The position numbers and the translations under genes were made by a program. A stretch of 64,000 bases of DNA. Source: Providencia vermicola (lineage in GTDB: Bacteria > Pseudomonadota > Gammaproteobacteria > Enterobacterales > Enterobacteriaceae). Positions 1 through 64,000 of the stretch are shown one piece after another. Numbering within the stretch: position 1 is the first letter of the stretch; the number at the start of each line of letters is the position of its first letter. Below the pieces are notes generated by a model. That model saw nothing but the letters and a program-made list of their open reading frames with translations. It had not been told where the DNA came from and made no database searches. Location of the stretch: positions 3,537,001-3,601,000 of the forward strand of contig NZ_CP048796.1 of assembly GCF_010748935.1 (NCBI RefSeq), in the 5' to 3' direction.

Positions 1-2
1 AT

Positions 3-221
3 CAGCTGAAAGCAGAAAATGAAAAACTGAAAAACGAATTGATCAAATCAGGTAAGAAATTAGAAATTGCCGAGGTCAATCTGGATGATCGCCGTCGTGA
101 ACTTATACTACAATGGTTTATGTATGGTGGTGGTGTTGCAGGTGCTGGGCTTATTTTTGGTCTGATCTTGCCACATATTATTCCACGCCGTAAAAAACGT
201 AATGACCGTTGGATGAGCTAA
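3..221 (+). CDS. ygiM: YgiM-like SH3-domain membrane protein, C-terminal part
   Basis: The window opens inside this gene; the reading frame is open from base 3 to the stop at 219-221. The visible C-terminus is charged and probably coiled-coil (Lys/Glu/Asn-rich), then one membrane segment ([20 protein letters not shown]) and a basic cytoplasmic tail (RRKKRNDRW). In E. coli the gene directly before cca is ygiM, a TIGR04211-family protein with an N-terminal SH3 domain, a coiled coil and a C-terminal anchor. The tail and the position both fit. The SH3 domain lies outside the window, so the identification rests on tail architecture and synteny. Confidence 0.75.
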
Positions 222-231
222 CACGTTAATG

Positions 232-1476
232 ATGAAAATATATCTGGTGGGCGGAGCCGTTCGCGATGAATTGCTTGGGCTTCCAGTCTCCGATAGAGAC
301 TATGTGGTAGTCGGGTCAACACCCGATGAGATGTTGGCACAAGGTTTTCAACAGGTGGGAAAGGACTTCCCTGTATTTCTGCATCCGAAAACGCATGAAG
401 AGTATGCTTTAGCCAGAACAGAACGTAAAACAGGTTCTGGCTATACTGGATTTAGTTGCTATTCAGCGCCAGATGTCACTATTGAGGATGACCTTTTACG
501 TCGCGACCTCACCATTAATGCCATCGCTAAAGATGACCAAGGCCAACTCACTGACCCCTATCATGGGGTAGATGACCTCAACGCACGTATTCTACGCCAC
601 GTTTCCGATGCCTTTGCTGAAGATCCACTACGTATACTGCGTGTTGCACGTTTTGCCGCACGTTTCTCAGCACTGGGGTTTCAGATCGCGCCTGAAACCA
701 TGACGTTGATGCAAACCATGACCGCATCCGGTGAGCTAACACATCTCACCGCAGAGCGTGTTTGGGCCGAAACTGAAAAAGCGCTGAGGTCAAACTCGCC
801 ACAGGTCTACTTTGAGGTATTGCGTCAATGCGGTGCCCTTGCGGTTCTGTTCCCTGAAATTGATAATCTGTTTGGTATTCCAGCTCCAGCCAAGTGGCAC
901 CCTGAAATTGATACGGGTATCCACACTCTCATGGCATTAGGTATGGCAGCAGAACTCAGCTCTGACGTCGACATTCGCTTCTCTGTACTCTGCCATGATG
1001 TCGGTAAGGCACTCACACCAAAACATCTTTGGCCTAGCCACCCTAATCATGGTGAAGCAGGTGTCGCGCTGATAGATAATTTATGCGATCGATTGAAAGT
1101 TCCCAATAGTGCTAGAGAGCAGGCACGACTCAGTGCCCGTTTTCATGACAAAATCCATGTGATTAATAGGCTAAGCGCGACAGAACTCATTCAATTGTTT
1201 GATGGATTGGATAGTTGGCGTAAACCTGAACGAATTATTCAGTTAAGCCTAATCAGTGAGGCTGACGCACGTGGACGAGCTGGCCTTGAACAGCAAGCTT
1301 ACCCACAAGGAGAATTCCTGCGCCAAGCCTTTGCCACCGCGCAAACAGTCAGTGTTAAACCTATTATCGAGCAAGGCTTTCAAGGGCCACAAATCCGCGA
1401 AGAACTCACTCGTCAACGTATTGCACATGTAGAACAGTGGCGACAACAACAAACCACCTTATCACTTCATCCATAA
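232..1476 (+). CDS. cca: Multifunctional CCA tRNA nucleotidyltransferase
   Basis: Adds and repairs the 3'-terminal CCA of tRNAs. The N-terminus has the class II nucleotidyltransferase signature ([12 protein letters not shown]) with the metal-binding DRD pair at about residues 21-23 and the [10 protein letters not shown] motif. The C-terminal half has an HD phosphohydrolase domain (LCHDVGK) like the E. coli enzyme, which also has 2'-phosphodiesterase and phosphatase activity. Length (414 aa) matches E. coli Cca (412 aa). Two ATGs are adjacent (229 and 232); the second gives the conserved MKIYLVGG start. It lies 8-10 bases after ygiM, suggesting co-transcription. Confidence 0.97.
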
Positions 1477-1509
1477 TCATTGGCGGTAGTTGACCGCCAA
1501 TGACAGGAG

Positions 1510-1869
1510 TTAAGCCCTTTTAGTGCCTCTTTCAATCACTACACCGACACTTTTAGCGCGGGCAACGGCACCGGGTTTAGCGACTTTAATGCGCACCCAA
1601 GGACTACAAAAGTCATTTAATAAAAGTTGAGCCACCTCTTCAGCAACTCTCTCTACTAAGCCAAATTTATTTTTGCTAACATGAGTTATGATGGCTTGGC
1701 TAATTTGCGCGTAATCGAGACAATCTTTTACTTTATCGCTCCTTGATGCTCGTTTGTTATCCCATCCCATTTCGATATCGAGCACCAGTTTCTGCTCAAT
1801 TTCTTGTTCCCAGTCATATACACCAATAGTGGTGATGACTGATAATTGTTCAATAAATACGATATCCAT
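1510..1869 (-). CDS. folB: Dihydroneopterin aldolase (bifunctional with 7,8-dihydroneopterin epimerase)
   Basis: Folate biosynthesis enzyme converting 7,8-dihydroneopterin to 6-hydroxymethyl-dihydropterin and glycolaldehyde. The 119-aa protein opens MDIVFIEQLSVITTIGVYDW and ends KPGAVARAKSVGVVIERG, nearly identical to E. coli FolB, including the Glu of the pterin site in the YDWEQ segment. I take ATG at 1869 rather than the GTG one codon upstream because it gives the conserved N-terminus. The gene is convergent with cca and divergent from plsY. Confidence 0.96.
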   Translation of the reverse strand: MDIVFIEQLSVITTIGVYDWEQEIEQKLVLDIEMGWDNKRASRSDKVKDCLDYAQISQAIITHVSKNKFGLVERVAEEVAQLLLNDFCSPWVRIKVAKPGAVARAKSVGVVIERGTKRA

Positions 1870-1960
1870 CACGTCATTTTCTCGTTTATGTGCTGAATTG
1901 ATACCACTTCTTGGAAAATGTGCGTATTATCCAAGAAGTGAAATAAATTGTGAATCTACG

Positions 1961-2080
1961 CTCGTTATACTTCAAGTTGTAGCATTGTTGACTACGCGCA
2001 TTTTGCACGAGTCACAGACCGATATTGCTCTAAGCGGCTCATTAACTTGTCGCCTAGCTGCAACTCGAATTATTCAGAGT
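1961..2080 (+). repeat. Dispersed intergenic repeat, copy A
   Basis: A roughly 115-bp imperfect palindrome lies between folB and plsY. It begins CTCGTTATACTTCAAGTTGTAG and ends TAGCTGCAACTCGAATTATTCAGAGT, so the ends are partly inverted repeats of each other. Related copies occur elsewhere in this window. Elements of this kind (ATACTTCAAGTTGCAG ... CTGCAACTCGAATTATTTAGGGTATA) are widespread in Serratia, Yersinia, Photorhabdus and Proteus intergenic DNA; the family resemblance is from memory. Confidence 0.65.
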
Positions 2081-2108
2081 CTTTACACTAACTGTTTTGG
2101 AGTTAGCT

Positions 2109-2765
2109 ATGAGTGCAACCGCGCTTGGCATGATAATCTTTGCCTACCTTTGTGGCTCAGTTTCGAGTGCTATACTGATCTGCCGATTGGCAAGATTACC
2201 CGATCCTCGTCAACATGGCTCAGGTAACCCCGGAGCAACAAACGTTTTGCGTGTCGGCGGTAAATTAGCTGCTGCTGGTGTCCTCATTTGCGACATCCTC
2301 AAAGGGATGATACCCGTTTGGTTGGCTTACTATTTAAAAGTTCCACCATTCTATCTTGGCTTTGTCGCAATTGCAGCTTGCCTTGGGCATATTTATCCCG
2401 TTTTCTTCCGTTTTAAAGGAGGAAAAGGCGTCGCGACAGCATTCGGTTCTATTGCGGCTATCGGTTGGGATCTCTCTGGAGTCATCGCTGGTACTTGGCT
2501 GCTGACTGTGCTTCTCAGTGGTTATTCATCATTAGGCGCTATTGTTGGTGCCCTACTTGCCCCCTTTTACGTGTGGTGGTTTAAGCCAGAATTCACCTTT
2601 CCCGTTGCGATGCTCTCGTGTCTTATCTTGGTACGTCACCATGGTAATATCCAACGACTATGGCGAGGCCAAGAAAGTCGGATTTGGCAAAAACTAAAAA
2701 ATAAAAAGAAAAAAACGGCGAAAGAGATAGCCCAAGAAGCAAAAGAGCAAGAACAAGAGGATTAA
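2109..2765 (+). CDS. plsY: Acyl-phosphate glycerol-3-phosphate acyltransferase
   Basis: Membrane enzyme that transfers an acyl group from acyl-phosphate to glycerol-3-phosphate, the first step of phospholipid synthesis. It shows the three PlsY motifs: the [11 protein letters not shown] loop, the central [11 protein letters not shown] loop and the C-terminal RHHGNIQRL segment. Five hydrophobic segments fit the usual topology, and a Lys/Glu-rich tail follows. The 218-aa length is slightly longer than E. coli PlsY (205 aa) because of the tail. I take ATG at 2109 (MSATALGM); an in-frame TTG lies upstream. A terminator follows directly. Confidence 0.96.
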
Positions 2766-2770
2766 TATTA

Positions 2771-2797
2771 AAAGGCTGTAATAACAGCCTTTTTTTC
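2771..2797 (+). terminator. Rho-independent terminator after plsY
   Basis: AAAGGCTGT, a 4-nt loop (AATA), then ACAGCCTTTTTTT: a 9-bp perfect stem running into a T-run, directly after the plsY stop. Confidence 0.9.
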
Positions 2798-2953
2798 ACA
2801 TCTCACTGTATTTAACCAAACTCTGTACCAAACTTAAGGCATATTGCAAAAAAAATAAGATAAACTTCAAATAATTCTAAATAATGCCTAATGATAATTT
2901 GAAATAAGTCGAAATATACCATTGAGAAACTCAACAATTATAATGGTGTACTT

Positions 2954-4486
2954 ATGACGAGCATTCCTTTTATTACACAAAACGAATATCAACTAGAAGA
3001 CGATACCACCCTCATGACCACTAGCGACTTAGAGGGAAATATCACACACGCAAACGATGACTTTATAAAAGTTAGTGGTTATTCACTTTCTGAACTCATG
3101 CATCAGCCTCACAATATCATCCGCCACCCCGATATGCCTAAAGCGGCATTTGCCGACATGTGGAACACGTTAAAAAATGGCGAACCCTGGACGGGGATAG
3201 TGAAAAACCGCCGTAAAAATGGTGACCACTATTGGGTGAGAGCCAATATTTGTCCGATGGTGAGAGAAGGCGTGATGACGGGTTACATGTCAATTCGCAC
3301 TAAGGCTTCACGCGAGGAAATTGCCGTGGCTGAGCCACTCTATCAATCATTAAATGAAGGTCATCGTCATCGCAAACTTCATAAAGGATTGGTGCTGACG
3401 TCGTATTGGTTTAGCCAATACCCCGCCCTGTCAATACGCTGGCGAATTCGCGGACTCATGCTGCTATTATTAACAACGTGGATAAGCTTGGCTGCGTTAT
3501 CAAGCCTGCAAGGCTCTGCTCTTTTTCTCACGACACTGCTCGCTTTAATCATACTGGGCACCGGTAATTTCTTACTTGAACAGATGATTGCCAAACCTAT
3601 TGAAAATGTAGCCAAACAAGCACTTGATATTGCTAGAGGTCAGAAACATAGCATCAATCCTCTACATCGTGTTGATGAAATTGGCATGATGTTACGCTCT
3701 ATTGGCCAGTTAGGATTAGTCTGTCGTTGGCTAACCAATGATGTGTCTTGCCAAATTGGCAATGTACATCAAGAAAGTGAATTATTAGTAAAAGACTGTG
3801 ATGAGCTTGAGCAACACACGCAAAAAACCGTTGGCTATGTACAACAAACCGTTGCTGCAATGAACCAAATATCCGTTTCAGTACAAATGAATGCTGAAAA
3901 TACAATTCGAGCAGATAAACTGTCCAGCGAAACCAGTGATACCGCGTTACATGCGGCAGAAGCCATGAAAAACGTGGTACACACCATGGATGAGATCGTT
4001 CACAGTACCAGCAAAATCAACGCCATAACCGATGTGATAAAAACCATCGCTTTTCAAACCAATATTTTGGCACTCAATGCCGCGGTTGAAGCGGCCCGAG
4101 CCGGAGAGCAAGGAAAAGGCTTTGCCGTTGTCGCCGATGAAGTGCGTAGTCTAGCCAGTCGCAGTGCCAGCGCGGTTAATGATATCCGAGATCTTATTGA
4201 TGACTGTGAGAATAAAGTGCACTCCGGCAAACTTCATGTTCATACCACCGGAGACACATTACAAGACGTGGTCAATCAAGTGCAAAATGTGACCCAATTA
4301 ATTAATCACATCAGCCATGCAACCTCTGAACAAGCCGCTGGACTGACAGAAATCACTCAAGCGGTATTTGAACTTGAGTCGATCGCTCAGAAAAATACCA
4401 TTTTGGTAGAACAAAGTGCCAACGCATCAGAAATCGTCCAAAAACATGCCATACGACTTGATGATGCCATTGTTATTTTACATTAA
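2954..4486 (+). CDS. aer: Aerotaxis/redox receptor Aer
   Basis: Senses cellular redox state through FAD bound to a PAS domain and signals to the chemotaxis kinase. The 510-aa protein has an N-terminal PAS domain (about residues 15-115, with RHPDMP and the GEPWTGIVKNRRKNGDHYWVRA strand typical of Aer). A hydrophobic anchor pair (about 165-205) and a HAMP-like segment follow. The methyl-accepting signalling hairpin includes IAFQTNILALNAAVEAARAG near residue 370. There is no periplasmic sensor domain, as in Aer. The gene is flanked by terminators and looks monocistronic. Confidence 0.93.
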   Translation: MTSIPFITQNEYQLEDDTTLMTTSDLEGNITHANDDFIKVSGYSLSELMHQPHNIIRHPDMPKAAFADMWNTLKNGEPWTGIVKNRRKNGDHYWVRANICPMVREGVMTGYMSIRTKASREEIAVAEPLYQSLNEGHRHRKLHKGLVLTSYWFSQYPALSIRWRIRGLMLLLLTTWISLAALSSLQGSALFLTTLLALIILGTGNFLLEQMIAKPIENVAKQALDIARGQKHSINPLHRVDEIGMMLRSIGQLGLVCRWLTNDVSCQIGNVHQESELLVKDCDELEQHTQKTVGYVQQTVAAMNQISVSVQMNAENTIRADKLSSETSDTALHAAEAMKNVVHTMDEIVHSTSKINAITDVIKTIAFQTNILALNAAVEAARAGEQGKGFAVVADEVRSLASRSASAVNDIRDLIDDCENKVHSGKLHVHTTGDTLQDVVNQVQNVTQLINHISHATSEQAAGLTEITQAVFELESIAQKNTILVEQSANASEIVQKHAIRLDDAIVILH

Positions 4487-4498
4487 TCATCAATGAAT

Positions 4499-4522
4499 TA
4501 GCGTCATAAAAACGCTATTTTT
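4499..4522 (+). terminator. Rho-independent terminator after aer
   Basis: TAGCGT, loop CATAAAA, then ACGCTATTTTTG: a 6-bp stem with a T-run immediately after the aer stop. Confidence 0.75.
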
Positions 4523-4552
4523 GATTAAAAACAGAAGGGAAATAACACAGTA

Positions 4553-4601
4553 AAAAATCAACGGTGACTCACCATAATACCTAATGTCGCCGTTGATTTT
4601 T
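4553..4601 (-). terminator. Bidirectional terminator between aer and tsaD
   Basis: AAAAATCAACGG at 4553-4564 pairs perfectly with CCGTTGATTTTT at 4590-4601. The A-run/T-run arms allow termination in both directions. It sits just beyond the tsaD stop and probably ends that transcript. Confidence 0.75.
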
Positions 4602-4620
4602 CTTAATCAATCCGGATGGC

Positions 4621-5649
4621 TTATTGATCACTTTCCACTAACGGAGGTAATTCTGCCAACGGCCAACGAGGACGAACTGTGATACCTAATCCCGTTGTTG
4701 CGCCACCTTTTAAACGAATTAGCCCAGCTAATGCGATCATGGCACCATTATCGGTACAAAACTCAGGGCGTGCATAAAATGCTTCACCGCCGCGTTGTTT
4801 CAACACCTCTTCCATTTTGGCGCGTAATGTGCGATTTGCGCTAACCCCGCCCGCCATCACTAAGCGTTTAAAGCCTGTTTTCTCAAGTGCACGCTTACAT
4901 TTTATTGCTAACGTATCGACAACCGCATCTTCAAAAGCACGGGCAATATCCGCACGTGTTTGCTCATCGTCTGCATTTTCTCGAATGGTATTTGCTGCGA
5001 ACGTTTTTAAGCCTGAAAAACTAAAATCCAGTCCCGGGCGATCGGTCATTGGCCGCGGAAAAACAAAGCGCCCTTGCGTACCTTGCTGCGCCATACGTGA
5101 TAACGCTGGACCACCCGGATAATCTAACCCTAATAGTTTTGCTGTTTTATCAAACGCTTCGCCCGCTGCGTCATCAATCGATTCACCAAGTAATTCATAC
5201 TCACCAATACCCGTTACGCTAATTAACTGGGTGTGTCCCCCCGAAACGAGCAAAGCAACGAATGGAAATTCAGGGCTTTTCTCTTCAAGCATAGGAGCGA
5301 GTAAATGCCCTTCCATATGATGAACAGCAACTGCTGGTACGCCCCATGCAAACGCGAGCGAGCGTCCCACTGTCGCACCAACCATTAATGCTCCAACAAG
5401 CCCTGGGCCTGCTGTATAAGCGACAGCATCGATGTCGGCACTTGTCAGGTTGGCTTGTTTGAGCGCAGCTTGAATCAGTGGAACCGTTTTACGAATGTGA
5501 TCGCGAGAAGCCAGTTCAGGGACCACCCCACCGTAGTCAGCATGGACTTTTATCTGACTGTATAATTGGTTAGCTAATAGACCGGCCTTATCATCATAGA
5601 TTGCGATTCCGGTTTCATCGCAGGATGTTTCGATACCTAAAACGCGCAT
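4621..5649 (-). CDS. tsaD: tRNA N6-threonylcarbamoyladenosine transferase subunit TsaD
   Basis: Universal enzyme that transfers the threonylcarbamoyl group onto A37 of ANN-decoding tRNAs, with TsaB and TsaE. The protein begins [14 protein letters not shown] and carries the metal-binding HHMEGH motif (about residues 110-115), the ASKHA nucleotide loop (VSGGHTQL) and the C-terminal [14 protein letters not shown] motif. I choose ATG at 5649; an in-frame upstream ATG would add ten non-conserved residues. Length 342 aa compares with 337 in E. coli. It is divergent from rpsU, the standard E. coli arrangement. Confidence 0.97.
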
Positions 5650-5727
5650 TGCACTACCCTTGTTTATTGCATAAGGCAAAGTCTACCATTAAATTCAATC
5701 TATCGTATAATTTATGATGCCAAAAGG

Positions 5728-5756
5728 CTGACTTTTCCTGTTGTATAGTCTATAAT
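5728..5756 (+). promoter_or_regulatory. Predicted sigma-70 promoter of the rpsU-dnaG-rpoD operon
   Basis: CTGACT at 5728-5733 is a good -35 box, followed by a 17-bp spacer and a perfect TATAAT at 5751-5756. It lies about 220 bases before rpsU, in the intergenic region shared with tsaD. A second, weaker candidate (TTTACA at 5873-5878) lies nearer the gene. I did not find a clear LexA box, although the E. coli operon has one. Confidence 0.65.
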
Positions 5757-5963
5757 CACTACCCTGTAATAAATTTCGTGTGGCTAATTTCATTATTACC
5801 CTACTTCGCTGTTTTTTTCATCAAATAAAACAACGAACTGGTAATCTTGTGTGTTTCAATTTTATACGGCACTTTACAAACCCGTACTCATTGAAGTAAA
5901 ATTCCGCACCATTTTAAATGACGGCTGGTTGAATAAAGCCAGCAACAACCCGATTTCTATTGA

Positions 5964-6191
<228 letters not shown>

Positions 6192-6245
6192 TTTGGGCGC
6201 GGTAGCCACCGCAACCATAGCAGGCAGTATTAGTTAGCAGTTAAA

Positions 6246-6273
6246 GGCCGTGCTTTCCTGAGGGAAGCGCGGC
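6246..6273 (+). terminator. Internal attenuator between rpsU and dnaG
   Basis: GCCGTGCTTTCC, short loop, GGAAGCGCGGC: a GC-rich hairpin followed by TTATTAT rather than a full T-run. The E. coli operon has a partial, NusA-responsive terminator at the same place, which keeps dnaG expression well below rpsU and rpoD. Position and shape match; function is inferred from that precedent. Confidence 0.7.
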
Positions 6274-6308
6274 TTATTATCGTTCATCAACAGGCGAAAA
6301 AGAGGCTT

Positions 6309-8054
6309 ATGGCTGGACGAATCCCGCGTTCATTTATCAATGATTTGTTAGCGAGAACCGACATCATCGATTTAGTCGATGCAAAAGTCCCGTTAAAAAA
6401 ACAGGGTAAAAATCATCACGCGTGCTGTCCGTTCCATAACGAAAAAACACCTTCTTTCACCGTAAATAGTGAAAGGCAGTTTTATTACTGTTTTGGCTGT
6501 GGTGCACATGGTAATGCGATCGACTTTTTGATGAATTACGACAAGCTCGACTTTGTCGAAGCCATCGAAGAACTTTCTGCTTTACATGGCCTTGATGTTC
6601 CTTATGAAACAGGAACAGGCGCAAGCCAAATCGAACTTCATCAACGGCAAAATCTGTACCAATTGATGGAGAAAATAAACCATTTTTACCACGCTGCCTT
6701 AAGTCATCCATCGGCAACTAAAGCTAAAGATTATTTAAGCCAACGTGGTTTAACAGCTGACATTATTGAGCATTTTTCGATAGGTTTTGCCCCAGCGGGG
6801 TGGGATAATTTGCTCAAAAAATTTGCTGTAAACCCAGAAAGTCGCAAACAGCTTGATGATGCAGGCATGTTAGTGACCAATGATAATGGCCGTACTTATG
6901 ACCGATTCAGGGAACGAGTCATGTTCCCAATTCGTGATCGTCGTGGTCGTGTTATTGCTTTTGGTGGCCGAGTTTTAGGTGATGCGTTACCTAAATATTT
7001 AAACTCGCCCGAAACCGATATCTTTCATAAAGGCCGTCAATTATTTGGTCTCTATGAGGCGACACAACACAGTAATGAACTTAATAAGTTACTGGTTGTT
7101 GAAGGCTATATGGATGTCGTGGCGTTAGCCCAATATGGCATCCGTTATGCGGTTGCATCACTCGGTACCTCGACAACGTCTGAGCATATTCAATTGCTCT
7201 ATCGTTCAACAGATACTGTTATTTGTTGTTATGACGGTGACCGAGCAGGAAGAGAAGCAGCGTGGCGTGCACTTGAAACAGCACTGCCTTATTTGACTGA
7301 TGGCCGCCAGTTACGATTTATGTTTTTACCTGATGGTGAAGATCCTGACTCTTTAGTCCGCAAAGAAGGTAAAGAGGCATTTGAATTACGAATGAATGAC
7401 GCACAAACATTATCGTCATTTCTATTCGACTCACTCGTACCACAGGTTGATTTAAAGACACAAGAAGGGAGAGCAAAATTTAGTAAACTTGCCATCCCTT
7501 TGATAAAACAAATACCTGGTGAAACATTGCGCCTCTATATGGCACAAGAATTGGGAAATTTTATCGGTATACCTGATATTTCTCAGGTTCTTGCTATGAT
7601 TGATAGAGAGAATGCTGAACCGGTCAGTTACCAAGCACCAAAATTAAAACCAACCACAATGCGAATTTTAATCGCTTTGTTGGTGCAGAATCCGAGTTTT
7701 TCGGAATCCGTTCCCTCATTAGAGGGGATCGCCCATATTCAAATGCCGGGGCTTTCTCTATTTCAGGAATTGGTCGATGTTTGCCAATCCAACCCCGGAA
7801 TGACGACTGGGCAGTTGCTTGAGCTGTATCGTGATAATAAATTTGCGAATCAACTTGAAAAACTGGCAACTTGGAACGATATAGAAATAGAGGAAATAGC
7901 GGAAAAGACATTTAAAGATGCTTTAAACCATCTATTTAACAGCGCGCTTGATGAGCGTTTTGACTATTTGATAGCCAAAGAACGAACTGAAGGGCTGACC
8001 CCAGAAGAACGCGCCGAAGTCCGCCTTATCACACTGTCACGTGTGAAAATATAA
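6309..8054 (+). CDS. dnaG: DNA primase
   Basis: Synthesises RNA primers for the replisome. The N-terminal zinc-binding domain has CCPFHNEKTPSF followed by YYCFGCGAHGN (Cys40, His43, Cys61, Cys64). The central TOPRIM catalytic domain shows LLVVEGYMDV and the acidic motif YDGDRAGREA. The C-terminal helicase-binding domain is present. Length 581 aa equals E. coli DnaG. It is the middle gene of the rpsU-dnaG-rpoD operon. The 170 bases to rpoD hold no gene; the heat-shock promoter of rpoD lies within dnaG in E. coli, and I did not resolve it here. Confidence 0.98.
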   Translation: MAGRIPRSFINDLLARTDIIDLVDAKVPLKKQGKNHHACCPFHNEKTPSFTVNSERQFYYCFGCGAHGNAIDFLMNYDKLDFVEAIEELSALHGLDVPYETGTGASQIELHQRQNLYQLMEKINHFYHAALSHPSATKAKDYLSQRGLTADIIEHFSIGFAPAGWDNLLKKFAVNPESRKQLDDAGMLVTNDNGRTYDRFRERVMFPIRDRRGRVIAFGGRVLGDALPKYLNSPETDIFHKGRQLFGLYEATQHSNELNKLLVVEGYMDVVALAQYGIRYAVASLGTSTTSEHIQLLYRSTDTVICCYDGDRAGREAAWRALETALPYLTDGRQLRFMFLPDGEDPDSLVRKEGKEAFELRMNDAQTLSSFLFDSLVPQVDLKTQEGRAKFSKLAIPLIKQIPGETLRLYMAQELGNFIGIPDISQVLAMIDRENAEPVSYQAPKLKPTTMRILIALLVQNPSFSESVPSLEGIAHIQMPGLSLFQELVDVCQSNPGMTTGQLLELYRDNKFANQLEKLATWNDIEIEEIAEKTFKDALNHLFNSALDERFDYLIAKERTEGLTPEERAEVRLITLSRVKI

Positions 8055-8224
8055 TGAATACCAAACGGCTTAAGTGCCGATTTACTAAAGGCAAATGCCT
8101 GTAAAATGCTACGAAATTAAAGGGGCGTAGCGTAACAATAAAAATCCCCTTTGAATGTTCTTGTTGGCCGATTGTTTCGCCGACCGACACCAATCTAAAT
8201 ACTCAGAAGTGTGGATACCGTCTT

Positions 8225-10081
8225 ATGGAGCAAAACCCGCAGTCGCAGCTTAAGCTACTCGTAACCAAGGGTAAGGAGCAAGGTTACTTAACCTATGCTG
8301 AGGTCAACGACCATCTGCCGGAAGATATCGTCGATTCAGATCAGATTGAAGATATCATCCAGATGATTAATGACATGGGCATCCAGGTCATGGAAGAAGC
8401 ACCTGACGCCGATGATTTGATACTCGCTGAAACCACTTCCGATACGGATGAAGATGCAGCAGAAGCCGCTGCTCAAGTTCTATCCAGTGTGGAAAGTGAA
8501 ATTGGTCGTACTACAGACCCTGTGCGCATGTACATGCGTGAAATGGGTACCGTCGAACTCTTAACCCGTGAAGGTGAGATCGACATAGCAAAACGTATCG
8601 AAGATGGCATCAACCAAGTTCAGTGCTCTGTTGCAGAGTACCCTGAAGCCATTACTTATCTACTCGAACAGTATGACCTCGTTGAAGCAGGCGAAAGCCG
8701 CTTATCCGATTTGATTACTGGTTTCGTCGATCCTAACGCTGAAGAAGATTTAGCACCAACCGCAACACACGTTGGTTCTGAGCTTCCACAAGAAGAGTTG
8801 GATAAAGACGATGATGAAGACGATGATGAAGACGAAGACGGCGATGACAGTGATAGCGATGATGATAACAGCATCGATCCTGAACTAGCCCGTGAAAAAT
8901 TCGGTGAATTGCGTACGCAATACGAAAAAACGCGTCAGCACATTAAGCAGTTTGGTCGTAGCAATGCACAAACAGCACTTGCTATCGAAGAACTTTCTGA
9001 AGTCTTCAAGCAATTCCGTTTAGTGCCTAAGCAATTTGACTATCTGGTCAATAACATGCGTGAAATGATGGATCGCGTTCGTTTCCAAGAACGTACTATC
9101 ATGAAGCTATGTGTTGAACAGTGCAAAATGCCTAAGAAAAACTTCATCACGTTATTCAGTGGCAATGAAACCAGTGAAACTTGGTTAACAGCAGCCAAAG
9201 CGATGAACAAGCCTTGGTGTGAAAAGCTGCTAGAAGTTGAAGAAGAAATTTTGCGTTGTCTGCAAAGATTACGTCAAATTGAAGAAGAAACTGGCCTGAC
9301 AATTGAACAGGTAAAAGATATTAACCGTCGTATGTCTATCGGTGAAGCGAAAGCACGCCGTGCGAAAAAAGAGATGGTTGAAGCAAACTTACGTCTGGTA
9401 ATTTCTATCGCGAAGAAATATACCAACCGTGGTTTGCAATTCCTTGACCTAATCCAAGAAGGTAATATTGGTCTGATGAAAGCGGTTGATAAATTTGAAT
9501 ATCGCCGTGGTTATAAATTCTCGACCTATGCAACTTGGTGGATCCGTCAGGCAATTACACGTTCTATCGCGGATCAGGCTCGTACCATTCGTATTCCGGT
9601 ACATATGATTGAAACCATCAACAAACTGAACCGTATCTCTCGTCAGATGCTACAGGAAATGGGCCGTGAACCTTCCCCTGAAGAGTTAGCGGAACGTATG
9701 ATGATGCCGGAAGACAAGATCCGTAAAGTCCTGAAGATCGCTAAAGAGCCAATCTCAATGGAAACGCCAATCGGTGATGATGAAGATTCACATCTCGGCG
9801 ACTTTATTGAAGATAACACGTTAGAGCTACCATTAGACTCAGCGACATCAGAAAGTCTGCGTTCAGCAACTCATGAAGTGCTAGCAGGTCTGACGGCTCG
9901 TGAAGCAAAAGTTCTACGTATGCGTTTTGGTATCGATATGAACACCGACCATACCTTAGAAGAGGTGGGTAAACAGTTCGACGTTACGCGTGAGCGTATT
10001 CGTCAAATCGAGGCTAAAGCTCTACGTAAATTGCGTCATCCAAGCCGCTCTGAAGTTCTACGTAGCTTCCTTGACGAATAA
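8225..10081 (+). CDS. rpoD: RNA polymerase primary sigma factor RpoD (sigma 70)
   Basis: Housekeeping sigma factor. Region 1.1 is at the N-terminus. Region 1.2 starts at [12 protein letters not shown] very acidic Asp/Glu block lies at about residues 193-220 within the non-conserved region. Region 2 contains [15 protein letters not shown], region 3 follows, and region 4.2 contains [20 protein letters not shown]. Length 618 aa compares with 613 in E. coli. The acidic block is encoded by GAT/GAA repeats, which make a spurious antisense Ser-rich reading frame. Last gene of its operon; a strong terminator follows. Confidence 0.99.
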
Positions 10082-10101
10082 TGAGCCTTTAATTAGTCAT
10101 C

Positions 10102-10129
10102 AAACACCTGCTTCGGCAGGTGTTTTTTT
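10102..10129 (+). terminator. Rho-independent terminator of the rpsU-dnaG-rpoD operon
   Basis: AAACACCTGC, TTCG tetraloop, GCAGGTGTTTTTTT. A strong UUCG hairpin and T-run 20 bases after rpoD. It marks the end of the conserved backbone on this side. Confidence 0.95.
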
Positions 10130-10195
10130 ATGTCACTAAACGATAAATGACCATTTTAGTCATGACTTCATTAATCAGCATGTCATACATCAACA

Positions 10196-10471
10196 CTATT
10201 CACTGCCCAGTATTATCTCACAAGCAATTCTGTTAATTTCAATGAATTCATGCCATGTATATTGTTTGTGATAATGAAGCGAATACTGTTTATCGACACG
10301 GCAGATATCTGGACGCTCATCATAGATAGTACATAACATATTAGTTTCATTATAATTCTTACAAACGCCATCACCTCGATCAAGAAATTGAGTTTCATGC
10401 GCACGATCAACATGGCGGCAGCATGCCCCACATTTATCACAAGGAAATAGCGACTCGGTTTCTAAGCTCAT
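10196..10471 (-). CDS. Small CxxCxxCC-type cysteine-cluster protein (YkgJ-like)
   Basis: A 91-aa protein with FPCDKCGACCRH at residues 10-21, then GDGVCKNY, MLCTIYDERPDICR and a late IACE. This is the Cys pattern of the UPF0153/YkgJ family (PF03692, putative zinc or iron-sulfur binding), whose biochemical role is not established. Its ATG at 10471 overlaps the upstream stop codon in an ATGA, so translation is coupled to the preceding membrane-protein gene and the two should act together. It is the last gene of the 10.2-14.1 kb cluster. The family assignment is good; the role is unknown. Confidence 0.8.
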   Translation of the reverse strand: MSLETESLFPCDKCGACCRHVDRAHETQFLDRGDGVCKNYNETNMLCTIYDERPDICRVDKQYSLHYHKQYTWHEFIEINRIACEIILGSE

Positions 10472-12039
10472 AATGAGTCCAGCCACTCGCTGAATGAATC
10501 ATCACTTTCTGCATCAAAGGGCAATACAATATTATTTCTCTTAATTTCCTGATTGAGAATAATTTTTCGCTCATATTCTGAATTCGTCACTTGTAATGCA
10601 TTGGTAAATACCTGCATTTCAGTCACATTAAAGTTAAACTCGAGCTGAACAAGTTTGACAAGATATTCATCTAAAGCCGCATTAACTTCTCGGTAGTACT
10701 GTAATGTCAGCTCATATTTATTTCGGAATTTATTCAAAAAATTCCAAATTTTTTGCATGAACTCACTATGTTCTAAAAAATAACACATCGCCAATGTCAA
10801 TAAACCGGAAATCAAAACGCCAATAAATACTGCCACATCATTACCGAAAGGAAATGATAATATTCCATTCAAGTATGTTGTTATCATTGAACCTAAAATA
10901 ACAGAGATACTGGTCGAAATAATTTTAATGGCTGATTTTAGCAAATCGCCTAATGCTAAATTTTCAGGGTTAAAAAATAGTAGCTTAGCCGCTGAAAATA
11001 AACTATTTACTGACTCTCGAATTAATTTTACTATCAGTTTTGTGGATGTCAGGAAGATATTCAGCATCGTAGTTGTTACACTCGCTAATAGCCCACCAAA
11101 CAGCCCATTATTAAACTCAGTCCAAAAATCTTTAAAACGGACCTTTAATCTTTCCCAAATATTTGTAACAACATCCCTCAAATCTTCAATGAAGATTTTA
11201 AGTTTAAAGTTTGTTTTATGCTGTTCAATCAACTTCGGGATAGCGTCTTTTAATTCAAACCAAAGCTCTGCAAATACAATCCCTAGCATTTGCCTTGCTC
11301 CCATTCTCAACCCAGTGTTAATGGCCGCTGAGGCCGTATTCACAAAAAACTTACTGCTACTGTAGTACTTACGACTAATTTCAGCGTCATACTGTTTTCT
11401 GGCCTTTTTATCGATAGCCTCCATGACATCAAAATTGGCTTTTTGCTTATTCTTAAGTGTCTTGAGTTTTTTTAGCTCAATATCGGTTAGTTGCCCTTTA
11501 CTTTCTAACACATTAATTTCTGTTTTAATCTGTGTTTGCTGTGATTTTAAATTCACCATAAAGTCTGCCATTTTTTGGGCTTTTTTCGACTTATTTAATG
11601 TTTCATTCGTAAAGGTCAAATTTGAGTCACGGTTCGCTAAATCCGCACCATCAATTTCAGCAAGAACACGTGCAGGGTCATTATGGACCTCATAAGCGGC
11701 AATAATGTGATCAAGATTAGTCACATCTTGCTGACTAAAAGTTTCGCCAGTGTAAGAATCAATTAATTCACCGGATAATTTTTGTTGCTTACCTCTACGG
11801 TTTGTTTCTTTGTAGTTTTCATGACTGTGATATTCATGAGAATCGTATTGCCCACGATTCTCATAACGATCTTTTTCTACTTCTGTCGCCCAAATATCGT
11901 TTCTGACATTATGGATGGTATCAACATCGCCCCCTTTTTTATCTTTTAATAATAAAAAATCTAAACCAAAAGAAGTCACTAAACTTTGAACAATTGTATC
12001 GTTCACTTCCTTTTGCCAATTATAATTTTTCTGCTGCAT
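10468..12039 (-). CDS. Uncharacterised membrane protein with HNH-like N-terminal motif
   Basis: I do not recognise the family. From the preferred ATG at 12039 it has 523 aa (a GTG at 12069 would add ten). Near residues 108-150 it reads NLDHIIAAYEVHNDP, then ANRDSNLTFTNETLNKSK. The DH pair, a downstream NL and a terminal N...NKSK resemble the order of an HNH/beta-beta-alpha metal site, but the usual Cys pairs are absent. A charged, probably coiled-coil stretch follows (about 160-215). Several hydrophobic helices lie in the C-terminal half (for example LLKSAIKIISTSISVILGSM and FIGVLISGLLTLAMCYFL). It overlaps the cysteine-cluster gene by four bases and follows the glycine-rich gene by 54 bases. 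Confidence 0.75.
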   Translation of the reverse strand: MQQKNYNWQKEVNDTIVQSLVTSFGLDFLLLKDKKGGDVDTIHNVRNDIWATEVEKDRYENRGQYDSHEYHSHENYKETNRRGKQQKLSGELIDSYTGETFSQQDVTNLDHIIAAYEVHNDPARVLAEIDGADLANRDSNLTFTNETLNKSKKAQKMADFMVNLKSQQTQIKTEINVLESKGQLTDIELKKLKTLKNKQKANFDVMEAIDKKARKQYDAEISRKYYSSSKFFVNTASAAINTGLRMGARQMLGIVFAELWFELKDAIPKLIEQHKTNFKLKIFIEDLRDVVTNIWERLKVRFKDFWTEFNNGLFGGLLASVTTTMLNIFLTSTKLIVKLIRESVNSLFSAAKLLFFNPENLALGDLLKSAIKIISTSISVILGSMITTYLNGILSFPFGNDVAVFIGVLISGLLTLAMCYFLEHSEFMQKIWNFLNKFRNKYELTLQYYREVNAALDEYLVKLVQLEFNFNVTEMQVFTNALQVTNSEYERKIILNQEIKRNNIVLPFDAESDDSFSEWLDSL

Positions 12040-12050
12040 ATGCTTTACCG

Positions 12051-12079
12051 ATAAGTAGCAGCCGAGCACTGCTACTTAT
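12051..12079 (-). other. Perfect hairpin in the leader of the HNH-like membrane-protein gene
   Basis: ATAAGTAGCAG at 12051-12061 pairs with CTGCTACTTAT at 12069-12079: an 11-bp perfect stem with a 7-nt loop. No T-run follows on either strand, so it is not a standard terminator. It lies just upstream of the preferred ATG at 12039 and within a few bases of the previous stop, so it may set expression or mRNA stability within the operon. Confidence 0.6.
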
Positions 12080-12093
12080 AATTTATGATGTCA

Positions 12094-13170
12094 TTAAGAT
12101 AGAGTAAAACGCTCAGTTTCATCTAACTGTTTATCTAGGCAATCCTGATTGATAACTTTTAGCCCGTGGCTATCCGTTTCAATTTCGATAACGTCATCAA
12201 CGATAACAACCTCATTATTTTCATTTAATTTTGGCTTAAATAATGGTGTCGTAATTAGATTGGTCATAATAGCGGCGAGCTTATAGCCATTATTAATGGT
12301 CAATTTTAATTCATCCGTAATACCATGGGTATTTGTGTTGCCCAATGCTTTATTACGTTGAATTATCTTGTCTGCCTCTATAAGCGCCAATAAATAGGGT
12401 TTAAACACATTGAATTGTGCTTCCAAAACATGATAAATAGCGACAACATACTCTTTAGTTTTCGTTAAATTCTCATGTGCTAAAGTCATTTTTGCAACGG
12501 CACCATTAACTTCAGAACGAATTTTTCGAGCATTATCTAACGCTTTTTCGGCATGGGAATTATAAGCCCAACCCGCAATAGCTAAGATAGGAGCAACAAC
12601 GGCACCGCCTAACACCATTGCGCCACCGGCCATCCCCCATCCCCCAGCGGCCAGTGAACCACCACCGATAGCCGCCATTGTCGCATTATAAGCAGCCGCA
12701 CCTGAAAGCGCTGCAATTGGTGTTCCCGTCGATGCCGCGGCAAATGCCATCACACCGCCATAAACAGCAAAACCTGCCGCAGCACTTGATGCACCGGCAC
12801 CGACTAAGGTTCCTAGATACTCTGTTGCTGAAATCGCTAAGTTTTCAATTTTATTAATTTCATGACGAGGAATAGAGATAGAAATATCCTGTCCTGATTC
12901 ATTTAGCTGTTTTAATATTGATTGTGCGATAGTATTAAACTTACTGAAACTTTCACCAATTTGTAATTCAAGCGTACCTAGCTTCTCTAATTCATTGGTC
13001 GTACTGACATTAATAGATTCCAGAACCTCTTTATTTTCATCATAACGGCGTTGAGCTTTCGCTAACATATCATCCGCTTCTGATTTTGTTTGGTAACCGT
13101 CATAAGCTTTCTTTCCACCAAACGCGGCGGCAGCAATAGCCGCACCTGCAATAATAAATGGTATTGCCAT
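12094..13170 (-). CDS. Glycine/alanine-rich membrane-associated protein (unknown)
   Basis: A 358-aa protein that I cannot name. It begins with a hydrophobic segment (IPFIIAGAAIAAAAFGG) and continues with a helical, charged region (about 25-120). A long Gly/Ala-rich hydrophobic block of glycine-zipper type follows (about residues 125-210, including GGGSLAAGGWGMAGGAMVLG), then another helical region. Similar hydrophobic Gly/Ala blocks occur in poorly described proteins encoded beside GTPases and other defence-associated genes; that comparison is from memory. It lies between the WYL regulator (38 bases upstream) and the HNH-like membrane protein. The architecture fits an effector that inserts into or remodels membranes, which is inference. 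Confidence 0.75.
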   Translation of the reverse strand: MAIPFIIAGAAIAAAAFGGKKAYDGYQTKSEADDMLAKAQRRYDENKEVLESINVSTTNELEKLGTLELQIGESFSKFNTIAQSILKQLNESGQDISISIPRHEINKIENLAISATEYLGTLVGAGASSAAAGFAVYGGVMAFAAASTGTPIAALSGAAAYNATMAAIGGGSLAAGGWGMAGGAMVLGGAVVAPILAIAGWAYNSHAEKALDNARKIRSEVNGAVAKMTLAHENLTKTKEYVVAIYHVLEAQFNVFKPYLLALIEADKIIQRNKALGNTNTHGITDELKLTINNGYKLAAIMTNLITTPLFKPKLNENNEVVIVDDVIEIETDSHGLKVINQDCLDKQLDETERFTLS

Positions 13171-13207
13171 ACAATCCTCTCAATTTTGATAAAATTAAAA
13201 TAACTCG

Positions 13208-14068
13208 TTACAAGTGACTAATATAATCTTGTAATTTTTTTTCAAACTTTACCTTTAACCATTCTGGCTCTAATATTTTAATATTTGGGATCCAGTATTG
13301 GATTAAAGGTAAAATCTGTTTTTCACTCATTGCAGAACATGAAACTGTTAAATACTCACTATTTTCATCAACAATATACTGATTTGGTAACACATCCCTT
13401 CTCTTGAAGTAATCAGATATTGATGATAAAACCTGTACTCGAACATTAAAATTATTATGGCTAGTCCATGGGTCCTTACTTCCCATTAATATATTCAAAA
13501 TATTATCATCTGGTGAAAATGTTACTTTGCTTACATCTAACCATTCAATTCTATTCAATGAAAATGACTTAAGCTTCCCCTCTTCCATTGCATTCAAGTA
13601 CCAAATCGTATTGTGACATACCAGTTTATAGGGATGTATTGTCCGATTTTTGTTTTTATAGAGAATATGACATTCTCTTTTATTATCAATTGCATACCTT
13701 ATTTTTTCATAATGTTTTTTTAAGTAACTCTTAATCTTATGCTCAATACCATTAAATTTAATGAGAACACTTCTATTCTGAATAGTCTCAGGAATACTTT
13801 TCAGAAAAGATTGACTAAAATCAGGTAAATACTTATCTATGCCAAAAAAAGAAATCATTTTATAATATTCGACAACTGTCGAAAAACCGTACTTCGAATT
13901 CCCTTTATGCTCTAAAATTAAGCTTAATGAATTCAAATCTCGATAAATTGTCCGCTCGCTGACTTTAAAACGAGAAGCTAGCTCACATTTATCGACTTCA
14001 CCATAAAGATAAGTTTCGAGAATAATTGTCGCTAATCTGACTCCTTGATTTTTTTTATAGTCATCCAT
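13208..14068 (-). CDS. WYL-domain transcriptional regulator
   Basis: A 286-aa protein. The N-terminal winged helix-turn-helix (about residues 8-60, SRFKVSERTIYRDLNSL) is of the DeoR/HTH_11 type. A WYL domain follows around residues 125-180, showing IHPYKLVCHNTIWYLNA and SLNRIEWLDV. A C-terminal WCX-like extension completes it. WYL regulators often control phage-defence and DNA-damage loci and are thought to sense nucleic-acid or nucleotide ligands. It is the first gene of a four-gene same-strand cluster, so it probably regulates that cluster. Confidence 0.88.
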   Translation of the reverse strand: MDDYKKNQGVRLATIILETYLYGEVDKCELASRFKVSERTIYRDLNSLSLILEHKGNSKYGFSTVVEYYKMISFFGIDKYLPDFSQSFLKSIPETIQNRSVLIKFNGIEHKIKSYLKKHYEKIRYAIDNKRECHILYKNKNRTIHPYKLVCHNTIWYLNAMEEGKLKSFSLNRIEWLDVSKVTFSPDDNILNILMGSKDPWTSHNNFNVRVQVLSSISDYFKRRDVLPNQYIVDENSEYLTVSCSAMSEKQILPLIQYWIPNIKILEPEWLKVKFEKKLQDYISHL

Positions 14069-14609
14069 TTTATCACCAACTATGATTTAGGTTAAGATTG
14101 ATTGCACAAAGAATATCAAACTCAGTGACAAATAGCGTCAGTACAAAACTTTTTATCGCATAAGATAATTCTTATTATGCGTTTCTCAATTTTTACTCCC
14201 TGTGATTTAAATTGACGATGAGATAAAAACACTTTTACTCAAAAATATTGTCATTTACTGCATGCGCTACAAAAATTAGCGCATTATGTTTTTAAAAAGA
14301 CAATCTAAATAAGTCGTTTTTAGTGATACATAACATAACTCATCAAACGAGTCATAATCATCTATTTTGTAATATCTTTATTATTCAAATAAAGAAAATA
14401 GGTTAAGTTAACGATAGAAGTGAAATAAGTTCGATTTAAAAAGCAAATTAACGAACGTGTAGTAATGCACTGTAGATAAAATTTGGATGGTATTTATATT
14501 GAAATAATTCAAGAAAATAAGCAGAAAAATAGATTAAACAATTAAAAAAATCATCTAGTTAAGTGTTAGCGTTGACTAAAAGCTAACACTTAAACCTATC
14601 AATTAATAT
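14069..14609 (+). other. Intergenic region, AT-rich, no gene seen
   Basis: About 540 bases separate the WYL regulator from the NTF2-like gene. I see no coding frame, RNA gene or clear repeat. The promoter of the WYL cluster must lie at the left end on the minus strand; I could not fix its boxes. The terminator of the SnoaL-like/MFS unit may also be here, but the sequence is too AT-rich to call one. Confidence 0.5.
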
Positions 14610-14996
14610 TTATTGCTGAGGAGTTTCATGTAAGTATACCCAAAGACAATGCTCTCCATCTACCTTAATACATACCGTGGAAGTTCGTAATAGCCATGAA
14701 TCCGCTGTTTCATGTCGCTCTTGGTATTGTAGCCAACAATACTCCCCTGTATCTAAAATAGGTTTAATATCAGAAAGCGTGATCTTTAATGAAGGTCTTG
14801 TTCCCATATTATGATTAAATAAGGTGTTAATCTGTTCTAAACCGATGCGTTCTCCCTTTATTGTCACCATGGCAAAATTTTTATCAAAGCTAGCTAATAA
14901 AGGCCCTAATGCATTCTGATCTTTACCAGTAAATACATTTTCAATCGAAATATGCAGATCTATCACACTCTGCAATGCTTTTTCCATGTTACCCAT
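14610..14996 (-). CDS. SnoaL/NTF2-like domain protein (DUF4440 type)
   Basis: A 128-aa soluble protein with the small alpha+beta layout of the NTF2/SnoaL fold: an N-terminal helix (ALQSVIDLHISIENVFTGKD), then a hydrophobic strand pattern ending SWLLRTSTVCIKVDGEHCLWVYLHE. It starts three bases after the stop of the MFS gene, with GAGAG as ribosome site, so the two are co-translated. Proteins of this fold can be small-molecule isomerases, cyclases or binding proteins; the substrate cannot be told. It may act on or bind the compound that the neighbouring exporter moves. Confidence 0.65.
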   Translation of the reverse strand: MGNMEKALQSVIDLHISIENVFTGKDQNALGPLLASFDKNFAMVTIKGERIGLEQINTLFNHNMGTRPSLKITLSDIKPILDTGEYCWLQYQERHETADSWLLRTSTVCIKVDGEHCLWVYLHETPQQ

Positions 14997-14999
14997 AGT

Positions 15000-16331
15000 T
15001 TATCTCTCTTTTAATACTGCGACTAATGACAGTAAACCGATAATCGCTGCGGCCATAAAAGTATATTGATAGCGCAATAAGTCATTTTGGACGCTGACGA
15101 CACTAAAAATAGACACCAACACGACCGTTCCTACACTGAACGCAACTTGGCGATTAATGTTCCATAACACACTACCTTGCAATAAATCCTTCCCTGTAAA
15201 ATCAATTAATGCACTGATCTGAGCAGTATTAGTACACAGCCCTCCACCTGCTCCCATTAATAAATAAGCAACTATGAGTAAGGCCAAATCTGAGTAACTT
15301 GATACCCAAAACAGCAACATAATCCCTAAGCTATGAGTCGTAATTCCTGCAAAAAATAGCGTTTTCTTACCAATCTGGTGATAGAGATAACCACCACTTA
15401 GCATTGATAGTAGTGCCCCCGCGGCATATAACAGCATAAACATGCCCGTCTGAGCTGCGCTAAAATGTAAATTATTTTGTAAGTTAAAAATATTGAGTAA
15501 ATTGACACCGGTAAATACACCAGGTACTGCGTAATAAACAATAAAAGCATTACGCAAATGACTATTTACGAGTAACTGAAAATTCAAAATAGGCGCCGAA
15601 CATTTTTTGGCGTATTGAAGATATAAAACCAGAATAAAAGCAGAAAATAGAAAACTGCTCAGAGCTAGTACGGTACTGTGATAATCGTTATAAAAGGAAA
15701 AAGATAACAACAAGAACAGTAAACTAAAACTCACCATAATCAACCCTAATACATCAGGCTTTTCTCTTTGTTGCCGTCCATCATTTTTCACCCATGACCA
15801 CGCTAAAATTGCCGCAAATAATGAAAAAGGCAGATTTGCGTAAAATACCCAGCGCCACGAGAATGAATCAATAATCATTCCCCCTACCGCCGGAGAAAAT
15901 GCAGGCGCAGTTAGGGCGACAACCATAATTAAGGTTGAAATACGATGGCGCTCTTTACCTGGAAATAGCTCAAAAACAAGCGCCTGTCCCACAGGGATCA
16001 GTAACCCACCAGCAACACCTTGAATAAAACGCCAAATGATCAAGCTATAAATTGAATGACTCAGTCCACACAATAAAACACTGACTGAGAATAACAACAT
16101 AGACAGACTGAGCAGCTTTTGGTTACCTAATTGTCCTGCTAGCCATAAACTCAATGGCATGATCAAGACTAAACCTAAGATATAACTATTAGCGACCCAA
16201 GCCACCATTGATTGGCTGGTAGAAAACGCTGAAGCAATATCAGGCAATGCAATCGCTGACATAAAAATATTAATACAGTCGATAAAGAAGCCAATTAAAA
16301 AAACAGTTGCGATTTTATATCGATAAGACAT
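15000..16331 (-). CDS. MFS efflux transporter (drug/proton antiporter type)
   Basis: A 443-aa polytopic protein with 12 or more hydrophobic helices. The motif-A region between helices 2 and 3 reads LSLWLAGQLGNQKLL. An antiporter-type motif C is seen at ALTAPAFSPAVGGMIID in the fifth helix (about residues 135-155), characteristic of exporters such as EmrB/QacA (DHA2). The N-terminus (IATVFLIGFFIDCINIFMSAIALPDIA) also fits that group. It is divergent from a LysR gene with only about 100 bases between them, the usual regulator-target layout. Substrate unknown. Confidence 0.85.
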   Translation of the reverse strand: MSYRYKIATVFLIGFFIDCINIFMSAIALPDIASAFSTSQSMVAWVANSYILGLVLIMPLSLWLAGQLGNQKLLSLSMLLFSVSVLLCGLSHSIYSLIIWRFIQGVAGGLLIPVGQALVFELFPGKERHRISTLIMVVALTAPAFSPAVGGMIIDSFSWRWVFYANLPFSLFAAILAWSWVKNDGRQQREKPDVLGLIMVSFSLLFLLLSFSFYNDYHSTVLALSSFLFSAFILVLYLQYAKKCSAPILNFQLLVNSHLRNAFIVYYAVPGVFTGVNLLNIFNLQNNLHFSAAQTGMFMLLYAAGALLSMLSGGYLYHQIGKKTLFFAGITTHSLGIMLLFWVSSYSDLALLIVAYLLMGAGGGLCTNTAQISALIDFTGKDLLQGSVLWNINRQVAFSVGTVVLVSIFSVVSVQNDLLRYQYTFMAAAIIGLLSLVAVLKER

Positions 16332-16429
16332 ACCTACCTCCAGCGCACAAGAGTAGGTATTCCCCCTTTCTTTGTCGATATAAGAGGATTAAACTCATTG
16401 TTTAATAATGGCAAACAATCAGACTGATT

Positions 16430-17323
16430 ATGCAAAAAAACCTTAAGCAAATAACCACTTTTCTACAAGTGGTTGATTCGGGATCTTTTACCAAAGCGGC
16501 TGATATTTTAGGCATGAGCCGCTCTATGGTCAGTATTGATATCAAGCAGTTAGAGATACGGCTGAATGTCAGCCTGCTCATACGTAATACGCGCAATATT
16601 GCCCTCACCGAGGCGGGTAAGCATTTTTATGATGACTTTAAACGTATTCAACTAGAGATAGAAGAAGCGTTTGAAAGAAGCCAAAATTTAGCAACAAACG
16701 TCACAGGCTTACTGCGTTTTTCATCCACGAATGAATTTGGCCAACGTTATATTTTGCCATTACTCCCTGAATTTTGTCGCCTTTACCCGAAGTTACGCCT
16801 GCAATACAGCTTTAATTCATCATTAGATGATTTGGTCACCGAAAAATTAGATCTCGCGATACGTTTAGGTAATTTAAAAAGCTCATCCCTAAAAATACGT
16901 AAAATTGGTGAATACCAAATCTCTATTGTGGCGACCCCTGAACTATTAAAACACTATCCCGTTAAAGGGATTAACGATTTAGCACAAATTCCTTGGATAA
17001 CCCATTCATTACTCAATTGGCAAGATACACAATACGTTCTAAAAAATACGCTAGGGGAAAAATACCCTCTTCCCATCATAAAAGGCCAATATGAATCGAA
17101 TTCAGCATCGGTGATCCACCAAATGGTACTGGCCTCTCTAGGTGTCGCTATCTGTCCTGATTGGCTAGTTAATGATGATATTCATGCAGGGCGTCTCATT
17201 CGTTTACTACCTGAGTTTTATCTACCTTCACAGAATATTCAGCTACTTTATCCCAATAGCACCACTCTACCTGCAAAAACTCGTGTATTTATTGATTACT
17301 TAGTTGGAAAATTTAGCCTATAA
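16430..17323 (+). CDS. LysR-family transcriptional regulator
   Basis: A 297-aa protein with the LysR winged helix-turn-helix at residues 5-62 (FLQVVDSGSFTKAADILGMSRSMVSIDIKQLE) and a periplasmic-binding-like effector domain (about 90-295). The sub-type resembles the large group of single-target LysR proteins that act beside an efflux or enzyme gene. Divergent from the MFS/NTF2-like pair, which it probably controls from the 98-base shared intergenic region. The ligand is unknown. Confidence 0.92.
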   Translation: MQKNLKQITTFLQVVDSGSFTKAADILGMSRSMVSIDIKQLEIRLNVSLLIRNTRNIALTEAGKHFYDDFKRIQLEIEEAFERSQNLATNVTGLLRFSSTNEFGQRYILPLLPEFCRLYPKLRLQYSFNSSLDDLVTEKLDLAIRLGNLKSSSLKIRKIGEYQISIVATPELLKHYPVKGINDLAQIPWITHSLLNWQDTQYVLKNTLGEKYPLPIIKGQYESNSASVIHQMVLASLGVAICPDWLVNDDIHAGRLIRLLPEFYLPSQNIQLLYPNSTTLPAKTRVFIDYLVGKFSL

Positions 17324-17356
17324 AAAAGCCGTGTCTCATCGAAACACAGCCTTAAA
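17324..17356 (+). terminator. Probable terminator between the LysR gene and the repeat
   Basis: An imperfect hairpin (AAGCCGTGTCTC ... GAAACACAGCCTT) with A-rich and T-rich flanks starts at the LysR stop and could end transcription in either direction. The stem needs G-U pairs. Confidence 0.5.
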
Positions 17357-17359
17357 ATA

Positions 17360-17481
17360 GCATCGCAACTGTCAATAACGCTAGGTGCGGCTAGGCAATA
17401 AATGACTAAGGCGCTAGAGCACAGACTTGTGTGAGTGTGAGTCAGCGTCATCAGCAAAGCGTAAAGTATGACGAGTATATT
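17360..17481 (-). repeat. Dispersed intergenic repeat, copy C
   Basis: The segment ends AAAGTATGACGAGTATATT, the reverse complement of the CTCGTCATACTTCAAG end of the family seen in copy A, and has internal GCTAGGTGCGGCTAGGC and CAGCG elements. It is diverged and read on the minus strand. It fills the gap between the LysR and binding-protein genes. Confidence 0.5.
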
Positions 17482-18580
17482 AAAGGGCTATCCAAAACAC
17501 CCCATTCGCTTTAATAGCCGTAAACTGCTGTAAGAATTCCTGCAAATTTTGTTCAGGCTGTAAAGTTGTAAAAGTTTGCGGATGCATAAACTTAGCCATA
17601 GCTTCAATAGCAAAAATATTCATTGGGTTATTATAGAAGTTATGATAAATCGCCATGACATGCTTCTCTTTCACTGCTGTCAGCGATGAAATCCCTTGGC
17701 GATCGACAAGCTTAGCCAATTGCTTTTTAGCCACCGTTGCATCTGCATCATAACCCAGTTTAACGGCCGTTGAGCGACGATTAAAATTCTGCCAATCTGC
17801 ACCGGTTAATACATAAAATTCAGGGTTTAAGGTAATAATATTTTCAATTGAGCTTTCAGCACCTTTAGCCGGAAAACTGTCTTCCACTAAATTGTTACCA
17901 CCCGCAAGGCTTGCTAAAACCCCAAAACCTGAACGACCATAAAGTTGGCAACAACTATCGGCAAATAAGCCTGCATTAGCCTCAATTAATACCGACGGGT
18001 AAGGTTTTTTCAGCTGCCCTTCAATGGCGGCTAGTTTTTCTTGGTACAGTGTCGCAAAGCGGTTTGCACGTTCCTGAGTTCCTAATAATTCGCCTAATAA
18101 CACAATACTTTTTGGCGTGTTATTGGCGATATCCATACGGAAGTCAATAAAAATAACCTTGATCCCTGCGGCTTCCAGTTGTGGCATAAATTGGCTATCG
18201 CGCATCGCTGCATAATTAGATTTATGCATTAATACCACTTCAGGCGCCAGCTCAAGTAATTTTTCAATTTGAATGCCCGTTTCGCGGGTTTTTCTTAAGG
18301 TTGGTATGTTAGCTAATTCAGGAACCGCAGAAAAATAAGCCTGTTTTAAATCAGGCGCGTACTGTTCTAACGAATCACTCCAGCCAACAATACGTGAGAA
18401 AGCGTCTTTTCCCCCCGCAATATCGACCGATAAAATATCTCGCCCATCGATCAAAAATAGTTTGTCGACGGGAAGATCGACACTCACTTTGCGGCCTTGC
18501 AAATCAGTCATCACAGTGGGCGTTTTAGCTGATGCAATCACACTGACTAAACATAGTAACCCAGTTAATAGCCATTTCAT
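17480..18580 (-). CDS. Periplasmic iron-siderophore binding protein of an ABC importer
   Basis: A 366-aa protein with a clear signal peptide (MKWLLTGLLCLVSVIASAKT). It has a type III solute-binding layout: an N-terminal lobe with DLQGRKVSVDLPVDKLFLID, a linking helix, and a C-terminal lobe. FepB/BtuF-like proteins share this fold. It lies 62 bases downstream of the IutA-type receptor on the same strand and should receive ferric siderophore in the periplasm. No permease or ATPase genes are present, so it must use a shared inner-membrane complex such as FhuBC; that is inference. Confidence 0.8.
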   Translation of the reverse strand: MKWLLTGLLCLVSVIASAKTPTVMTDLQGRKVSVDLPVDKLFLIDGRDILSVDIAGGKDAFSRIVGWSDSLEQYAPDLKQAYFSAVPELANIPTLRKTRETGIQIEKLLELAPEVVLMHKSNYAAMRDSQFMPQLEAAGIKVIFIDFRMDIANNTPKSIVLLGELLGTQERANRFATLYQEKLAAIEGQLKKPYPSVLIEANAGLFADSCCQLYGRSGFGVLASLAGGNNLVEDSFPAKGAESSIENIITLNPEFYVLTGADWQNFNRRSTAVKLGYDADATVAKKQLAKLVDRQGISSLTAVKEKHVMAIYHNFYNNPMNIFAIEAMAKFMHPQTFTTLQPEQNLQEFLQQFTAIKANGVFWIAL

Positions 18581-18642
18581 TCAATAACCTCATTGAGTCA
18601 TAAAGATGAGCCATCAATAAGATGGCTCACAAGATATTCAAC

Positions 18643-20847
18643 TTAAAACGTCACACTATAATTCAACGCAAAAGTTCTTCCTCTACCTTTATAGGTATAC
18701 AGATCTGCTGCACCATAATTCGGACTATATAATTTTGGCGCACGTTGCCCCCAAATCGTGGTGTAATCTTCATCCAGTAAATTTTCTACCGCAAAACTGA
18801 CTTTACCAACTGGCAATAAATAACTGCTTAAGAAATCCACGGTATTATAACCATCAAGCTTGTTACCATCCGCATCGGAAACATTAAAGGTTTGCTGGCT
18901 TTGTAAACGTAGAGACCAATCATTTGGCTCCCATCCCACATATGCAGTCACTTTTGATGGGCTAGCAAATTTAACGCTCCATTTCTCCCATTTACCATCC
19001 ACTTTGGTTTCTGATTTTTGCAGATTAAAGTTACTACCAACACTCCAATCACTATCTTCAAAGAAATAATCAACAGCCCCTTCCACGCCATAAATACGAC
19101 GTTTATCTGACTTCATATAGATAGTCATATCCGCGTTATTAATGTCATAACTTCTGTCTGACAATGAATAATAAGCGGCAATTTGTGTGCGTAAATTATC
19201 TCCAGTATAGCGCCACCCCAGTTCATAGGAGTCAACTTTAATACCTTTCACTTTAGTATCATTAATATTAACGCTATTTTCTAATGCAAGATGCCCATTA
19301 GCATCTGGGGTTGCTGCATATTTCCCTGTTCCATAATATTTGGCAATATCGGGAATTTCAAAACCTTGAGAGAAATTAAACCATGTTTGCTGGTTTTCAG
19401 TTAAATTCACCAATAAGCCTGCATTAAATAACAAGTTATTATAATCGGTATTCCCCCCCGGCACAGCATCGGCAGATTTAATTTTACCTTCTGCTATTTG
19501 CTGTTGTTGCGCATACCCAACAAAGTCATCCACTTTGTTTTCAGTATATTGATAGCGCACACCGCCGCTTAAAGTGAATATTGGATTAATATCGTAGCTA
19601 CTTTGCAAGAAAGCGGCCATATTGGTTGTGGTATAACTTGGATAACGCCCAACTTGATAGGCTTTTTTCAAATCCATGCCACCCGATTCTTTCGCTTTAT
19701 CTAAATTAAAGAACATTTGGTTGGCACGAAATTGTTCGTGCTCAGCGTCAGCACCATACGTCAGCGTCAAATGCTCAACCGGCTCGCTATTAAACGTCAG
19801 CTTAGTACCATAGAAATTGGTTTTTTGATCAGAGGCGCTAATACTGGTGACATCCTTTGCCTTATTTAGCGTAGGGAATGGATAGAATTTTTGTGACTCA
19901 TCACGATAATAAACTTGGGCAACAAAATCTTGCCCCCAAAGGTCACCATTCGAATATTGTAAATTCAGCATGTGACGCTCAGTCCCAGGTAAGCGATCTG
20001 AATTTAATTTATCACTATTATGAGCCTCGCCTTGGCCTTTCACCGCCGCAAAATCTTTGCCTAAATAAAGCCCATGTTTACCATCGGACTCACTTTTATA
20101 ATATTGAACCGTGGCTTGTAGCTGCTGATTATCATCAATATTAATAACCCCAGCGCCCATGACATCCAAGCGGTCAGAAAATTGTAGGCCTGTTTGTGTA
20201 TTATCAATATTAATTGCCTTACCTTTGCCATCATACCAGCCACCATAACGTTGATAGGCAACGGATAAACGACCATGGGCGTTTTCATTCCCCCCACTCA
20301 TGGCCGCGGCAATATTTTCATCATGATCTTTGCCATTACTAAAGCCGGTTTTTCCGCCAATTTGTAAGTCGACTTGTTTTTCTTCTTGGCCTTTTTTGGT
20401 GACAATATTAATTAATCCACCACTACTACCGCCACCATATAAAGAAGTGGCGCCAGAAATCACTTCAATATGGTTAATATTAAACGGGTCGATAGAATCT
20501 AATTGGCGGCTATCACTACGTGAAGAATTTAAACGGACCCCATCCACCATCACAATCATTGAGCGGCCACGCATATTCATACCGTAATTAGTACGCCCTT
20601 GACCGCTAACACTCATGCCGGGGATCAATTGTGACAGAATATCTTTTAACTCTTTACCTCCTTCTGCTTGCTGTTCTATTTCCGCATTATCGATAACCCA
20701 AGTAGTTTGAGCCATCTCCGACACACTTCGATAAGAACGCGTTGCCGAGACTGTCATTTCATCTTGTTTGTTTTCTGCTGCGAATGTTGCTGGTGCAATA
20801 AAAGAAGCAAAACATGGAGAGAGTATCCAAAGATGCCTAATTTTCAT
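18643..20847 (-). CDS. iutA: TonB-dependent ferric siderophore receptor, IutA (aerobactin) type
   Basis: A 734-aa outer-membrane receptor. It has a signal peptide (ending ATFAA), a TonB box region (DEMTVSATR), a plug domain with MNMRGRSMIVMVDGVRLNSS and GATSLYGGGSSGGLINIVTKKG, and a 22-strand barrel ending in SVTF. Long stretches match E. coli IutA as I recall it (SRSDSRQLDSIDPFN, GGVRYQYTENK, FNFSQGFE, TTIWGQRAPKLYSP), and the length is the same as IutA (about 732 aa). No iucABCD synthesis genes are nearby, so it would take up aerobactin made by others. The actual ligand is inferred from family. Confidence 0.88.
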   Translation of the reverse strand: MKIRHLWILSPCFASFIAPATFAAENKQDEMTVSATRSYRSVSEMAQTTWVIDNAEIEQQAEGGKELKDILSQLIPGMSVSGQGRTNYGMNMRGRSMIVMVDGVRLNSSRSDSRQLDSIDPFNINHIEVISGATSLYGGGSSGGLINIVTKKGQEEKQVDLQIGGKTGFSNGKDHDENIAAAMSGGNENAHGRLSVAYQRYGGWYDGKGKAINIDNTQTGLQFSDRLDVMGAGVINIDDNQQLQATVQYYKSESDGKHGLYLGKDFAAVKGQGEAHNSDKLNSDRLPGTERHMLNLQYSNGDLWGQDFVAQVYYRDESQKFYPFPTLNKAKDVTSISASDQKTNFYGTKLTFNSEPVEHLTLTYGADAEHEQFRANQMFFNLDKAKESGGMDLKKAYQVGRYPSYTTTNMAAFLQSSYDINPIFTLSGGVRYQYTENKVDDFVGYAQQQQIAEGKIKSADAVPGGNTDYNNLLFNAGLLVNLTENQQTWFNFSQGFEIPDIAKYYGTGKYAATPDANGHLALENSVNINDTKVKGIKVDSYELGWRYTGDNLRTQIAAYYSLSDRSYDINNADMTIYMKSDKRRIYGVEGAVDYFFEDSDWSVGSNFNLQKSETKVDGKWEKWSVKFASPSKVTAYVGWEPNDWSLRLQSQQTFNVSDADGNKLDGYNTVDFLSSYLLPVGKVSFAVENLLDEDYTTIWGQRAPKLYSPNYGAADLYTYKGRGRTFALNYSVTF

Positions 20848-20943
20848 GTGCCTAAGATCCTAATAGGTTGTCGTGTTTTTTTACAGGCCGCTGCCGATAA
20901 CATTACGGCTTTTTATCCGGCTAAATTAGCGGATAATTTTAAC

Positions 20944-20976
20944 TGATAATAAACATACTATTAAGAACTATTATCA
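20944..20976 (-). promoter_or_regulatory. Candidate Fur-binding region upstream of iutA
   Basis: Two half-sites in inverted order (TGATAAT at 20944-20950 and ATTATCA at 20970-20976) lie about 100 bases upstream of the receptor start. Both match the 7-mer half of the Fur consensus, but the spacing is wider than the usual overlapping 19-bp box. Iron repression of a TonB receptor is expected from the family. Confidence 0.45.
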
Positions 20977-20989
20977 TTCTTGCGTCTTT

Positions 20990-21242
20990 TTTTAGACATC
21001 GCCGACGGAAAGAAGAGGGAAAAGCAGAATATTTATAAATCAGAAAAAGAAATGTTGGAGAAGGTCAGACAAAAAGCAGAATTATCGAATCTTGAATTGC
21101 CATTAATGGACACTTATAAATAAAGTGGCTAGAAAGCGTTGCTCTAATTAAAACGATATATAAAACAAATAGTAGGGTGTTTGCCTTTAATTAAACTAAA
21201 AACAAACACCACATTAACAAGGCTTTGATTTTGTACTACCCA
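20990..21242 (+). other. Unassigned stretch with a short open frame
   Basis: Between iutA and the repeat next to hdeB there is no recognisable gene. Plus-strand bases 20965-21123 keep an open frame of 52 codons with a charged, helix-like C-terminus (KEMLEKVRQKAELSNLELPL) but only a TTG as possible start and no ribosome site. It may be the 3' remnant of a lost gene. Confidence 0.3.
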
Positions 21243-21360
21243 TGATATTTCAAGTGACAACGTTGCTGATTAGGTTAGCTCGTACTCGCCACAACATTTA
21301 TCTGTGCTTAACGACTTGCTCACTTATCACCTAAGTTAAACTCAAATTATTTAGGGTATA
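21243..21360 (+). repeat. Dispersed intergenic repeat, copy B
   Basis: Begins GATATTTCAAGTGACAACG and ends AACTCAAATTATTTAGGGTATA, the canonical right end of the family described for copy A. The body is diverged. It lies directly at the 3' side of hdeB. Confidence 0.6.
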
Positions 21361-21368
21361 AACTTAAC

Positions 21369-21668
21369 TTATTTTTTTGACGCTAAGTAATCTTGTAGTG
21401 TGCCTTCAGGATGTTTCTTACAGAACTCAACGATTTGTGGCGCTTCTGCAACACTCTGTTCTGTTAACGCAACATAATCACCACCTTTAAATTGTGTATC
21501 CATATTGGTGATCCACAATGCAACAGGTGCCCAGCTTTGCGGGTTCAGGTTAATATATTCCTGACAAGTCATTTTTTCAGGCGTGACAATATTCGAGTCC
21601 GCAGCCATCGCATTAAAAGAGAATGCTGCCATTGCAGCTAAAACGCTAGAGATAACAATCTTTTTCAT
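21369..21668 (-). CDS. hdeB: HdeB-like periplasmic acid-stress chaperone
   Basis: A 99-aa exported protein: signal peptide MKKIVISSVLAAMAAFSFNAMA, then a mature part with MTCQEYINLNPQSWAPVALW and VEFCKKHPEG. The two cysteines, the CQE(Y/F)I(D/N)LNP motif and a Lys-Lys-rich end match E. coli HdeB, which keeps periplasmic proteins from aggregating at low pH. I use ATG at 21668; upstream codons would spoil the signal peptide. No hdeA or gad genes are nearby. Acid protection would be relevant to a urease-positive gut or urinary bacterium. Confidence 0.88.
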   Translation of the reverse strand: MKKIVISSVLAAMAAFSFNAMAADSNIVTPEKMTCQEYINLNPQSWAPVALWITNMDTQFKGGDYVALTEQSVAEAPQIVEFCKKHPEGTLQDYLASKK

Positions 21669-21985
21669 TATAAACCTCTTATGTGTATAAATAATGCATA
21701 ACAATGTGGCTGTTTATTTTTATCACAAACTTATTAAAGTTTATATAATCTTATTAGGATAATAAGATTATAATAAAACAAAAGCGACCATCCGATTAAG
21801 TCATTTTAATAACAAAAAATAAGTCATTATTAATGACAACTAATTAACAACATAACAAAAAATTTTTTGCTGTTAAAAAGCTGAAATAAAAATACATACT
21901 AAAGAGAGTATAAATTATTATTGTTTAATATTTTTAAACTAATTAAAGGTTGGTCAATATCATAAAATTAATTTATCAGAGAGCC

Positions 21986-22222
21986 TCAGTCATTATATGT
22001 AACTAAGCGACTAAAATGCTCAGATAGCTTGCTTAAAGAGCGGATGGAAGATACCGCCACTTCTTTATTTGGATCTTTGCATAGTTCAATTAATCTAATC
22101 ACTGCATCTTGTTGTTCTATTGTCGCTTTATAATCACCCAATGCGGAGATCGCTGCAATCTTGACATCATCGTTGCCTCGAAAGGTCAACTCGATAAGTG
22201 TCCCTATAATTTGTTTTTCCAT
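21986..22222 (-). CDS. Small HEAT-repeat-like protein
   Basis: A 78-aa protein made of about two helix-turn-helix units with the HEAT spacing (NDDVKIAAISALGDYKA, then NKEVAVSSIRSLSKLSE). I do not recognise a named family. No signal peptide. It stands alone between hdeB and an IS remnant. Such small HEAT proteins usually bind other proteins. Codon use is not unusual, so it is probably a real gene. Confidence 0.5.
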   Translation of the reverse strand: MEKQIIGTLIELTFRGNDDVKIAAISALGDYKATIEQQDAVIRLIELCKDPNKEVAVSSIRSLSKLSEHFSRLVTYND

Positions 22223-22479
22223 GGTTTAGCCTGCTATAACACAAGAGATCAAATACGAATTGCCATTCTAAGTCAAATCACTTATTACATCTTACTGTAT
22301 TAGGAAAAAGCTAAAGTTGATAACATTGTTTTTACGCCTATTATGTATATTTATTGACACTTTCAGTGAATATTAAAATTAAAAATAAAAAACTTCACTG
22401 ATAATTGATAATCAATAGGCTTAAAATATTACTAGTAATAGTAAATTTGTTATAATTGTAGTAGCACAGTCAATTTGCT

Positions 22480-23450
22480 CAGGGTAGCGAGGGCGAGTTT
22501 TATGGGTTTAAACTTCATTCAATGGTTAATGTTCTGCGCAACTAAATCAGGACCTTTTCTTAAGGAATTTTGTTCATAGTCAATGGGTGGCAGATCACCG
22601 TTGGGAGTAAGAAGCCTTTCTATGGTGTAATAGCGCATATCGAGATAACATCTCCTTTCATCAGCTTTCCGTTATGGCCGAGGGATTTTCAGTACCCAAT
22701 CGGGTTTAAACTACCAAAAAATCGTTCAACAACGGCGCTATCCCAACAGGCTCCGACATCGCCCATACTTGCTCGAATTCCATAACTTTTCTGTAAGTGA
22801 CGATAGCGCTTACTCGTATATTGTAATCCCTATCGCTATGAAAGACTAAGCTTTTTTCGGGGTGACGTAAGTTATACGCTTTCATCAAGGTCTTACTGAC
22901 TAAAACTGCCGTCATCCGTTTATCGAAATGCCAACCTACAAGACGGAGTGAGTATAAGTTCATCAGGATGGCGAAATACATCTAGCCATCCCCCTTTTAT
23001 AAATAGGTCACATCACCCGCTCACACTGCGGGGAGCGCGTGAGGATTAGAAATTGTGTTTGCTCAAATTGCTCGACGACGGCATCACGGTGTTACCGTTC
23101 GGTGGTGACTTTCTAAGCAACACGCGGAGTGACGACTAGACCAAGCGGAGCCATTAGCCTTTGGACGCCATAAGCGCTCAGCTCATGCCCTCTTTGCATA
23201 ACCGTTGATTAACGTTCTGTTCCCTAAGCGATTTCGACTCTGTTCAAAGATAATTTCATCTCTTCGGTACAGGCAAAGTTGTTCTGCGGTGATTTAATTC
23301 AGCAGGGAGTTGAAGCCAGGCGGACTAGGCTGAACGACTAGTTAAGCCAATCTGAGCGCGGCATCACGCCCATGGATAGACAATTGGTTACACGTTTTTA
23401 TCGATACTCGGTTTCCTAGAACAGGAGCGCGCTGGTTTGTTTTATGATCT
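22480..23450 (-). pseudogene. Decayed IS3-family transposase (OrfB) remnant
   Basis: On the minus strand, scattered frames carry recognisable pieces of an IS3-family DDE integrase: GDVTYLYKGG-like residues near 23010, GWHFDKRMTAVLVSKTLMKAY and VFHSDR near 22850-22930, SMGDVGACWDSAVVERFFGS near 22710-22770, and an RYYTIERLLTPNGDLPP-like C-terminus near 22600. Each block is in a different frame or is cut by stops, so the element is dead. Terminal inverted repeats could not be fixed, so the limits are approximate. It abuts the adhesin end of the fimbrial operon. Confidence 0.75.
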
Positions 23451-23879
23451 CTTTCTCCATCCTAATTTCTTTATTATATTATCGAAGCGCTAATAGCTCA
23501 GCTCTTGCATCGGAATCCATGTTCTAACCAGACGGAACAGCAACGAGTTCCGCTCCAGGTGTAACAGAAACTAAAAACCGGAAAATGTAAAAGAGGCCAC
23601 CGATGTTGGACATATGTTTAACTGCGTACGGCGGCCTAAAGTGGTACCCAGATGTAATAATATATCGGAGTAGAGTAAACAGGTCGGTATACGATAGGCG
23701 GGGAATAGATTCATGATAATGAAGCAAGAGTTCGGTCTTATTTATGCAGGTCAGAACAACAAAAGGGTGGAAGATAATATACAGCAGAACCTCAGAGGAT
23801 TAATGGAGCATTTACTCAGTGAAGGATAATTCGGCAATCGATGGAGGGGATGTGGTCCAAGCGAGTGCCGAACATTTAA
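23451..23879 (-). other. Gene-free stretch downstream of the adhesin gene
   Basis: About 430 bases between the IS3 remnant and the adhesin stop. A 67-codon minus-strand frame (23524-23727) exists but has no ribosome site and no recognisable domain. Composition is richer in G+C than the flanking AT-rich DNA and resembles the 3' half of the adhesin gene. It may be a leftover of an older adhesin 3' end or a template-like segment; I could not align it to the adhesin by eye. Confidence 0.35.
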
Positions 23880-24797
23880 TCAATTATATGATGAGGTCAC
23901 TATCACATTGCCTGATTTCGGTCCCGGACTTAAGAACCCGGCGGCGATAAATTTCATCACCACGAGGGAGTTAACCCCGGTAGTGACACTGGAGGAACAG
24001 CTAGCCCCTTGTTCATTACAGAGGTTCGAGGTAAGAATCCCGTCACCAATTGCGGTGGTTTCATTTTCGATCTTGAGGACAACCGCATTGGGTACATCTG
24101 GCCCCGAACACTGTATCTTAATCTGTTCGGAGTATTCAGACGGACCGGTGGTGAGCCCGATCAGGCCCATATCGATCGTCGGAGGGATATCGATGGAGCA
24201 GGTGTAGTTAGGGACGGCAGAGGGCGAACCGCAAGTCCTCCAGTATTGGTCACCAGTAGTGCATCGGCCATAAAGGTAGTCATAATCACGACCGACGACG
24301 GAGACATAGACTCTTATCCCACTTTCCATACCATGATAGGCTCCCTTGAGACGCATGTTGGTGTTGCTGAAGGTACCAATACCTACCCCGAGGTCAAGGA
24401 CGGCGGATAGGCAATCGCGGGGGTCTTTGCGTTTGAAATGGCCTGTACTTGACGGGGTGAAACCAGCAGGTGTCGCCCCACCGGTCCATGCAGGATAGCC
24501 AGAATGGTAAGTAAATTCTGCACGTAATTCCAAGTCGCAGGGCTGAAATTTCATCAAAAATTCCGCGGTTAGTGCCCCACCGAGAGAAGGAAACCATTGG
24601 CCGTTCACTGAGATGTCGCGATATTCATAATTATATTTATAGGGGCTTTCAATTTCAGAACAAGCGGGGTAGGTATAAGAGCAATTAGCGATCCCCTCAT
24701 AAATATTTAACTCCGGAGTCGCAGGAGACGAGGAAAACGACGCAAGTAGAATAGTTAGAATAGAGGAAGAATGGAGTAGGCGTGCGATATTAATCAT
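23880..24797 (-). CDS. Fimbrial tip adhesin (MrpH-like, two-domain)
   Basis: A 305-aa secreted protein with an N-terminal hydrophobic signal (INIARLLHSSSILTILLASFSS). A Cys-rich receptor-binding domain follows (about residues 30-200, with TYHSGYPAW and GAYHGMES). The C-terminal pilin domain starts near NYTCSIDIPPTIDMGLIGL and ends GNVIVTSSYN, the usual donor-strand end. Its place as last gene of an MR/P-like operon fits MrpH, the tip adhesin of Proteus, whose lectin domain uses histidines to bind zinc. I choose ATG at 24797 (ribosome site AAGAAAGAAC). Most of the gene is clearly richer in G+C than the rest of the operon, a sign of exchange or special variation. Confidence 0.75.
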   Translation of the reverse strand: MINIARLLHSSSILTILLASFSSSPATPELNIYEGIANCSYTYPACSEIESPYKYNYEYRDISVNGQWFPSLGGALTAEFLMKFQPCDLELRAEFTYHSGYPAWTGGATPAGFTPSSTGHFKRKDPRDCLSAVLDLGVGIGTFSNTNMRLKGAYHGMESGIRVYVSVVGRDYDYLYGRCTTGDQYWRTCGSPSAVPNYTCSIDIPPTIDMGLIGLTTGPSEYSEQIKIQCSGPDVPNAVVLKIENETTAIGDGILTSNLCNEQGASCSSSVTTGVNSLVVMKFIAAGFLSPGPKSGNVIVTSSYN

Positions 24798-24852
24798 ATG
24801 TTCTTTCTTCTTCGCTGGCTGTATCTTTACGATACAAAGATAAAATGAAACC

Positions 24853-25764
24853 CTACACTTGTCTATTAACACAAGCTTGCTCATAAAGCCGTAGGCGTTG
24901 TTCTTTTTCAATTTTTCGTTCTTTTGCACGGGCTAATGAACGCGGTGAACGGGTCGTCTCAGTCGCCGTAAACCACTGACCTAACCAATCAAATCCCTTT
25001 TCTATCCGTCCCATTTGGGTCTTATCCGGGTGACAGGTAAAGCCATCTAATGCCAAAGAACCTTGTAAATCTGCTATCGCACGCTTTAAGGGCCAGCGCG
25101 TTGGCGATAACAGCAAAAAATCATCCATATAGCTTTCATAAAAAAGACCTTTTCGGTTTGCTAATTCGTTATCCAGTGAATATAAATAAGAGCCGCCAAT
25201 CAATGGACTCAGGGCACAGCCACGGCAGATACCGCGTGCCAACATATTAAATTCACCACCTTCTTCTACACTGTAATCGATATACTGAGACAATAAGTTT
25301 AATAGTACGGGTGAATCTGTGTATTGCTGACACCATTGCCATAAACGTTCTTTTGGGAAGTGTTCGTAATATCCTTTTATATCCGTACGATAAACAAATT
25401 GATATTCCCCACCCGCTATCGCCAGTTTTGTCGCCAAAATTGAACCCTGTACACCACCATGGCCTTTTAGGTGACGACAAGTGGGATGTTTTGGCAATAA
25501 TGGTGTTAAACATAAAGTTAGCCATTTAAGGGCTAATGCATCTTCTGCACACCATTGTACCGTTCGTCGCCCATCCCAAGTTGTAATCACTTCCATCGGC
25601 TTCAAGTGATATTGGCCTAAACGAATACGTTGCCATAACACCTCACATTTTGTTTGCCAATGAAAACGCAGGTGCCAAACGTCGGTATTAGCCGGATAAT
25701 GTTGCCGCCGTTGACAAAGCCAGTGATAGGCTAATATCCAATTGTGACGCCACTTATCATTCAT
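24853..25764 (-). CDS. Reverse transcriptase embedded in the fimbrial operon
   Basis: A 303-aa RNA-directed DNA polymerase. Finger/palm motifs in order: YRTDIKGYYEHF (first catalytic Asp, about residue 126), RGCALSPLIGGSYL (RT motif 4), YESYMDDFLLL (the YxDD box, about residue 217), then CHPDKTQMGRIEKGFDWLGQWF (motifs 6-7). There is no maturase, endonuclease or integrase domain. Its ATG lies inside the 3' end of the preceding fimbrial-subunit gene (8-base overlap, ATGAATGA) and the adhesin gene follows 55 bases later, so it is translated as an operon member. The RGxxLSP box differs from the (I/V/L)GxxxSQ of diversity-generating RTs and from the QG of group II introns. Class is unassigned. Confidence 0.9.
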   Translation of the reverse strand: MNDKWRHNWILAYHWLCQRRQHYPANTDVWHLRFHWQTKCEVLWQRIRLGQYHLKPMEVITTWDGRRTVQWCAEDALALKWLTLCLTPLLPKHPTCRHLKGHGGVQGSILATKLAIAGGEYQFVYRTDIKGYYEHFPKERLWQWCQQYTDSPVLLNLLSQYIDYSVEEGGEFNMLARGICRGCALSPLIGGSYLYSLDNELANRKGLFYESYMDDFLLLSPTRWPLKRAIADLQGSLALDGFTCHPDKTQMGRIEKGFDWLGQWFTATETTRSPRSLARAKERKIEKEQRLRLYEQACVNRQV

Positions 25765-26305
25765 ACACTAGGGTATAAGTCAGCGTAGCGCTAAACCAAC
25801 CAGGCTTAATGGTTTTATTTTTTAATGCATCAGCATCCGCTTTTAAATAAGCACGTATTGGAATAACCATATCACCGTCTTTAATTGGATAAATAGGCTC
25901 AACTTTCGCATCATTAATAGGTAATGGCTTACCACTCATGGTTTCTAAACCGATCACTACTCCACTGGCTTCACTTTCAGGATCAAATTTTAATAAGCCA
26001 TCCGCTGTTGCATTCCCATTAAATTTAGCTGAGATGGTATTACCTAAAGAGGTGTCGCAATCATCAAGATAAAAATCAAACTCTTTATCGCTATATGCGC
26101 CACGTTGCCCTGTATATAAGTCTTTCGCATTAACGTTCTCACCAAAATAGACATAACCATTTTCAGAGCCAGGATTAACAGTACAAGGCAAGGCAATCAA
26201 ACTACCGCTATATTCGATGGTATTACTGCTTTCAGCAAAGCTAGCTGAAGGTAATATCCCCATTAAGGCAAAAAGAAAACCACTAATAAAACTCTGCTTT
26301 TTCAT
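25757..26305 (-). CDS. Fimbrial minor subunit
   Basis: A 182-aa exported pilin: signal peptide KKQSFISGFLFALMGILPSASFA, Cys in LIALPCTVNPGS and later DDCDTS (the conserved disulfide), and a C-terminus ending TLTYTLVYE with the penultimate Tyr motif recognised by the chaperone. I take ATG at 26305 because AAGGAG lies six bases before it. It overlaps the reverse transcriptase gene. MR/P operons have adaptor subunits (MrpE-G) before the tip protein; this extra pilin probably serves the same purpose. Confidence 0.8.
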   Translation of the reverse strand: MKKQSFISGFLFALMGILPSASFAESSNTIEYSGSLIALPCTVNPGSENGYVYFGENVNAKDLYTGQRGAYSDKEFDFYLDDCDTSLGNTISAKFNGNATADGLLKFDPESEASGVVIGLETMSGKPLPINDAKVEPIYPIKDGDMVIPIRAYLKADADALKNKTIKPGWFSATLTYTLVYE

Positions 26306-26315
26306 CATCAGCTCC

Positions 26316-26840
26316 TTAGGGATACAACATTTGAACTGTTGCCGATGCAGTAAAATCACCTTCAAATAAAGTTATCTTAGGGTCGCGAACAGGAACGGCA
26401 TATAAAGGTAATGTTGCGGTTCCATTGCTAGACATCTTTATTGGAGAGCCCGTATTAGGCGCAATGACAACGCCTTCATGATAAAGACGGATACCTAATC
26501 CATTGATGCTTGTTCTTAACGCTTTATTATCAAAAGAAGCAATAAAAGGACTCATATATTGCAAATAGAGTGGGACTGAATTACCTAATTCAGGCCCACA
26601 ACTTAAAGTTAAAGTAAAATCCTGTTGGTAGTTAACGCCATCAATTTTAGTAATACCGATTTCACCAAAATCAACCTTAATTGGCTGGTTAGGCCCTTTA
26701 AGGCCAGCGACATCACAAGGCGGATTTTCAATTAAATTTCCTGAAAAATTAACTTCAACCGCCTGCGCGGTACTAAGTGTCAATAATGCTACACCGCCAA
26801 GTAATCCTAATACCCTATTCTTAGAACTCTGAATGAACAT
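26316..26840 (-). CDS. Fimbrial minor subunit (MrpG-like)
   Basis: A 174-aa pilin with signal peptide (ending STAQA), the NPPCDV...LSCGPE cysteine pair and a beta-strand end ASATVQMLYP. Its ATG overlaps the previous stop (TAATG), so it is coupled to the upstream subunit. In MR/P fimbriae such proteins form the adaptor region between rod and tip. The exact correspondence to MrpG is by order and general resemblance only. Confidence 0.8.
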   Translation of the reverse strand: MFIQSSKNRVLGLLGGVALLTLSTAQAVEVNFSGNLIENPPCDVAGLKGPNQPIKVDFGEIGITKIDGVNYQQDFTLTLSCGPELGNSVPLYLQYMSPFIASFDNKALRTSINGLGIRLYHEGVVIAPNTGSPIKMSSNGTATLPLYAVPVRDPKITLFEGDFTASATVQMLYP

Positions 26841-27397
26841 TATTGATACTCCACGCTTAGTGTGCCCGTTGCAGTAAATTCACCACCACGAATTCCCCCT
26901 GCATCACTAGGTACAGGAACCGCCATTAATGTTGGCTTTGTTTTATAATTAAAAGGAAACCAATCCCTTAATTTTAATTGTTGGCCATTTGCCGTTATTT
27001 TAATCGCTAGGTTATTGTCGGTTGTTTTTAATTTTCCAGCTTCCTTAAAGGTACTATTTGGCACCGCCTGAGCATCCACACCTATAAACTGGATTTTTAA
27101 CGCAGGGTTATCTGCTGCATCTTCACAATCTAATTGATATTCAATTGGTGTAGCGCCATATGCTATACCATCAATATTCCTAATCACTAAATCAGGGAAA
27201 GTCACTGTAATAGGGCCATTCTTTCCCCCATTACCATAAATATCGCAGGTTTTTTCAACAACAGTCACTTTTACTTGAATAGTAAAAACTTCAGCGCTAC
27301 TTTGCCCACTCACTAGCAATAATCCCCCCGAGATCATTGCTGTAAGTAATGATTTCACTGGCCTGTAGCCTACTATTTTTTTTGTGATAGAATTCAT
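26840..27397 (-). CDS. Fimbrial minor subunit (MrpF-like)
   Basis: A 185-aa pilin from ATG 27397, which has GGGGCGGAAG as ribosome site; an upstream ATG overlapping the previous gene's stop is less likely. Signal peptide ends SGQSSAE. Two Cys (EKTCDIYGNG, LDCEDA) and a terminal TATGTLSVEYQ strand are typical of chaperone-usher subunits. Placed by order as MrpF-like. One-base overlap with the next gene. Confidence 0.8.
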   Translation of the reverse strand: MNSITKKIVGYRPVKSLLTAMISGGLLLVSGQSSAEVFTIQVKVTVVEKTCDIYGNGGKNGPITVTFPDLVIRNIDGIAYGATPIEYQLDCEDAADNPALKIQFIGVDAQAVPNSTFKEAGKLKTTDNNLAIKITANGQQLKLRDWFPFNYKTKPTLMAVPVPSDAGGIRGGEFTATGTLSVEYQ

Positions 27398-27407
27398 CTT
27401 CCGCCCC

Positions 27408-28040
27408 TTACTCATAAATCATTTCAAAGGCGATCAGTGCTGAATACGCACCCGGTTCTAATGGCCCAGAGGTTCTTACTGGAGTCACATAATAGGTCAG
27501 CTTATCTTGTCCAGAAGCTAGCAATATAGGGTTACTTTCTTGACCTAATGGCAAGGTTTGACCTTGGCTATCACTAAGCACTAAGCCTATGCCTTGTGCG
27601 CCATTCACTCGCGCATAGTTCGGCATAAACGGAACCGTGGGGGCTAAAAAACGCACTTTGACTGCGGGTTGCGTTGAACTCCAAGCCGTTTGCCCTGTTT
27701 GGACGTTTTCTAGTGACGTTGGTGTTTCTAAACAATCCAGTAACTCAATTTGAAAGGGGATAGGACGGCCTTGCCCCCCCGTACCTTTAAAATCCGCCGT
27801 TTCAGCGTTGCCGAGTAAGACAGATTGATAACTTGAAGTCATTGCTAATCGGCATGGGCTTTCAGTCAATGAACCAGACACATAGAGCACACCATGTTGA
27901 CCATCGGTATTCCAATTATCGACAGGACGGTACAAAGCACGGTTATTATCATCTGCAAATGCAGATAAGCTACTTGCCCCTGCAAATAAGCAAGCTAAAA
28001 GGCTGTTGCGAATATGCTGAGTCAATTTTTGTTGAGTCAT
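27408..28040 (-). CDS. Fimbrial minor subunit (MrpE-like)
   Basis: A 210-aa pilin from ATG 28040, which follows GGAGAG; upstream codons lack a ribosome site. Signal peptide ends SLSAFA. The ESPCRLAM...LLDCLE cysteine pair and terminal YSALIAFEMIYE match fimbrial subunits of the MR/P operon. It is larger than the average pilin, with a Pro-rich segment around residues 130-150. Located between the chaperone gene and the MrpF-like gene. Confidence 0.8.
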   Translation of the reverse strand: MTQQKLTQHIRNSLLACLFAGASSLSAFADDNNRALYRPVDNWNTDGQHGVLYVSGSLTESPCRLAMTSSYQSVLLGNAETADFKGTGGQGRPIPFQIELLDCLETPTSLENVQTGQTAWSSTQPAVKVRFLAPTVPFMPNYARVNGAQGIGLVLSDSQGQTLPLGQESNPILLASGQDKLTYYVTPVRTSGPLEPGAYSALIAFEMIYE

Positions 28041-28084
28041 GGTTCTCTCCTTTCCATTCATGCCGACAGGCCTGAGATAATCGA

Positions 28085-28825
28085 TTATTTTGTTTCAGTA
28101 ACAACCTGACAGCTTGATGCCTGACAACGGAAATTCAGCTCTGGACGACCACCGTAATCATTGATATACGTCAGTACCGGTGAGTTACCCAGCTTACTAG
28201 CACTTACCCCGAGATTTTCACTCGCAAAAGGCGCAACCATCACTGGCGTAAAATCTTTTGCGTCGGATTTTGCGGTTGCGCCAGCATTAATAATGGTGAC
28301 GTAGTAAGGCGTTGGGTTCTTCAACATCACCGTTTCACCCTGTTTTTCTAAAGTGAGTTTATCTTGCGCTGGTGCGGCATTTTTCTCAGGAATAATGGCT
28401 TTTGGGCGATAAAACAACTTCACTCGAGTTTGTAAAGCAATTTGCAATGTGTTCGGCTTATCGCTTTTGGGTGGAATTTCACGCAAGTTAAAGTAAAACA
28501 AACTCTCACGGTCATTAGGCAGCATATTGGCTGCTGGCAATGCTTCAATTTTGACTTGGCTTGATTTACCGGGCTCTAAGCGTTGAACAGGCGGTAATAC
28601 CACCAGTGGTGAGTTGATTTTTTCGCCTTCTGCGTTTTCCATCCAACCTTGAGCCAAGTAAGGCAACTGCTTATTGTTATTGGAAATATTTAATGAGATG
28701 GATTTTTGACCGCCATCATAAATGACGCGGGTGCGATCCATTGATACCGCTGCATGTGCAACCGAAGAACACAGAACAAGACCCGTTAAACTTGCAACAA
28801 CACTGAGTTGAGTTATCTTTTTCAT
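28085..28825 (-). CDS. mrpD: Periplasmic fimbrial chaperone (PapD/MrpD type)
   Basis: A 246-aa exported protein: signal peptide ends SSVAHA; the first Ig-like domain includes the subunit-binding strand (SQVKIEALP) and the FYFNLREIPPKS signature of PapD-family chaperones. The second domain ends with two Cys (FRCQASSCQV). It delivers folded subunits to the usher by donor-strand complementation. I use ATG at 28825 to start at the signal peptide. Follows the usher gene by about 160 bases. Confidence 0.9.
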   Translation of the reverse strand: MKKITQLSVVASLTGLVLCSSVAHAAVSMDRTRVIYDGGQKSISLNISNNNKQLPYLAQGWMENAEGEKINSPLVVLPPVQRLEPGKSSQVKIEALPAANMLPNDRESLFYFNLREIPPKSDKPNTLQIALQTRVKLFYRPKAIIPEKNAAPAQDKLTLEKQGETVMLKNPTPYYVTIINAGATAKSDAKDFTPVMVAPFASENLGVSASKLGNSPVLTYINDYGGRPELNFRCQASSCQVVTETK

Positions 28826-28988
28826 GCTGTAGTAACCTATTTTTTGTTGCTCGGTTAATCTTCCGAGCAACCTATTTACATTAAAAACCGATTGTTAATC
28901 ACACTTAACGTTGCGTAATTTCTTGAGGCTGAGTACTCGCAGCCACAATAGGGACACAAGGTAATAACAGCGCTTGTTCAAGTGAGCC

Positions 28989-31448
28989 TTACTGTGCAGG
29001 GAAAGTCACTTTACAGGCCTTATTTTCGCCCCATGTCACCGTCATCGCATCCCCTGGATTTATACCGCTGATATAAGCACTACCCGCATCCCCGACAATG
29101 CCTGTATTTTGGTCTTTGGCATTTTTTACCTGCGCACCAAACGGTGGATGTGAACCATCAGTCAAACTTAGAATCGTCATGGCTTTCTGACCTGATACCA
29201 CCTCAAAGCGGCGGAAGCCAACCGCTCCTTCGGTCATAGTAGCTTGTACCACGGACTGCTGGGCATCCACGTTATCTGGCAGTTTATTCAAATCAATCTG
29301 TGCTTTACTGCGGTAGTAGCTGTTCACATCACCCACGACCGCTTTACCAAACATATTAGATTCTACTGGAGCCCCAAAACCTTTGATTGGTACGCCTGCG
29401 ACGCCATCAGTATCCACCACCATACGTGTCCCCCCCATCGAGTTCACACGATGGAAGCCTCCACCTTCAGCCGTCATGGTAAAACCACCTGATGCCGATA
29501 AACCATAGGCACTGTATTGACCATGTTGATAGCTGGCATTAGCACTGACCCGAGCAATGTCTGCTTGATGGTTAACAAATGCACTGGTTGAAGCCCCGTA
29601 ACGGCTACTCCCCGCACTGACTTGATAGGTCGTACGGTCATCAATGCGGTCATAATAAGTAGCACGGTTAGTGGTATCATTACGGCTAGTATTTAATGAG
29701 TAACCAACGCTACCCGTATTTCCCCAAGGGAAAGAGAGTGACAGATAAGCACTATCATCATTCACACCGTTATAAACACTGCGGTTTGCTGATAAGTTAA
29801 TGCTGATATTTTTAATCGAGCCAATATCCATATACTTCGAGAGCATCACACTGTAATAATCATTACTTGGACGATCCCAATAGGTTTGGTGGTTATAGTT
29901 GGCATACAGAGACACCCCCGCGTCACGGAAGTTTTTGTTAACGGAGATCGTATACAGCTCTTTACTTCCGCCGTAACGTACGCCGGTTTCTTTCGCATTC
30001 AAGTAATCTGACATTGACATAAAGTCACGTTCAGAGAAGCGATAGCCCGCAAACTGCACTTGGCTATCGTACTGTTCAAAACGCTTTGAATAGTTAACAC
30101 GGTATGAACCACCACTAATGGTGCTTTCACCCGGTAAACGTGCAAAAGACTGCGTTACGTCAAAAGAGACGGCACCAAAGGCCAGTAAGTCACGTCCGAT
30201 ACCTGCTGATAAGGCATTATAGTTTTGACTATTTAAGCTCCCACCAAACAGTGACCAACCGTTGTTGACCCCCCAAGAGAACTCCCCTGTTAAGAAGCTA
30301 TTCCCTTGACTATGACGGTCATAATTAGTTGGTTGACCTAACGCTAATTTATATTGAACCTGACCCGGACGCGTTAAGTACGGTAGATTTGCCGTATCAA
30401 CTTGGAATTCTTGTACAGAACCATCTTCTTCTTTAATCGTGACATCAAGTTTACCGTTGATAGCATCACTCAGGTCTTGGATCCTAAATGGCCCCGGTGC
30501 GACTTGAGTTTCATATAAAATTCGTCCTTGCTGACTCACCGTGACGGTTGCGTTAGTTTTGGCGATACCTGTCACTTCCGGTGCATAGCCACGTAAGCTT
30601 GGTGGCATCATATTGTTATCTGAACGCAAACTTGCCCCTGTAAAACGGAAGCTGTCAAACATATTCGATTCAAGATAATCTTCACCCAGCGTTAATTTAG
30701 CTTGCAATGTTGGAACTGCACGATAAGCGTAGAAACGGTTCCATTGGAAATCTTTATCTGTTCCTGCGTTTTTACCATTTTGATGGCTTAAACGACCCTG
30801 CCAATCTGCACGCAAGCGCCATGCACCTGCGTTAATCCCCACAACGCCATTACCATTCACTTGATAACTGTTGTTACCACCTTTACGGTAAGAGTTATTT
30901 GCATTGGCATTGATACTGTAATCAGCCAGAATCGCTGGAATACCATCATCCCAACGCGAGGGAGGATCCCAATTAGGTGCCGTATACTCCATATAGGCTT
31001 GTGGAATACTGACATACAGTGATGACGTTGCGAGATCACCGCGGATCTGCATGCCTGGTAGACTTTCAGGGTTTAAACACTGCCCATCATGCCACCACGT
31101 TAACTCTTTTAGCGATGATGAGGTCAAAGCAAGTTGATTAATATATTCAGGCGCTAAACAGGCTACACTGCCTTCCGGATCATTCTCGGGAACATAAAAT
31201 GGCACACTGATTTCAGGTAATGTTTCATCATTCACTTTCAGTGTTAATGAATAAGTTCCTGGCATAATATGACCAGCGCGCGCAAACTGATTTAAATCAA
31301 TGTTACTTTTGTCTTCGAGGTCTAATACATCGGTATTAAATTGAATAGCTTCTGCCGCTATAACAGGTAAAGCGACCCCGTGAAGCGCCATCGCAATAAT
31401 CACGCTCAACAAGCGAGGCTTTGGTAAACAAGCATTGAACAAAGACAT
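28989..31448 (-). CDS. mrpC: Outer-membrane fimbrial usher (MrpC/FimD family)
   Basis: An 819-aa usher. The N-terminal chaperone-binding domain is seen as IQFNTDVLDLEDKSNIDLNQFARAGHIMPGTYSL. The beta-barrel has the family strand LRGYAPEVTGIAKTNATVTV and the plug-like RILYETQVAPGPF segment. C-terminal domains end FGAQVKNAKDQNTGIVGDAG...KACKVTFPAQ. I choose ATG at 31448 because AGGGATGT lies nine bases before it. It catalyses ordered subunit export and assembly. Confidence 0.93.
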   Translation of the reverse strand: MSLFNACLPKPRLLSVIIAMALHGVALPVIAAEAIQFNTDVLDLEDKSNIDLNQFARAGHIMPGTYSLTLKVNDETLPEISVPFYVPENDPEGSVACLAPEYINQLALTSSSLKELTWWHDGQCLNPESLPGMQIRGDLATSSLYVSIPQAYMEYTAPNWDPPSRWDDGIPAILADYSINANANNSYRKGGNNSYQVNGNGVVGINAGAWRLRADWQGRLSHQNGKNAGTDKDFQWNRFYAYRAVPTLQAKLTLGEDYLESNMFDSFRFTGASLRSDNNMMPPSLRGYAPEVTGIAKTNATVTVSQQGRILYETQVAPGPFRIQDLSDAINGKLDVTIKEEDGSVQEFQVDTANLPYLTRPGQVQYKLALGQPTNYDRHSQGNSFLTGEFSWGVNNGWSLFGGSLNSQNYNALSAGIGRDLLAFGAVSFDVTQSFARLPGESTISGGSYRVNYSKRFEQYDSQVQFAGYRFSERDFMSMSDYLNAKETGVRYGGSKELYTISVNKNFRDAGVSLYANYNHQTYWDRPSNDYYSVMLSKYMDIGSIKNISINLSANRSVYNGVNDDSAYLSLSFPWGNTGSVGYSLNTSRNDTTNRATYYDRIDDRTTYQVSAGSSRYGASTSAFVNHQADIARVSANASYQHGQYSAYGLSASGGFTMTAEGGGFHRVNSMGGTRMVVDTDGVAGVPIKGFGAPVESNMFGKAVVGDVNSYYRSKAQIDLNKLPDNVDAQQSVVQATMTEGAVGFRRFEVVSGQKAMTILSLTDGSHPPFGAQVKNAKDQNTGIVGDAGSAYISGINPGDAMTVTWGENKACKVTFPAQ

Positions 31449-31494
31449 AAGTAACATCCCTAAAATTCAGTATCAGGAAGAATCAGCATTTTTA

Positions 31495-32028
31495 TTAGTA
31501 GTAGTCGAGCTTAAAACGAATCGCTGTCTGGTATTCTCCTGGACGGAGCGGCGTTTCATCTGATACCAGTCTTAAACCATAATTAAGAATATAATTACCG
31601 GGTTTGATATCTTGTTTTGCTGTCGCTAAACCAGGTCTAACTATCTGTCCTGACGCATCTTGCAATGATAGAGCGACACCTTTTGCTGCACCTGAAACGC
31701 TGAACCATTCACCATTTGCAGGGCCATCAAAAGTGACAGAAAAAGTTTGCCAATTGTCGCCATCTTGGGGAGTTAATTGACAACCAATCAAGGTGATCGA
31801 AAAAGGCTGTATAGGTCCATGCCCAACTTGGCGTAACAAACCAATTGGTAAAATACCCATATCAATAGATTGCTCATAAGAGCCTGTATCAATGGCACAA
31901 GCGGTATCAACGATGCTACCTTGCATACTCACCTTACCCCAAAGTTCCCCTGGAGCCGCATGTACAGGCATTGCGCCTAATGCACTAACCGACAATAGTG
32001 CTGCCTTTAACAGTCCTGTTCGCTTCAC
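31495..32028 (-). CDS. mrpB: Fimbrial subunit (MrpB-like rod anchor/terminator)
   Basis: A 177-aa pilin. The best start is GTG at 32028, preceded by a near-perfect GGAGGTGATC ribosome site; in-frame ATGs upstream lack one. Signal peptide ends AMPVHA. Cys in VDTACAIDTG and LIGCQL, and an end TAIRFKLDYY. In MR/P fimbriae the second gene encodes the subunit that ends rod growth and anchors it. Role by position. Confidence 0.8.
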   Translation of the reverse strand: MKRTGLLKAALLSVSALGAMPVHAAPGELWGKVSMQGSIVDTACAIDTGSYEQSIDMGILPIGLLRQVGHGPIQPFSITLIGCQLTPQDGDNWQTFSVTFDGPANGEWFSVSGAAKGVALSLQDASGQIVRPGLATAKQDIKPGNYILNYGLRLVSDETPLRPGEYQTAIRFKLDYY

Positions 32029-32101
32029 GATCACCTCCATTACTGAATAAGTCATGAAGTGCAAAAGCACTTCATGACGTACATACCTTAATTTTTAAAA
32101 A

Positions 32102-32626
32102 TTAGTTGTATGCTAAAGTAAAGTTAGTCACCGCAGAGAAGTTGCCTGGAATAACAGTTGCACCAGCAAGGCCTTTCAGAGCAGCTTGGAATTTCAGTTC
32201 GTTGCTACCTTGAACATAGTTTTGAGTGCTACCAGCGTTAACATTGATTTGTGCGCTAGAAGAGTTCATGATTTTGACAGCTGCACCCGCTGCATCACCA
32301 GTGATTTGCAGTAAACCCGTGTTTGCTGCTTCGCCATCAACGGCTTCTGTACCCGCGAAAGTGATAGTTACTTGGTTATTTTTTTCCAAGTTACAACCTT
32401 CCAATTTAATAGAGAAAGGTTGCGCTGAAGATTCACCACCCGCAGCCAAAGTGACGTTAGAAACTTGGCCCAGCTCAACAGTCTGGTTTTCTTCACCTGG
32501 CGCGATTGAGCAAGGTGCTTCGATGATTGAACCGTTAAACGTTACAGTACCTGAGCCTGCATCAACAGCTAAAGCCGATGCACTTATTGCGCCAGAAATC
32601 AGGGTTGCTAAAATAATCTTTTTCAT
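32102..32626 (-). CDS. mrpA: Major fimbrial subunit (MrpA-like)
   Basis: A 174-aa pilin: signal peptide MKKIILATLISGAISASALA, Cys in IIEAPCSIAPG and LEGCNL, a low-complexity Ala/Gly-rich body and a terminal VTNFTLAYN strand. First structural gene of the operon, separated from the upstream regulator by a hairpin terminator. The major subunit makes the rod; its high expression fits its position and strong AAGGCGTAACC-type leader. Resembles Proteus MrpA. Confidence 0.88.
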   Translation of the reverse strand: MKKIILATLISGAISASALAVDAGSGTVTFNGSIIEAPCSIAPGEENQTVELGQVSNVTLAAGGESSAQPFSIKLEGCNLEKNNQVTITFAGTEAVDGEAANTGLLQITGDAAGAAVKIMNSSSAQINVNAGSTQNYVQGSNELKFQAALKGLAGATVIPGNFSAVTNFTLAYN

Positions 32627-32730
32627 ATTGGTTACGCCTTTACGATGAACACTAAAAAGAGCAAGCTATTAATAAGCTCACTTGGTTAAATAATTAATGG
32701 TATTTATTTTTAATAAATAAAAACAAATAG

Positions 32731-32756
32731 AATACTTTCTGAGAACAGAAAGTATT
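32731..32756 (-). terminator. Hairpin between the regulator gene and mrpA (attenuator)
   Basis: AATACTTTCTG and CAGAAAGTATT form a perfect 11-bp stem around an AGAA tetraloop. On the minus strand it runs into CTATTTGTTTTTATT. It lies downstream of the regulator gene and upstream of mrpA, so it could end regulator transcripts or attenuate read-through into the fimbrial genes. Confidence 0.7.
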
Positions 32757-32833
32757 TTCTTTATTCTCAGTTAAATTTAAAACTTTAAATAACTCAATAT
32801 TCTTCAGTGAAATATTAATCGACTACGTTAGCA

Positions 32834-33193
32834 TTAGCCGATTAAATTATTCATCTTTGCTGACAGAGCATTCTCACCTTTATAGTAAGGAGCTGGAGGC
32901 AAAAATAAATTAATATAATGAGAACTGACATTCTTTTCCATATCATTAATATTAAGATAAACCGAACTGAAGAAATTACTTAAACTACAATCTAACTCAT
33001 GTAAAATAACAAAGAGAGTATCAACATTAATATTGCAGACCCCTCTTTCATACCGAGATATTTGCTGCTGAGAGACATTTAATTTTTCAGCTAACTGTTT
33101 ACCCGTCAACCCTCGCTTCTTCCTTAAGCGAAATATCTCTTTTCCTACCGCAGTCATAAAAATACTTTTTGACACTTCTTGTTCCACTATCAT
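32834..33193 (-). CDS. XRE/MrpJ-type transcriptional regulator
   Basis: A 119-aa protein with a Cro/C1-type helix-turn-helix (residues 20-75: RLRKKRGLTGKQLAEKLNVSQQQISRYERG) and a short C-terminal tail. The SQQQ(I/V)SRYERG stretch is the recognition-helix motif of MrpJ, the Proteus fimbrial regulator that represses motility while fimbriae are made. In Proteus mrpJ is the last gene of the operon; here it comes first. A ribosome site (GGGAGCC) supports ATG at 33193. Confidence 0.85.
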   Translation of the reverse strand: MIVEQEVSKSIFMTAVGKEIFRLRKKRGLTGKQLAEKLNVSQQQISRYERGVCNINVDTLFVILHELDCSLSNFFSSVYLNINDMEKNVSSHYINLFLPPAPYYKGENALSAKMNNLIG

Positions 33194-33851
33194 ATTAGGC
33201 TCCCAATTCCTGATACAACTAACTTCATTTATTAAAGCCCGCTTGTACGAAAATGTTTATTGCCTCGCTTTGTTGCAAATAAATTTACTTTACCTGCCAC
33301 ATAAAATCAAACAAGCCAATATCTATCAAGCAGTTATTGATATAAGCTAAATATCCAAATAACGAGTAATCAGAGCACAAAAAATCACATTCCCCTGATA
33401 CATTCAACATTCTTATTAAGAAGGTACAAATTAGCCCAGAGCTTTATCTTGAAAAAATCCCAAAAAGATTGTTAAATAGATAAATAATTCTTAAATTTAC
33501 ACTTTTTCAGATATTAAGTAATAACACCTAGGTATGATAATGTGAAAAAATTTTATTTCGATAATTAAAATAAAGCAAATCCATTAAAATCAAATGGTTA
33601 TATGACAGCCTGCTTTTTATGTTTCCTTCTTTTTTGGATATTATATTTTGTAATATCTGTAATACAATTTTAATAACACTAATTATTCAACATTAAATGA
33701 GATAGAAAACTTATTTTTATTGAACATTTATTTTTTTATTTATATTCTGATAGAATCCTTCTTAATTAAGAAAAATTATCATTAATACCTAATCCACTTT
33801 GGAAAAGTCATCATTAAGTGAAGGTGGCTTACTTATTTTCGAGATCTTATT
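33194..33851 (+). other. Fimbrial control region, AT-rich, no gene
   Basis: About 660 bases between the divergent MrpJ-like and FKBP genes. I see no coding frame. It should hold the promoter of the fimbrial operon and of the FKBP-lipoprotein pair. In Proteus the MR/P promoter sits on an invertible element; I looked for flanking inverted repeats and found none that I could be sure of, and there is no recombinase gene here. Confidence 0.5.
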
Positions 33852-35036
33852 ATGAATAAAATCATTCACTATATCGCTTATTTGTCGATAACCTCATCAA
33901 GTTTTATCTTTTCACATTCTCTATCAGCAAATGAAAATCAACTTCCTGGGTTATTAAAGTTTGCTAATGAGTATGAAGAAAAAAAACGGTTGAACGGTAT
34001 TAAGGAGAACCAACCTTATGATGATGAAGAAAGTGGAATTCAATTACCTCAACTAAAACTGAAGATACTCAACCAGAAAATTCAGGCATTAAGTATTAAT
34101 GAGAGACAGTATAAAATACGAATTCAACAACAAGAGAAAGAGCTATTACAAGCTAAGATGAATAAAATTAATGATGACTTATCAATTTTATTGAACAAGC
34201 AAAATATGCAACTAAAGTTACAACAACAAGAAAAACTACAGTCTCAAATAGAAGAATCTCTAAATAAATCCAAAAATGACAATCTTAATTTGAGCAACAA
34301 TATAAAATTATTAAGTCAAAGACTCGAAGAATCAGAAAAAGCACAAAAAATAGCAATCGAACAAGCGCTATCTCTCAAACAACCCATAGCGGTTGAAAAA
34401 TTAAAAGGCAGTGAAGCTTTAAAACAAGCTTATGCTGCCGGTATTGCTATTGGCCAAGATGCAATGACTATCCATAAAGAGAATCAATCTTTTGGTCAAG
34501 ATATGGATAAAAAAGCATATTTAGCCGGTATTACCGATGCTATTGAGGGTCGCTCTTTACTTTCACCAACCGAATTACAGACAGCATTAATTGCCTCTAA
34601 TTCAGCAGTCACAAAAAATCGTGATGCTAAAAAAGAAGAACAAACTAAACTGGCAAAAAACTTTTTATCTAATTGGTCAAAACAAAAAGGCGTTGTTTCT
34701 GACCCGCTAGGCTATTCCTATAAAATTAACTATGTAGGGCAAGGTAAAATTCAAGAAAACGATACCGTTAGTATTGTTGTAAAAGAGTCATTATTAGATG
34801 GTACCGTGGTAAGTGACATGGATTTACAAGACAAATCACTAACACTCCCTTTAGACAGTTATCCTCCTCTCTTCCAATCAGCAATTAAGCATTTACAAAA
34901 TCATGGGGAAATCACTTTTATTGTCCCGCCTGAATTAGCCTATGGTGATGAAGGTTATCCACCGGCAGTACCGCCTGGAGCATCCATTATGTATACCTTA
35001 CGTATTGCCGATATAAAACCGACAACAGCACGTTAA
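33852..35036 (+). CDS. Periplasmic FKBP-type peptidyl-prolyl isomerase with coiled coil
   Basis: A 394-aa exported protein: signal peptide (ending SLSANE), a long Gln/Lys/Glu-rich coiled coil (about residues 65-185), an FKBP N-terminal dimerisation-like region (GSEALKQAYAAGIAIGQD, then AYLAGITDAIEG), and a C-terminal FKBP domain. The last part has LPLDSYPPLFQSAI, FIVPPELAYGDEGYP and PPGASIMYTLRIADI, the FkpA/Mip signature. E. coli FkpA is 270 aa, so the coiled coil is an insertion. It precedes a Sel1 lipoprotein by eight bases and lies divergent from the fimbrial operon, suggesting a job in envelope protein folding. Confidence 0.85.
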   Translation: MNKIIHYIAYLSITSSSFIFSHSLSANENQLPGLLKFANEYEEKKRLNGIKENQPYDDEESGIQLPQLKLKILNQKIQALSINERQYKIRIQQQEKELLQAKMNKINDDLSILLNKQNMQLKLQQQEKLQSQIEESLNKSKNDNLNLSNNIKLLSQRLEESEKAQKIAIEQALSLKQPIAVEKLKGSEALKQAYAAGIAIGQDAMTIHKENQSFGQDMDKKAYLAGITDAIEGRSLLSPTELQTALIASNSAVTKNRDAKKEEQTKLAKNFLSNWSKQKGVVSDPLGYSYKINYVGQGKIQENDTVSIVVKESLLDGTVVSDMDLQDKSLTLPLDSYPPLFQSAIKHLQNHGEITFIVPPELAYGDEGYPPAVPPGASIMYTLRIADIKPTTAR

Positions 35037-35044
35037 TATCAGAA

Positions 35045-36076
35045 ATGGCTATGAGAATATCAATCTTAATTTTTTCTATAATAGTTTCAGTTTTGGTTGT
35101 AGGTTGTGGTGATAATGCCTCTCCTGAAAGTTCACAATCAGCCGAAACAGCGTCACCTTCTATTGATGCTAAAAACAGCTTTATGGAAGGCCTAGCCCAT
35201 TATAACGCTGATCCCCCTAATTACTCACAGGCTGCCAAATATTTTAAACAAGCCGCCGAACATGGTAACCAAGACGCCCAACTTTATTTAGCAGCATTAT
35301 TTGAATCAGGATTAGGTGTAGAACAATCATGGTCAGAAGCAGTCCATTGGTTTAAAGAAGCCGCTATACAAGGTAACTTACCCGCCCAATATCAATTAGG
35401 TTTGATTTATGAAAAGGGGGAAGGAGTCGAGAAATCACGTAGCCAAGCATTGTATTGGCTAACTCTTGCTGCTGAGCAAGGGGACCCAGATGCACAGCAC
35501 CAATTAGGTTGGCTATATATGGAAGAAAATGAAAGCAATCAAACCTCACAACAATCTGCCATGAAATGGTTTAAAGCCGCCGCTGAGCAAGGGCATGCAT
35601 CCGCACAAAATATGCTAGGCTGGTTATATGAAAATGGTGCAGATGGGCAACCGAATATCAGTGAAGCATTAAAATGGTATCAAGCAGCGGCAAACCAAGA
35701 TAATCCATATGCATTAAATAACCTAGGGTGGTTTTATTGGGAAGGTAAATCAGGGATCACTGATAAAGAAAAAGCATTGAACTACTTTATTCAGGCCGCA
35801 GAGTTAGGTGATAAAGATGCACAATTAAACCTTGGCTTAATTTATTATCAAGGTGATGGGATTCCTGCTTCAATTGAAAAAGCTCAAAAATGGTTTATGC
35901 GCTCAGCAGAGCAAGGTAATGCTTATGCACAATATAATTTAGGGTGGTTAATGCAAAAAGGTGAAGTAGAAAATGCTTCACCCTATGCCGCACGCTACTA
36001 TTTTGAGCTGGCTTGTAAGGGGGGTTTAGAAAAAGCTTGTTTAGAATTGGAAAGGCAAAGCTCTACCCATTTTTAG
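35045..36076 (+). CDS. Sel1-repeat lipoprotein
   Basis: A 343-aa protein with a lipoprotein signal (VSVLVVGC, Cys at about residue 21), a short Ser-rich linker and seven or eight Sel1-like repeats of about 36 residues, each with the A..Q.LG..Y..G.G....A..W...AA..G pattern (for example AQYQLGLIYEKGEGVEKSRSQ). Such repeats are protein-binding solenoids. Translated with the upstream FKBP gene, so the pair may form a periplasmic chaperone-like unit at the envelope. Confidence 0.88.
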   Translation: MAMRISILIFSIIVSVLVVGCGDNASPESSQSAETASPSIDAKNSFMEGLAHYNADPPNYSQAAKYFKQAAEHGNQDAQLYLAALFESGLGVEQSWSEAVHWFKEAAIQGNLPAQYQLGLIYEKGEGVEKSRSQALYWLTLAAEQGDPDAQHQLGWLYMEENESNQTSQQSAMKWFKAAAEQGHASAQNMLGWLYENGADGQPNISEALKWYQAAANQDNPYALNNLGWFYWEGKSGITDKEKALNYFIQAAELGDKDAQLNLGLIYYQGDGIPASIEKAQKWFMRSAEQGNAYAQYNLGWLMQKGEVENASPYAARYYFELACKGGLEKACLELERQSSTHF

Positions 36077-36294
36077 AATCTATAGCCGTGAGTTTAAATG
36101 GGCTCACGGTCTCCCTCTTTCTACATTGATTCCGTTTACTTCTTATACCTACTCCGTATATCACCATAAAATCCTAATATTCGTTCTTTAGAATGATAGT
36201 CACTATCCGTAATTTCGCACTAAAATCGACCGTGATTTAACCTTTATTTAACAAATATCATAAAATAATATTCATTATTGACCGAGGTGCTAAT

Positions 36295-37482
36295 ATGAGC
36301 GAATCGCTGCACACACAAGATGTCAATGCTCCACCTTCTACCGTTGTTCTAAAATCCTCATTAAGTTTATTGCTTGCGATTATTATTTTTTCCGCTATTG
36401 CACCCGGTATTCTAATGACGGCTCCCGCTGTTGCAGCACAACTGGGCTTACAATGGCATTTATCTGCTGACAAAATCGGTTATTTATTTTCAGCAGAGCT
36501 AGGTGCAATGAGCTTTGCCACTATTCCTGCATGGTATTGGATCAACCGCATTAGCTGGCAAAAAATAGCGATTATCTCCGCAATCATTTTTATTATTGGT
36601 AACTTAATTTCTGCATTCGCAACCACCTACACCGTTTTACTGATTATTCGTTTTATTGCATCATTTGCAGGTGGAACGCTGATGATCTTATGCATATCAA
36701 GCGCTGGCAAAACAAAAAACCCAAGCCGAATGTATGCTTTTTGGGTACTTGGACAACTCGCATTAGGGACTATAGGTCTGCTTGTTTTACCACCTTTATT
36801 TGAACTATACGGGCTACGTATTGTTTACTTTATACTTGCGGCTTGTATGCTCCTTTCTTTTCCTCTTATTCGTGCATTTCCCAATGTCATAATGAGCGAA
36901 GAGCAACATCAATCAACACCCGTCAATTTAAAAAGTACATTCGCGAATAAAGCGATCGCCATTTTAGCCGTATTGATTTTTTATATTTTTTTGAGCCAAG
37001 TTTGGACCTTTATAAGCGTGTTTGGTCAGAACAGTGGATTAAATGCTGAAGAAAATGGCCAAGTTTTGGCAATTGCGACGATTTTAGGCATGATTGGAGC
37101 AATTATTGCGGCTGTTATTTCTACCCGCTTTAAAACCAGCAAATTAGTTTTGCTAGGGTATACACTATTAGTGATAAGCGTTCTTCTATTAATTGCCTCA
37201 CCGACTGTAGTACGATTTGTCATAGCCGCGCTATTATTTAAATTCACGTGGACATTTGTACTCCCATTTATTATGGGGGCGGTATCTCAGCTAGATACCA
37301 GCGGTAGGTTAATGAACAACATGAATTTAGTCATTGGTGGAGGGATGGCGATTGGGCCTGCTATTGGTGGATATATAATAGCGAACTCGACAAACATGAT
37401 GCCATTTATCAGTTTTGCTATCTTATGTATTCTATGTTCATTGGTTTTAGCTGCTTATTTTATGGTGCGCTCAAAGCCATAA
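36295..37482 (+). CDS. MFS transporter (12 helices)
   Basis: A 395-aa polytopic protein with about 12 membrane helices. An unusual N-terminus (MSESLHTQDVNAPPSTVVLKSS) precedes the first helix. The region between helices 2 and 3 lacks a clean motif A (AWYWINRISWQKIAI). Large hydrophobic content and FIMGAVSQLDTSGRLMNNMN in the second half fit the sugar-efflux or multidrug MFS groups. It has its own leader with no adjacent partner. Substrate unknown. Confidence 0.8.
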   Translation: MSESLHTQDVNAPPSTVVLKSSLSLLLAIIIFSAIAPGILMTAPAVAAQLGLQWHLSADKIGYLFSAELGAMSFATIPAWYWINRISWQKIAIISAIIFIIGNLISAFATTYTVLLIIRFIASFAGGTLMILCISSAGKTKNPSRMYAFWVLGQLALGTIGLLVLPPLFELYGLRIVYFILAACMLLSFPLIRAFPNVIMSEEQHQSTPVNLKSTFANKAIAILAVLIFYIFLSQVWTFISVFGQNSGLNAEENGQVLAIATILGMIGAIIAAVISTRFKTSKLVLLGYTLLVISVLLLIASPTVVRFVIAALLFKFTWTFVLPFIMGAVSQLDTSGRLMNNMNLVIGGGMAIGPAIGGYIIANSTNMMPFISFAILCILCSLVLAAYFMVRSKP

Positions 37483-37701
37483 CATTTAAATAAATGACAT
37501 AAGGACTTAGGTATTAGCCTCCTAAATATCAAAGTCCTTAATAATAAAGAATAAAATACCAAATTAGATATTCAATAGATCGAGAACACGGCTATTCTCT
37601 GATGACTCTATATAATATCAATCTCACAAAACCACGAATGCGGCTAGTCAGGAGATAGACGAATATTCAGTTTTATCAGCCGTATAAAGTACTTTAATAA
37701 C

Positions 37702-37783
37702 TTTTTGATAAATCATACTTCAGCTGAGAATATCAGGTTATTTTTTTGATAAATCATACTTCAGCTGAGAATATCAGGTTATT
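37702..37783 (+). repeat. Exact 41-bp tandem duplication
   Basis: Two perfect copies with a 41-base period (37702-37742 and 37743-37783), each beginning TTTTTGATAAATCATACTTC and containing CAGCTGAG and ATATCAGG. No third copy. It looks like a recent slippage or unequal-exchange duplication in non-coding DNA. Confidence 0.9.
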
Positions 37784-38219
37784 TTAATAGGTTATACCTA
37801 TTAAAATATTTCGTTTTCCTAAATGTAACTCAGTATTATATGATGCTAGATACCGTTTACTTAAAGAAAATAAATGACATTATTTCTCTTAAGTCCTCAT
37901 CAGATTAATGACCGATAGATAGACCATCAAGATAACAGATTTTAATGCACAAAGATTTTCACTAAAAAAAAACCATTTCTACAACACAAATATACAGTAA
38001 CCAAAAGTTAATAAATAATTGTGATTGTAGAAATAGCAATATAGACAAAAAATTAAACTTAAGAATATAGTATCGCTATTAAAGCTAAACCTGGGAGGAA
38101 CAAGCTATTTATACAGCGAGTATAATCTAAATTTAACCAACATATTTAAATCGTCGTTACACCTAATTCGTGTTCAATATTATTCTAGCACTTTCAAAAT
38201 TTCAATACTGAAAAGGTAC

Positions 38220-38512
38220 CTAATTCAATATATAAATTTAAAAAACACATCAAACAAAAAATCAAAAGCCAATAAAATCAACGCATTAAACAAAATCTAA
38301 TAATAAAAAAAGCAATAAAAGCAGGCCTTAACGCAAATAAAAAAGTGCCATTTAAGACTAATCCCAACAAAATAGATAAAAAAACAGTAGAAAAACCCAA
38401 TAAAAACTCAACCCACAAAATTTACAACATTAAAATTATAAAAAAACATAATAAAAAATTAAATAAAGCCAGAGAACAATAAAAATACAGATTTAAAACC
38501 CAAAACACAATT
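38220..38512 (+). other. A-rich, strand-asymmetric tract
   Basis: For almost 300 bases the plus strand is made mostly of A with some C, very little G and few T (for example CATCAAACAAAAAATCAAAA and AAAAACCCAATAAAAACTCA). Both strands are closed by stops. Such skew is unusual for ordinary intergenic DNA, where A and T balance. Confidence 0.6.
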
Positions 38513-38570
38513 TTTTTTAGATTACTGGTGAATTTTTATAGAACCATTTATCAAAAATAAACAGCAAAAT

Positions 38571-38605
38571 CAAATCTAACTTATATTGTTTATAAGTTAG
38601 ATTTG
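38571..38605 (+). other. Perfect 15-bp hairpin
   Basis: CAAATCTAACTTATA at 38571-38585 and TATAAGTTAGATTTG at 38591-38605 are exact reverse complements around a 5-nt loop. There is no T-run beyond it. It could be an operator palindrome, an RNA stem or a remnant of a mobile element end. Confidence 0.7.
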
Positions 38606-38984
38606 ATGTTTAAATTGGCTCTAAAGTTAAAAAATTGATTTTTAAGAAAAGGAAATGGATAGCTATAGAAGCTACGAGAATAAAAATGATAATCTCAATA
38701 TTATTTTTCTATATAACGATAAAATGATTACTCTGGCAAGTACAGTCGCTTAGCCCATATAACAAACCATGCATTTAACTAATATTATCCCTTACTCAAA
38801 TACCAATAGCTAAAGGTGCCACTAGCAAAACACAATTTAGGAACTGAGAGCCTATTATTTGGCTTTGAGATGATAGTTTAATCAAATTTCTTTTCTCATG
38901 GTTAGGCAACAATAAAATAGCCAGAATTTAATGGAGGTATAGAGATCCCCATTAATGCACACTGTATTGACTGAGATTCCTAAC

Positions 38985-39056
38985 CATTGAGTCAGTCGCT
39001 AGGAATACTACACCTTAACAAAATTGCTGAAATTTGAAGTATGACGAGCATATACT
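38985..39056 (-). repeat. Dispersed intergenic repeat, partial copy D
   Basis: Ends TTTGAAGTATGACGAGCATATA, the reverse complement of the conserved left end of copy A. The other end is too diverged to fix. A further fragment (TCATACTTCAAGTAGAG at 39890-39906) lies beside the nickel ATPase gene. Confidence 0.45.
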
Positions 39057-39060
39057 AAAA

Positions 39061-39459
39061 TCAAACACTATGATTAGGGCTGTTTCTGTATTTTTTGCTA
39101 CCTAATATATAACCGAAATAAATAACCATAAATCCAACGACAACACTCAATATTAAATATACGACGCCAGTCCATACATATTGAGGATATTTTATTATCT
39201 CTACTGCACCGTACACAAAACTAGAAAATGTAGACAGCCCTCCCATCACGCCTGTGGCAAAAAAAGCATTCATTGATTGACCAATGCGTTTACTGGTGAG
39301 TAGCCCTGCAACAATACCCAATAAAAACGAAGCACTAATATTGGCGATAAAGATATCTAAAGGGAACTGGTCTGCCATTTTCGGTACAGAAATCATTAAT
39401 AGCTCGCGAAAAATTGCGCCAATAGCACCACCGATAAAAACTAAGATTGCAATATTCAT
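39061..39459 (-). CDS. crcB: Fluoride exporter CrcB/Fluc, paralogue 1
   Basis: A 132-aa, four-helix membrane protein with the Fluc signature GGLSTFSSF in the third helix and an N-terminal GGAIGAIFREL (family: GGxxGxxxR). Fluc proteins form dual-topology dimers that pass fluoride and carry a central sodium ion. Eleven bases downstream of a second crcB gene. Pairs of crcB genes suggest a heterodimer with fixed opposite orientations, common in Gram-positives. Confidence 0.9.
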   Translation of the reverse strand: MNIAILVFIGGAIGAIFRELLMISVPKMADQFPLDIFIANISASFLLGIVAGLLTSKRIGQSMNAFFATGVMGGLSTFSSFVYGAVEIIKYPQYVWTGVVYLILSVVVGFMVIYFGYILGSKKYRNSPNHSV

Positions 39460-39470
39460 ATTCTTATCCT

Positions 39471-39851
39471 TTAGTTAATCAACCATGCGCCAAAAAACGC
39501 AGCAATCAGACCCGCAATAATTGACAGTAATAAATAAAGCAACGCTAACATTTTTTGTTTAGTTTGTGTCAGCTTTAACGCATCAAGCTGCATACTACTA
39601 AATGTTGTATAACCGCCTAATAGGCCAGTTAATATGGCTGATTGTAAGAATGAGCCATAACGGTCATCCCAATCTAACAAAAAATAACTGCTTAAAAAAC
39701 CGATTATAAAAGCACCTGACACATTAATAATGAAGGTCGATAAAGGAAACTTACCGTGGTATTTTTCACCGACTAAACGCCCAATCCACCAGCGTAATAA
39801 TGAACCGATTCCACCACCAGCACCGACTAACGCTATATCAAAAGCAACCAT
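39471..39851 (-). CDS. crcB: Fluoride exporter CrcB/Fluc, paralogue 2
   Basis: A 126-aa, four-helix protein with GAGGGIGSLLRWWIG at the N-terminus, the INVSGAFIIGFLSS helix (Asn of the pore) and GGYTTFSSM in the third helix. It differs strongly from its neighbour, fitting a heterodimer rather than a recent duplication. It lies 45 bases after the nickel ATPase. I saw no fluoride riboswitch in the short upstream gap. Confidence 0.9.
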   Translation of the reverse strand: MVAFDIALVGAGGGIGSLLRWWIGRLVGEKYHGKFPLSTFIINVSGAFIIGFLSSYFLLDWDDRYGSFLQSAILTGLLGGYTTFSSMQLDALKLTQTKQKMLALLYLLLSIIAGLIAAFFGAWLIN

Positions 39852-39896
39852 ATTGAGTGCCCCAATTTATTTAATTTAAAATATCATTGTCATACT

Positions 39897-40493
39897 TCAA
39901 GTAGAGGATATTTCCCAAACTGACGTACATACCTTTTCTAATAACATTTTATTATGACTAAAAATAATCATTGCTAATGGCCTTTCTTGTGATAATTCAA
40001 TCAGAAATTGCCAAATATCTTTTTGCAAATGCGCATCAAGCTGCGCGGTTATTTCATCGGCGATTAATACTTTAGTGCGGGGATCAAGTGCTCTTAATAG
40101 CGCAATACGTGCAAGTTCTCCGCCCGAAAGCTCACTCGGGCGTCTTTCTAACCATTCTGCTTTAATTGACAAACGTTCAAGATATTCCGCGACTGGTTCC
40201 CATGCATCATTGACACTCGAGCCAACCGTTCGGTATGGATTAAAACTTTTCTCTGGATGTTGAGGTACCAACTGTATTGGACAATAACCTGTTGCCGGTA
40301 ATGGCTTACCTTCAAATAAAATTGAACCATTAGAGGGCGCTTGCCATTGCGCTAATACTCGACCTAACGTGGTTTTACCAAAACCACTTGGTGCAGAAAA
40401 TCCTAAGCGCTCATTATTATGTAAGCAAAAAGAAAGGTCGCTCCATAGTGTATTCCCTCCCTGAGTGATACGTATATTTTTTACTTCTAACAT
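39897..40493 (-). CDS. Nickel/peptide ABC transporter ATPase (NikE/YntE-like)
   Basis: A 198-aa ATPase with Walker A (APSGFGKTT), signature LSGGELARIALLRAL, Walker B (VLIADEIT) and a switch His (IIFSHNK). It is shorter than NikE (about 260 aa), lacking the C-terminal oligopeptide-type extension. It best fits as the second ATPase of the importer whose A-D genes lie about 10 kb upstream on the other side of urease. Yersinia has a yntABCDE nickel system at its urease locus. Nickel as substrate is inferred from context. Confidence 0.75.
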   Translation of the reverse strand: MLEVKNIRITQGGNTLWSDLSFCLHNNERLGFSAPSGFGKTTLGRVLAQWQAPSNGSILFEGKPLPATGYCPIQLVPQHPEKSFNPYRTVGSSVNDAWEPVAEYLERLSIKAEWLERRPSELSGGELARIALLRALDPRTKVLIADEITAQLDAHLQKDIWQFLIELSQERPLAMIIFSHNKMLLEKVCTSVWEISST

Positions 40494-40527
40494 CCCCCCT
40501 CCTCCTTACACTCAAAAATAATCATTA

Positions 40528-41763
40528 TTAGCTAAATAAGATCCAACCCGCTGCAATCGACATACAGATTAATGCAATAATACCGCCTGACTTTGTAAAC
40601 TCTAAAAATGAAATTTTAATACCATGTTGGGCTGATTGATCGACAGAAATAATGCCTGCAAGGCTACCAAAAACAAAAATGTTACTTGAAAAACAGGCTC
40701 CAAAAATGAGTGCTGCACCGAGTGGGTCGGCATTACCATCTGGGGAGACGAATTGAATTAACAGCATCACAGTCGGTGTTGTACCAATAAAGATACTCAT
40801 AATACTTGAGACCAAAAATAGCGTAATAGGGCTACTCAGGTCGATGCCTTTATTTAATAAATAATGCAAAATATCCTGCGGGACGCCGGTCTTAGCAAAT
40901 GCGGCATTAATAATGAACAGCCCCATTATTAGCAGCAACAAGTCACCATTGACATGTTTTAGCATATCACTAGAGGCGATTTTCCTATTTAATAATAAAA
41001 AACAAGCCGCGGAGAGTGCAACTAACTCTCTAGGTAAGTCTGTAAACAAAAACGCAATAATCACAATGGCAATTACAATGGCTGCTTTGCCCGTTTCCCA
41101 TTGATTAAATGGGATCACCGTATGTGTTTTAGGAGGTAACGCAGCTTTTTGGCTTTCAGGTAAATACCAATTTTTATGATAAAGTAAGCTAATGACACAC
41201 CAAACGACAGGTAAAGAAAGCAATACAGGAATAGCGGTAATATGTAGCACTCCGATAAATGAAAGGTCTAAGCCTTGGGCGACTATCATATTTTTAGGAC
41301 TACCAATCAATGAACCTGCCGCCCCATTGTTTGCTGCGAAACAAAAACCCAATAAAAATGGAATTGGGTTCAGTCCTCTTGCTAATGTGATTGAAATTAA
41401 TAATGGCGTCATTGCCACAACCACCACATCATTAGTCAGTATCGACGCTAGCACAGCACCAACAATAATAAAGACAAGTAACAACTTTGGTGGACTAATT
41501 TTGAGGATAGCCATTTCATTCGCGACTTTATGATAAAAGCCAGAAACGGTGAATGAAGCCGATACCACCATCAACCCAAATAGTAATCCAACGGCTTGAT
41601 AATCAATCGCATCCCAAGAAGCTCGCGGAGTAATAAAACCAAAACCAATCATTGCCAAGGCGCCTGCAACAGCCGCCCCCGTACGGTCAATTTTTATTCC
41701 TGGAAACGTGCCAAAAGCCATCGCGATATAAACAAGCACGAAAATAATAATAATTGAATCCAT
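40528..41763 (-). CDS. Anion permease of the ArsB/NhaD (ion transporter) superfamily
   Basis: A 411-aa protein with about 11 membrane helices. It has the superfamily pattern of a paired hairpin domain: TNDVVVVAMTPLLISI in the first half and GTTPTVMLLIQFVSP in the second. Related to E. coli YbiR and to arsenite/citrate/sodium-proton carriers. Substrate cannot be told. It sits inside the urease-nickel cluster, 107 bases from a potassium channel, so it may help ion or pH balance when urease makes ammonia. Confidence 0.75.
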   Translation of the reverse strand: MDSIIIIFVLVYIAMAFGTFPGIKIDRTGAAVAGALAMIGFGFITPRASWDAIDYQAVGLLFGLMVVSASFTVSGFYHKVANEMAILKISPPKLLLVFIIVGAVLASILTNDVVVVAMTPLLISITLARGLNPIPFLLGFCFAANNGAAGSLIGSPKNMIVAQGLDLSFIGVLHITAIPVLLSLPVVWCVISLLYHKNWYLPESQKAALPPKTHTVIPFNQWETGKAAIVIAIVIIAFLFTDLPRELVALSAACFLLLNRKIASSDMLKHVNGDLLLLIMGLFIINAAFAKTGVPQDILHYLLNKGIDLSSPITLFLVSSIMSIFIGTTPTVMLLIQFVSPDGNADPLGAALIFGACFSSNIFVFGSLAGIISVDQSAQHGIKISFLEFTKSGGIIALICMSIAAGWILFS

Positions 41764-41870
41764 ATTTAGCTCACCATTTTTATTCTTGTATTATTTCATT
41801 TGAACTAAACTAAAATAAAATAATGAGCTGTCGTCACTTCACAGCTCATAGTCATCTCTCTACTCATCTT

Positions 41871-43046
41871 CTAAGTATCTAGAATATTGTTCGAGAAAAT
41901 AATACTTTCAATTATTTGGCTATTAATATTCTCACCAAAAATCATTTTAATTAATACTTCACTGCCTAATGACGACAAAGAGATCAACAGATCCGCGTGC
42001 AGTAATTTCAGATTTTCGTAGTTATTATCATCATTGACGACCATAACACTTTTAATATTGGCACCAACGATCTCTTTAGCCGCCAGCATGGCAATCGTGT
42101 TTTCGGCATCTAAATCTCCAAGTATAAACAATGCCTTAGCATCAGCTAAATTCACTTGGTTTAAACTTTTTTTATTGATTTGTGATGTCGTGATCACTGG
42201 AGCATTATCTGGATAATTGTTTTTGTGTTCTTCTTTACACAGCACCATGACATCTAAATCACGCTTTTTTAATCCATGGTAGGTGTTTAACGCTAAAGGG
42301 CTAGCACCGATAATGACATAATGATCTTTCATACGGAATAATCTCTTTTTGACAATCTCTTGTGTGCTCTTTGCAAACACGCCTAAAAAATAAACAATAG
42401 AAGTGGTAAAAATTGTAATACCTAATATCACAATAGAAATGGTAAATAATCTTGCCTCTACACTAATAGGAACAATATCCCCGAATCCTACCGTTGTCAT
42501 ACAAACCAGTGCAAAATAAAATGCAGAGGAGATATCGGTTATATGAGGTTGGAATTGGTCACCAAGATACAATGACCCAAATACTGAATATCCCAGTAAA
42601 GCAATCAAACTGACAAATGCAACAAAGCCAGCACCTGATAAGCTATGACGGTGAAATATTTTCCAATTTGCAATCAATGCAATTAATATCAGCAATGAGA
42701 GAGTTCCCGTTAATACATTTTCTCTTGCTAATAGCAAGTTAATGAGAACAAGAACAAACAGCATAAAGCAACTAAATACCCATCCTATTCTGATACCTAA
42801 ATAAATAGGTAATGCCAAAATAATCAATACAACCCCGATAGCAAACCGAGGGATATCGAGCAGTTTAATAAAACCTAAGGATTGCAACCAATCAACAAAA
42901 TTATGGTGTTGTGAGGATAAATTAATATTATATGATGATAAAATAGGGAGTATTATCAATAGCCCATCAAGTAAGATCAATAAAGCTAATGTTGTCCTTA
43001 TTATCGTCATATTTTGAATGTATTTATAAATTGCATTCTTTTTCAT
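41871..43046 (-). CDS. Voltage-type potassium channel with RCK domain (Kch-like)
   Basis: A 391-aa protein. Several N-terminal helices lead to a pore with TTVGFGDIVP (the potassium selectivity filter TVGFGD). A C-terminal RCK/TrkA-N domain follows (from about residue 240, IIGASPLALNTYHGL). The stretch FTISIVILGITIFTTSIV and the overall length match E. coli Kch (417 aa). It lies between the urea channel and the anion permease; a K+ channel in a urease locus is not standard. Ammonium can pass some K+ channels, so a link is conceivable but unproven. Confidence 0.88.
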   Translation of the reverse strand: MKKNAIYKYIQNMTIIRTTLALLILLDGLLIILPILSSYNINLSSQHHNFVDWLQSLGFIKLLDIPRFAIGVVLIILALPIYLGIRIGWVFSCFMLFVLVLINLLLARENVLTGTLSLLILIALIANWKIFHRHSLSGAGFVAFVSLIALLGYSVFGSLYLGDQFQPHITDISSAFYFALVCMTTVGFGDIVPISVEARLFTISIVILGITIFTTSIVYFLGVFAKSTQEIVKKRLFRMKDHYVIIGASPLALNTYHGLKKRDLDVMVLCKEEHKNNYPDNAPVITTSQINKKSLNQVNLADAKALFILGDLDAENTIAMLAAKEIVGANIKSVMVVNDDNNYENLKLLHADLLISLSSLGSEVLIKMIFGENINSQIIESIIFSNNILDT

Positions 43047-43074
43047 ATTGATATAACCTAAAATTATATTCTAA

Positions 43075-44070
43075 TTATGACTGCCTATGCTCAGGCATAA
43101 TATCTTGGTTCGGTACTAAAAATAGCCATGACGCTAATACAAAAGGCATCGTTAATGTCGGTATGCCAAATGGCTCCAAAATAATGTCTAATGCACCTTG
43201 AACAAAAACAGTAAAAATAACGCCAACGATGGCATAGGCTAATACTCGATAACTCGGCTTATTAAATGTTGAACCTAAAGCAATTGCCGTTAAAACGGCA
43301 CTAAATGAATATAATCCAGTATGGATGCTAACAAAATCGCCTTTCAATAATATTGCAACAATAAATGCTAATAACGAACCAACAATGGCAAACACCGCCG
43401 CCCATATTGAGCTCACAGCAAGTCCAATAACAAAAATAATACCGACAATCACACTACTCAGTAAAAAGACTTCAGAAACGCCACGGAAAATATCAGCAAC
43501 AATATCACTATGTGGAATACTACCAATTGGTTCAATAAATTGTTGAGGAAGTGCTGGTGCTGGTAAAGCAACACCTTTTATGCCTAAAAAACTATAACTT
43601 GCTAATAAGATAGTCCAAGAAACCAATACAAAAGGCGCAGTTAATGCCGCAACTTTCCAGTTTTTCAAGAAATCCATTAATGATATGGTCGCGATCACCG
43701 AAACAATACTACCTAAAACAATCGATAACCAAACAAAGGGAGTATTTTCTAAAAAGGTGGGTAAAGCCACCCCGACTAAACAACCATTATAACCATATAG
43801 CCCTGAGCGCAATGAGGCTGTATCCAGCTTGCTAATATAAGCGGTTAGCGTTGATACAACCGTACCAAGTAAACAACCAAAAGCCACTGCGGGCATACTT
43901 TCTAAAAATGCCCCGATAAAAATTGCGATAAAAAATAGCAGCCCAGTTAATGGGTTATTTTGAAACATCACTTGAGCACAGCCACGAAGTGTGACATCAA
44001 TAAACTGTACTGTTATATTTTTATCAGCAAGCTGATTCCAAGCATTTTTATTTATTGTTGAAGTGTTCAT
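43075..44070 (-). CDS. yut: Urea channel/transporter (UT family, Yut-like)
   Basis: A 331-aa protein with ten or so helices in two similar halves, as in the UT/SLC14 family. The signatures are QVMFQNNPLTGLLFF in the first half and SFSAVLTAIALGSTF near the second. Yersinia has such a gene (yut) next to its urease genes. It allows rapid urea entry to feed urease. I choose ATG at 44070; nine upstream codons are less conserved. Follows ureD by 109 bases. Confidence 0.88.
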   Translation of the reverse strand: MNTSTINKNAWNQLADKNITVQFIDVTLRGCAQVMFQNNPLTGLLFFIAIFIGAFLESMPAVAFGCLLGTVVSTLTAYISKLDTASLRSGLYGYNGCLVGVALPTFLENTPFVWLSIVLGSIVSVIATISLMDFLKNWKVAALTAPFVLVSWTILLASYSFLGIKGVALPAPALPQQFIEPIGSIPHSDIVADIFRGVSEVFLLSSVIVGIIFVIGLAVSSIWAAVFAIVGSLLAFIVAILLKGDFVSIHTGLYSFSAVLTAIALGSTFNKPSYRVLAYAIVGVIFTVFVQGALDIILEPFGIPTLTMPFVLASWLFLVPNQDIMPEHRQS

Positions 44071-44179
44071 CGTAATGTCCCTTCTAGTCCTTGGCATAGG
44101 GATAATTAAGATCGTTAATCCACGATCCTAATTATCATTATTTGACGAATTATCTTTGTAACTTAATAAGCTCGTAGGT

Positions 44180-45145
44180 TTAACGCCATAAAAAAGGCTC
44201 TTGTAAAGTTATTCCCAATATTTCTTCACGTGCTATTTGCCAGAAATATCTCACAGCCTCTTTCACTTTTGGACTATCAACACCCAATGCTTTAAAAATT
44301 AAACCACAATCATTCGGTAATTGAGTCGCCCCAAATGCAATATTGTTCTCTGTATCATAAATAGCTTCTAGGCGCTCTAAAATACGACTATGGTGAATTT
44401 TTGGCGTTAACAAAATAACATTACCGAACGTATCAAACTTATTCATCACCGCAGTAGTCATTAATTGTTCTTTTTTAGGCTCTAAAATATATTTCTCAAC
44501 AAACAACTCTTTATTTGATGAAGACTCTGCTCTGATATGCGAAGAAAAAATATCAAAACCAAATTGCTCATCTTGGTGATGATATTTACGCCCCGACATC
44601 AATATTTCAGAATATATCATTGTCGCACTCGGATGAATATTAATCCGAGTATCAGTAATAAAACGTGAATTACGATGAGGTATAATGGGATCAGGTAAAT
44701 ACTCTAAATAACCATCTTCTTCAACGATAATATTTTGGAATTGTGTTGCATAATTTGCTTCCATCATATGCACTTTCGTTGCAGATTGTGTGGTTACATG
44801 AGCACATGCCCCCGTTTCAACAATGATATCTAGCGCTTGGCGGTCACCCTGCAATAGGCACCCTGACGTAGAAATCATGGTGACACAAGGTAACTGTGGC
44901 ATCATTTCATCCCAATAGAGTGCTTTTTGCACCAAAGATGGAACACGACGTTCCATCTCTACGAGCTCGCTGCGATATTCGCCTTGTGCGAATCTTAGCT
45001 TGAGATAACCACTTTTACCCACCGCACCGCTTTGCATTTGTTTAGGCTCATCTTGATAGATGGCAAGTTCAGGTGCATTGTTACCGAGTGTATGTGCTTG
45101 AACACGTGATGGTGTATTTGCGATATCTGCCCTGAATTGAGTCAT
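44180..45145 (-). CDS. ureD: Urease accessory protein UreD
   Basis: A 321-aa urease maturation factor that binds apo-urease together with UreF and UreG. Signatures: GYLKLRFAQG, TTQSATKVHMM (family: TTQAATKVY), LEYLPDPIIPHRNSRF (the most conserved UreD segment). It follows ureG with only two bases between them. In this order (ABCEFGD) ureD is last, as in Yersinia and Photorhabdus, not first as in Klebsiella. Confidence 0.95.
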   Translation of the reverse strand: MTQFRADIANTPSRVQAHTLGNNAPELAIYQDEPKQMQSGAVGKSGYLKLRFAQGEYRSELVEMERRVPSLVQKALYWDEMMPQLPCVTMISTSGCLLQGDRQALDIIVETGACAHVTTQSATKVHMMEANYATQFQNIIVEEDGYLEYLPDPIIPHRNSRFITDTRINIHPSATMIYSEILMSGRKYHHQDEQFGFDIFSSHIRAESSSNKELFVEKYILEPKKEQLMTTAVMNKFDTFGNVILLTPKIHHSRILERLEAIYDTENNIAFGATQLPNDCGLIFKALGVDSPKVKEAVRYFWQIAREEILGITLQEPFLWR

Positions 45146-45147
45146 AT

Positions 45148-45783
45148 TTAGCCCCTTGATGATTGATGGGTAAATAAGAATTTATCCATAATCATATCAA
45201 CCAGTTCAACAACACCTTCCCCAGTTTTACAGTTAGTCATCACATACGGGCGATTACCACGAACCACTTTCGTGTCGTGCTCCATCACTTCAAGGCTCGC
45301 GCCAACGTAGGGGGCTAAGTCAATTTTGTTAATCACTAAAATATCAGCCTGTACTAAACCAGGACCATTTTTACGGGGAATTTTTTCGCCTTCAGCCACA
45401 TCGATAACATAGATATAAAAGTCAGCCAATGCTGGACTAAAGGTCAATGTTAGGTTGTCACCACCACTTTCAATCATGATCACATCGCTATCAGGAAAAC
45501 GCTCTTCCATATCTTCTACTGCGGCAATGTTCATACTTGGATCTTCACGAACAGCAGTATGTGGACATGCTCCGGTCTCGACACCTAAAATTTTCTCTTC
45601 GTCTAAAATTCCTTTTAAAGTACGTTTAACTTGTTTCGCATCTTCAGTGGTCACAATGTCATTAGTGATAATTAACGGTTTAACACCACGCTCAATGAGG
45701 ATCGGAGTAATTACTTCAATAATTGCTGTTTTTCCTGAACCTACTGGTCCACCGATACCAATCCGAGTCATTTTTTTCATCAT
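45148..45783 (-). CDS. ureG: Urease accessory GTPase UreG
   Basis: A 211-aa SIMIBI-class GTPase that drives nickel delivery into urease. It shows the P-loop GGPVGSGKT, the metal-binding GACPHTAVREDPSMN (Cys-Pro-His) and the NKID guanine-specificity motif (INKIDLAP). Two adjacent ATGs (45783, 45780); GAGGAA precedes them and the second has better spacing. Between ureF and ureD in the operon. Confidence 0.97.
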   Translation of the reverse strand: MMKKMTRIGIGGPVGSGKTAIIEVITPILIERGVKPLIITNDIVTTEDAKQVKRTLKGILDEEKILGVETGACPHTAVREDPSMNIAAVEDMEERFPDSDVIMIESGGDNLTLTFSPALADFYIYVIDVAEGEKIPRKNGPGLVQADILVINKIDLAPYVGASLEVMEHDTKVVRGNRPYVMTNCKTGEGVVELVDMIMDKFLFTHQSSRG

Positions 45784-45811
45784 TATTCCTCAAAAATTTT
45801 TTAGTTAATCA

Positions 45812-46498
45812 TCAGTTCATAAACAAGCGAACAAACGATTTTGTATGTACCGCTGCCAGTACATCAATCACTGGCACATACGAGGCCATTTGTTGAATAT
45901 CGCCACATGCTGCAATGTCACAAAAAATGTCGATATCTTCATTCAATTCAAACAGAATATGTTGTGTTTCATAATGCGTAATACGCATCAAGCGCATCGC
46001 CGCACTCAAAATAGTCATGGCAATACCATATTGATGCATGACCACCACATCTCTTTCTGTTATCCCTTGAACCGCCATTACAATGGCTTGTGTCACTGGC
46101 TGAGTTCCTGGCGCTGTGCCATTTTTTATTTGTTCTAGCCACCAAGCAACCTGCTGGTTTTCAAATATATGTACTGATATCTCAGCGAGTTTCTTTCCCA
46201 TACGGGTAGTCATTATTCTCGCTTCTTCATTTAATTTACGATTGTGTACAGCCCAATCGATATTAATTAATGCCTCATTATCTTGTGCGATAACAGCTCT
46301 ATGGGCAGCAACTACCGCAATACCATCAGAGCTTGCCGCGACATTGAGTGATGTACGGACAAATGACCTTAGCGTTTCTTTATCGTGCACAACGCCTTTT
46401 TGTATTGCCGCCTCTACGCCATTCGAAAAGGTAAATGCACCGATAGGTAGCGCTGAGTCACCAAACTGCATTATCCTAATTAAATCAGATGCCTTCAT
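45812..46498 (-). CDS. ureF: Urease accessory protein UreF
   Basis: A 228-aa helical protein that gates GTPase activation and bridges UreD and UreG. Begins [20 protein letters not shown], the standard UreF start of the Yersinia type, so I use ATG at 46498 with AAGGA as ribosome site. A frame-equivalent ATG at 46525 overlaps the ureE stop (TAATG) and might permit coupled translation with nine extra residues. The C-terminal [16 protein letters not shown] end is conserved. Confidence 0.93.
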
Positions 46499-46524
46499 AC
46501 CATAATCCTTACCGGCAATGACCA

Positions 46525-47193
46525 TTAATGCTTATGTGTATGGCTATGCCCATGATGGTGATGGTCGTGATCGTGGTCGTGGTCATGATCGTGGTCATGT
46601 GAGTGACTATGTGCATGTTCATGGATTTGACCAATTGCAACATGCACATGCGTATCAGTATCTTCTGCGCCACCGAATAATAAACGTGCTTCTGAATGAG
46701 TCAGTTTTGGTAAAATAGACTCACCTTTTACAAAGGCAAAGGTATCTGGAGAAAAACCATGGGTACGCATGACCGATTCCATGACTTTTTCACTTACGGT
46801 TAATGGCACATAAACTTGATTATCTTTTAAAACTGCTTTCCAGTGCTGGTTTCCTAACGCATGCCCCAGTTCAAAACTGACACGAATTTGCTCTTCAGCG
46901 CTGAGCGTTTGCAGACGTTGCAAATTAACCATCATCACGTCACGCAAAGAAATTTGCACAATAACCATCGTATTGGCAGCTTCATCAAATAAAATTACAT
47001 CGCCATCAGAAAGCAAAACATTACGATCTAATGCTATACCGAGATCTAGGCCTTTTTCTGTATGTTTACGACAACGACTCTTCTGTGCTTCACGTTGGTC
47101 AAGTATCAAAACATCTAGCTGCGCTTTTTGACTTTTTTCTTGCCAAACTGGATCCTTTTTTACATTTCCAAGAATTTGTTCAATGATGATCAT
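46525..47193 (-). CDS. ureE: Urease accessory nickel-binding protein UreE with His-rich tail
   Basis: A 222-aa nickel metallochaperone. The N-terminal domain (about 1-80) and C-terminal domain ([23 protein letters not shown] with the inter-subunit nickel His) are conserved. From about residue 180 the tail is almost only His and Asp ([20 protein letters not shown]), which stores several nickel ions. The DNA of the tail is a simple GATCAT-type repeat, prone to length change. Follows ureC by 80 bases. Confidence 0.96.
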
Positions 47194-47273
47194 CGCATTA
47201 CCTATTACGTTAATTCTGCCTGCTTAAAGCAGGCAGAAAGTAAAACAATCAAATTACGGGACGTGTCGCAGTA

Positions 47274-48992
47274 TTAACCAAAGAAATAACGTTGGTTCAT
47301 CGCTGCTTCACTAATCGGTTGGCAAGTAGCATGTTCGCCATTTACTTTTACAGCAAAAGTTTCAGGATCAACTTCAATGTTCGGAGTTTCACCATTACGA
47401 ACTAAATCACGCTTACCAATCGCACGGCAGTTGTTAACCGCAACAACTTGGCGCTCTAAACCTGCTTTTTCTTTAACACCATCATCTAATGCCGCTTGGG
47501 AAACAAATGTGACACATGTGTCATTAACTGTTTTACCCATAGCACCGAACATTGGACGATAGAATACTGGCTGTGGTGTCGGCAGTGATGCATTTGGATC
47601 CCCCATTGCCGCCCAGTTAATCAGGCCACCTTTAATAACCAGTTTTGGTTTAGCACCAAACATTTTTGGATCCCACAACACCAAGTCAGCCATTTTGCCA
47701 ACCTCGATTGAACCTAAGATGTGACTCACACCCTGAGCAATCGCTGGGTTAATGGTGATTTTTGCAACGTAACGTAGAACGCGGAAGTTATCATTACCCG
47801 GTGCATCTTCAGGCAGTTTGCCACGTGAAGCTTTCATGGCATTAGCAGTTTGAATGATTCTTAACCAGTTCTCACCAACACGACCCATCGCTTGTGAGTC
47901 ACTCGAGAACATCGAAATTGCTCCCATATCATGCAATACGTTTTCCGCTGCGATAGTTTCAGGACGAACACGGCTTTCAGCAAAAGAAACGTCTGATGGA
48001 ATATTGGGGTTTAAGTTGTGGCAAACCATGATCATATCAAACAATTCTGATTGGCTATTAACACCAAAAGGAAGTGTTGGGTTAGTTGAACTTGGCAACA
48101 CATTGGGCTGGCTAACAACTTTAATAATATCTGGTGCGTGACCGCCACCCGCCCCCTCAGTGTGATAGGTGTGGATAGTACGGCCTTCGAAAGCTTCGAT
48201 CGTATCTTCTACATAACCACCTTCGTTCAGGCTGTCTGTATGCACAGAAATTTGCACATCAAACTCATCCGCGATACGCAGTGCGTGACGGATTGCGTTA
48301 CCTGTTGCGCCCCAGTCTTCATGTACTTTTAAACCTGCTGCACCAGCAACCAATTGCTCTATTAATGGTTCGCGCGTATATGAGTTACCTTTACCCAAAA
48401 TACCGACGTTGATTGGTAAGCCTTCAATGGCACGCAACATCGCACGCATGTTCCATGGACCCGCAGTTACTGTGGTACCGTTAGTGCCATCAGTGGGTCC
48501 AATGCCCCCACCAAAGAAAGTCGTCACACCATTTGATAACGCCGCATAAGCCTGCTGAGGTGAAATTAAATGAATATGGGTATCGATACCTGCGGCAGTT
48601 AAAATTAAGTGTTCACCTGAGATAGCATCCGTTGCGACACCCACGACCATTCCAGGGGTAATATTGTCTTGAACATTTGGGTTACCACTTTTACCAACCC
48701 CAACAATTTTACCGTTTTTAATCCCTACATCAGCTTTGATCACACCTAAACGTGCATCCACAATCGTGACGTTGGTAATAACGAGATCAAGAACGCCGTT
48801 ATCACTGGTAAAGGTATTATTTGCCCCCATACCATCACGTAAAGATTTACCTCCACCATAGACAGACTCTTCGCCATATCCACGCAAATCTTTCTCGATT
48901 TCAATATACAGATCTGTATCACCTAAACGAATTTTATCGCCGACTGTTGGGCCAAATAGGCCGCTATATTCTTGTCTAGAAATTTGTGGCAT
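47274..48992 (-). CDS. ureC: Urease alpha subunit (catalytic)
   Basis: A 572-aa amidohydrolase that splits urea to ammonia and carbamate. Active-site features seen: the HIHLISPQQ nickel ligands (about 137-139), the carbamylated lysine in GAAGLKVHEDWG (about 218), HTDSLNEGG, HTEGAGGGHAPD, and the mobile-flap cysteine in MVCHNLNPNIPSDVSFAESRVR (about 320). Length and all landmark residues are normal for a working enzyme (Klebsiella UreC 567 aa). Confidence 0.99.
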   Translation of the reverse strand: MPQISRQEYSGLFGPTVGDKIRLGDTDLYIEIEKDLRGYGEESVYGGGKSLRDGMGANNTFTSDNGVLDLVITNVTIVDARLGVIKADVGIKNGKIVGVGKSGNPNVQDNITPGMVVGVATDAISGEHLILTAAGIDTHIHLISPQQAYAALSNGVTTFFGGGIGPTDGTNGTTVTAGPWNMRAMLRAIEGLPINVGILGKGNSYTREPLIEQLVAGAAGLKVHEDWGATGNAIRHALRIADEFDVQISVHTDSLNEGGYVEDTIEAFEGRTIHTYHTEGAGGGHAPDIIKVVSQPNVLPSSTNPTLPFGVNSQSELFDMIMVCHNLNPNIPSDVSFAESRVRPETIAAENVLHDMGAISMFSSDSQAMGRVGENWLRIIQTANAMKASRGKLPEDAPGNDNFRVLRYVAKITINPAIAQGVSHILGSIEVGKMADLVLWDPKMFGAKPKLVIKGGLINWAAMGDPNASLPTPQPVFYRPMFGAMGKTVNDTCVTFVSQAALDDGVKEKAGLERQVVAVNNCRAIGKRDLVRNGETPNIEVDPETFAVKVNGEHATCQPISEAAMNQRYFFG

Positions 48993-49054
48993 TTTATTTA
49001 CCTTTAAAGTTAATAAGGTACATAGTTATTTATCGTTATCGATAAACAACACAA

Positions 49055-49480
49055 TTACTGTTCTTTATGTTTGTAACCGCGAGCGATCGCTTCATTTAAT
49101 GCAATCGCTTTTGCTGGACGTTCTGTTGTTGCGACGTTATTACCTGCCCAACCATCAACGAGGTTATTAAATCCATAAACAGTTTGTTTTCCACCGAAAG
49201 GGATAAGTGATACTTCAATTTCATCGCCTGGCTCAAAACGTATTGCAGTCGTAGAAGCAATATTTAAACGCTTACCATAAGCCGCAGAACGATCAAATTC
49301 TAATGCGTGGTTAACTTCAAAAAAATGAAAGTGAGAACCTATTTGTATCGGGCGGTCACCTGTATTTCGCACTTTTATTTTAGTTTCAGGTTTGCCTACA
49401 TTAAATTCAATTGGGGTATCCGCTAAAATAACCCCACCTAAAGGTGTAGGTGCTTTTGTATCTGTTTTCGCGTTGCTCAT
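49055..49480 (-). CDS. ureB: Urease beta subunit
   Basis: A 141-aa structural subunit, with the conserved [40 protein letters not shown] and [11 protein letters not shown] segments. It has an N-terminal extension of about 20 residues ([17 protein letters not shown]) not present in Klebsiella UreB (106 aa) but usual in the Yersinia/Morganella group. Follows ureA by 20 bases. Confidence 0.97.
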
Positions 49481-49500
49481 ATGTTCACCTCGTCATTAGC

Positions 49501-49803
49501 TTATTTTATCGGATTATGAACAGTCACCAGACGTGTGCCATCAGTAAAAATAGCTTCAACCTGTACGTTTGGAATTAAATCCCACACACCATCCATAACA
49601 TCTTTTTTAGTTAAGACAGATGCGGCTTCTTTCATCACATCTTCAACGGTTTTACCATCGCGTGCACCTTCTAAAGCCGTAACCGTAATAATGGCAACCG
49701 CTTCTGGATAATTTAATTTCACACCACGATCACGACGTTTTTGTGCAACGTCTGCGAGTGTATAAACCATCAATTTTTCAATTTCCCTTGGGGTTAATTG
49801 CAT
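49501..49803 (-). CDS. ureA: Urease gamma subunit
   Basis: A 100-aa subunit: [37 protein letters not shown], and the C-terminal [18 protein letters not shown] are all canonical. First gene of the urease operon. A GAGG ribosome site precedes the ATG. No ureR (AraC-type activator) lies nearby, so this operon is probably not of the urea-inducible plasmid type; regulation by nitrogen or pH is possible. Confidence 0.98.
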
Positions 49804-50193
49804 AACGCCTCCTCGATTGATAAAAGTTTGTATTTATCAATACAGATAAATATTTATTAAACGCGTTAAATAGCCATACTAAAAATAATTCGAGATGTAG
49901 GTTAGCGACAATCGAAAATAGGCGTGGACATAGATAAACGATATAGTCCGGCTCGCTGAGCGTAGTCACTCCCACTGAAACTTAAAGCATGACAAATATA
50001 AACAATCCGTTGCGATATGACTCCTTGTAAAAACAAATAACAAGTTCGCTGTATTTAAAAAACATTCATATTAAAAGCATCTTATTTTATTAAAAAGACA
50101 ATCATTAAATGATTAGTCAAAATAAGTTTGTTAATATTATTAATGATTTTAGATTAAAAAATTTGGCATCCTATTTAATTAAGCGCAAAATAG
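49804..50193 (-). other. Urease promoter region
   Basis: 390 bases between nikD-like and ureA genes. The half next to ureA contains a dispersed repeat copy (49876-50000); the rest is very AT-rich (AATAAAATAAGATGC and similar on the minus strand). The ureA promoter must be in here or upstream of the repeat. No NtrC/sigma-54 -24/-12 pair (TGGCAC-N5-TTGCW) is convincing. Confidence 0.5.
49876..50000 (-). repeat. Dispersed intergenic repeat, copy E
   Basis: On the minus strand it begins TATATTTGTCATGCTTTAAG and ends CATCTCGAATTATTTTTAG, matching both ends of the copy A family (CTCGTCATACTTCAAG ... CTGCAACTCGAATTATT) with a diverged body. It sits in the leader of the urease operon. Confidence 0.55.
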
Positions 50194-50976
50194 TTATTGT
50201 TTAAACTTCATAAATTGATGCTCAGGTAAAGAGTTCCATAACGATTGAAGCCATTTACCCCCTCCGCCATTTTGTAATTTTTCACTCGTTAATACTTCTT
50301 CCAGTGACCCATTGCGTAAAAGTGCAATACGATCAGCGAAACGAACAGCCATCGCAAGATCGTGCGTTACCCACAAAATACCTTTCCCATCTCTACACAA
50401 TGACTTGATATGTTCCAATAGTTGGATGGCATGTTCATCATCCAGCCAAGAAGAAATCTCATCGGCTAAGATATATTCAGCACGTGATAATGTAGCACTA
50501 CAGGCTAGAACACGTTTTGCCATTCCACCTGATAATTGACTTGGATAATTATTCACCACACTTGATTGCAAGTTATATTGCTGCAAATGCTGAGCCACAT
50601 CATGCATTTTGATATGTTGCCCACTGAGCACGGCAGCCCTTTCTAGTTGAGGGCCGATCCGAATTAAAGGATTTAAAGCACTCACCCCTTGTGGTATATA
50701 ACATAAAGAGTTACCACGATACTGCTGCTTAGTTTTTTCCGTTAGCTTATTACCATTTAACACGATATTGCCATGACAGCGCATATTGTCAGGTAATAGG
50801 CCTAAGCCACTTTGTAATAATAGGCTTTTGCCTTCACCACTGCCGCCCACTAGCGCAACCATCTCTCCAGGGCGGACATCCAATGAGATATCGTTCAACA
50901 ATGGCTGCCAACGTTTCTTTCCTAGCCAACGAAACTGTGCCACATCTACGGTTAAATGATCAAAACTTAACATCAT
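50194..50976 (-). CDS. Nickel ABC importer ATPase (NikD/YntD-like)
   Basis: A 260-aa ATPase with Walker A (GGSGEGKSL), signature LSGGMAKRVLACSA, Walker B (YILADEIS) and switch His (WVTHDLAMAV). Member of the oligopeptide/nickel branch. ATG at 50976 overlaps the stop of the preceding permease gene (ATGA). Works with the NikE-like ATPase at 39.9 kb, separated from it by the whole urease block. Confidence 0.82.
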   Translation of the reverse strand: MMLSFDHLTVDVAQFRWLGKKRWQPLLNDISLDVRPGEMVALVGGSGEGKSLLLQSGLGLLPDNMRCHGNIVLNGNKLTEKTKQQYRGNSLCYIPQGVSALNPLIRIGPQLERAAVLSGQHIKMHDVAQHLQQYNLQSSVVNNYPSQLSGGMAKRVLACSATLSRAEYILADEISSWLDDEHAIQLLEHIKSLCRDGKGILWVTHDLAMAVRFADRIALLRNGSLEEVLTSEKLQNGGGGKWLQSLWNSLPEHQFMKFKQ

Positions 50977-51779
50977 GCTCCCCTTAACCATAAGTTCTGG
51001 ACAGATTTAGCAAACTGGTCAAATAACAATACCAATCCTACTAATGCAAGCCCCGGAAACATCGCTAACCACCAAGCACCTGTACTTAAATAACGCAGCG
51101 CATCCGATAATAAGATCCCTAACGATGGCTCATGTGGTGACAAGCCAAAACCCAGAAAACTCAATGCAGCGCTGTGTAAAATAGCATGTGGAAACATCAA
51201 TAATGTTCCAACCATCCACTGCGGTAAAATCATTGGCAGATAATCATATCGGCAACGGTATAGCGCACTGTTACCAATGCGACGCGATAACATGATGTAA
51301 TCTGCTTGCTGCACTCGCAATAACTCAGAACGTAAGATAAGCGTTAATTTTGGCCAGTGAGTTAATGCAACCGCCCAAATAACGCCCGCCTTCCCTCCCC
51401 CGAGGGTAAAGCAGATTAAGATCAGCAAAAGCAAATGAGGCAGTGCTAATAATGAATCGATGATACCACGTACGATGTAATCCATTGTTTTGCTAAATGA
51501 CGATAAACCCGCCATCACGACTGCGATTAAACCACTCGATATCGCTGCCGTCGTACCAATCTGTAAACTAGTCGCTAAACCTTGAAATACCCTATCCCAT
51601 AAATCACGCCCCAAATTATCAGTACCGAATAAATGAACTAATGACGGTGCTTGACGACGATCTAACAGGTTTACTTCGATATCCGTTTGTGAAAGCCATA
51701 TGGCATAAATCGCTAACACACATAAACAAACTAAAGAAATAACTAACTTCAGTAAAGCTCGGTTTGGGTTATAGGTCAT
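50973..51779 (-). CDS. Nickel ABC importer permease (NikC/YntC-like)
   Basis: A 268-aa membrane protein of the DppC/NikC type: five or six helices, FGTDNLGRDLWDRVFQG near residue 50, and the EAA loop region ILRSELLRVQQADYIMLSRRIG. Overlaps the upstream permease gene by four bases (ATGA) and the ATPase gene downstream. Nickel as substrate is inferred from its place next to urease. Confidence 0.82.
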   Translation of the reverse strand: MTYNPNRALLKLVISLVCLCVLAIYAIWLSQTDIEVNLLDRRQAPSLVHLFGTDNLGRDLWDRVFQGLATSLQIGTTAAISSGLIAVVMAGLSSFSKTMDYIVRGIIDSLLALPHLLLLILICFTLGGGKAGVIWAVALTHWPKLTLILRSELLRVQQADYIMLSRRIGNSALYRCRYDYLPMILPQWMVGTLLMFPHAILHSAALSFLGFGLSPHEPSLGILLSDALRYLSTGAWWLAMFPGLALVGLVLLFDQFAKSVQNLWLRGA

Positions 51780-52744
51780 GATCCTCTAATCACTCCCTGA
51801 TTAATCTTTTTCAATAACAAATCTGAAAGGCTATTGCTGAAAAAGATCACTACTGCACACAGCATAACAATCCCCATCAGCAATGGAATATCTCCCCGTA
51901 GCCCTGCATCAATAGTCGCTTGCCCTAAACCGGGGTACGCAAATACCTTTTCAGCCAATAATGCACCACTGAGTAATTCCCCCACCGAAGCAAACTGTAA
52001 ACACATCGCTGGTGTAATCGCATGTTTTAAAACATGAAAACTCACCATTGGCCACCCTTTATCACCCTGCGCTTTCGCATAGTGGATAAACTCACTATTC
52101 ATCACTTCCGCCACTTTAGAACGAGTGTGTAAGGCGATATTTCCCACTCCCAGCAGCCCTAGAGCAATCACTGGTAGCACCAAATGATGGATTTTTTGTG
52201 ACCATGTCGCTGTTTGTTCATCTAAGCCGATTGGCCACGCACAACAAATTGGTGCCCAATGCAACGAAACTGCAAATAATGACAGTAATAACAATCCTAT
52301 CCAAAACACAGGGATAGAAGCTAATAAGTAGGATAATGTTGAAATCACCCTATCTGGCCAACGATTCAGGTAACGCCCCGCCACTAATCCTAAGACAAAA
52401 CCTATAATCCCAGAAAATAACCACGCTGATATCAATAATGCTAATGAAGGCGCTAATCTATCAGCTATGACTTGTGATACTGGCGTGTTATAGAGCATAG
52501 AATAGCCCATATCACCTTGTAATAGCTGCGAAAACCAACGCCAGAACTGCATCCATAATGGCTGGTCAAGTCCCCAACGAGCAGCAATCAGTGGATACTG
52601 CTCAGGGGGAACATGCATTAAATCATTACCAATATAAGCTTTTATCGGATCAATAGGTGAATAGCTTAAGAGGATAAAAACCCCTATCGCTGTCACCAAT
52701 AACAAACAAATAAATCGCAGTAAAAGCCCTACTGTTGTGCGCAT
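51776..52744 (-). CDS. Nickel ABC importer permease (NikB/YntB-like)
   Basis: A 322-aa protein of the DppB/NikB type: an N-terminal helix with FILLSYSPIDPIKAYIG, six helices, and the EAA loop HYAKAQGDKGWPMVSFHVLKHA. Its start overlaps the stop of the binding-protein gene by one base. Part of the A-B-C-D set. Confidence 0.82.
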   Translation of the reverse strand: MRTTVGLLLRFICLLLVTAIGVFILLSYSPIDPIKAYIGNDLMHVPPEQYPLIAARWGLDQPLWMQFWRWFSQLLQGDMGYSMLYNTPVSQVIADRLAPSLALLISAWLFSGIIGFVLGLVAGRYLNRWPDRVISTLSYLLASIPVFWIGLLLLSLFAVSLHWAPICCAWPIGLDEQTATWSQKIHHLVLPVIALGLLGVGNIALHTRSKVAEVMNSEFIHYAKAQGDKGWPMVSFHVLKHAITPAMCLQFASVGELLSGALLAEKVFAYPGLGQATIDAGLRGDIPLLMGIVMLCAVVIFFSNSLSDLLLKKINQGVIRGS

Positions 52745-54333
52745 TATTTACAGGTCCAAGCCCAATCATCAACGTTATTCAATACAGACCAAGAACCATG
52801 AATTTCAGGTGCACCTTTACCTAATTCAACACAGTTATCTAATAAATAGATATGTTGAATATTCATCAACCATGCCCAAGCCGCATCCCCTTGGATACCC
52901 GTTCCTGTTTGACCATTCCAGTCCACTTGCTGCCATAATGGAATCGCTGCGGTTTGGTCTGGTTGACGCAATGCCTCTTCAATAACTTCATCGATGGCTG
53001 GATTTTTATAATACCCAGGGTTATAGAAGCCAACACCAGCAGCCTTACTGCTATAGTTATGCACAAGTTCCATTGGATCAAGGCTACCCCAACCAAATAA
53101 TGTTGGGTTGGCATGCATGTAGCGTTCAACGGTTTCCCAACTTCCTGATTTCAGATCCATCTCAATACCGATAGGTTTCAAACTTGCTCTGACCGCTTGA
53201 GCTAAATCACGACGAGTCGTATCACCGCTGGCATACCATAGGGTCAGCTTGGCAACTTTACCGTCTTTTTCTCTCAGACCATCTTTATTTAATTTCCAGC
53301 CCGCCTCTTCTAAAATAGCTTTCGCTTTTTCTACATCACCATCTTTAAACGATGATTTAGGGTTATTCCAAGGTAGCCCTTCAACCCCTGTATAAGCAGG
53401 GATAGCAAATCCTTCGAGTACTGTTTCAGCCAATAATTTACGGTCGATCACATAGTTAATCGCTTTTCGCACTGCTACATCGGAGGTGATATCGTTACCA
53501 ATTGGATTACCTTGCGCATCTTTTTCACCTGCGGGAGGAATAGGGAAAGAGATCCCTCGATTCTCTACACTATGGCGTTCAACCAATTTCATATCTTTGA
53601 CATTTTTAGCATTAGCTGCGATAGCAGCAGGAATACGCACGATATCAAGTTGACGACTCTGTGCCGCCGCAAAAGCGGAGTCCTCATCAAGGAATACGAA
53701 AACCATCTTATTAAAATCGTTTTTTGGCCCCGCATAGTATGGATTTTGTTCAACAATCAATTGCTGTCCAGGTTGAAACTCCACCAAACGATATGGACCC
53801 GCACCAATCGGATTATGTGCATATTTTTTAGCATCGTACTTATCAGCAGAAACAATACCTAATGAACCTAATACGTTAATAAAGGTACTTTGAGGCGATG
53901 ATAATGTAATCTTAACGGTTAACGGATCAATCGCTTCAGCCTTAGCAAAATTCCCCATATCCACTTTACCGCCACTTGCAGCGGCATTGTTATAAGTGAA
54001 AACCACATCTTTTGCCGCTAATGGCGAACCATCAGAAAATTTTAAATCTTTCTTTAATTTTAGCGTCCAAATTTTACCATCATCAGAATGTTCATATTTA
54101 TCAAGCATATAACTATGCCATGATAAATCTGCATTCTGTTTTAACAGCGGGCTATGAAGAAGCATATAGCTGCCATGGCTCCACCCTAACATAGGGTCAA
54201 AACCTTCTGTTGGCTCAGAACCAATCGCCAGACGTAAAGTATGTTGATCTTGTGGGATAGAATCGGCTAAAGCCCCCATAGATAGCCCCATTAAGCATGC
54301 AGCTTGAATCGCTATTGCTAATTTCTTTTTCAT
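52744..54333 (-). CDS. Nickel/peptide ABC transporter periplasmic binding protein (NikA/YntA-like)
   Basis: A 529-aa SBP_bac_5 family protein: signal peptide (ending SMGALA), LRLAIGSEPTEGFDPMLGW, the conserved LKKDLKFSDGSPLAAKDVVFTYN segment, and an IGAGPYRLVEFQPGQ strand. Such proteins bind peptides, or nickel complexed by small ligands. The position before urease genes and the permease/ATPase set points to nickel. First gene of the importer, 97 bases after amtB. Confidence 0.82.
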   Translation of the reverse strand: MKKKLAIAIQAACLMGLSMGALADSIPQDQHTLRLAIGSEPTEGFDPMLGWSHGSYMLLHSPLLKQNADLSWHSYMLDKYEHSDDGKIWTLKLKKDLKFSDGSPLAAKDVVFTYNNAAASGGKVDMGNFAKAEAIDPLTVKITLSSPQSTFINVLGSLGIVSADKYDAKKYAHNPIGAGPYRLVEFQPGQQLIVEQNPYYAGPKNDFNKMVFVFLDEDSAFAAAQSRQLDIVRIPAAIAANAKNVKDMKLVERHSVENRGISFPIPPAGEKDAQGNPIGNDITSDVAVRKAINYVIDRKLLAETVLEGFAIPAYTGVEGLPWNNPKSSFKDGDVEKAKAILEEAGWKLNKDGLREKDGKVAKLTLWYASGDTTRRDLAQAVRASLKPIGIEMDLKSGSWETVERYMHANPTLFGWGSLDPMELVHNYSSKAAGVGFYNPGYYKNPAIDEVIEEALRQPDQTAAIPLWQQVDWNGQTGTGIQGDAAWAWLMNIQHIYLLDNCVELGKGAPEIHGSWSVLNNVDDWAWTCK

Positions 54334-54397
54334 CTTATCCTCTTCATATTTTGTTCATTTTTATAATATTGTTATTTAAAAATAGGTTTAATCAGAA

Positions 54398-54421
54398 ACT
54401 AAGCCACCTAAGTGGCTTAGT
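54398..54421 (-). terminator. Palindrome/terminator between amtB and the nickel importer
   Basis: ACTAAGCCAC and GTGGCTTAGT form a perfect 10-bp stem with a 4-nt loop; on the minus strand TTTCTGATT follows. It would separate or attenuate transcription from amtB into the importer genes. Confidence 0.55.
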
Positions 54422-54430
54422 GACTAAACA

Positions 54431-55681
54431 CTAGTTGGATTTTTCTCTATAAGCATCTTCATCAAATTCAGTGATATCTAAATCATCACCTACAGTCTGT
54501 TGATTCACTTTGACTGGGGTAAATTTATTGATGACCCATAGAATTAACAATGTAAATACGAACGACCATAAACTCGTAAAGACAACAGCAACAAGTTGCT
54601 TAACAATTTGCATGCCATTTCCTTCAAGTAAACCAGCAGGTCCTTTAGGGTTCCAAACGGTTGAAGCAAATACCCCGACCAAAATAGAACCCGTGATCCC
54701 ACCTACACCATGCACACCAAAAACATCAAGTGCATCGTCTAAATGACGTCTCACTAAGAAAACAAAGAAATAACAAACAAGGCTAGCAATAATACCAATG
54801 ATTGCCGCTGAGCTGATTGACACATAACCTGAAGCCGGAGTGATCGTTGCTAAACCGGCCACGGCTCCCGTTAAGAAACCAACTAGTTTTGGCTTACCAG
54901 TATGCAGACGCTCGATGATAAACCAAGTGACTGCTGCGAAAGCCGCCGCAATATCAGTAGTTAAAAATGCAGAAACCGTTACTGTATTCACTTGCAGCTC
55001 AGAACCAGCGTTAAAGCCATACCAACCGAACCACAGTAAAGCAGCACCTAATGCAATATAAGGAATATTATGTGTTCCGTCTGATGGCACCATTCGTTTG
55101 CCAACATACAGCGCTGATGCTATAGCAGCAAAACCTGCTGTTGCATGAACAACAATCCCACCCGCAAAGTCAACAACACCCCACTTAGCAAAAAGCCCCT
55201 CTGGGCTCCACACCATGTGAACAAATGGACAGTAAACAAATAACGTCCATAAGGTCAAAAAGATTAGGTAAGCAGGGAAGTTAACCCTATTTGCGAAAGC
55301 GCCTGTAATTAATGCAGGTGTAATAATGGCAAACATCATCTGATAGCTGAAATGCACCAGTATGGGTAGCCCGCCATCATTTCCTGTATACATCGTTTGA
55401 GGACTAATGTTATTTAAAAACGCATAATAAAACGGATCGCCAATGATGCCATTAATCGATGGGCCAAAAGATAATGAATAACCGACAACAAACCAAATAA
55501 TAGCCACCCATCCCATAGAGAAGAAACTTTGGGACATTATGGTAATAACACTTTTACGAGAAACTAGGCCACCATAAAAAAAAGCCAGTCCTGGAGTCAT
55601 TAACATAACTAAACTTGTACATAGCAACATAAAGGCTGTATTTGGAACATCCAAAACCGACAATATATTTTCCATAAACAT
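54431..55681 (-). CDS. amtB: Ammonium transporter (AmtB family)
   Basis: A 416-aa channel with 11 helices. It has the phenylalanine-gate surroundings (PALITGAFANRVNF), the twin histidines in GGIVVHATAGFAA and VFGVHGVGG, and a Trp/Phe-lined vestibule. The signal peptide of E. coli AmtB is absent, a common variation. There is no glnK gene beside it, unlike the normal glnK-amtB pair. At this locus it is likely to move ammonium formed by urease, in or out. ATG at 55681 or 55675. Confidence 0.93.
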   Translation of the reverse strand: MFMENILSVLDVPNTAFMLLCTSLVMLMTPGLAFFYGGLVSRKSVITIMSQSFFSMGWVAIIWFVVGYSLSFGPSINGIIGDPFYYAFLNNISPQTMYTGNDGGLPILVHFSYQMMFAIITPALITGAFANRVNFPAYLIFLTLWTLFVYCPFVHMVWSPEGLFAKWGVVDFAGGIVVHATAGFAAIASALYVGKRMVPSDGTHNIPYIALGAALLWFGWYGFNAGSELQVNTVTVSAFLTTDIAAAFAAVTWFIIERLHTGKPKLVGFLTGAVAGLATITPASGYVSISSAAIIGIIASLVCYFFVFLVRRHLDDALDVFGVHGVGGITGSILVGVFASTVWNPKGPAGLLEGNGMQIVKQLVAVVFTSLWSFVFTLLILWVINKFTPVKVNQQTVGDDLDITEFDEDAYREKSN

Positions 55682-56337
55682 TATCTCATCTGATAGTCAT
55701 ATAAACCTATAAACACTTATTCTTATTAATGTTATAAATAAGCCCATTCTTACAATATTAAATTACTTATATAATAGAATAAGCATAACGATTATCAACA
55801 TTATTATTAATAAAATATAAATTATTAACATATTCAACTTAAGTGATAATCCAAAATCAACAATCACTATAAACCCTAAATTATATATTTTGAATATACC
55901 CACATAAGGCTAGAGAACAATTACATTAATTAAATTAATGACTCGTATTCACTAGATACAAAAAAGACCAATAAAGAACATCCAATTAAGATAATTAATA
56001 AACGAATACATCATAATATTGATATTAACCAAATGAAAAATAATTAAAAACGAAAACAATTAAAACTTACTCAGCTTCATAAATGAATGATAAATTTACC
56101 CCTATAGAATTTCTAATTTTAAAATAGAACGATTCATTCATAAGCATTGTCATATATAAACCAACAACGACAATTATGTTTATACATTTAACACACCACG
56201 TATTTAAGTTTTAATTAAAAAGCAAAATCACACTCTTTTAATATAAATAAAGAGCATAAACTCACTATTTTTTAATCATTATTATCGAACAGTTAAATAC
56301 ATAGAGAATATTGATTAATTATTGTCTGTATTATAAT
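55682..56337 (+). other. AT-rich intergenic region upstream of amtB
   Basis: About 650 bases, low in G+C, with dense stops in all frames. It should hold the amtB promoter on the minus strand. No sigma-54 pair, RNA gene or repeat seen. Confidence 0.5.
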
Positions 56338-56505
56338 CTACTTTGCTGCGGAAAATAGACAGCCACCTGAACATTCAAAAACGATTTTGTTCCCTTCTAA
56401 CGTAACAGGAATAACCTTAACTTTCATTACGCTATCACCTTCAATAATTGTCTCTGCTTTTACACGACGGGCAATAAATCGAATCACCGACAAAGGCTAT
56501 GCTTT
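56338..56505 (-). pseudogene. C-terminal remnant of a PAAR-like protein
   Basis: Read on the minus strand, AFVGDSIYCPSCK continues, after removing one A from an AAAA run near 56455, as AETIIEGDSVMKVKVIPVTL and then EGNKIVFECSGGC. This is the PAAR (type VI secretion spike tip) end pattern, with GD..YCP.C and EG..... The 5' part is missing. One frameshift and a truncated start make it a pseudogene. It abuts the plus-strand toxin remnant. Confidence 0.6.
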
Positions 56506-57297
56506 GGGTTTGTTTAGTAAAAAAAGAAGGTTTAAAAGATGGTGCTGTTGACGTTTTAGAAGGCATTGTTAACTCAATTCTTTATCCTATTGATACTGTT
56601 ATAGATTTATCGACAGCTATTTCGAATTATGATCAGACTATTGATGCAATTAAAGTTTCAGCAATTCAATGGGATGAGCTGTATGAATATGCGTTAGCTA
56701 ATGATCCTAATTTGGTAGAACCAATATTAGGTGCATGACAAGGTAAAATTCTAGGAAATGCAGGTAGGAGCGTCGTAGTTTCTGGAGCAATGGCAAAAAC
56801 ACTTCAGAAGGTTGCTCAATCTAAAAATGAGATAGAAAAGCTTCCTCCTACAGCAACATCGCCATCTGGTACAAAACATCCTTTGCTAGATGATGCAATT
56901 CCTCGAAATGGTGATAGAGCTATTGTTAACCAAGGAGTGCTACCTACATGTGGGCATAATTCTTATGGAATGGTTTTAGATACAATGGGTAAACCTGTAA
57001 ATATAGTAGACTTGATCAATAAAACTCCCTCAGCACCGAGGGGAACAACACCTATGCAAGTCGCTGGAATTTTAAAAGCAGAAGATGTTGAAGCAAGTGC
57101 ATGGGCTGGTCGTAAAGTTAATGACATATCTCGTTATACTTCGAATGGAGCACCTATTATGGTTAGAATTATAGATAAAAATGATGGGAATATTTTCTTC
57201 ATATTGTTGTTTTGCTGTTGATAGAGTAGCGAGTAGGAATGGCATCCCTGTTGTCGCAATTAGAGAACCATGGGAAAACACTTTACAGGGAAAGTGA
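56490..57297 (+). pseudogene. Decayed polymorphic toxin, papain-like peptidase tip
   Basis: A single coding line with several lesions. It starts as GYALGLFSKK in one frame, moves by one base (a run of seven A where six would keep frame) into EGLKDGAVDVLEGIVNSILYP, meets an in-frame TGA at 56736-56738, continues with VNQGVLPTCGHNSYGMVLDT (a possible catalytic Cys), and loses frame again near 57195. There an intended H-I-V-V-F-A-V-D-R-V (possible catalytic His) is split, and the end reads PVVAIREPWENTLQGK. The pre-toxin segment and the late Cys/His tip resemble secreted toxin C-termini of Rhs/PAAR systems. Toxin activity is unlikely now. Confidence 0.6.
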
Positions 57298-57310
57298 TTA
57301 TTCCTAAAGG

Positions 57311-57706
57311 ATGGCAGAAATGATTTTACAAATCGAATTTCCAGATAATTTATTGTTAAGTCAACTAGAACAGCAAAAAAAAATACCTTGTCACATACAA
57401 GTATCTAATAAGTTTGAAGTTGTTTTTGAAATTGAATCAACAAGAATTATTGGAGAAGTGAGCGAATATAATAGAACATTGTTCGAACAAAGAGTTATAG
57501 CCAGAGCTGGTGGCAATTATATCTATAATGAGCCATCTTTAATAACATTAAGTCGTGCTAGTAGAGGGATGTATAGAGTCGTTGATCTCTGCGTTTTTTA
57601 TAGCGATTTTGGATGGTGTTCAGTCATTGAAAACGGCGATTACATGGAACCCCACCCATTTTGGGATCATGATGATGAAGATCCAGACTTTAAACCGAGA
57701 CTGTAA
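57311..57706 (+). CDS. Probable immunity protein for the adjacent toxin tip
   Basis: A 131-aa acidic, soluble protein (MAEMILQIEFPDNLLLSQLE ... EDPDFKPRL) of no family I recognise. It starts 13 bases after the toxin remnant's stop. In polymorphic-toxin loci the small gene right after a toxin tip encodes its cognate immunity protein. ATG at 57320 has better spacing from AAAGG than the one at 57311. Apparently intact. Confidence 0.55.
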   Translation: MAEMILQIEFPDNLLLSQLEQQKKIPCHIQVSNKFEVVFEIESTRIIGEVSEYNRTLFEQRVIARAGGNYIYNEPSLITLSRASRGMYRVVDLCVFYSDFGWCSVIENGDYMEPHPFWDHDDEDPDFKPRL

Positions 57707-57708
57707 TT

Positions 57709-57830
57709 TAAAAGGCGCTCGAACTGCTAAGATAAGAGGCGCGACTGATAATGTAACTCGTTATTATAAAAATGGAAAATATCTAGATAAAACAGTCGAT
57801 GGAAAGATAATATCGTTTGGAAAACAATAA
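57709..57830 (+). pseudogene. Displaced toxin C-terminal fragment
   Basis: Right after the immunity gene, a frame without its own start reads LKGARTAKIRGATDNVTRYY ... DKTVDGKIISFGKQ and stops. It looks like the last 40 residues of another toxin tip, as seen in orphan cassettes of Rhs/CdiA arrays. No catalytic motif can be assigned. Confidence 0.4.
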
Positions 57831-57844
57831 AAGGTGAATACGTT

Positions 57845-58169
57845 ATGTGGCATGATTTACATATTACGAATGTGGGTCGGATAAGAAAAACAGTTGCTGA
57901 ATTCACGGTTACGATGATCCCTATTTTACCTTATTCAAAAATGAAGGTGAAAATTTATGAAAGCCAATCTGGAAATTTCACTGAAATGACTGAGTTAGCA
58001 ATAAAAAGAAAATTTGATGGTTCTCCCGAATGTGCTATTGGGTATGGAGATACCATCGAGGATGGCGTTAGAAGATACGATCCTTTATTTTAATAAAATG
58101 CTAAGTCAAGATGGCTTTACTGAATTAACCGAAGATGATATTAGCTACGCAGAGTGGTCTGATTTTTAA
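57845..58169 (+). pseudogene. Frameshifted immunity-like gene
   Basis: Begins MWHDLHITNVGRIRKTVAEF with a ribosome site (AAAGGTGAATACGTT). One frame ends at 58093, but near 58060 the next frame carries on without interruption as ALEDTILYFNKML, SQDGFTELTEDDISYAEWSDF. One base gained near the GAGGATGGCG stretch explains the break. The protein would be about 108 aa, acidic, and next to a toxin tip, hence immunity-like. Confidence 0.5.
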
Positions 58170-58317
58170 ATGTATAAAGATCCCTGTTCAGTGCTGGGAT
58201 CTTCCTTGAAAATCTTACTCCCCCACTCACCCGGATAATCAACTGCTAGGCTTGGCGAGTGAGGGTATAGTAACTGCTTACTTAAAACCCCTACTCATTC
58301 AATCACTTACCGCTTAA

Positions 58318-58481
58318 GGTGAGTTGGGGTTGAGTTTACCTCGGTTAGGGGTGTCAAACCATCTACAACATTTTCACAAAATGAACTTAGTGTTTTACAA
58401 CAAAAGCTTAATAAAAATATTGAGATTAAAATAAAAAATAATGTTACTGATCAACAAAAATACTCACCTGTTATTGGTTGA
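58318..58481 (+). pseudogene. Orphan coding fragment
   Basis: An open frame with no start codon (VGVEFTSVRGVKPSTTFSQN, then ELSVLQQKLNKNIEIKIKNN) ends at TGA 58479-58481, inside the promoter of the following sRNA. It looks like the tail of one more toxin or of a phage protein. Weak evidence. Confidence 0.3.
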
Positions 58482-58506
58482 GATTTAATAACAAAAGTAT
58501 TAGACT
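58478..58506 (+). promoter_or_regulatory. Promoter of the antitoxin sRNA
   Basis: TTGAGA at 58478-58483, a 17-base spacer, TAGACT at 58501-58506. This predicts a start at about 58513, so the complementary segment lies at the very 5' end of the RNA. Confidence 0.6.
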
Positions 58507-58512
58507 CTCTAT

Positions 58513-58628
58513 TGTTAGTTGAAGAGTGTTGCGCTATATTATGCGCCCCTTGCACCAACAAGGGCAAACATACATCAAGCATTAGCTTGAAAAACAAAGA
58601 AACTCAACCTCACCAGTTGGGTTTTTTT
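58513..58628 (+). ncRNA. Orz/IstR-like antitoxin small RNA
   Basis: A predicted RNA of about 116 nt. Its 5' 21 bases (58514-58534, GTTAGTTGAAGAGTGTTGCG and C) are complementary to bases 58843-58863 of the downstream toxin leader, with only two G-U pairs. It then forms hairpins at GCGC...GCGC (58531-58546), CCCTTG...CAAGGG, TCAAGC...GCTTGA (58576-58590) and a terminator (AACTCAAC...GTTGGGTT with seven T, 58599-58628). Short RNA, 5' pairing and terminator are the marks of IstR and Orz antitoxins of type I systems. Confidence 0.75.
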
Positions 58629-58656
58629 GTTTTTTAACATTATCAAATTTAATCGA

Positions 58657-58684
58657 TTGATCCATTTTGAATTCCCCCTATAAT
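58657..58684 (+). promoter_or_regulatory. Promoter of the toxin mRNA
   Basis: TTGATC at 58657-58662, a 16-base spacer and a perfect TATAAT at 58679-58684. The predicted start near 58691 gives a leader of about 250 bases, typical of type I toxin mRNAs of the tisB/zor kind. Confidence 0.65.
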
Positions 58685-58842
58685 TATGCCTTGTTAGATG
58701 AGTGTCGTTAACATGGTCTTATACACATCAAAAAGTATTCTTTTTGATTAGTAGAAACGGAATTCTGCATTTCGTATTTATACGGAAAGTAAAAGTCCTG
58801 ATTAAGTGACAGGTGGTGCTGGCTTAATACCCTAGCCAAGTT

Positions 58843-58863
58843 GTGCGACACTCTTCAACTAAC
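58843..58863 (+). promoter_or_regulatory. sRNA-pairing segment in the toxin leader
   Basis: GTGCGACACTCTTCAACTAA and C is the exact complement (two wobbles) of the 5' end of the upstream small RNA. It lies about 80 bases before the toxin start codon, in the part of the leader where tisB and zorO have ribosome-standby or pairing sites. Confidence 0.75.
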
Positions 58864-58916
58864 ACTGGATGAGGCCTAGTCTGACAGGCAGTGTATGGGT
58901 GATGCTAGGTTAATCG

Positions 58917-58937
58917 CACTCCTTAATTTAAGGAGTG
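58917..58937 (+). other. Hairpin sequestering the toxin ribosome-binding site
   Basis: CACTCCTTAA and TTAAGGAGTG are exact complements around one base. The second arm contains the AAGGAG Shine-Dalgarno (58930-58935), so translation of the toxin should be blocked unless the leader is refolded or processed, as in known type I toxins. Confidence 0.75.
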
Positions 58938-58943
58938 ATGCGG

Positions 58944-59024
58944 ATGAAGCAAGTACTTGATACCTTGATCATCGTTTTAGAAGCTGCGACAGCAGTACTA
59001 AAATTGATTCGTTCATTCATGTAA
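58944..59024 (+). CDS. Small hydrophobic type I toxin peptide (ZorO/TisB-like)
   Basis: A 26-residue peptide, MKQVLDTLIIVLEAATAVLK followed by LIRSFM, with one amphipathic-to-hydrophobic helix and basic residues at the end. The pattern matches TisB and ZorO peptides (25-30 residues, single helix), which insert into the inner membrane and collapse its potential. AAGGAG lies eight bases before this ATG; another in-frame ATG at 58938 is too near. Preceded by a pairing segment and RBS hairpin, followed by a terminator. Confidence 0.75.
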   Translation: MKQVLDTLIIVLEAATAVLKLIRSFM

Positions 59025-59040
59025 TAACGAAAACGTAATT

Positions 59041-59069
59041 AAGGCTACCGACTAACCATCGGTAGCCTT
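59041..59069 (+). terminator. Terminator of the toxin mRNA
   Basis: AAGGCTACCGA and TCGGTAGCCTT form a perfect 11-bp stem with a 7-nt loop, 16 bases after the toxin stop, then TAATATTT. A stable 3' end is usual for these mRNAs. Confidence 0.8.
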
Positions 59070-59209
59070 TAATATTTATACCACTGATAAAACCACCTCA
59101 TAGCTACTACAGCCACATCAATAAATGTAAACACATCCAGCAATAAATAAAACGGATCGCGCTCACTGCGTAGTACTGAGGAATTACAGAACCCACGAAG
59201 TAAAATCAT
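59069..59209 (-). CDS. Possible small membrane protein (46 aa)
   Basis: On the minus strand an ATG at 59209 opens a 46-codon frame: MILLRGFCNSSVLRSERDPF, then YLLLDVFTFIDVAVVAMRWF and YQWYKY. It has a basic N-terminal part, one membrane segment and an aromatic end. The ribosome site is poor (GTGGTGA), and the stop touches the toxin terminator. The regular hydrophobic segment suggests coding, but it may be a fragment. Unknown family. Confidence 0.3.
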   Translation of the reverse strand: MILLRGFCNSSVLRSERDPFYLLLDVFTFIDVAVVAMRWFYQWYKY

Positions 59210-59613
59210 TCACCACGTAATCTTGACTACACCGCACCCGCCTGCACAATTTGGATCTAAAAATTATTTCAGTTTTAAAATTCTACAAACCATATCGCCA
59301 AGCCGCGCCAATACTAGGGACTTGCCGAAAATCTCAAACTGAAATGTGTGAAAAGGATTTCAATAGATTTCAATTTTCAGATCGCCAACTGGATCGCGTT
59401 AAAAACACAACACAATGAAAGATATAGAGAATTTCTATTTTACGTGAGTTTGATTGGATTGCGATATTAGCTACGCAATTTTAAAAAGTCAGTAACCATG
59501 TGGCTTTACGTGTGTATGAAACATCTAACGCTACTGAAAAACTGTACTCAGGCTATCCCTGTTAAATGGAAAAGTTCGTATTAAGATACCGATCATCCAC
59601 ATCGCTTAATGGC
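59210..59613 (+). other. Gene-free stretch before the sieB-like gene
   Basis: About 400 bases with mixed composition and no open frame of note. Typical of decayed prophage DNA. I could not find direct repeats of the tRNA end (attachment sites) in it by eye. Confidence 0.4.
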
Positions 59614-60483
59614 CTATTCTTCGTCATACTTGCCAAGCACATACCCCCTTATCTCTCCCCCTAACTTTTCACAGATAAATGGGTAGTACTCATCAGGAAT
59701 ATAAAATTGAATATTACAGTTATCGATAAATTCACCTAGTTCATATAGTTCATGCTTTATGACAGGGGTATAGCTATACCTGTTGTTATACATTAAATAA
59801 GCTATATGGAAGATATGTTCTTCTTTATAGGTTAAATTTTGGAATTTTTTTATTAACACCTTAAATCCGTCTGGATTCAAATCAAATAATGCTTCAACAT
59901 CTTTACGGTGTTTTTCTTCAAATAATTGTTTTATAACTTCTTTGTAAAGAGGGTTAATGGTGCAAAACGTGTTATTTTTATCTAGCCTATGTTCAGGTAG
60001 CACTATCTTGCTTTCAAGTAGCCCTAGGAAAGCTTTGTTATGCTCGGAATCTCGATATGAATCTGATGGTATAGTGCAGTCATTATCTTTTAGTTTTAAT
60101 AATATATTACGGGCAGAATAAGAATAATCATCGAAACTACTCCTAACTAGCTCTATTTTTCTTCTATCAGCACTCTCCTTTTTCAGTGCTTGATTTTGAA
60201 GTTCTAATTTATTTTTTCTAGCACTGATATTGCTTTTCGTATAATTAATAACTAAAGCTAATGAGCTAAATAATATTGAAGATGCTAATGCGCCTAATGA
60301 AAAGCCTATCACTGTTATTAAAGTAAGAGATAATTCACTTGGTAAATTGAATGGGCTTAGGCTGGGTTCAATGAATACCCAACTACAAATAATTGAACCC
60401 GCTATAATTAGTAACCTTAAAGATGATTTGAAGGACACTAAGTTAGTTAAATGCGTTAAAACCGTTGCTAAAGGGTCAGCCAT
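59614..60483 (-). CDS. Superinfection exclusion protein B (SieB-like)
   Basis: A 289-aa protein with two membrane helices at the N-terminus (LLIIAGSIICSWVFIEP and SLTLITVIGFSLGALASSILF), a charged coiled-coil linker (KNKLELQNQALKKESADRRK) and a soluble C-terminal domain (about 120-289). This is the layout of the SieB family of lambdoid and P22 phages, which block lytic growth of other phages after infection. It lies alone between a type I toxin locus and tRNA-Ile2, so it looks like the survivor of a prophage that entered at the tRNA. The assignment is from architecture and family feel. Confidence 0.65.
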   Translation of the reverse strand: MADPLATVLTHLTNLVSFKSSLRLLIIAGSIICSWVFIEPSLSPFNLPSELSLTLITVIGFSLGALASSILFSSLALVINYTKSNISARKNKLELQNQALKKESADRRKIELVRSSFDDYSYSARNILLKLKDNDCTIPSDSYRDSEHNKAFLGLLESKIVLPEHRLDKNNTFCTINPLYKEVIKQLFEEKHRKDVEALFDLNPDGFKVLIKKFQNLTYKEEHIFHIAYLMYNNRYSYTPVIKHELYELGEFIDNCNIQFYIPDEYYPFICEKLGGEIRGYVLGKYDEE

Positions 60484-60617
60484 TGATTACTCCTAAGTTT
60501 GCAGCAAATTATCACATTCTAGATTCAATAGCACTCGACTGCTGGAGAAGAAAACGGAATTAGTCATAACAGTGGTGAATCTCTGTCGCCATTTTGTTGC
60601 CATTGGCTTTTAGATAC

Positions 60618-60646
60618 AAAAAAGCCACTTCTTTCAAAGTGGCTTA
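60618..60646 (-). terminator. Terminator after the tRNA gene
   Basis: On the minus strand AAGCCACTT, loop TGAAAG, AAGTGGCTTTTTTG: a 9-bp stem and T-run, about 25 bases after the tRNA 3' end. Confidence 0.85.
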
Positions 60647-60671
60647 ATGCGCTGATTTAACAGCTAAAATT

Positions 60672-60748
60672 TGGTGGCCCCTGCTGGACTTGAACCAGCG
60701 ACCAATCGATTATGAGTCGACTGCTCTAACCAACTGAGCTAAGGGGCC
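60672..60748 (-). tRNA. ileX: tRNA-Ile2 (CAU anticodon, lysidine-modified)
   Basis: A 77-base tRNA with encoded CCA. Minus strand starts GGCCCCTTAGCTCAGTTGGT, the anticodon loop is CTCATAA (anticodon at 60712-60714), and it ends GTTCAAGTCCAGCAGGGGCC with ACCA. All arms pair. The body matches E. coli ileX, not metT or fMet, so CAU is expected to be changed to lysidine-AU to read AUA. In E. coli ileX lies near rpoD too. It is the probable integration point of the phage remnants. Confidence 0.95.
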
Positions 60749-60992
60749 GAAGTGGGAGCGATTATACGTGCTGTTTTCTCTCAGGTCTAGTCTTTAAAAA
60801 CTGTATGGTGATTTTCTGTCCATCTCCATTAACCGCCTTATTGTTCAGCAACATATCATTATCAAAAACTATCATTCTCAATTAAATCATAGCATTTAGA
60901 GGCTGCTCCCAATTCTTTGAAATTGACCATATGAACATATAGATAAGGATCAAAACGACTATCTAATAGCTAGCCAAACACCAAAGTTAATA

Positions 60993-61589
60993 CTAACGCG
61001 GTCTCTCCATCTGCCACTGCAAATGTCGTTTGATTGATGGCCATTCAGACATAATAATACTGTAAACGCAGGTATCACGTAGCTCCCCTGTTCGGGTATA
61101 AACATGGCTTCTTAAAATTCCATCCAGTTTTGCGCCAAGCCTTTCAATTGCTCTTCGGCTTTGTTGATTCAAAAAATGCGTTCTGAATTCAACAGCGACA
61201 CAAGATAAGCTATCAAACGCATGTTGCAGCAATAAAAACTTCGCTTCTGTATTAATAGCCGTTCGTTGCACTTCTTTGCTATACCATGTCGCTCCAATTT
61301 CCACACGACGAGTCTCTTGATCAATTTTATTGTAAGAAGTCATCCCAACTGGCTGATTAGAACTTTTATCGATGACGGTAAAAGGCAGCATCTCTTTTTG
61401 CTGATAGAGCTTTAAACGACGATCCACATCTTTAGTGACATTTTCTGGTTCGGGTACTGAGGTATACCACAGCTTATGCAGATTATCCCGCTGGATAATT
61501 TCCCTAAACTGCTGGTCATATTGATGGGTTAGCAACTCAAGTCTCACGTACTTGCCTTCAAGTTCAATAGCTTGGTGAAGTTCTTTCAT
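60993..61589 (-). CDS. GNAT-family N-acetyltransferase (RimJ/RimL type)
   Basis: A 198-aa acetyl-CoA-dependent transferase. N-terminal LEGKYVRLELLTHQYDQQFREI and WYTSVPEPENV fit the Acetyltransf_3 group (RimL/ribosomal-protein type). The acetyl-CoA loop is in the region of EVQRTAINTEAKFLLLQHAF. A conserved FLNQQSRRAIERLGAKLDG segment is also typical. Substrate unknown. Divergent from fadH. Confidence 0.85.
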   Translation of the reverse strand: MKELHQAIELEGKYVRLELLTHQYDQQFREIIQRDNLHKLWYTSVPEPENVTKDVDRRLKLYQQKEMLPFTVIDKSSNQPVGMTSYNKIDQETRRVEIGATWYSKEVQRTAINTEAKFLLLQHAFDSLSCVAVEFRTHFLNQQSRRAIERLGAKLDGILRSHVYTRTGELRDTCVYSIIMSEWPSIKRHLQWQMERPR

Positions 61590-61681
61590 AATTAATCCTC
61601 TTTATCAGTACGTGACGGAAAAACTAACGACTTATTGGCTAACGACCTTGATAACAAAATTGTTTTACACCTTAAGTATGA

Positions 61682-63865
<2,184 letters not shown>

Positions 63866-63896
63866 CAAGCGTTATTTATCATCATGAATAGACAAT

Positions 63897-63923
63897 AAAA
63901 ACCCGCTATTGAAGCGGGTTTTT
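63897..63923 (+). terminator. Rho-independent terminator after fadH
   Basis: AAAAACCCGCT, loop ATTGA, AGCGGGTTTTT: an 11-base arm pair with T-run. The symmetric arms would also serve the convergent gene on the minus strand. Confidence 0.9.
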
Positions 63924-63939
63924 ATGATTAAATAATGTA

Positions 63940-64000
63940 TTAGTCTTCTTGTGATAATTGCGCTATTGGATCAGCCAGCCTTTCATCTTCAGCTAGGCAA
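63940..64000 (-). CDS. C-terminal end of an unidentified gene
   Basis: On the minus strand a frame open to the window edge reads CLAEDERLADPIAQLSQED and stops with TAA at 63940-63942, just beyond the shared terminator. Nineteen residues are too few to name it. Confidence 0.5.
   Translation of the reverse strand, partial: CLAEDERLADPIAQLSQED

What the first reader, a model, noticed from the sequence alone, without database searches (positions are those of the whole stretch)
24853..25764. A reverse transcriptase is wired into a chaperone-usher fimbrial operon
Directly seen: an RT with all core motifs (DIKGYY, RGCALSP, YMDD, FDWLGQW) begins inside the last codons of a fimbrial-subunit gene (8-base overlap) and is followed 55 bases later by the tip-adhesin gene. 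It is therefore an operon member, not a passing intron or retron; it lacks maturase, endonuclease and a structured msr/msd leader. Known: RTs next to surface ligand-binding proteins in diversity-generating retroelements rewrite those proteins. Inference: this RT may diversify or otherwise service the fimbrial tip. The RGxxLSP box differs from the (I/V/L)GxxxSQ of known diversity-generating RTs, so it would be a separate type.
Basis: partly seen in the sequence, partly recalled or inferred. Interest (0 to 1): 0.8.

Follow-up and report, generated by a model that had tools for sequence, protein, structure and literature searches.

The report
Reverse transcriptase beside hypervariable adhesin gene
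A reverse transcriptase of a known but unexplained class sits directly in front of a bacterial adhesin gene, and in related bacteria the gene at that spot differs strongly while its neighbours stay alike, which suggests, but does not prove, that the enzyme rewrites the cell's attachment protein.

Summary
In detail: an intact 303-aa RT overlaps the last fimbrial-subunit gene by 8 bp and is followed, after 55 bp, by a 305-aa adhesin-like ORF. It belongs to RT class UG4 (E=1.3e-124), whose fimbrial neighbourhood is in print (PMC8934634 passage); I found no function in print. New here: (i) UG4 RTs keep their 3' end against surface-protein genes of unrelated systems, in both orientations, sometimes fused. 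(ii) In 10 of 11 related pairs identity collapses right behind the RT; in one, silent divergence is 0.418 in the adhesin, 0.006 in the RT. (iii) Two E. albertii plasmids share 8.8 kb with 12 substitutions, all within 198 bp of the adhesin. (iv) RT-linked adhesins have scrambled codon usage, RT-less ones mostly not. Against: RT-less operons can also replace adhesins; the spectrum is not adenine-specific; three other near-identical pairs show no cluster. Best reading: a template-repeat-free, DGR-like diversifier of the RT-adjacent gene (0.6); ordinary recombination plus selection is the main rival.

The parts
24853..25764 (-). UG4-class reverse transcriptase, 303 aa
   Evidence: PADLOC RT_UG4 E=1.3e-124; RVT_1; AlphaFold model pLDDT 88; inside the UG4 group 98/97
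23880..24797 (-). adhesin-like ORF, 305 aa, signal-peptide-like start (by eye); GC 0.50, GC3 0.51, ENC 55 against GC3 0.31, ENC 43 of the preceding subunit
   Evidence: no Pfam; no second copy in own genome
24798..24852 (-). 55-bp junction between RT stop and adhesin ATG; identity to congener G214 falls from 0.75-0.80 to about 0.41 here
25757..26365 (-). last fimbrial subunit before the RT, 8-bp overlap with the RT
   Evidence: Fimbrial PF00419; best NCBIfam match StfG E=8.9e-19, far below its cut-off
26316..26840 (-). minor fimbrial subunit
   Evidence: PF00419
26840..27415 (-). minor fimbrial subunit
   Evidence: PF00419
27408..28061 (-). minor fimbrial subunit
   Evidence: PF00419
28085..28870 (-). 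periplasmic fimbrial chaperone (not itself scanned)
   Evidence: used as a tblastn query that finds annotated chaperone-usher loci; same operon position as annotated chaperones
28989..31457 (-). outer-membrane usher
   Evidence: congener usher relatives
31495..32070 (-). fimbrial subunit
   Evidence: PF00419
32102..32626 (-). probable major pilin
   Evidence: PF00419 E=3.3e-17
32834..33193 (-). HTH regulator upstream of the operon
   Evidence: HTH_3

Best explanation
The gene pair RT-adhesin is a cis-acting diversification module. Shown: UG4 RTs usually have their 3' end against the gene of an adhesin or other surface protein, whichever way that gene is transcribed; in related loci this gene carries dense substitutions of all types, silent ones included, that begin right behind the RT and in the informative pairs become rarer with distance. 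Inferred: RNA copied from the stretch 3' of the RT frame (adhesin mRNA in co-directional loci, antisense RNA in convergent ones) is reverse-transcribed with many errors by the RT, and the mutant cDNA patch is recombined back into the same locus, so that a patch rewrites some 100-200 bp. No separate template repeat is needed: the target is its own template, and selection keeps those adhesins that still fold and bind. In this window the target is the tip adhesin of an Mrp-type fimbria.
For: Sharp drop of identity at the RT end in 10 of 11 pairs of related loci, from about six clades (the eleventh, L035/L080, is the same locus twice), and in L092/L093 and L088/L031 and window/G214. Silent divergence adhesin vs RT 0.418 vs 0.006 (L068/L066; the RT value is one silent difference in 214 codons) and 0.65 vs 0.061 (L073/L074). 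Silent divergence falls away from the RT in L068/L066 and L031 and rises toward it in the convergent pair L048/L051, 0.12 0.29 0.43 0.72 0.69 0.81 0.59. Snapshot L072/L082: 12 of 12 substitutions within 198 bp of ~8.8 kb, 3 of 9 changed codons silent (chance ~1e-17 if sites were random); no donor allele in 72,556 plasmid records or 5,426 E. coli genomes. Ti:Tv 42:62, 17:31 and 15:35 in three targets; the first two pairs' own operon+RT controls are 42:18 and 148:73. Codon scrambling in 21 of 23 RT or RT-remnant loci vs 9 of 20 RT-less. The RT is under purifying selection (L073/L074 pN 0.009, pS 0.061). In-frame RT-adhesin ORFs in three genomes.
Against: RT-less operons L192/L193: usher pS 0.06, adhesin pS 0.65, no RT found. 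Two RT-less operons, L210 and L212, have scrambled adhesin codons without a detected RT remnant. Of four near-identical pairs only one shows a mutation cluster, and six goat STEC plasmids are 99.9-100% identical over 4 kb around their RT and downstream gene. Of three convergent pairs only one shows the silent gradient; L048/L049 and L075/L078 are near saturation throughout. Target Ti:Tv of L048/L051 is 33:15, not lowered. No polarised mutations, so import of a related allele cannot be fully excluded. The gradient is partly confounded with the conserved pilin or invasin domain. No template RNA, primer or integration step identified. The window's RT lacks the family's C-terminal segment and has a long branch, 1.15.
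Confidence: 0.6

Rival explanations
1. Ordinary adhesin evolution: alleles are exchanged by homologous recombination in conserved flanks and kept diverse by selection; the RT is a bystander that happens to travel in the same cassettes.
For: Whole-gene adhesin replacement without any RT in L192/L193; L201/L202 adhesin pS 0.27 against usher 0.03, also RT-less. RT-less L210 and L212 have scrambled codons. 23 of the 55 loci come from plasmid records, where exchange is easy.
Against: In L068/L066 the flanks are identical up to the adhesin ATG+8, and only two differences lie in the ~110 bp behind its stop codon (further out an IS-like stretch of ~200 bp has about 16), so an imported allele would have to begin and end close to the ORF borders. 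Neither the L072 nor the L068 adhesin has relatives in 72,556 plasmids beyond its one sister allele. In RT-less L204-L209 adhesins are about as conserved as ushers. Codon scrambling tracks the RT (MWU 1e-4 against 28 RT-less genes), and the strongest RT-less cases in the genus, L197/L198/L200, include a locus with an RT remnant. Bystander status does not explain adjacency to invasin and PEP-CTERM genes.
Confidence: 0.25
2. Retro-recombination without mutagenesis: the RT copies adhesin mRNA from co-resident or incoming cassettes and the cDNA converts or multiplies adhesin cassettes; sequence divergence itself is old.
For: Tandem adhesin cassettes each behind a copy of the RT 3' tail and leader in L031; a second adhesin behind an RT-tail remnant in L044. 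A patch-like difference in L072/L082.
Against: No donor allele found; the window's own genome holds no second copy. Low Ti:Tv in three of four targets and codon scrambling point to a mutagenic step.
Confidence: 0.1
3. UG4 is a phage-defence RT (PADLOC files it under DRT) that sits in fimbrial operons because fimbriae can be phage receptors or for regulated expression.
For: PADLOC label DRT; other unknown-group RTs are defence systems (PMC8934634 passage).
Against: No Rfam match above threshold around it; the neighbour is a surface-protein system in 39 of 55 loci; RT-adhesin fusions.
Confidence: 0.05

Closest known systems
UG4 reverse transcriptases (unknown group 4)
   Same: Sequence class (PADLOC RT_UG4 1.3e-124), tree (98/97), fimbrial neighbours (66% co-occurrence in PMC8934634 Table 4, passage seen).
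   Different: Nothing about the class itself differs; the window member lacks ~25 C-terminal residues. What I did not find in print: surface proteins other than fimbriae, both orientations, fusions and the adjacent hypervariation.
Diversity-generating retroelements
   Same: RT next to a variable ligand-binding protein; the predicted fold aligns to the DGR RT 8ub7 (TM 0.74 by query).
Group II-like G2L4 RT
   Same: Best structural match (9d4s, E=1.1e-14, TM 0.76 by query).
   Different: 15% identity; UG4 is shorter (303 against 408 residues) and has a fixed kind of neighbour.
Class 1 DRT enzymes (for example DRT1)
   Same: RTs of unknown-group origin (recalled), some with untemplated or semirandom DNA synthesis (abstract starts of PMC13275509 and PMC13174585 in the listing).
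   Different: Those act in phage defence; UG4 neighbours are adhesins.
MrpH-type fimbrial tip adhesins
   Same: Same operon position; MrpH_C domain found in the RT-adjacent gene of L032 and, below cut-off, of L096.
   Different: The window gene has no detectable MrpH_C match.

Membership tests
UG4 RT class | best and strong match to the UG4 profile | tested here: met
   E=1.3e-124, next best family 8.3e-24
UG4 RT class | groups with other UG4 RTs in a tree | tested here: met
   34 UG4 rows are one side of a branch, 98/97, against 5 group II-type RTs; no retron or DGR rows were included
UG4 RT class | fimbrial neighbourhood | tested here: met
   39 of 55 loci with usher, chaperone or inverse autotransporter vs 1 of 20 controls
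DGR | template repeat with a near-identical variable repeat | tested here: not met
   own-genome search with the adhesin: only a 27-bp weak hit besides itself; no TR/VR-like repeat at 22600-26400
DGR | substitutions confined to template adenines | tested here: not met
   all six pair types occur; A in 68/104, 36/48, 25/50 and 19/48 differences, 8/12 in L072/L082
DGR | (I/V/L)GxxxSQ in the RT | tested here: not met
Group II intron | maturase domain and intron RNA | tested here: not met
   TIGR04416 70 bits against a cut-off of 300; no Rfam match above threshold
Retron | msr/msd RNA beside the RT | tested here: inconclusive
   no Rfam match above threshold, which need not cover all retron RNAs; St85 profile 18.6 bits vs cut-off 235
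DRT phage defence | protects against phage | not testable with these tools
   PADLOC files RT_UG4 under DRT; no experiment
Chaperone-usher tip adhesin | lectin plus pilin domain | tested here: inconclusive
   no Pfam hit for the window gene; L032 in the same position carries MrpH_C

The most novel reading that the evidence does not exclude
UG4 RTs are a second, independent solution to targeted protein diversification in bacteria: a minimal, template-repeat-free retro-mutator that rewrites whatever gene lies at its own 3' end, in either orientation, using the gene's own RNA as template, and that has been plugged into Mrp-, F18/Pef-, K88-like and class-5 fimbriae, inverse autotransporters and PEP-CTERM surface proteins.
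Probability: 0.42. Interest if true: 0.93.

Novelty: new variant of a known kind. Interest (0 to 1): 0.78.

Why it matters
If true, it would give a function to an RT class known for a decade only by its sequence and neighbours, show that targeted protein hypermutation in bacteria does not need a template repeat or adenine specificity, and offer an explanation for how some plasmid-borne fimbriae and invasins change receptor specificity. It also makes a clear test possible: delete the RT and count adhesin mutations.

Tried and rejected
Retron or intron: not supported. Classical DGR: rejected. Adenine-directed mutagenesis: A is involved in 50-75% of differences in three co-directional sets and 40% in L048/L051, against 53% and 48% in two controls, and all substitution types occur. 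Composition fully independent of the host: rejected; adhesin GC3 still correlates with RT GC3, r=0.53 over 28 loci. Conserved RNA element at the junction: Rfam gave nothing above threshold; a covariation search was not run. Adhesin domain assignment for the window: Pfam failed; no structure was predicted for it. In the second control 6 of 17 loci had no adhesin-size gene, and I dropped 3 of the 11 picks (L216, L218, L222) as evident non-adhesins by eye before the pooled test; with all 11 kept, 5 of 11 are below the preceding gene, p=0.97. works from rounded values and therefore counts 7 of 20 where one search gives 9 of 20. The 23 RT+ loci are co-directional only and include one broken RT (L055) and one RT remnant (L059). 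In one search near-duplicates (L080, L082-L085, L089, L090, L094) and the short search loci of the same places were left out; several of the 55 loci come from one genome (Budvicia), so they are not independent; they are what I fetched (27 of the 40 listed plasmid hits, which counts 166 records), not a census. The automatic exported-neighbour count uses a crude signal-peptide rule and scores the window itself as 'none', because the ORF finder starts the adhesin ORF inside the RT.

Full report
What is there. The finding holds at its coordinates. On the - strand a fimbrial cluster of eleven genes runs from an HTH regulator (33193-32834) through two subunits, usher, chaperone and four minor subunits to an RT (25764-24853) and a final 305-aa ORF (24797-23880). 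The RT begins 8 bp inside the last subunit gene and the last ORF begins 55 bp after the RT stop. The gene content suggests Providencia; that name comes from my recall, not from a call.

What the RT is. PADLOC's UG4 profile matches at E=1.3e-124, the next family at 8.3e-24. The AlphaFold model (pLDDT 88) is closest to G2L4 (9d4s), group II (6ar3) and, at rank 8, DGR (8ub7) RTs. [quoted passage not shown] Nine searches of the paper library (open-licence PMC papers only) listed no work whose title or abstract start concerns UG4 function or RT-linked adhesin variation in fimbriae; of the listed papers I read passages of these two only. The fimbrial link is therefore known; the rest below I did not find in print.

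The neighbour at the RT's 3' end. Among 55 UG4 loci that I fetched and kept, an usher, chaperone or inverse autotransporter was found in 39, against 1 of 20 control RT loci from related genomes (Fisher 4e-7). The systems differ: Mrp-like operons, F18/Pef-like operons, a plasmid locus near cable-pilus genes, a class-5 (TcfC-like) usher locus whose RT is now followed by an IS110 element (L035/L080), a K88-like gene (Pfam match just below its cut-off), inverse autotransporters of Salmonella plasmids, an invasin-domain protein in Budvicia, and PEP-CTERM proteins (one by Pfam, two by eye). In the co-directional operons the RT precedes the adhesin; in the invasin, K88-like and PEP-CTERM loci the gene is convergent, so that its 3' end meets the RT's 3' end. 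In Klebsiella pneumoniae ATCC 13883, a Klebsiella sp. and a Cedecea the RT and adhesin form one ORF. I saw no surface-protein gene directly at the RT's 3' end in L035 (IS), L056, L097, L098 and L169. An automatic count with a crude signal-peptide rule finds an exported ORF there in 39 of 55 UG4 and 7 of 20 control loci. In the midpoint-rooted tree the convergent loci branch mostly outside a 100/100 group of 21 co-directional fimbrial loci, which suggests that orientation changed while adjacency to the RT's 3' end was kept (inference; the root is for drawing only).

Local hypervariation. In 10 of 11 pairs of related loci identity is 0.8-1.0 through the RT and falls to 0.3-0.65 per 100 bp right behind it; the eleventh pair is the same locus twice. 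In two E. marmotae plasmids (L068/L066) the sequence is identical from within the RT to the adhesin's ATG+8; differences then run through the ORF to its last codon, and only two lie in the ~110 bp behind the stop, although about 16 more occur in the next 200 bp of IS-like sequence (IS by eye and by the annotated transposase). Silent-site divergence there is 0.418 in the adhesin and 0.006 (one difference in 214 codons) in the RT; for L073/L074 it is 0.65 and 0.061. Selection on the protein alone does not raise silent divergence so far; import of an old allele could. Along the gene, per 50 codons, silent divergence is .55 .70 .53 .44 .18 .15 in L068/L066.34 .58 .50 .14 .10 in the L031 tandem copies and .61 .64 .81 .75 .56 .35 in L073/L074. 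In the convergent Budvicia pair L048/L051 it rises toward the RT (.12 .29 .43 .72 .69 .81 .59), while L048/L049 and L075/L078 are high throughout. For the window the nearest relative, G214, keeps mostly 0.65-0.9 identity through the operon, 0.75-0.80 in the RT tail and about 0.41 behind it.

A snapshot. L072 (NZ_CP043259) and L082 (NZ_CP030785), two E. albertii plasmids, share about 8.8 kb. Apart from a few single-base gaps they differ at 12 positions, all in the adhesin ORF and within 198 bp, 11 of them within 99 bp; nine codons change, six to another residue and three silently. Random placement would give this at about 1e-17. No donor allele was found: beyond these two, matches among 72,556 plasmid records cover only the first ~126 bases, RT tail and leader, and 5,426 E. 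coli genomes give none. The other three near-identical pairs examined had 1, 0 and 0 substitutions in the adhesin region, and six goat STEC plasmids are 99.9-100% identical over 4 kb, so the process is intermittent or these sets are too young.

Spectrum. In regions still alignable, transitions to transversions are 42:62, 17:31 and 15:35. The operon+RT controls of the first two pairs are 42:18 and 148:73; the third (tandem copies in L031) has no control of its own, and the related L044/L031 operon pair gives 285:186. The convergent pair L048/L051 is an exception, 33:15 against 134:94; the other pairs had too few alignable sites. All six substitution types occur. Adenine is involved in 68/104, 36/48, 25/50 and 19/48 differences, and in 8/12 of the snapshot. 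This is not the DGR signature, and no template repeat was found in the window region or own genome.

Codon scrambling and its control. With the usher of the same locus as reference, the adhesin is less adapted than the preceding gene in 21 of 23 co-directional loci with an RT (one broken, one a remnant; mean difference -0.115, p=3e-6), but in 9 of 20 RT-less operons of the window's genus (mean -0.002, p=0.87; difference between groups p=7e-5). In the window the adhesin has GC3 0.51 and ENC 55 against 0.31 and 43 for the subunit before the RT. The three strongest RT-less cases of the genus, L197, L198 and L200, are one operon type, and L198 still holds a decayed fragment that matches UG4 RTs weakly (E=5e-5). 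A second RT-less set from other genera gave 5 of 11 below the preceding gene; two of these, L210 and L212, are clearly scrambled with no RT remnant detected. Pooled with 8 of those 11 (three dropped as non-adhesins), RT+ against 28 RT-less genes gives p=1e-4. The groups are phylogenetically clustered, so these p values are optimistic.

What speaks against. RT-less operons can also change adhesins: L192 and L193 have ushers with pS 0.06 and adhesins with pS 0.65, 25% identical throughout, i.e. whole-gene replacement; L201/L202 have 0.03 and 0.27. Others without an RT (L204-L209) keep adhesins about as conserved as ushers. Thus hypervariation alone does not prove the RT's role; it is the combination of ORF-bounded silent divergence, the clustered snapshot, the spectrum, codon scrambling and the recurrent adjacency in unrelated surface-protein systems that favours it. 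The direction of the changes is unknown, and no template RNA, primer or recombination step has been seen. The window's RT lacks about 25 C-terminal residues present in most relatives and has a long branch of 1.15, so this copy may be altered or decaying; the congener G214 has lost the front half of its RT while keeping an open adhesin frame.

Mechanism. I infer that the RT acts on RNA from its own 3' flank, makes an error-rich cDNA, and that this is recombined into the same place. A fixed border near the RT end with an effect that fades beyond it fits cDNAs that share one end there; it would fit both orientations, since the RT's own read-through transcript covers the neighbour either as mRNA or as antisense RNA. 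Each of these steps needs experiment. Confidence 0.6 that the RT drives the diversification of the adjacent gene; 0.42 for the full template-repeat-free cis model.

Noticed in passing
L031 10031-10804 and 11559-12335: Two tandem adhesin genes on S. marcescens p14VA2, each behind a copy of the RT 3' tail and leader, with a further short tail copy after the second; lectin halves differ, pilin ends are about 95% alike.
   Followed up: partly
L091, L092, L093 (about 5900-8100): RT and adhesin in one open reading frame of about 700 aa in Klebsiella and Cedecea; L057 has an RT tail fused to an adhesin-like stretch.
   Followed up: partly
L061, L062, L063: UG4-like RTs facing PEP-CTERM-type genes in two genomes; Pfam confirms L061, the others by eye.
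   Followed up: no
L097, L098: UG4-like RTs in Coxiellaceae MAGs, 31-33% identical to the window RT; neighbours unclear.
   Followed up: no
L198, between the last subunit and the adhesin (about +3840 to +4190 after the usher): Decayed UG4 RT fragment in front of a variable adhesin in an otherwise RT-less operon of the same genus.
   Followed up: yes
L169 3954-5279: E. coli chromosome locus with a 441-aa RT ORF that has a non-RT tail and no annotated fimbrial gene in the stretch, near pyocin and anti-phage Hhe genes.
   Followed up: no
NZ_CP056698 124324-125166: A second UG4 RT on the plasmid that carries L068.
   Followed up: no
window 22981-22706: Transposase-like fragment about 0.9 kb behind the adhesin; by eye IS3-type, not tested.
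   Followed up: no
L066, L031, L055, L080, L081: Several UG4 RT genes match in two or more frames or pieces, with breaks at different places, so RT decay seems common.
   Followed up: no
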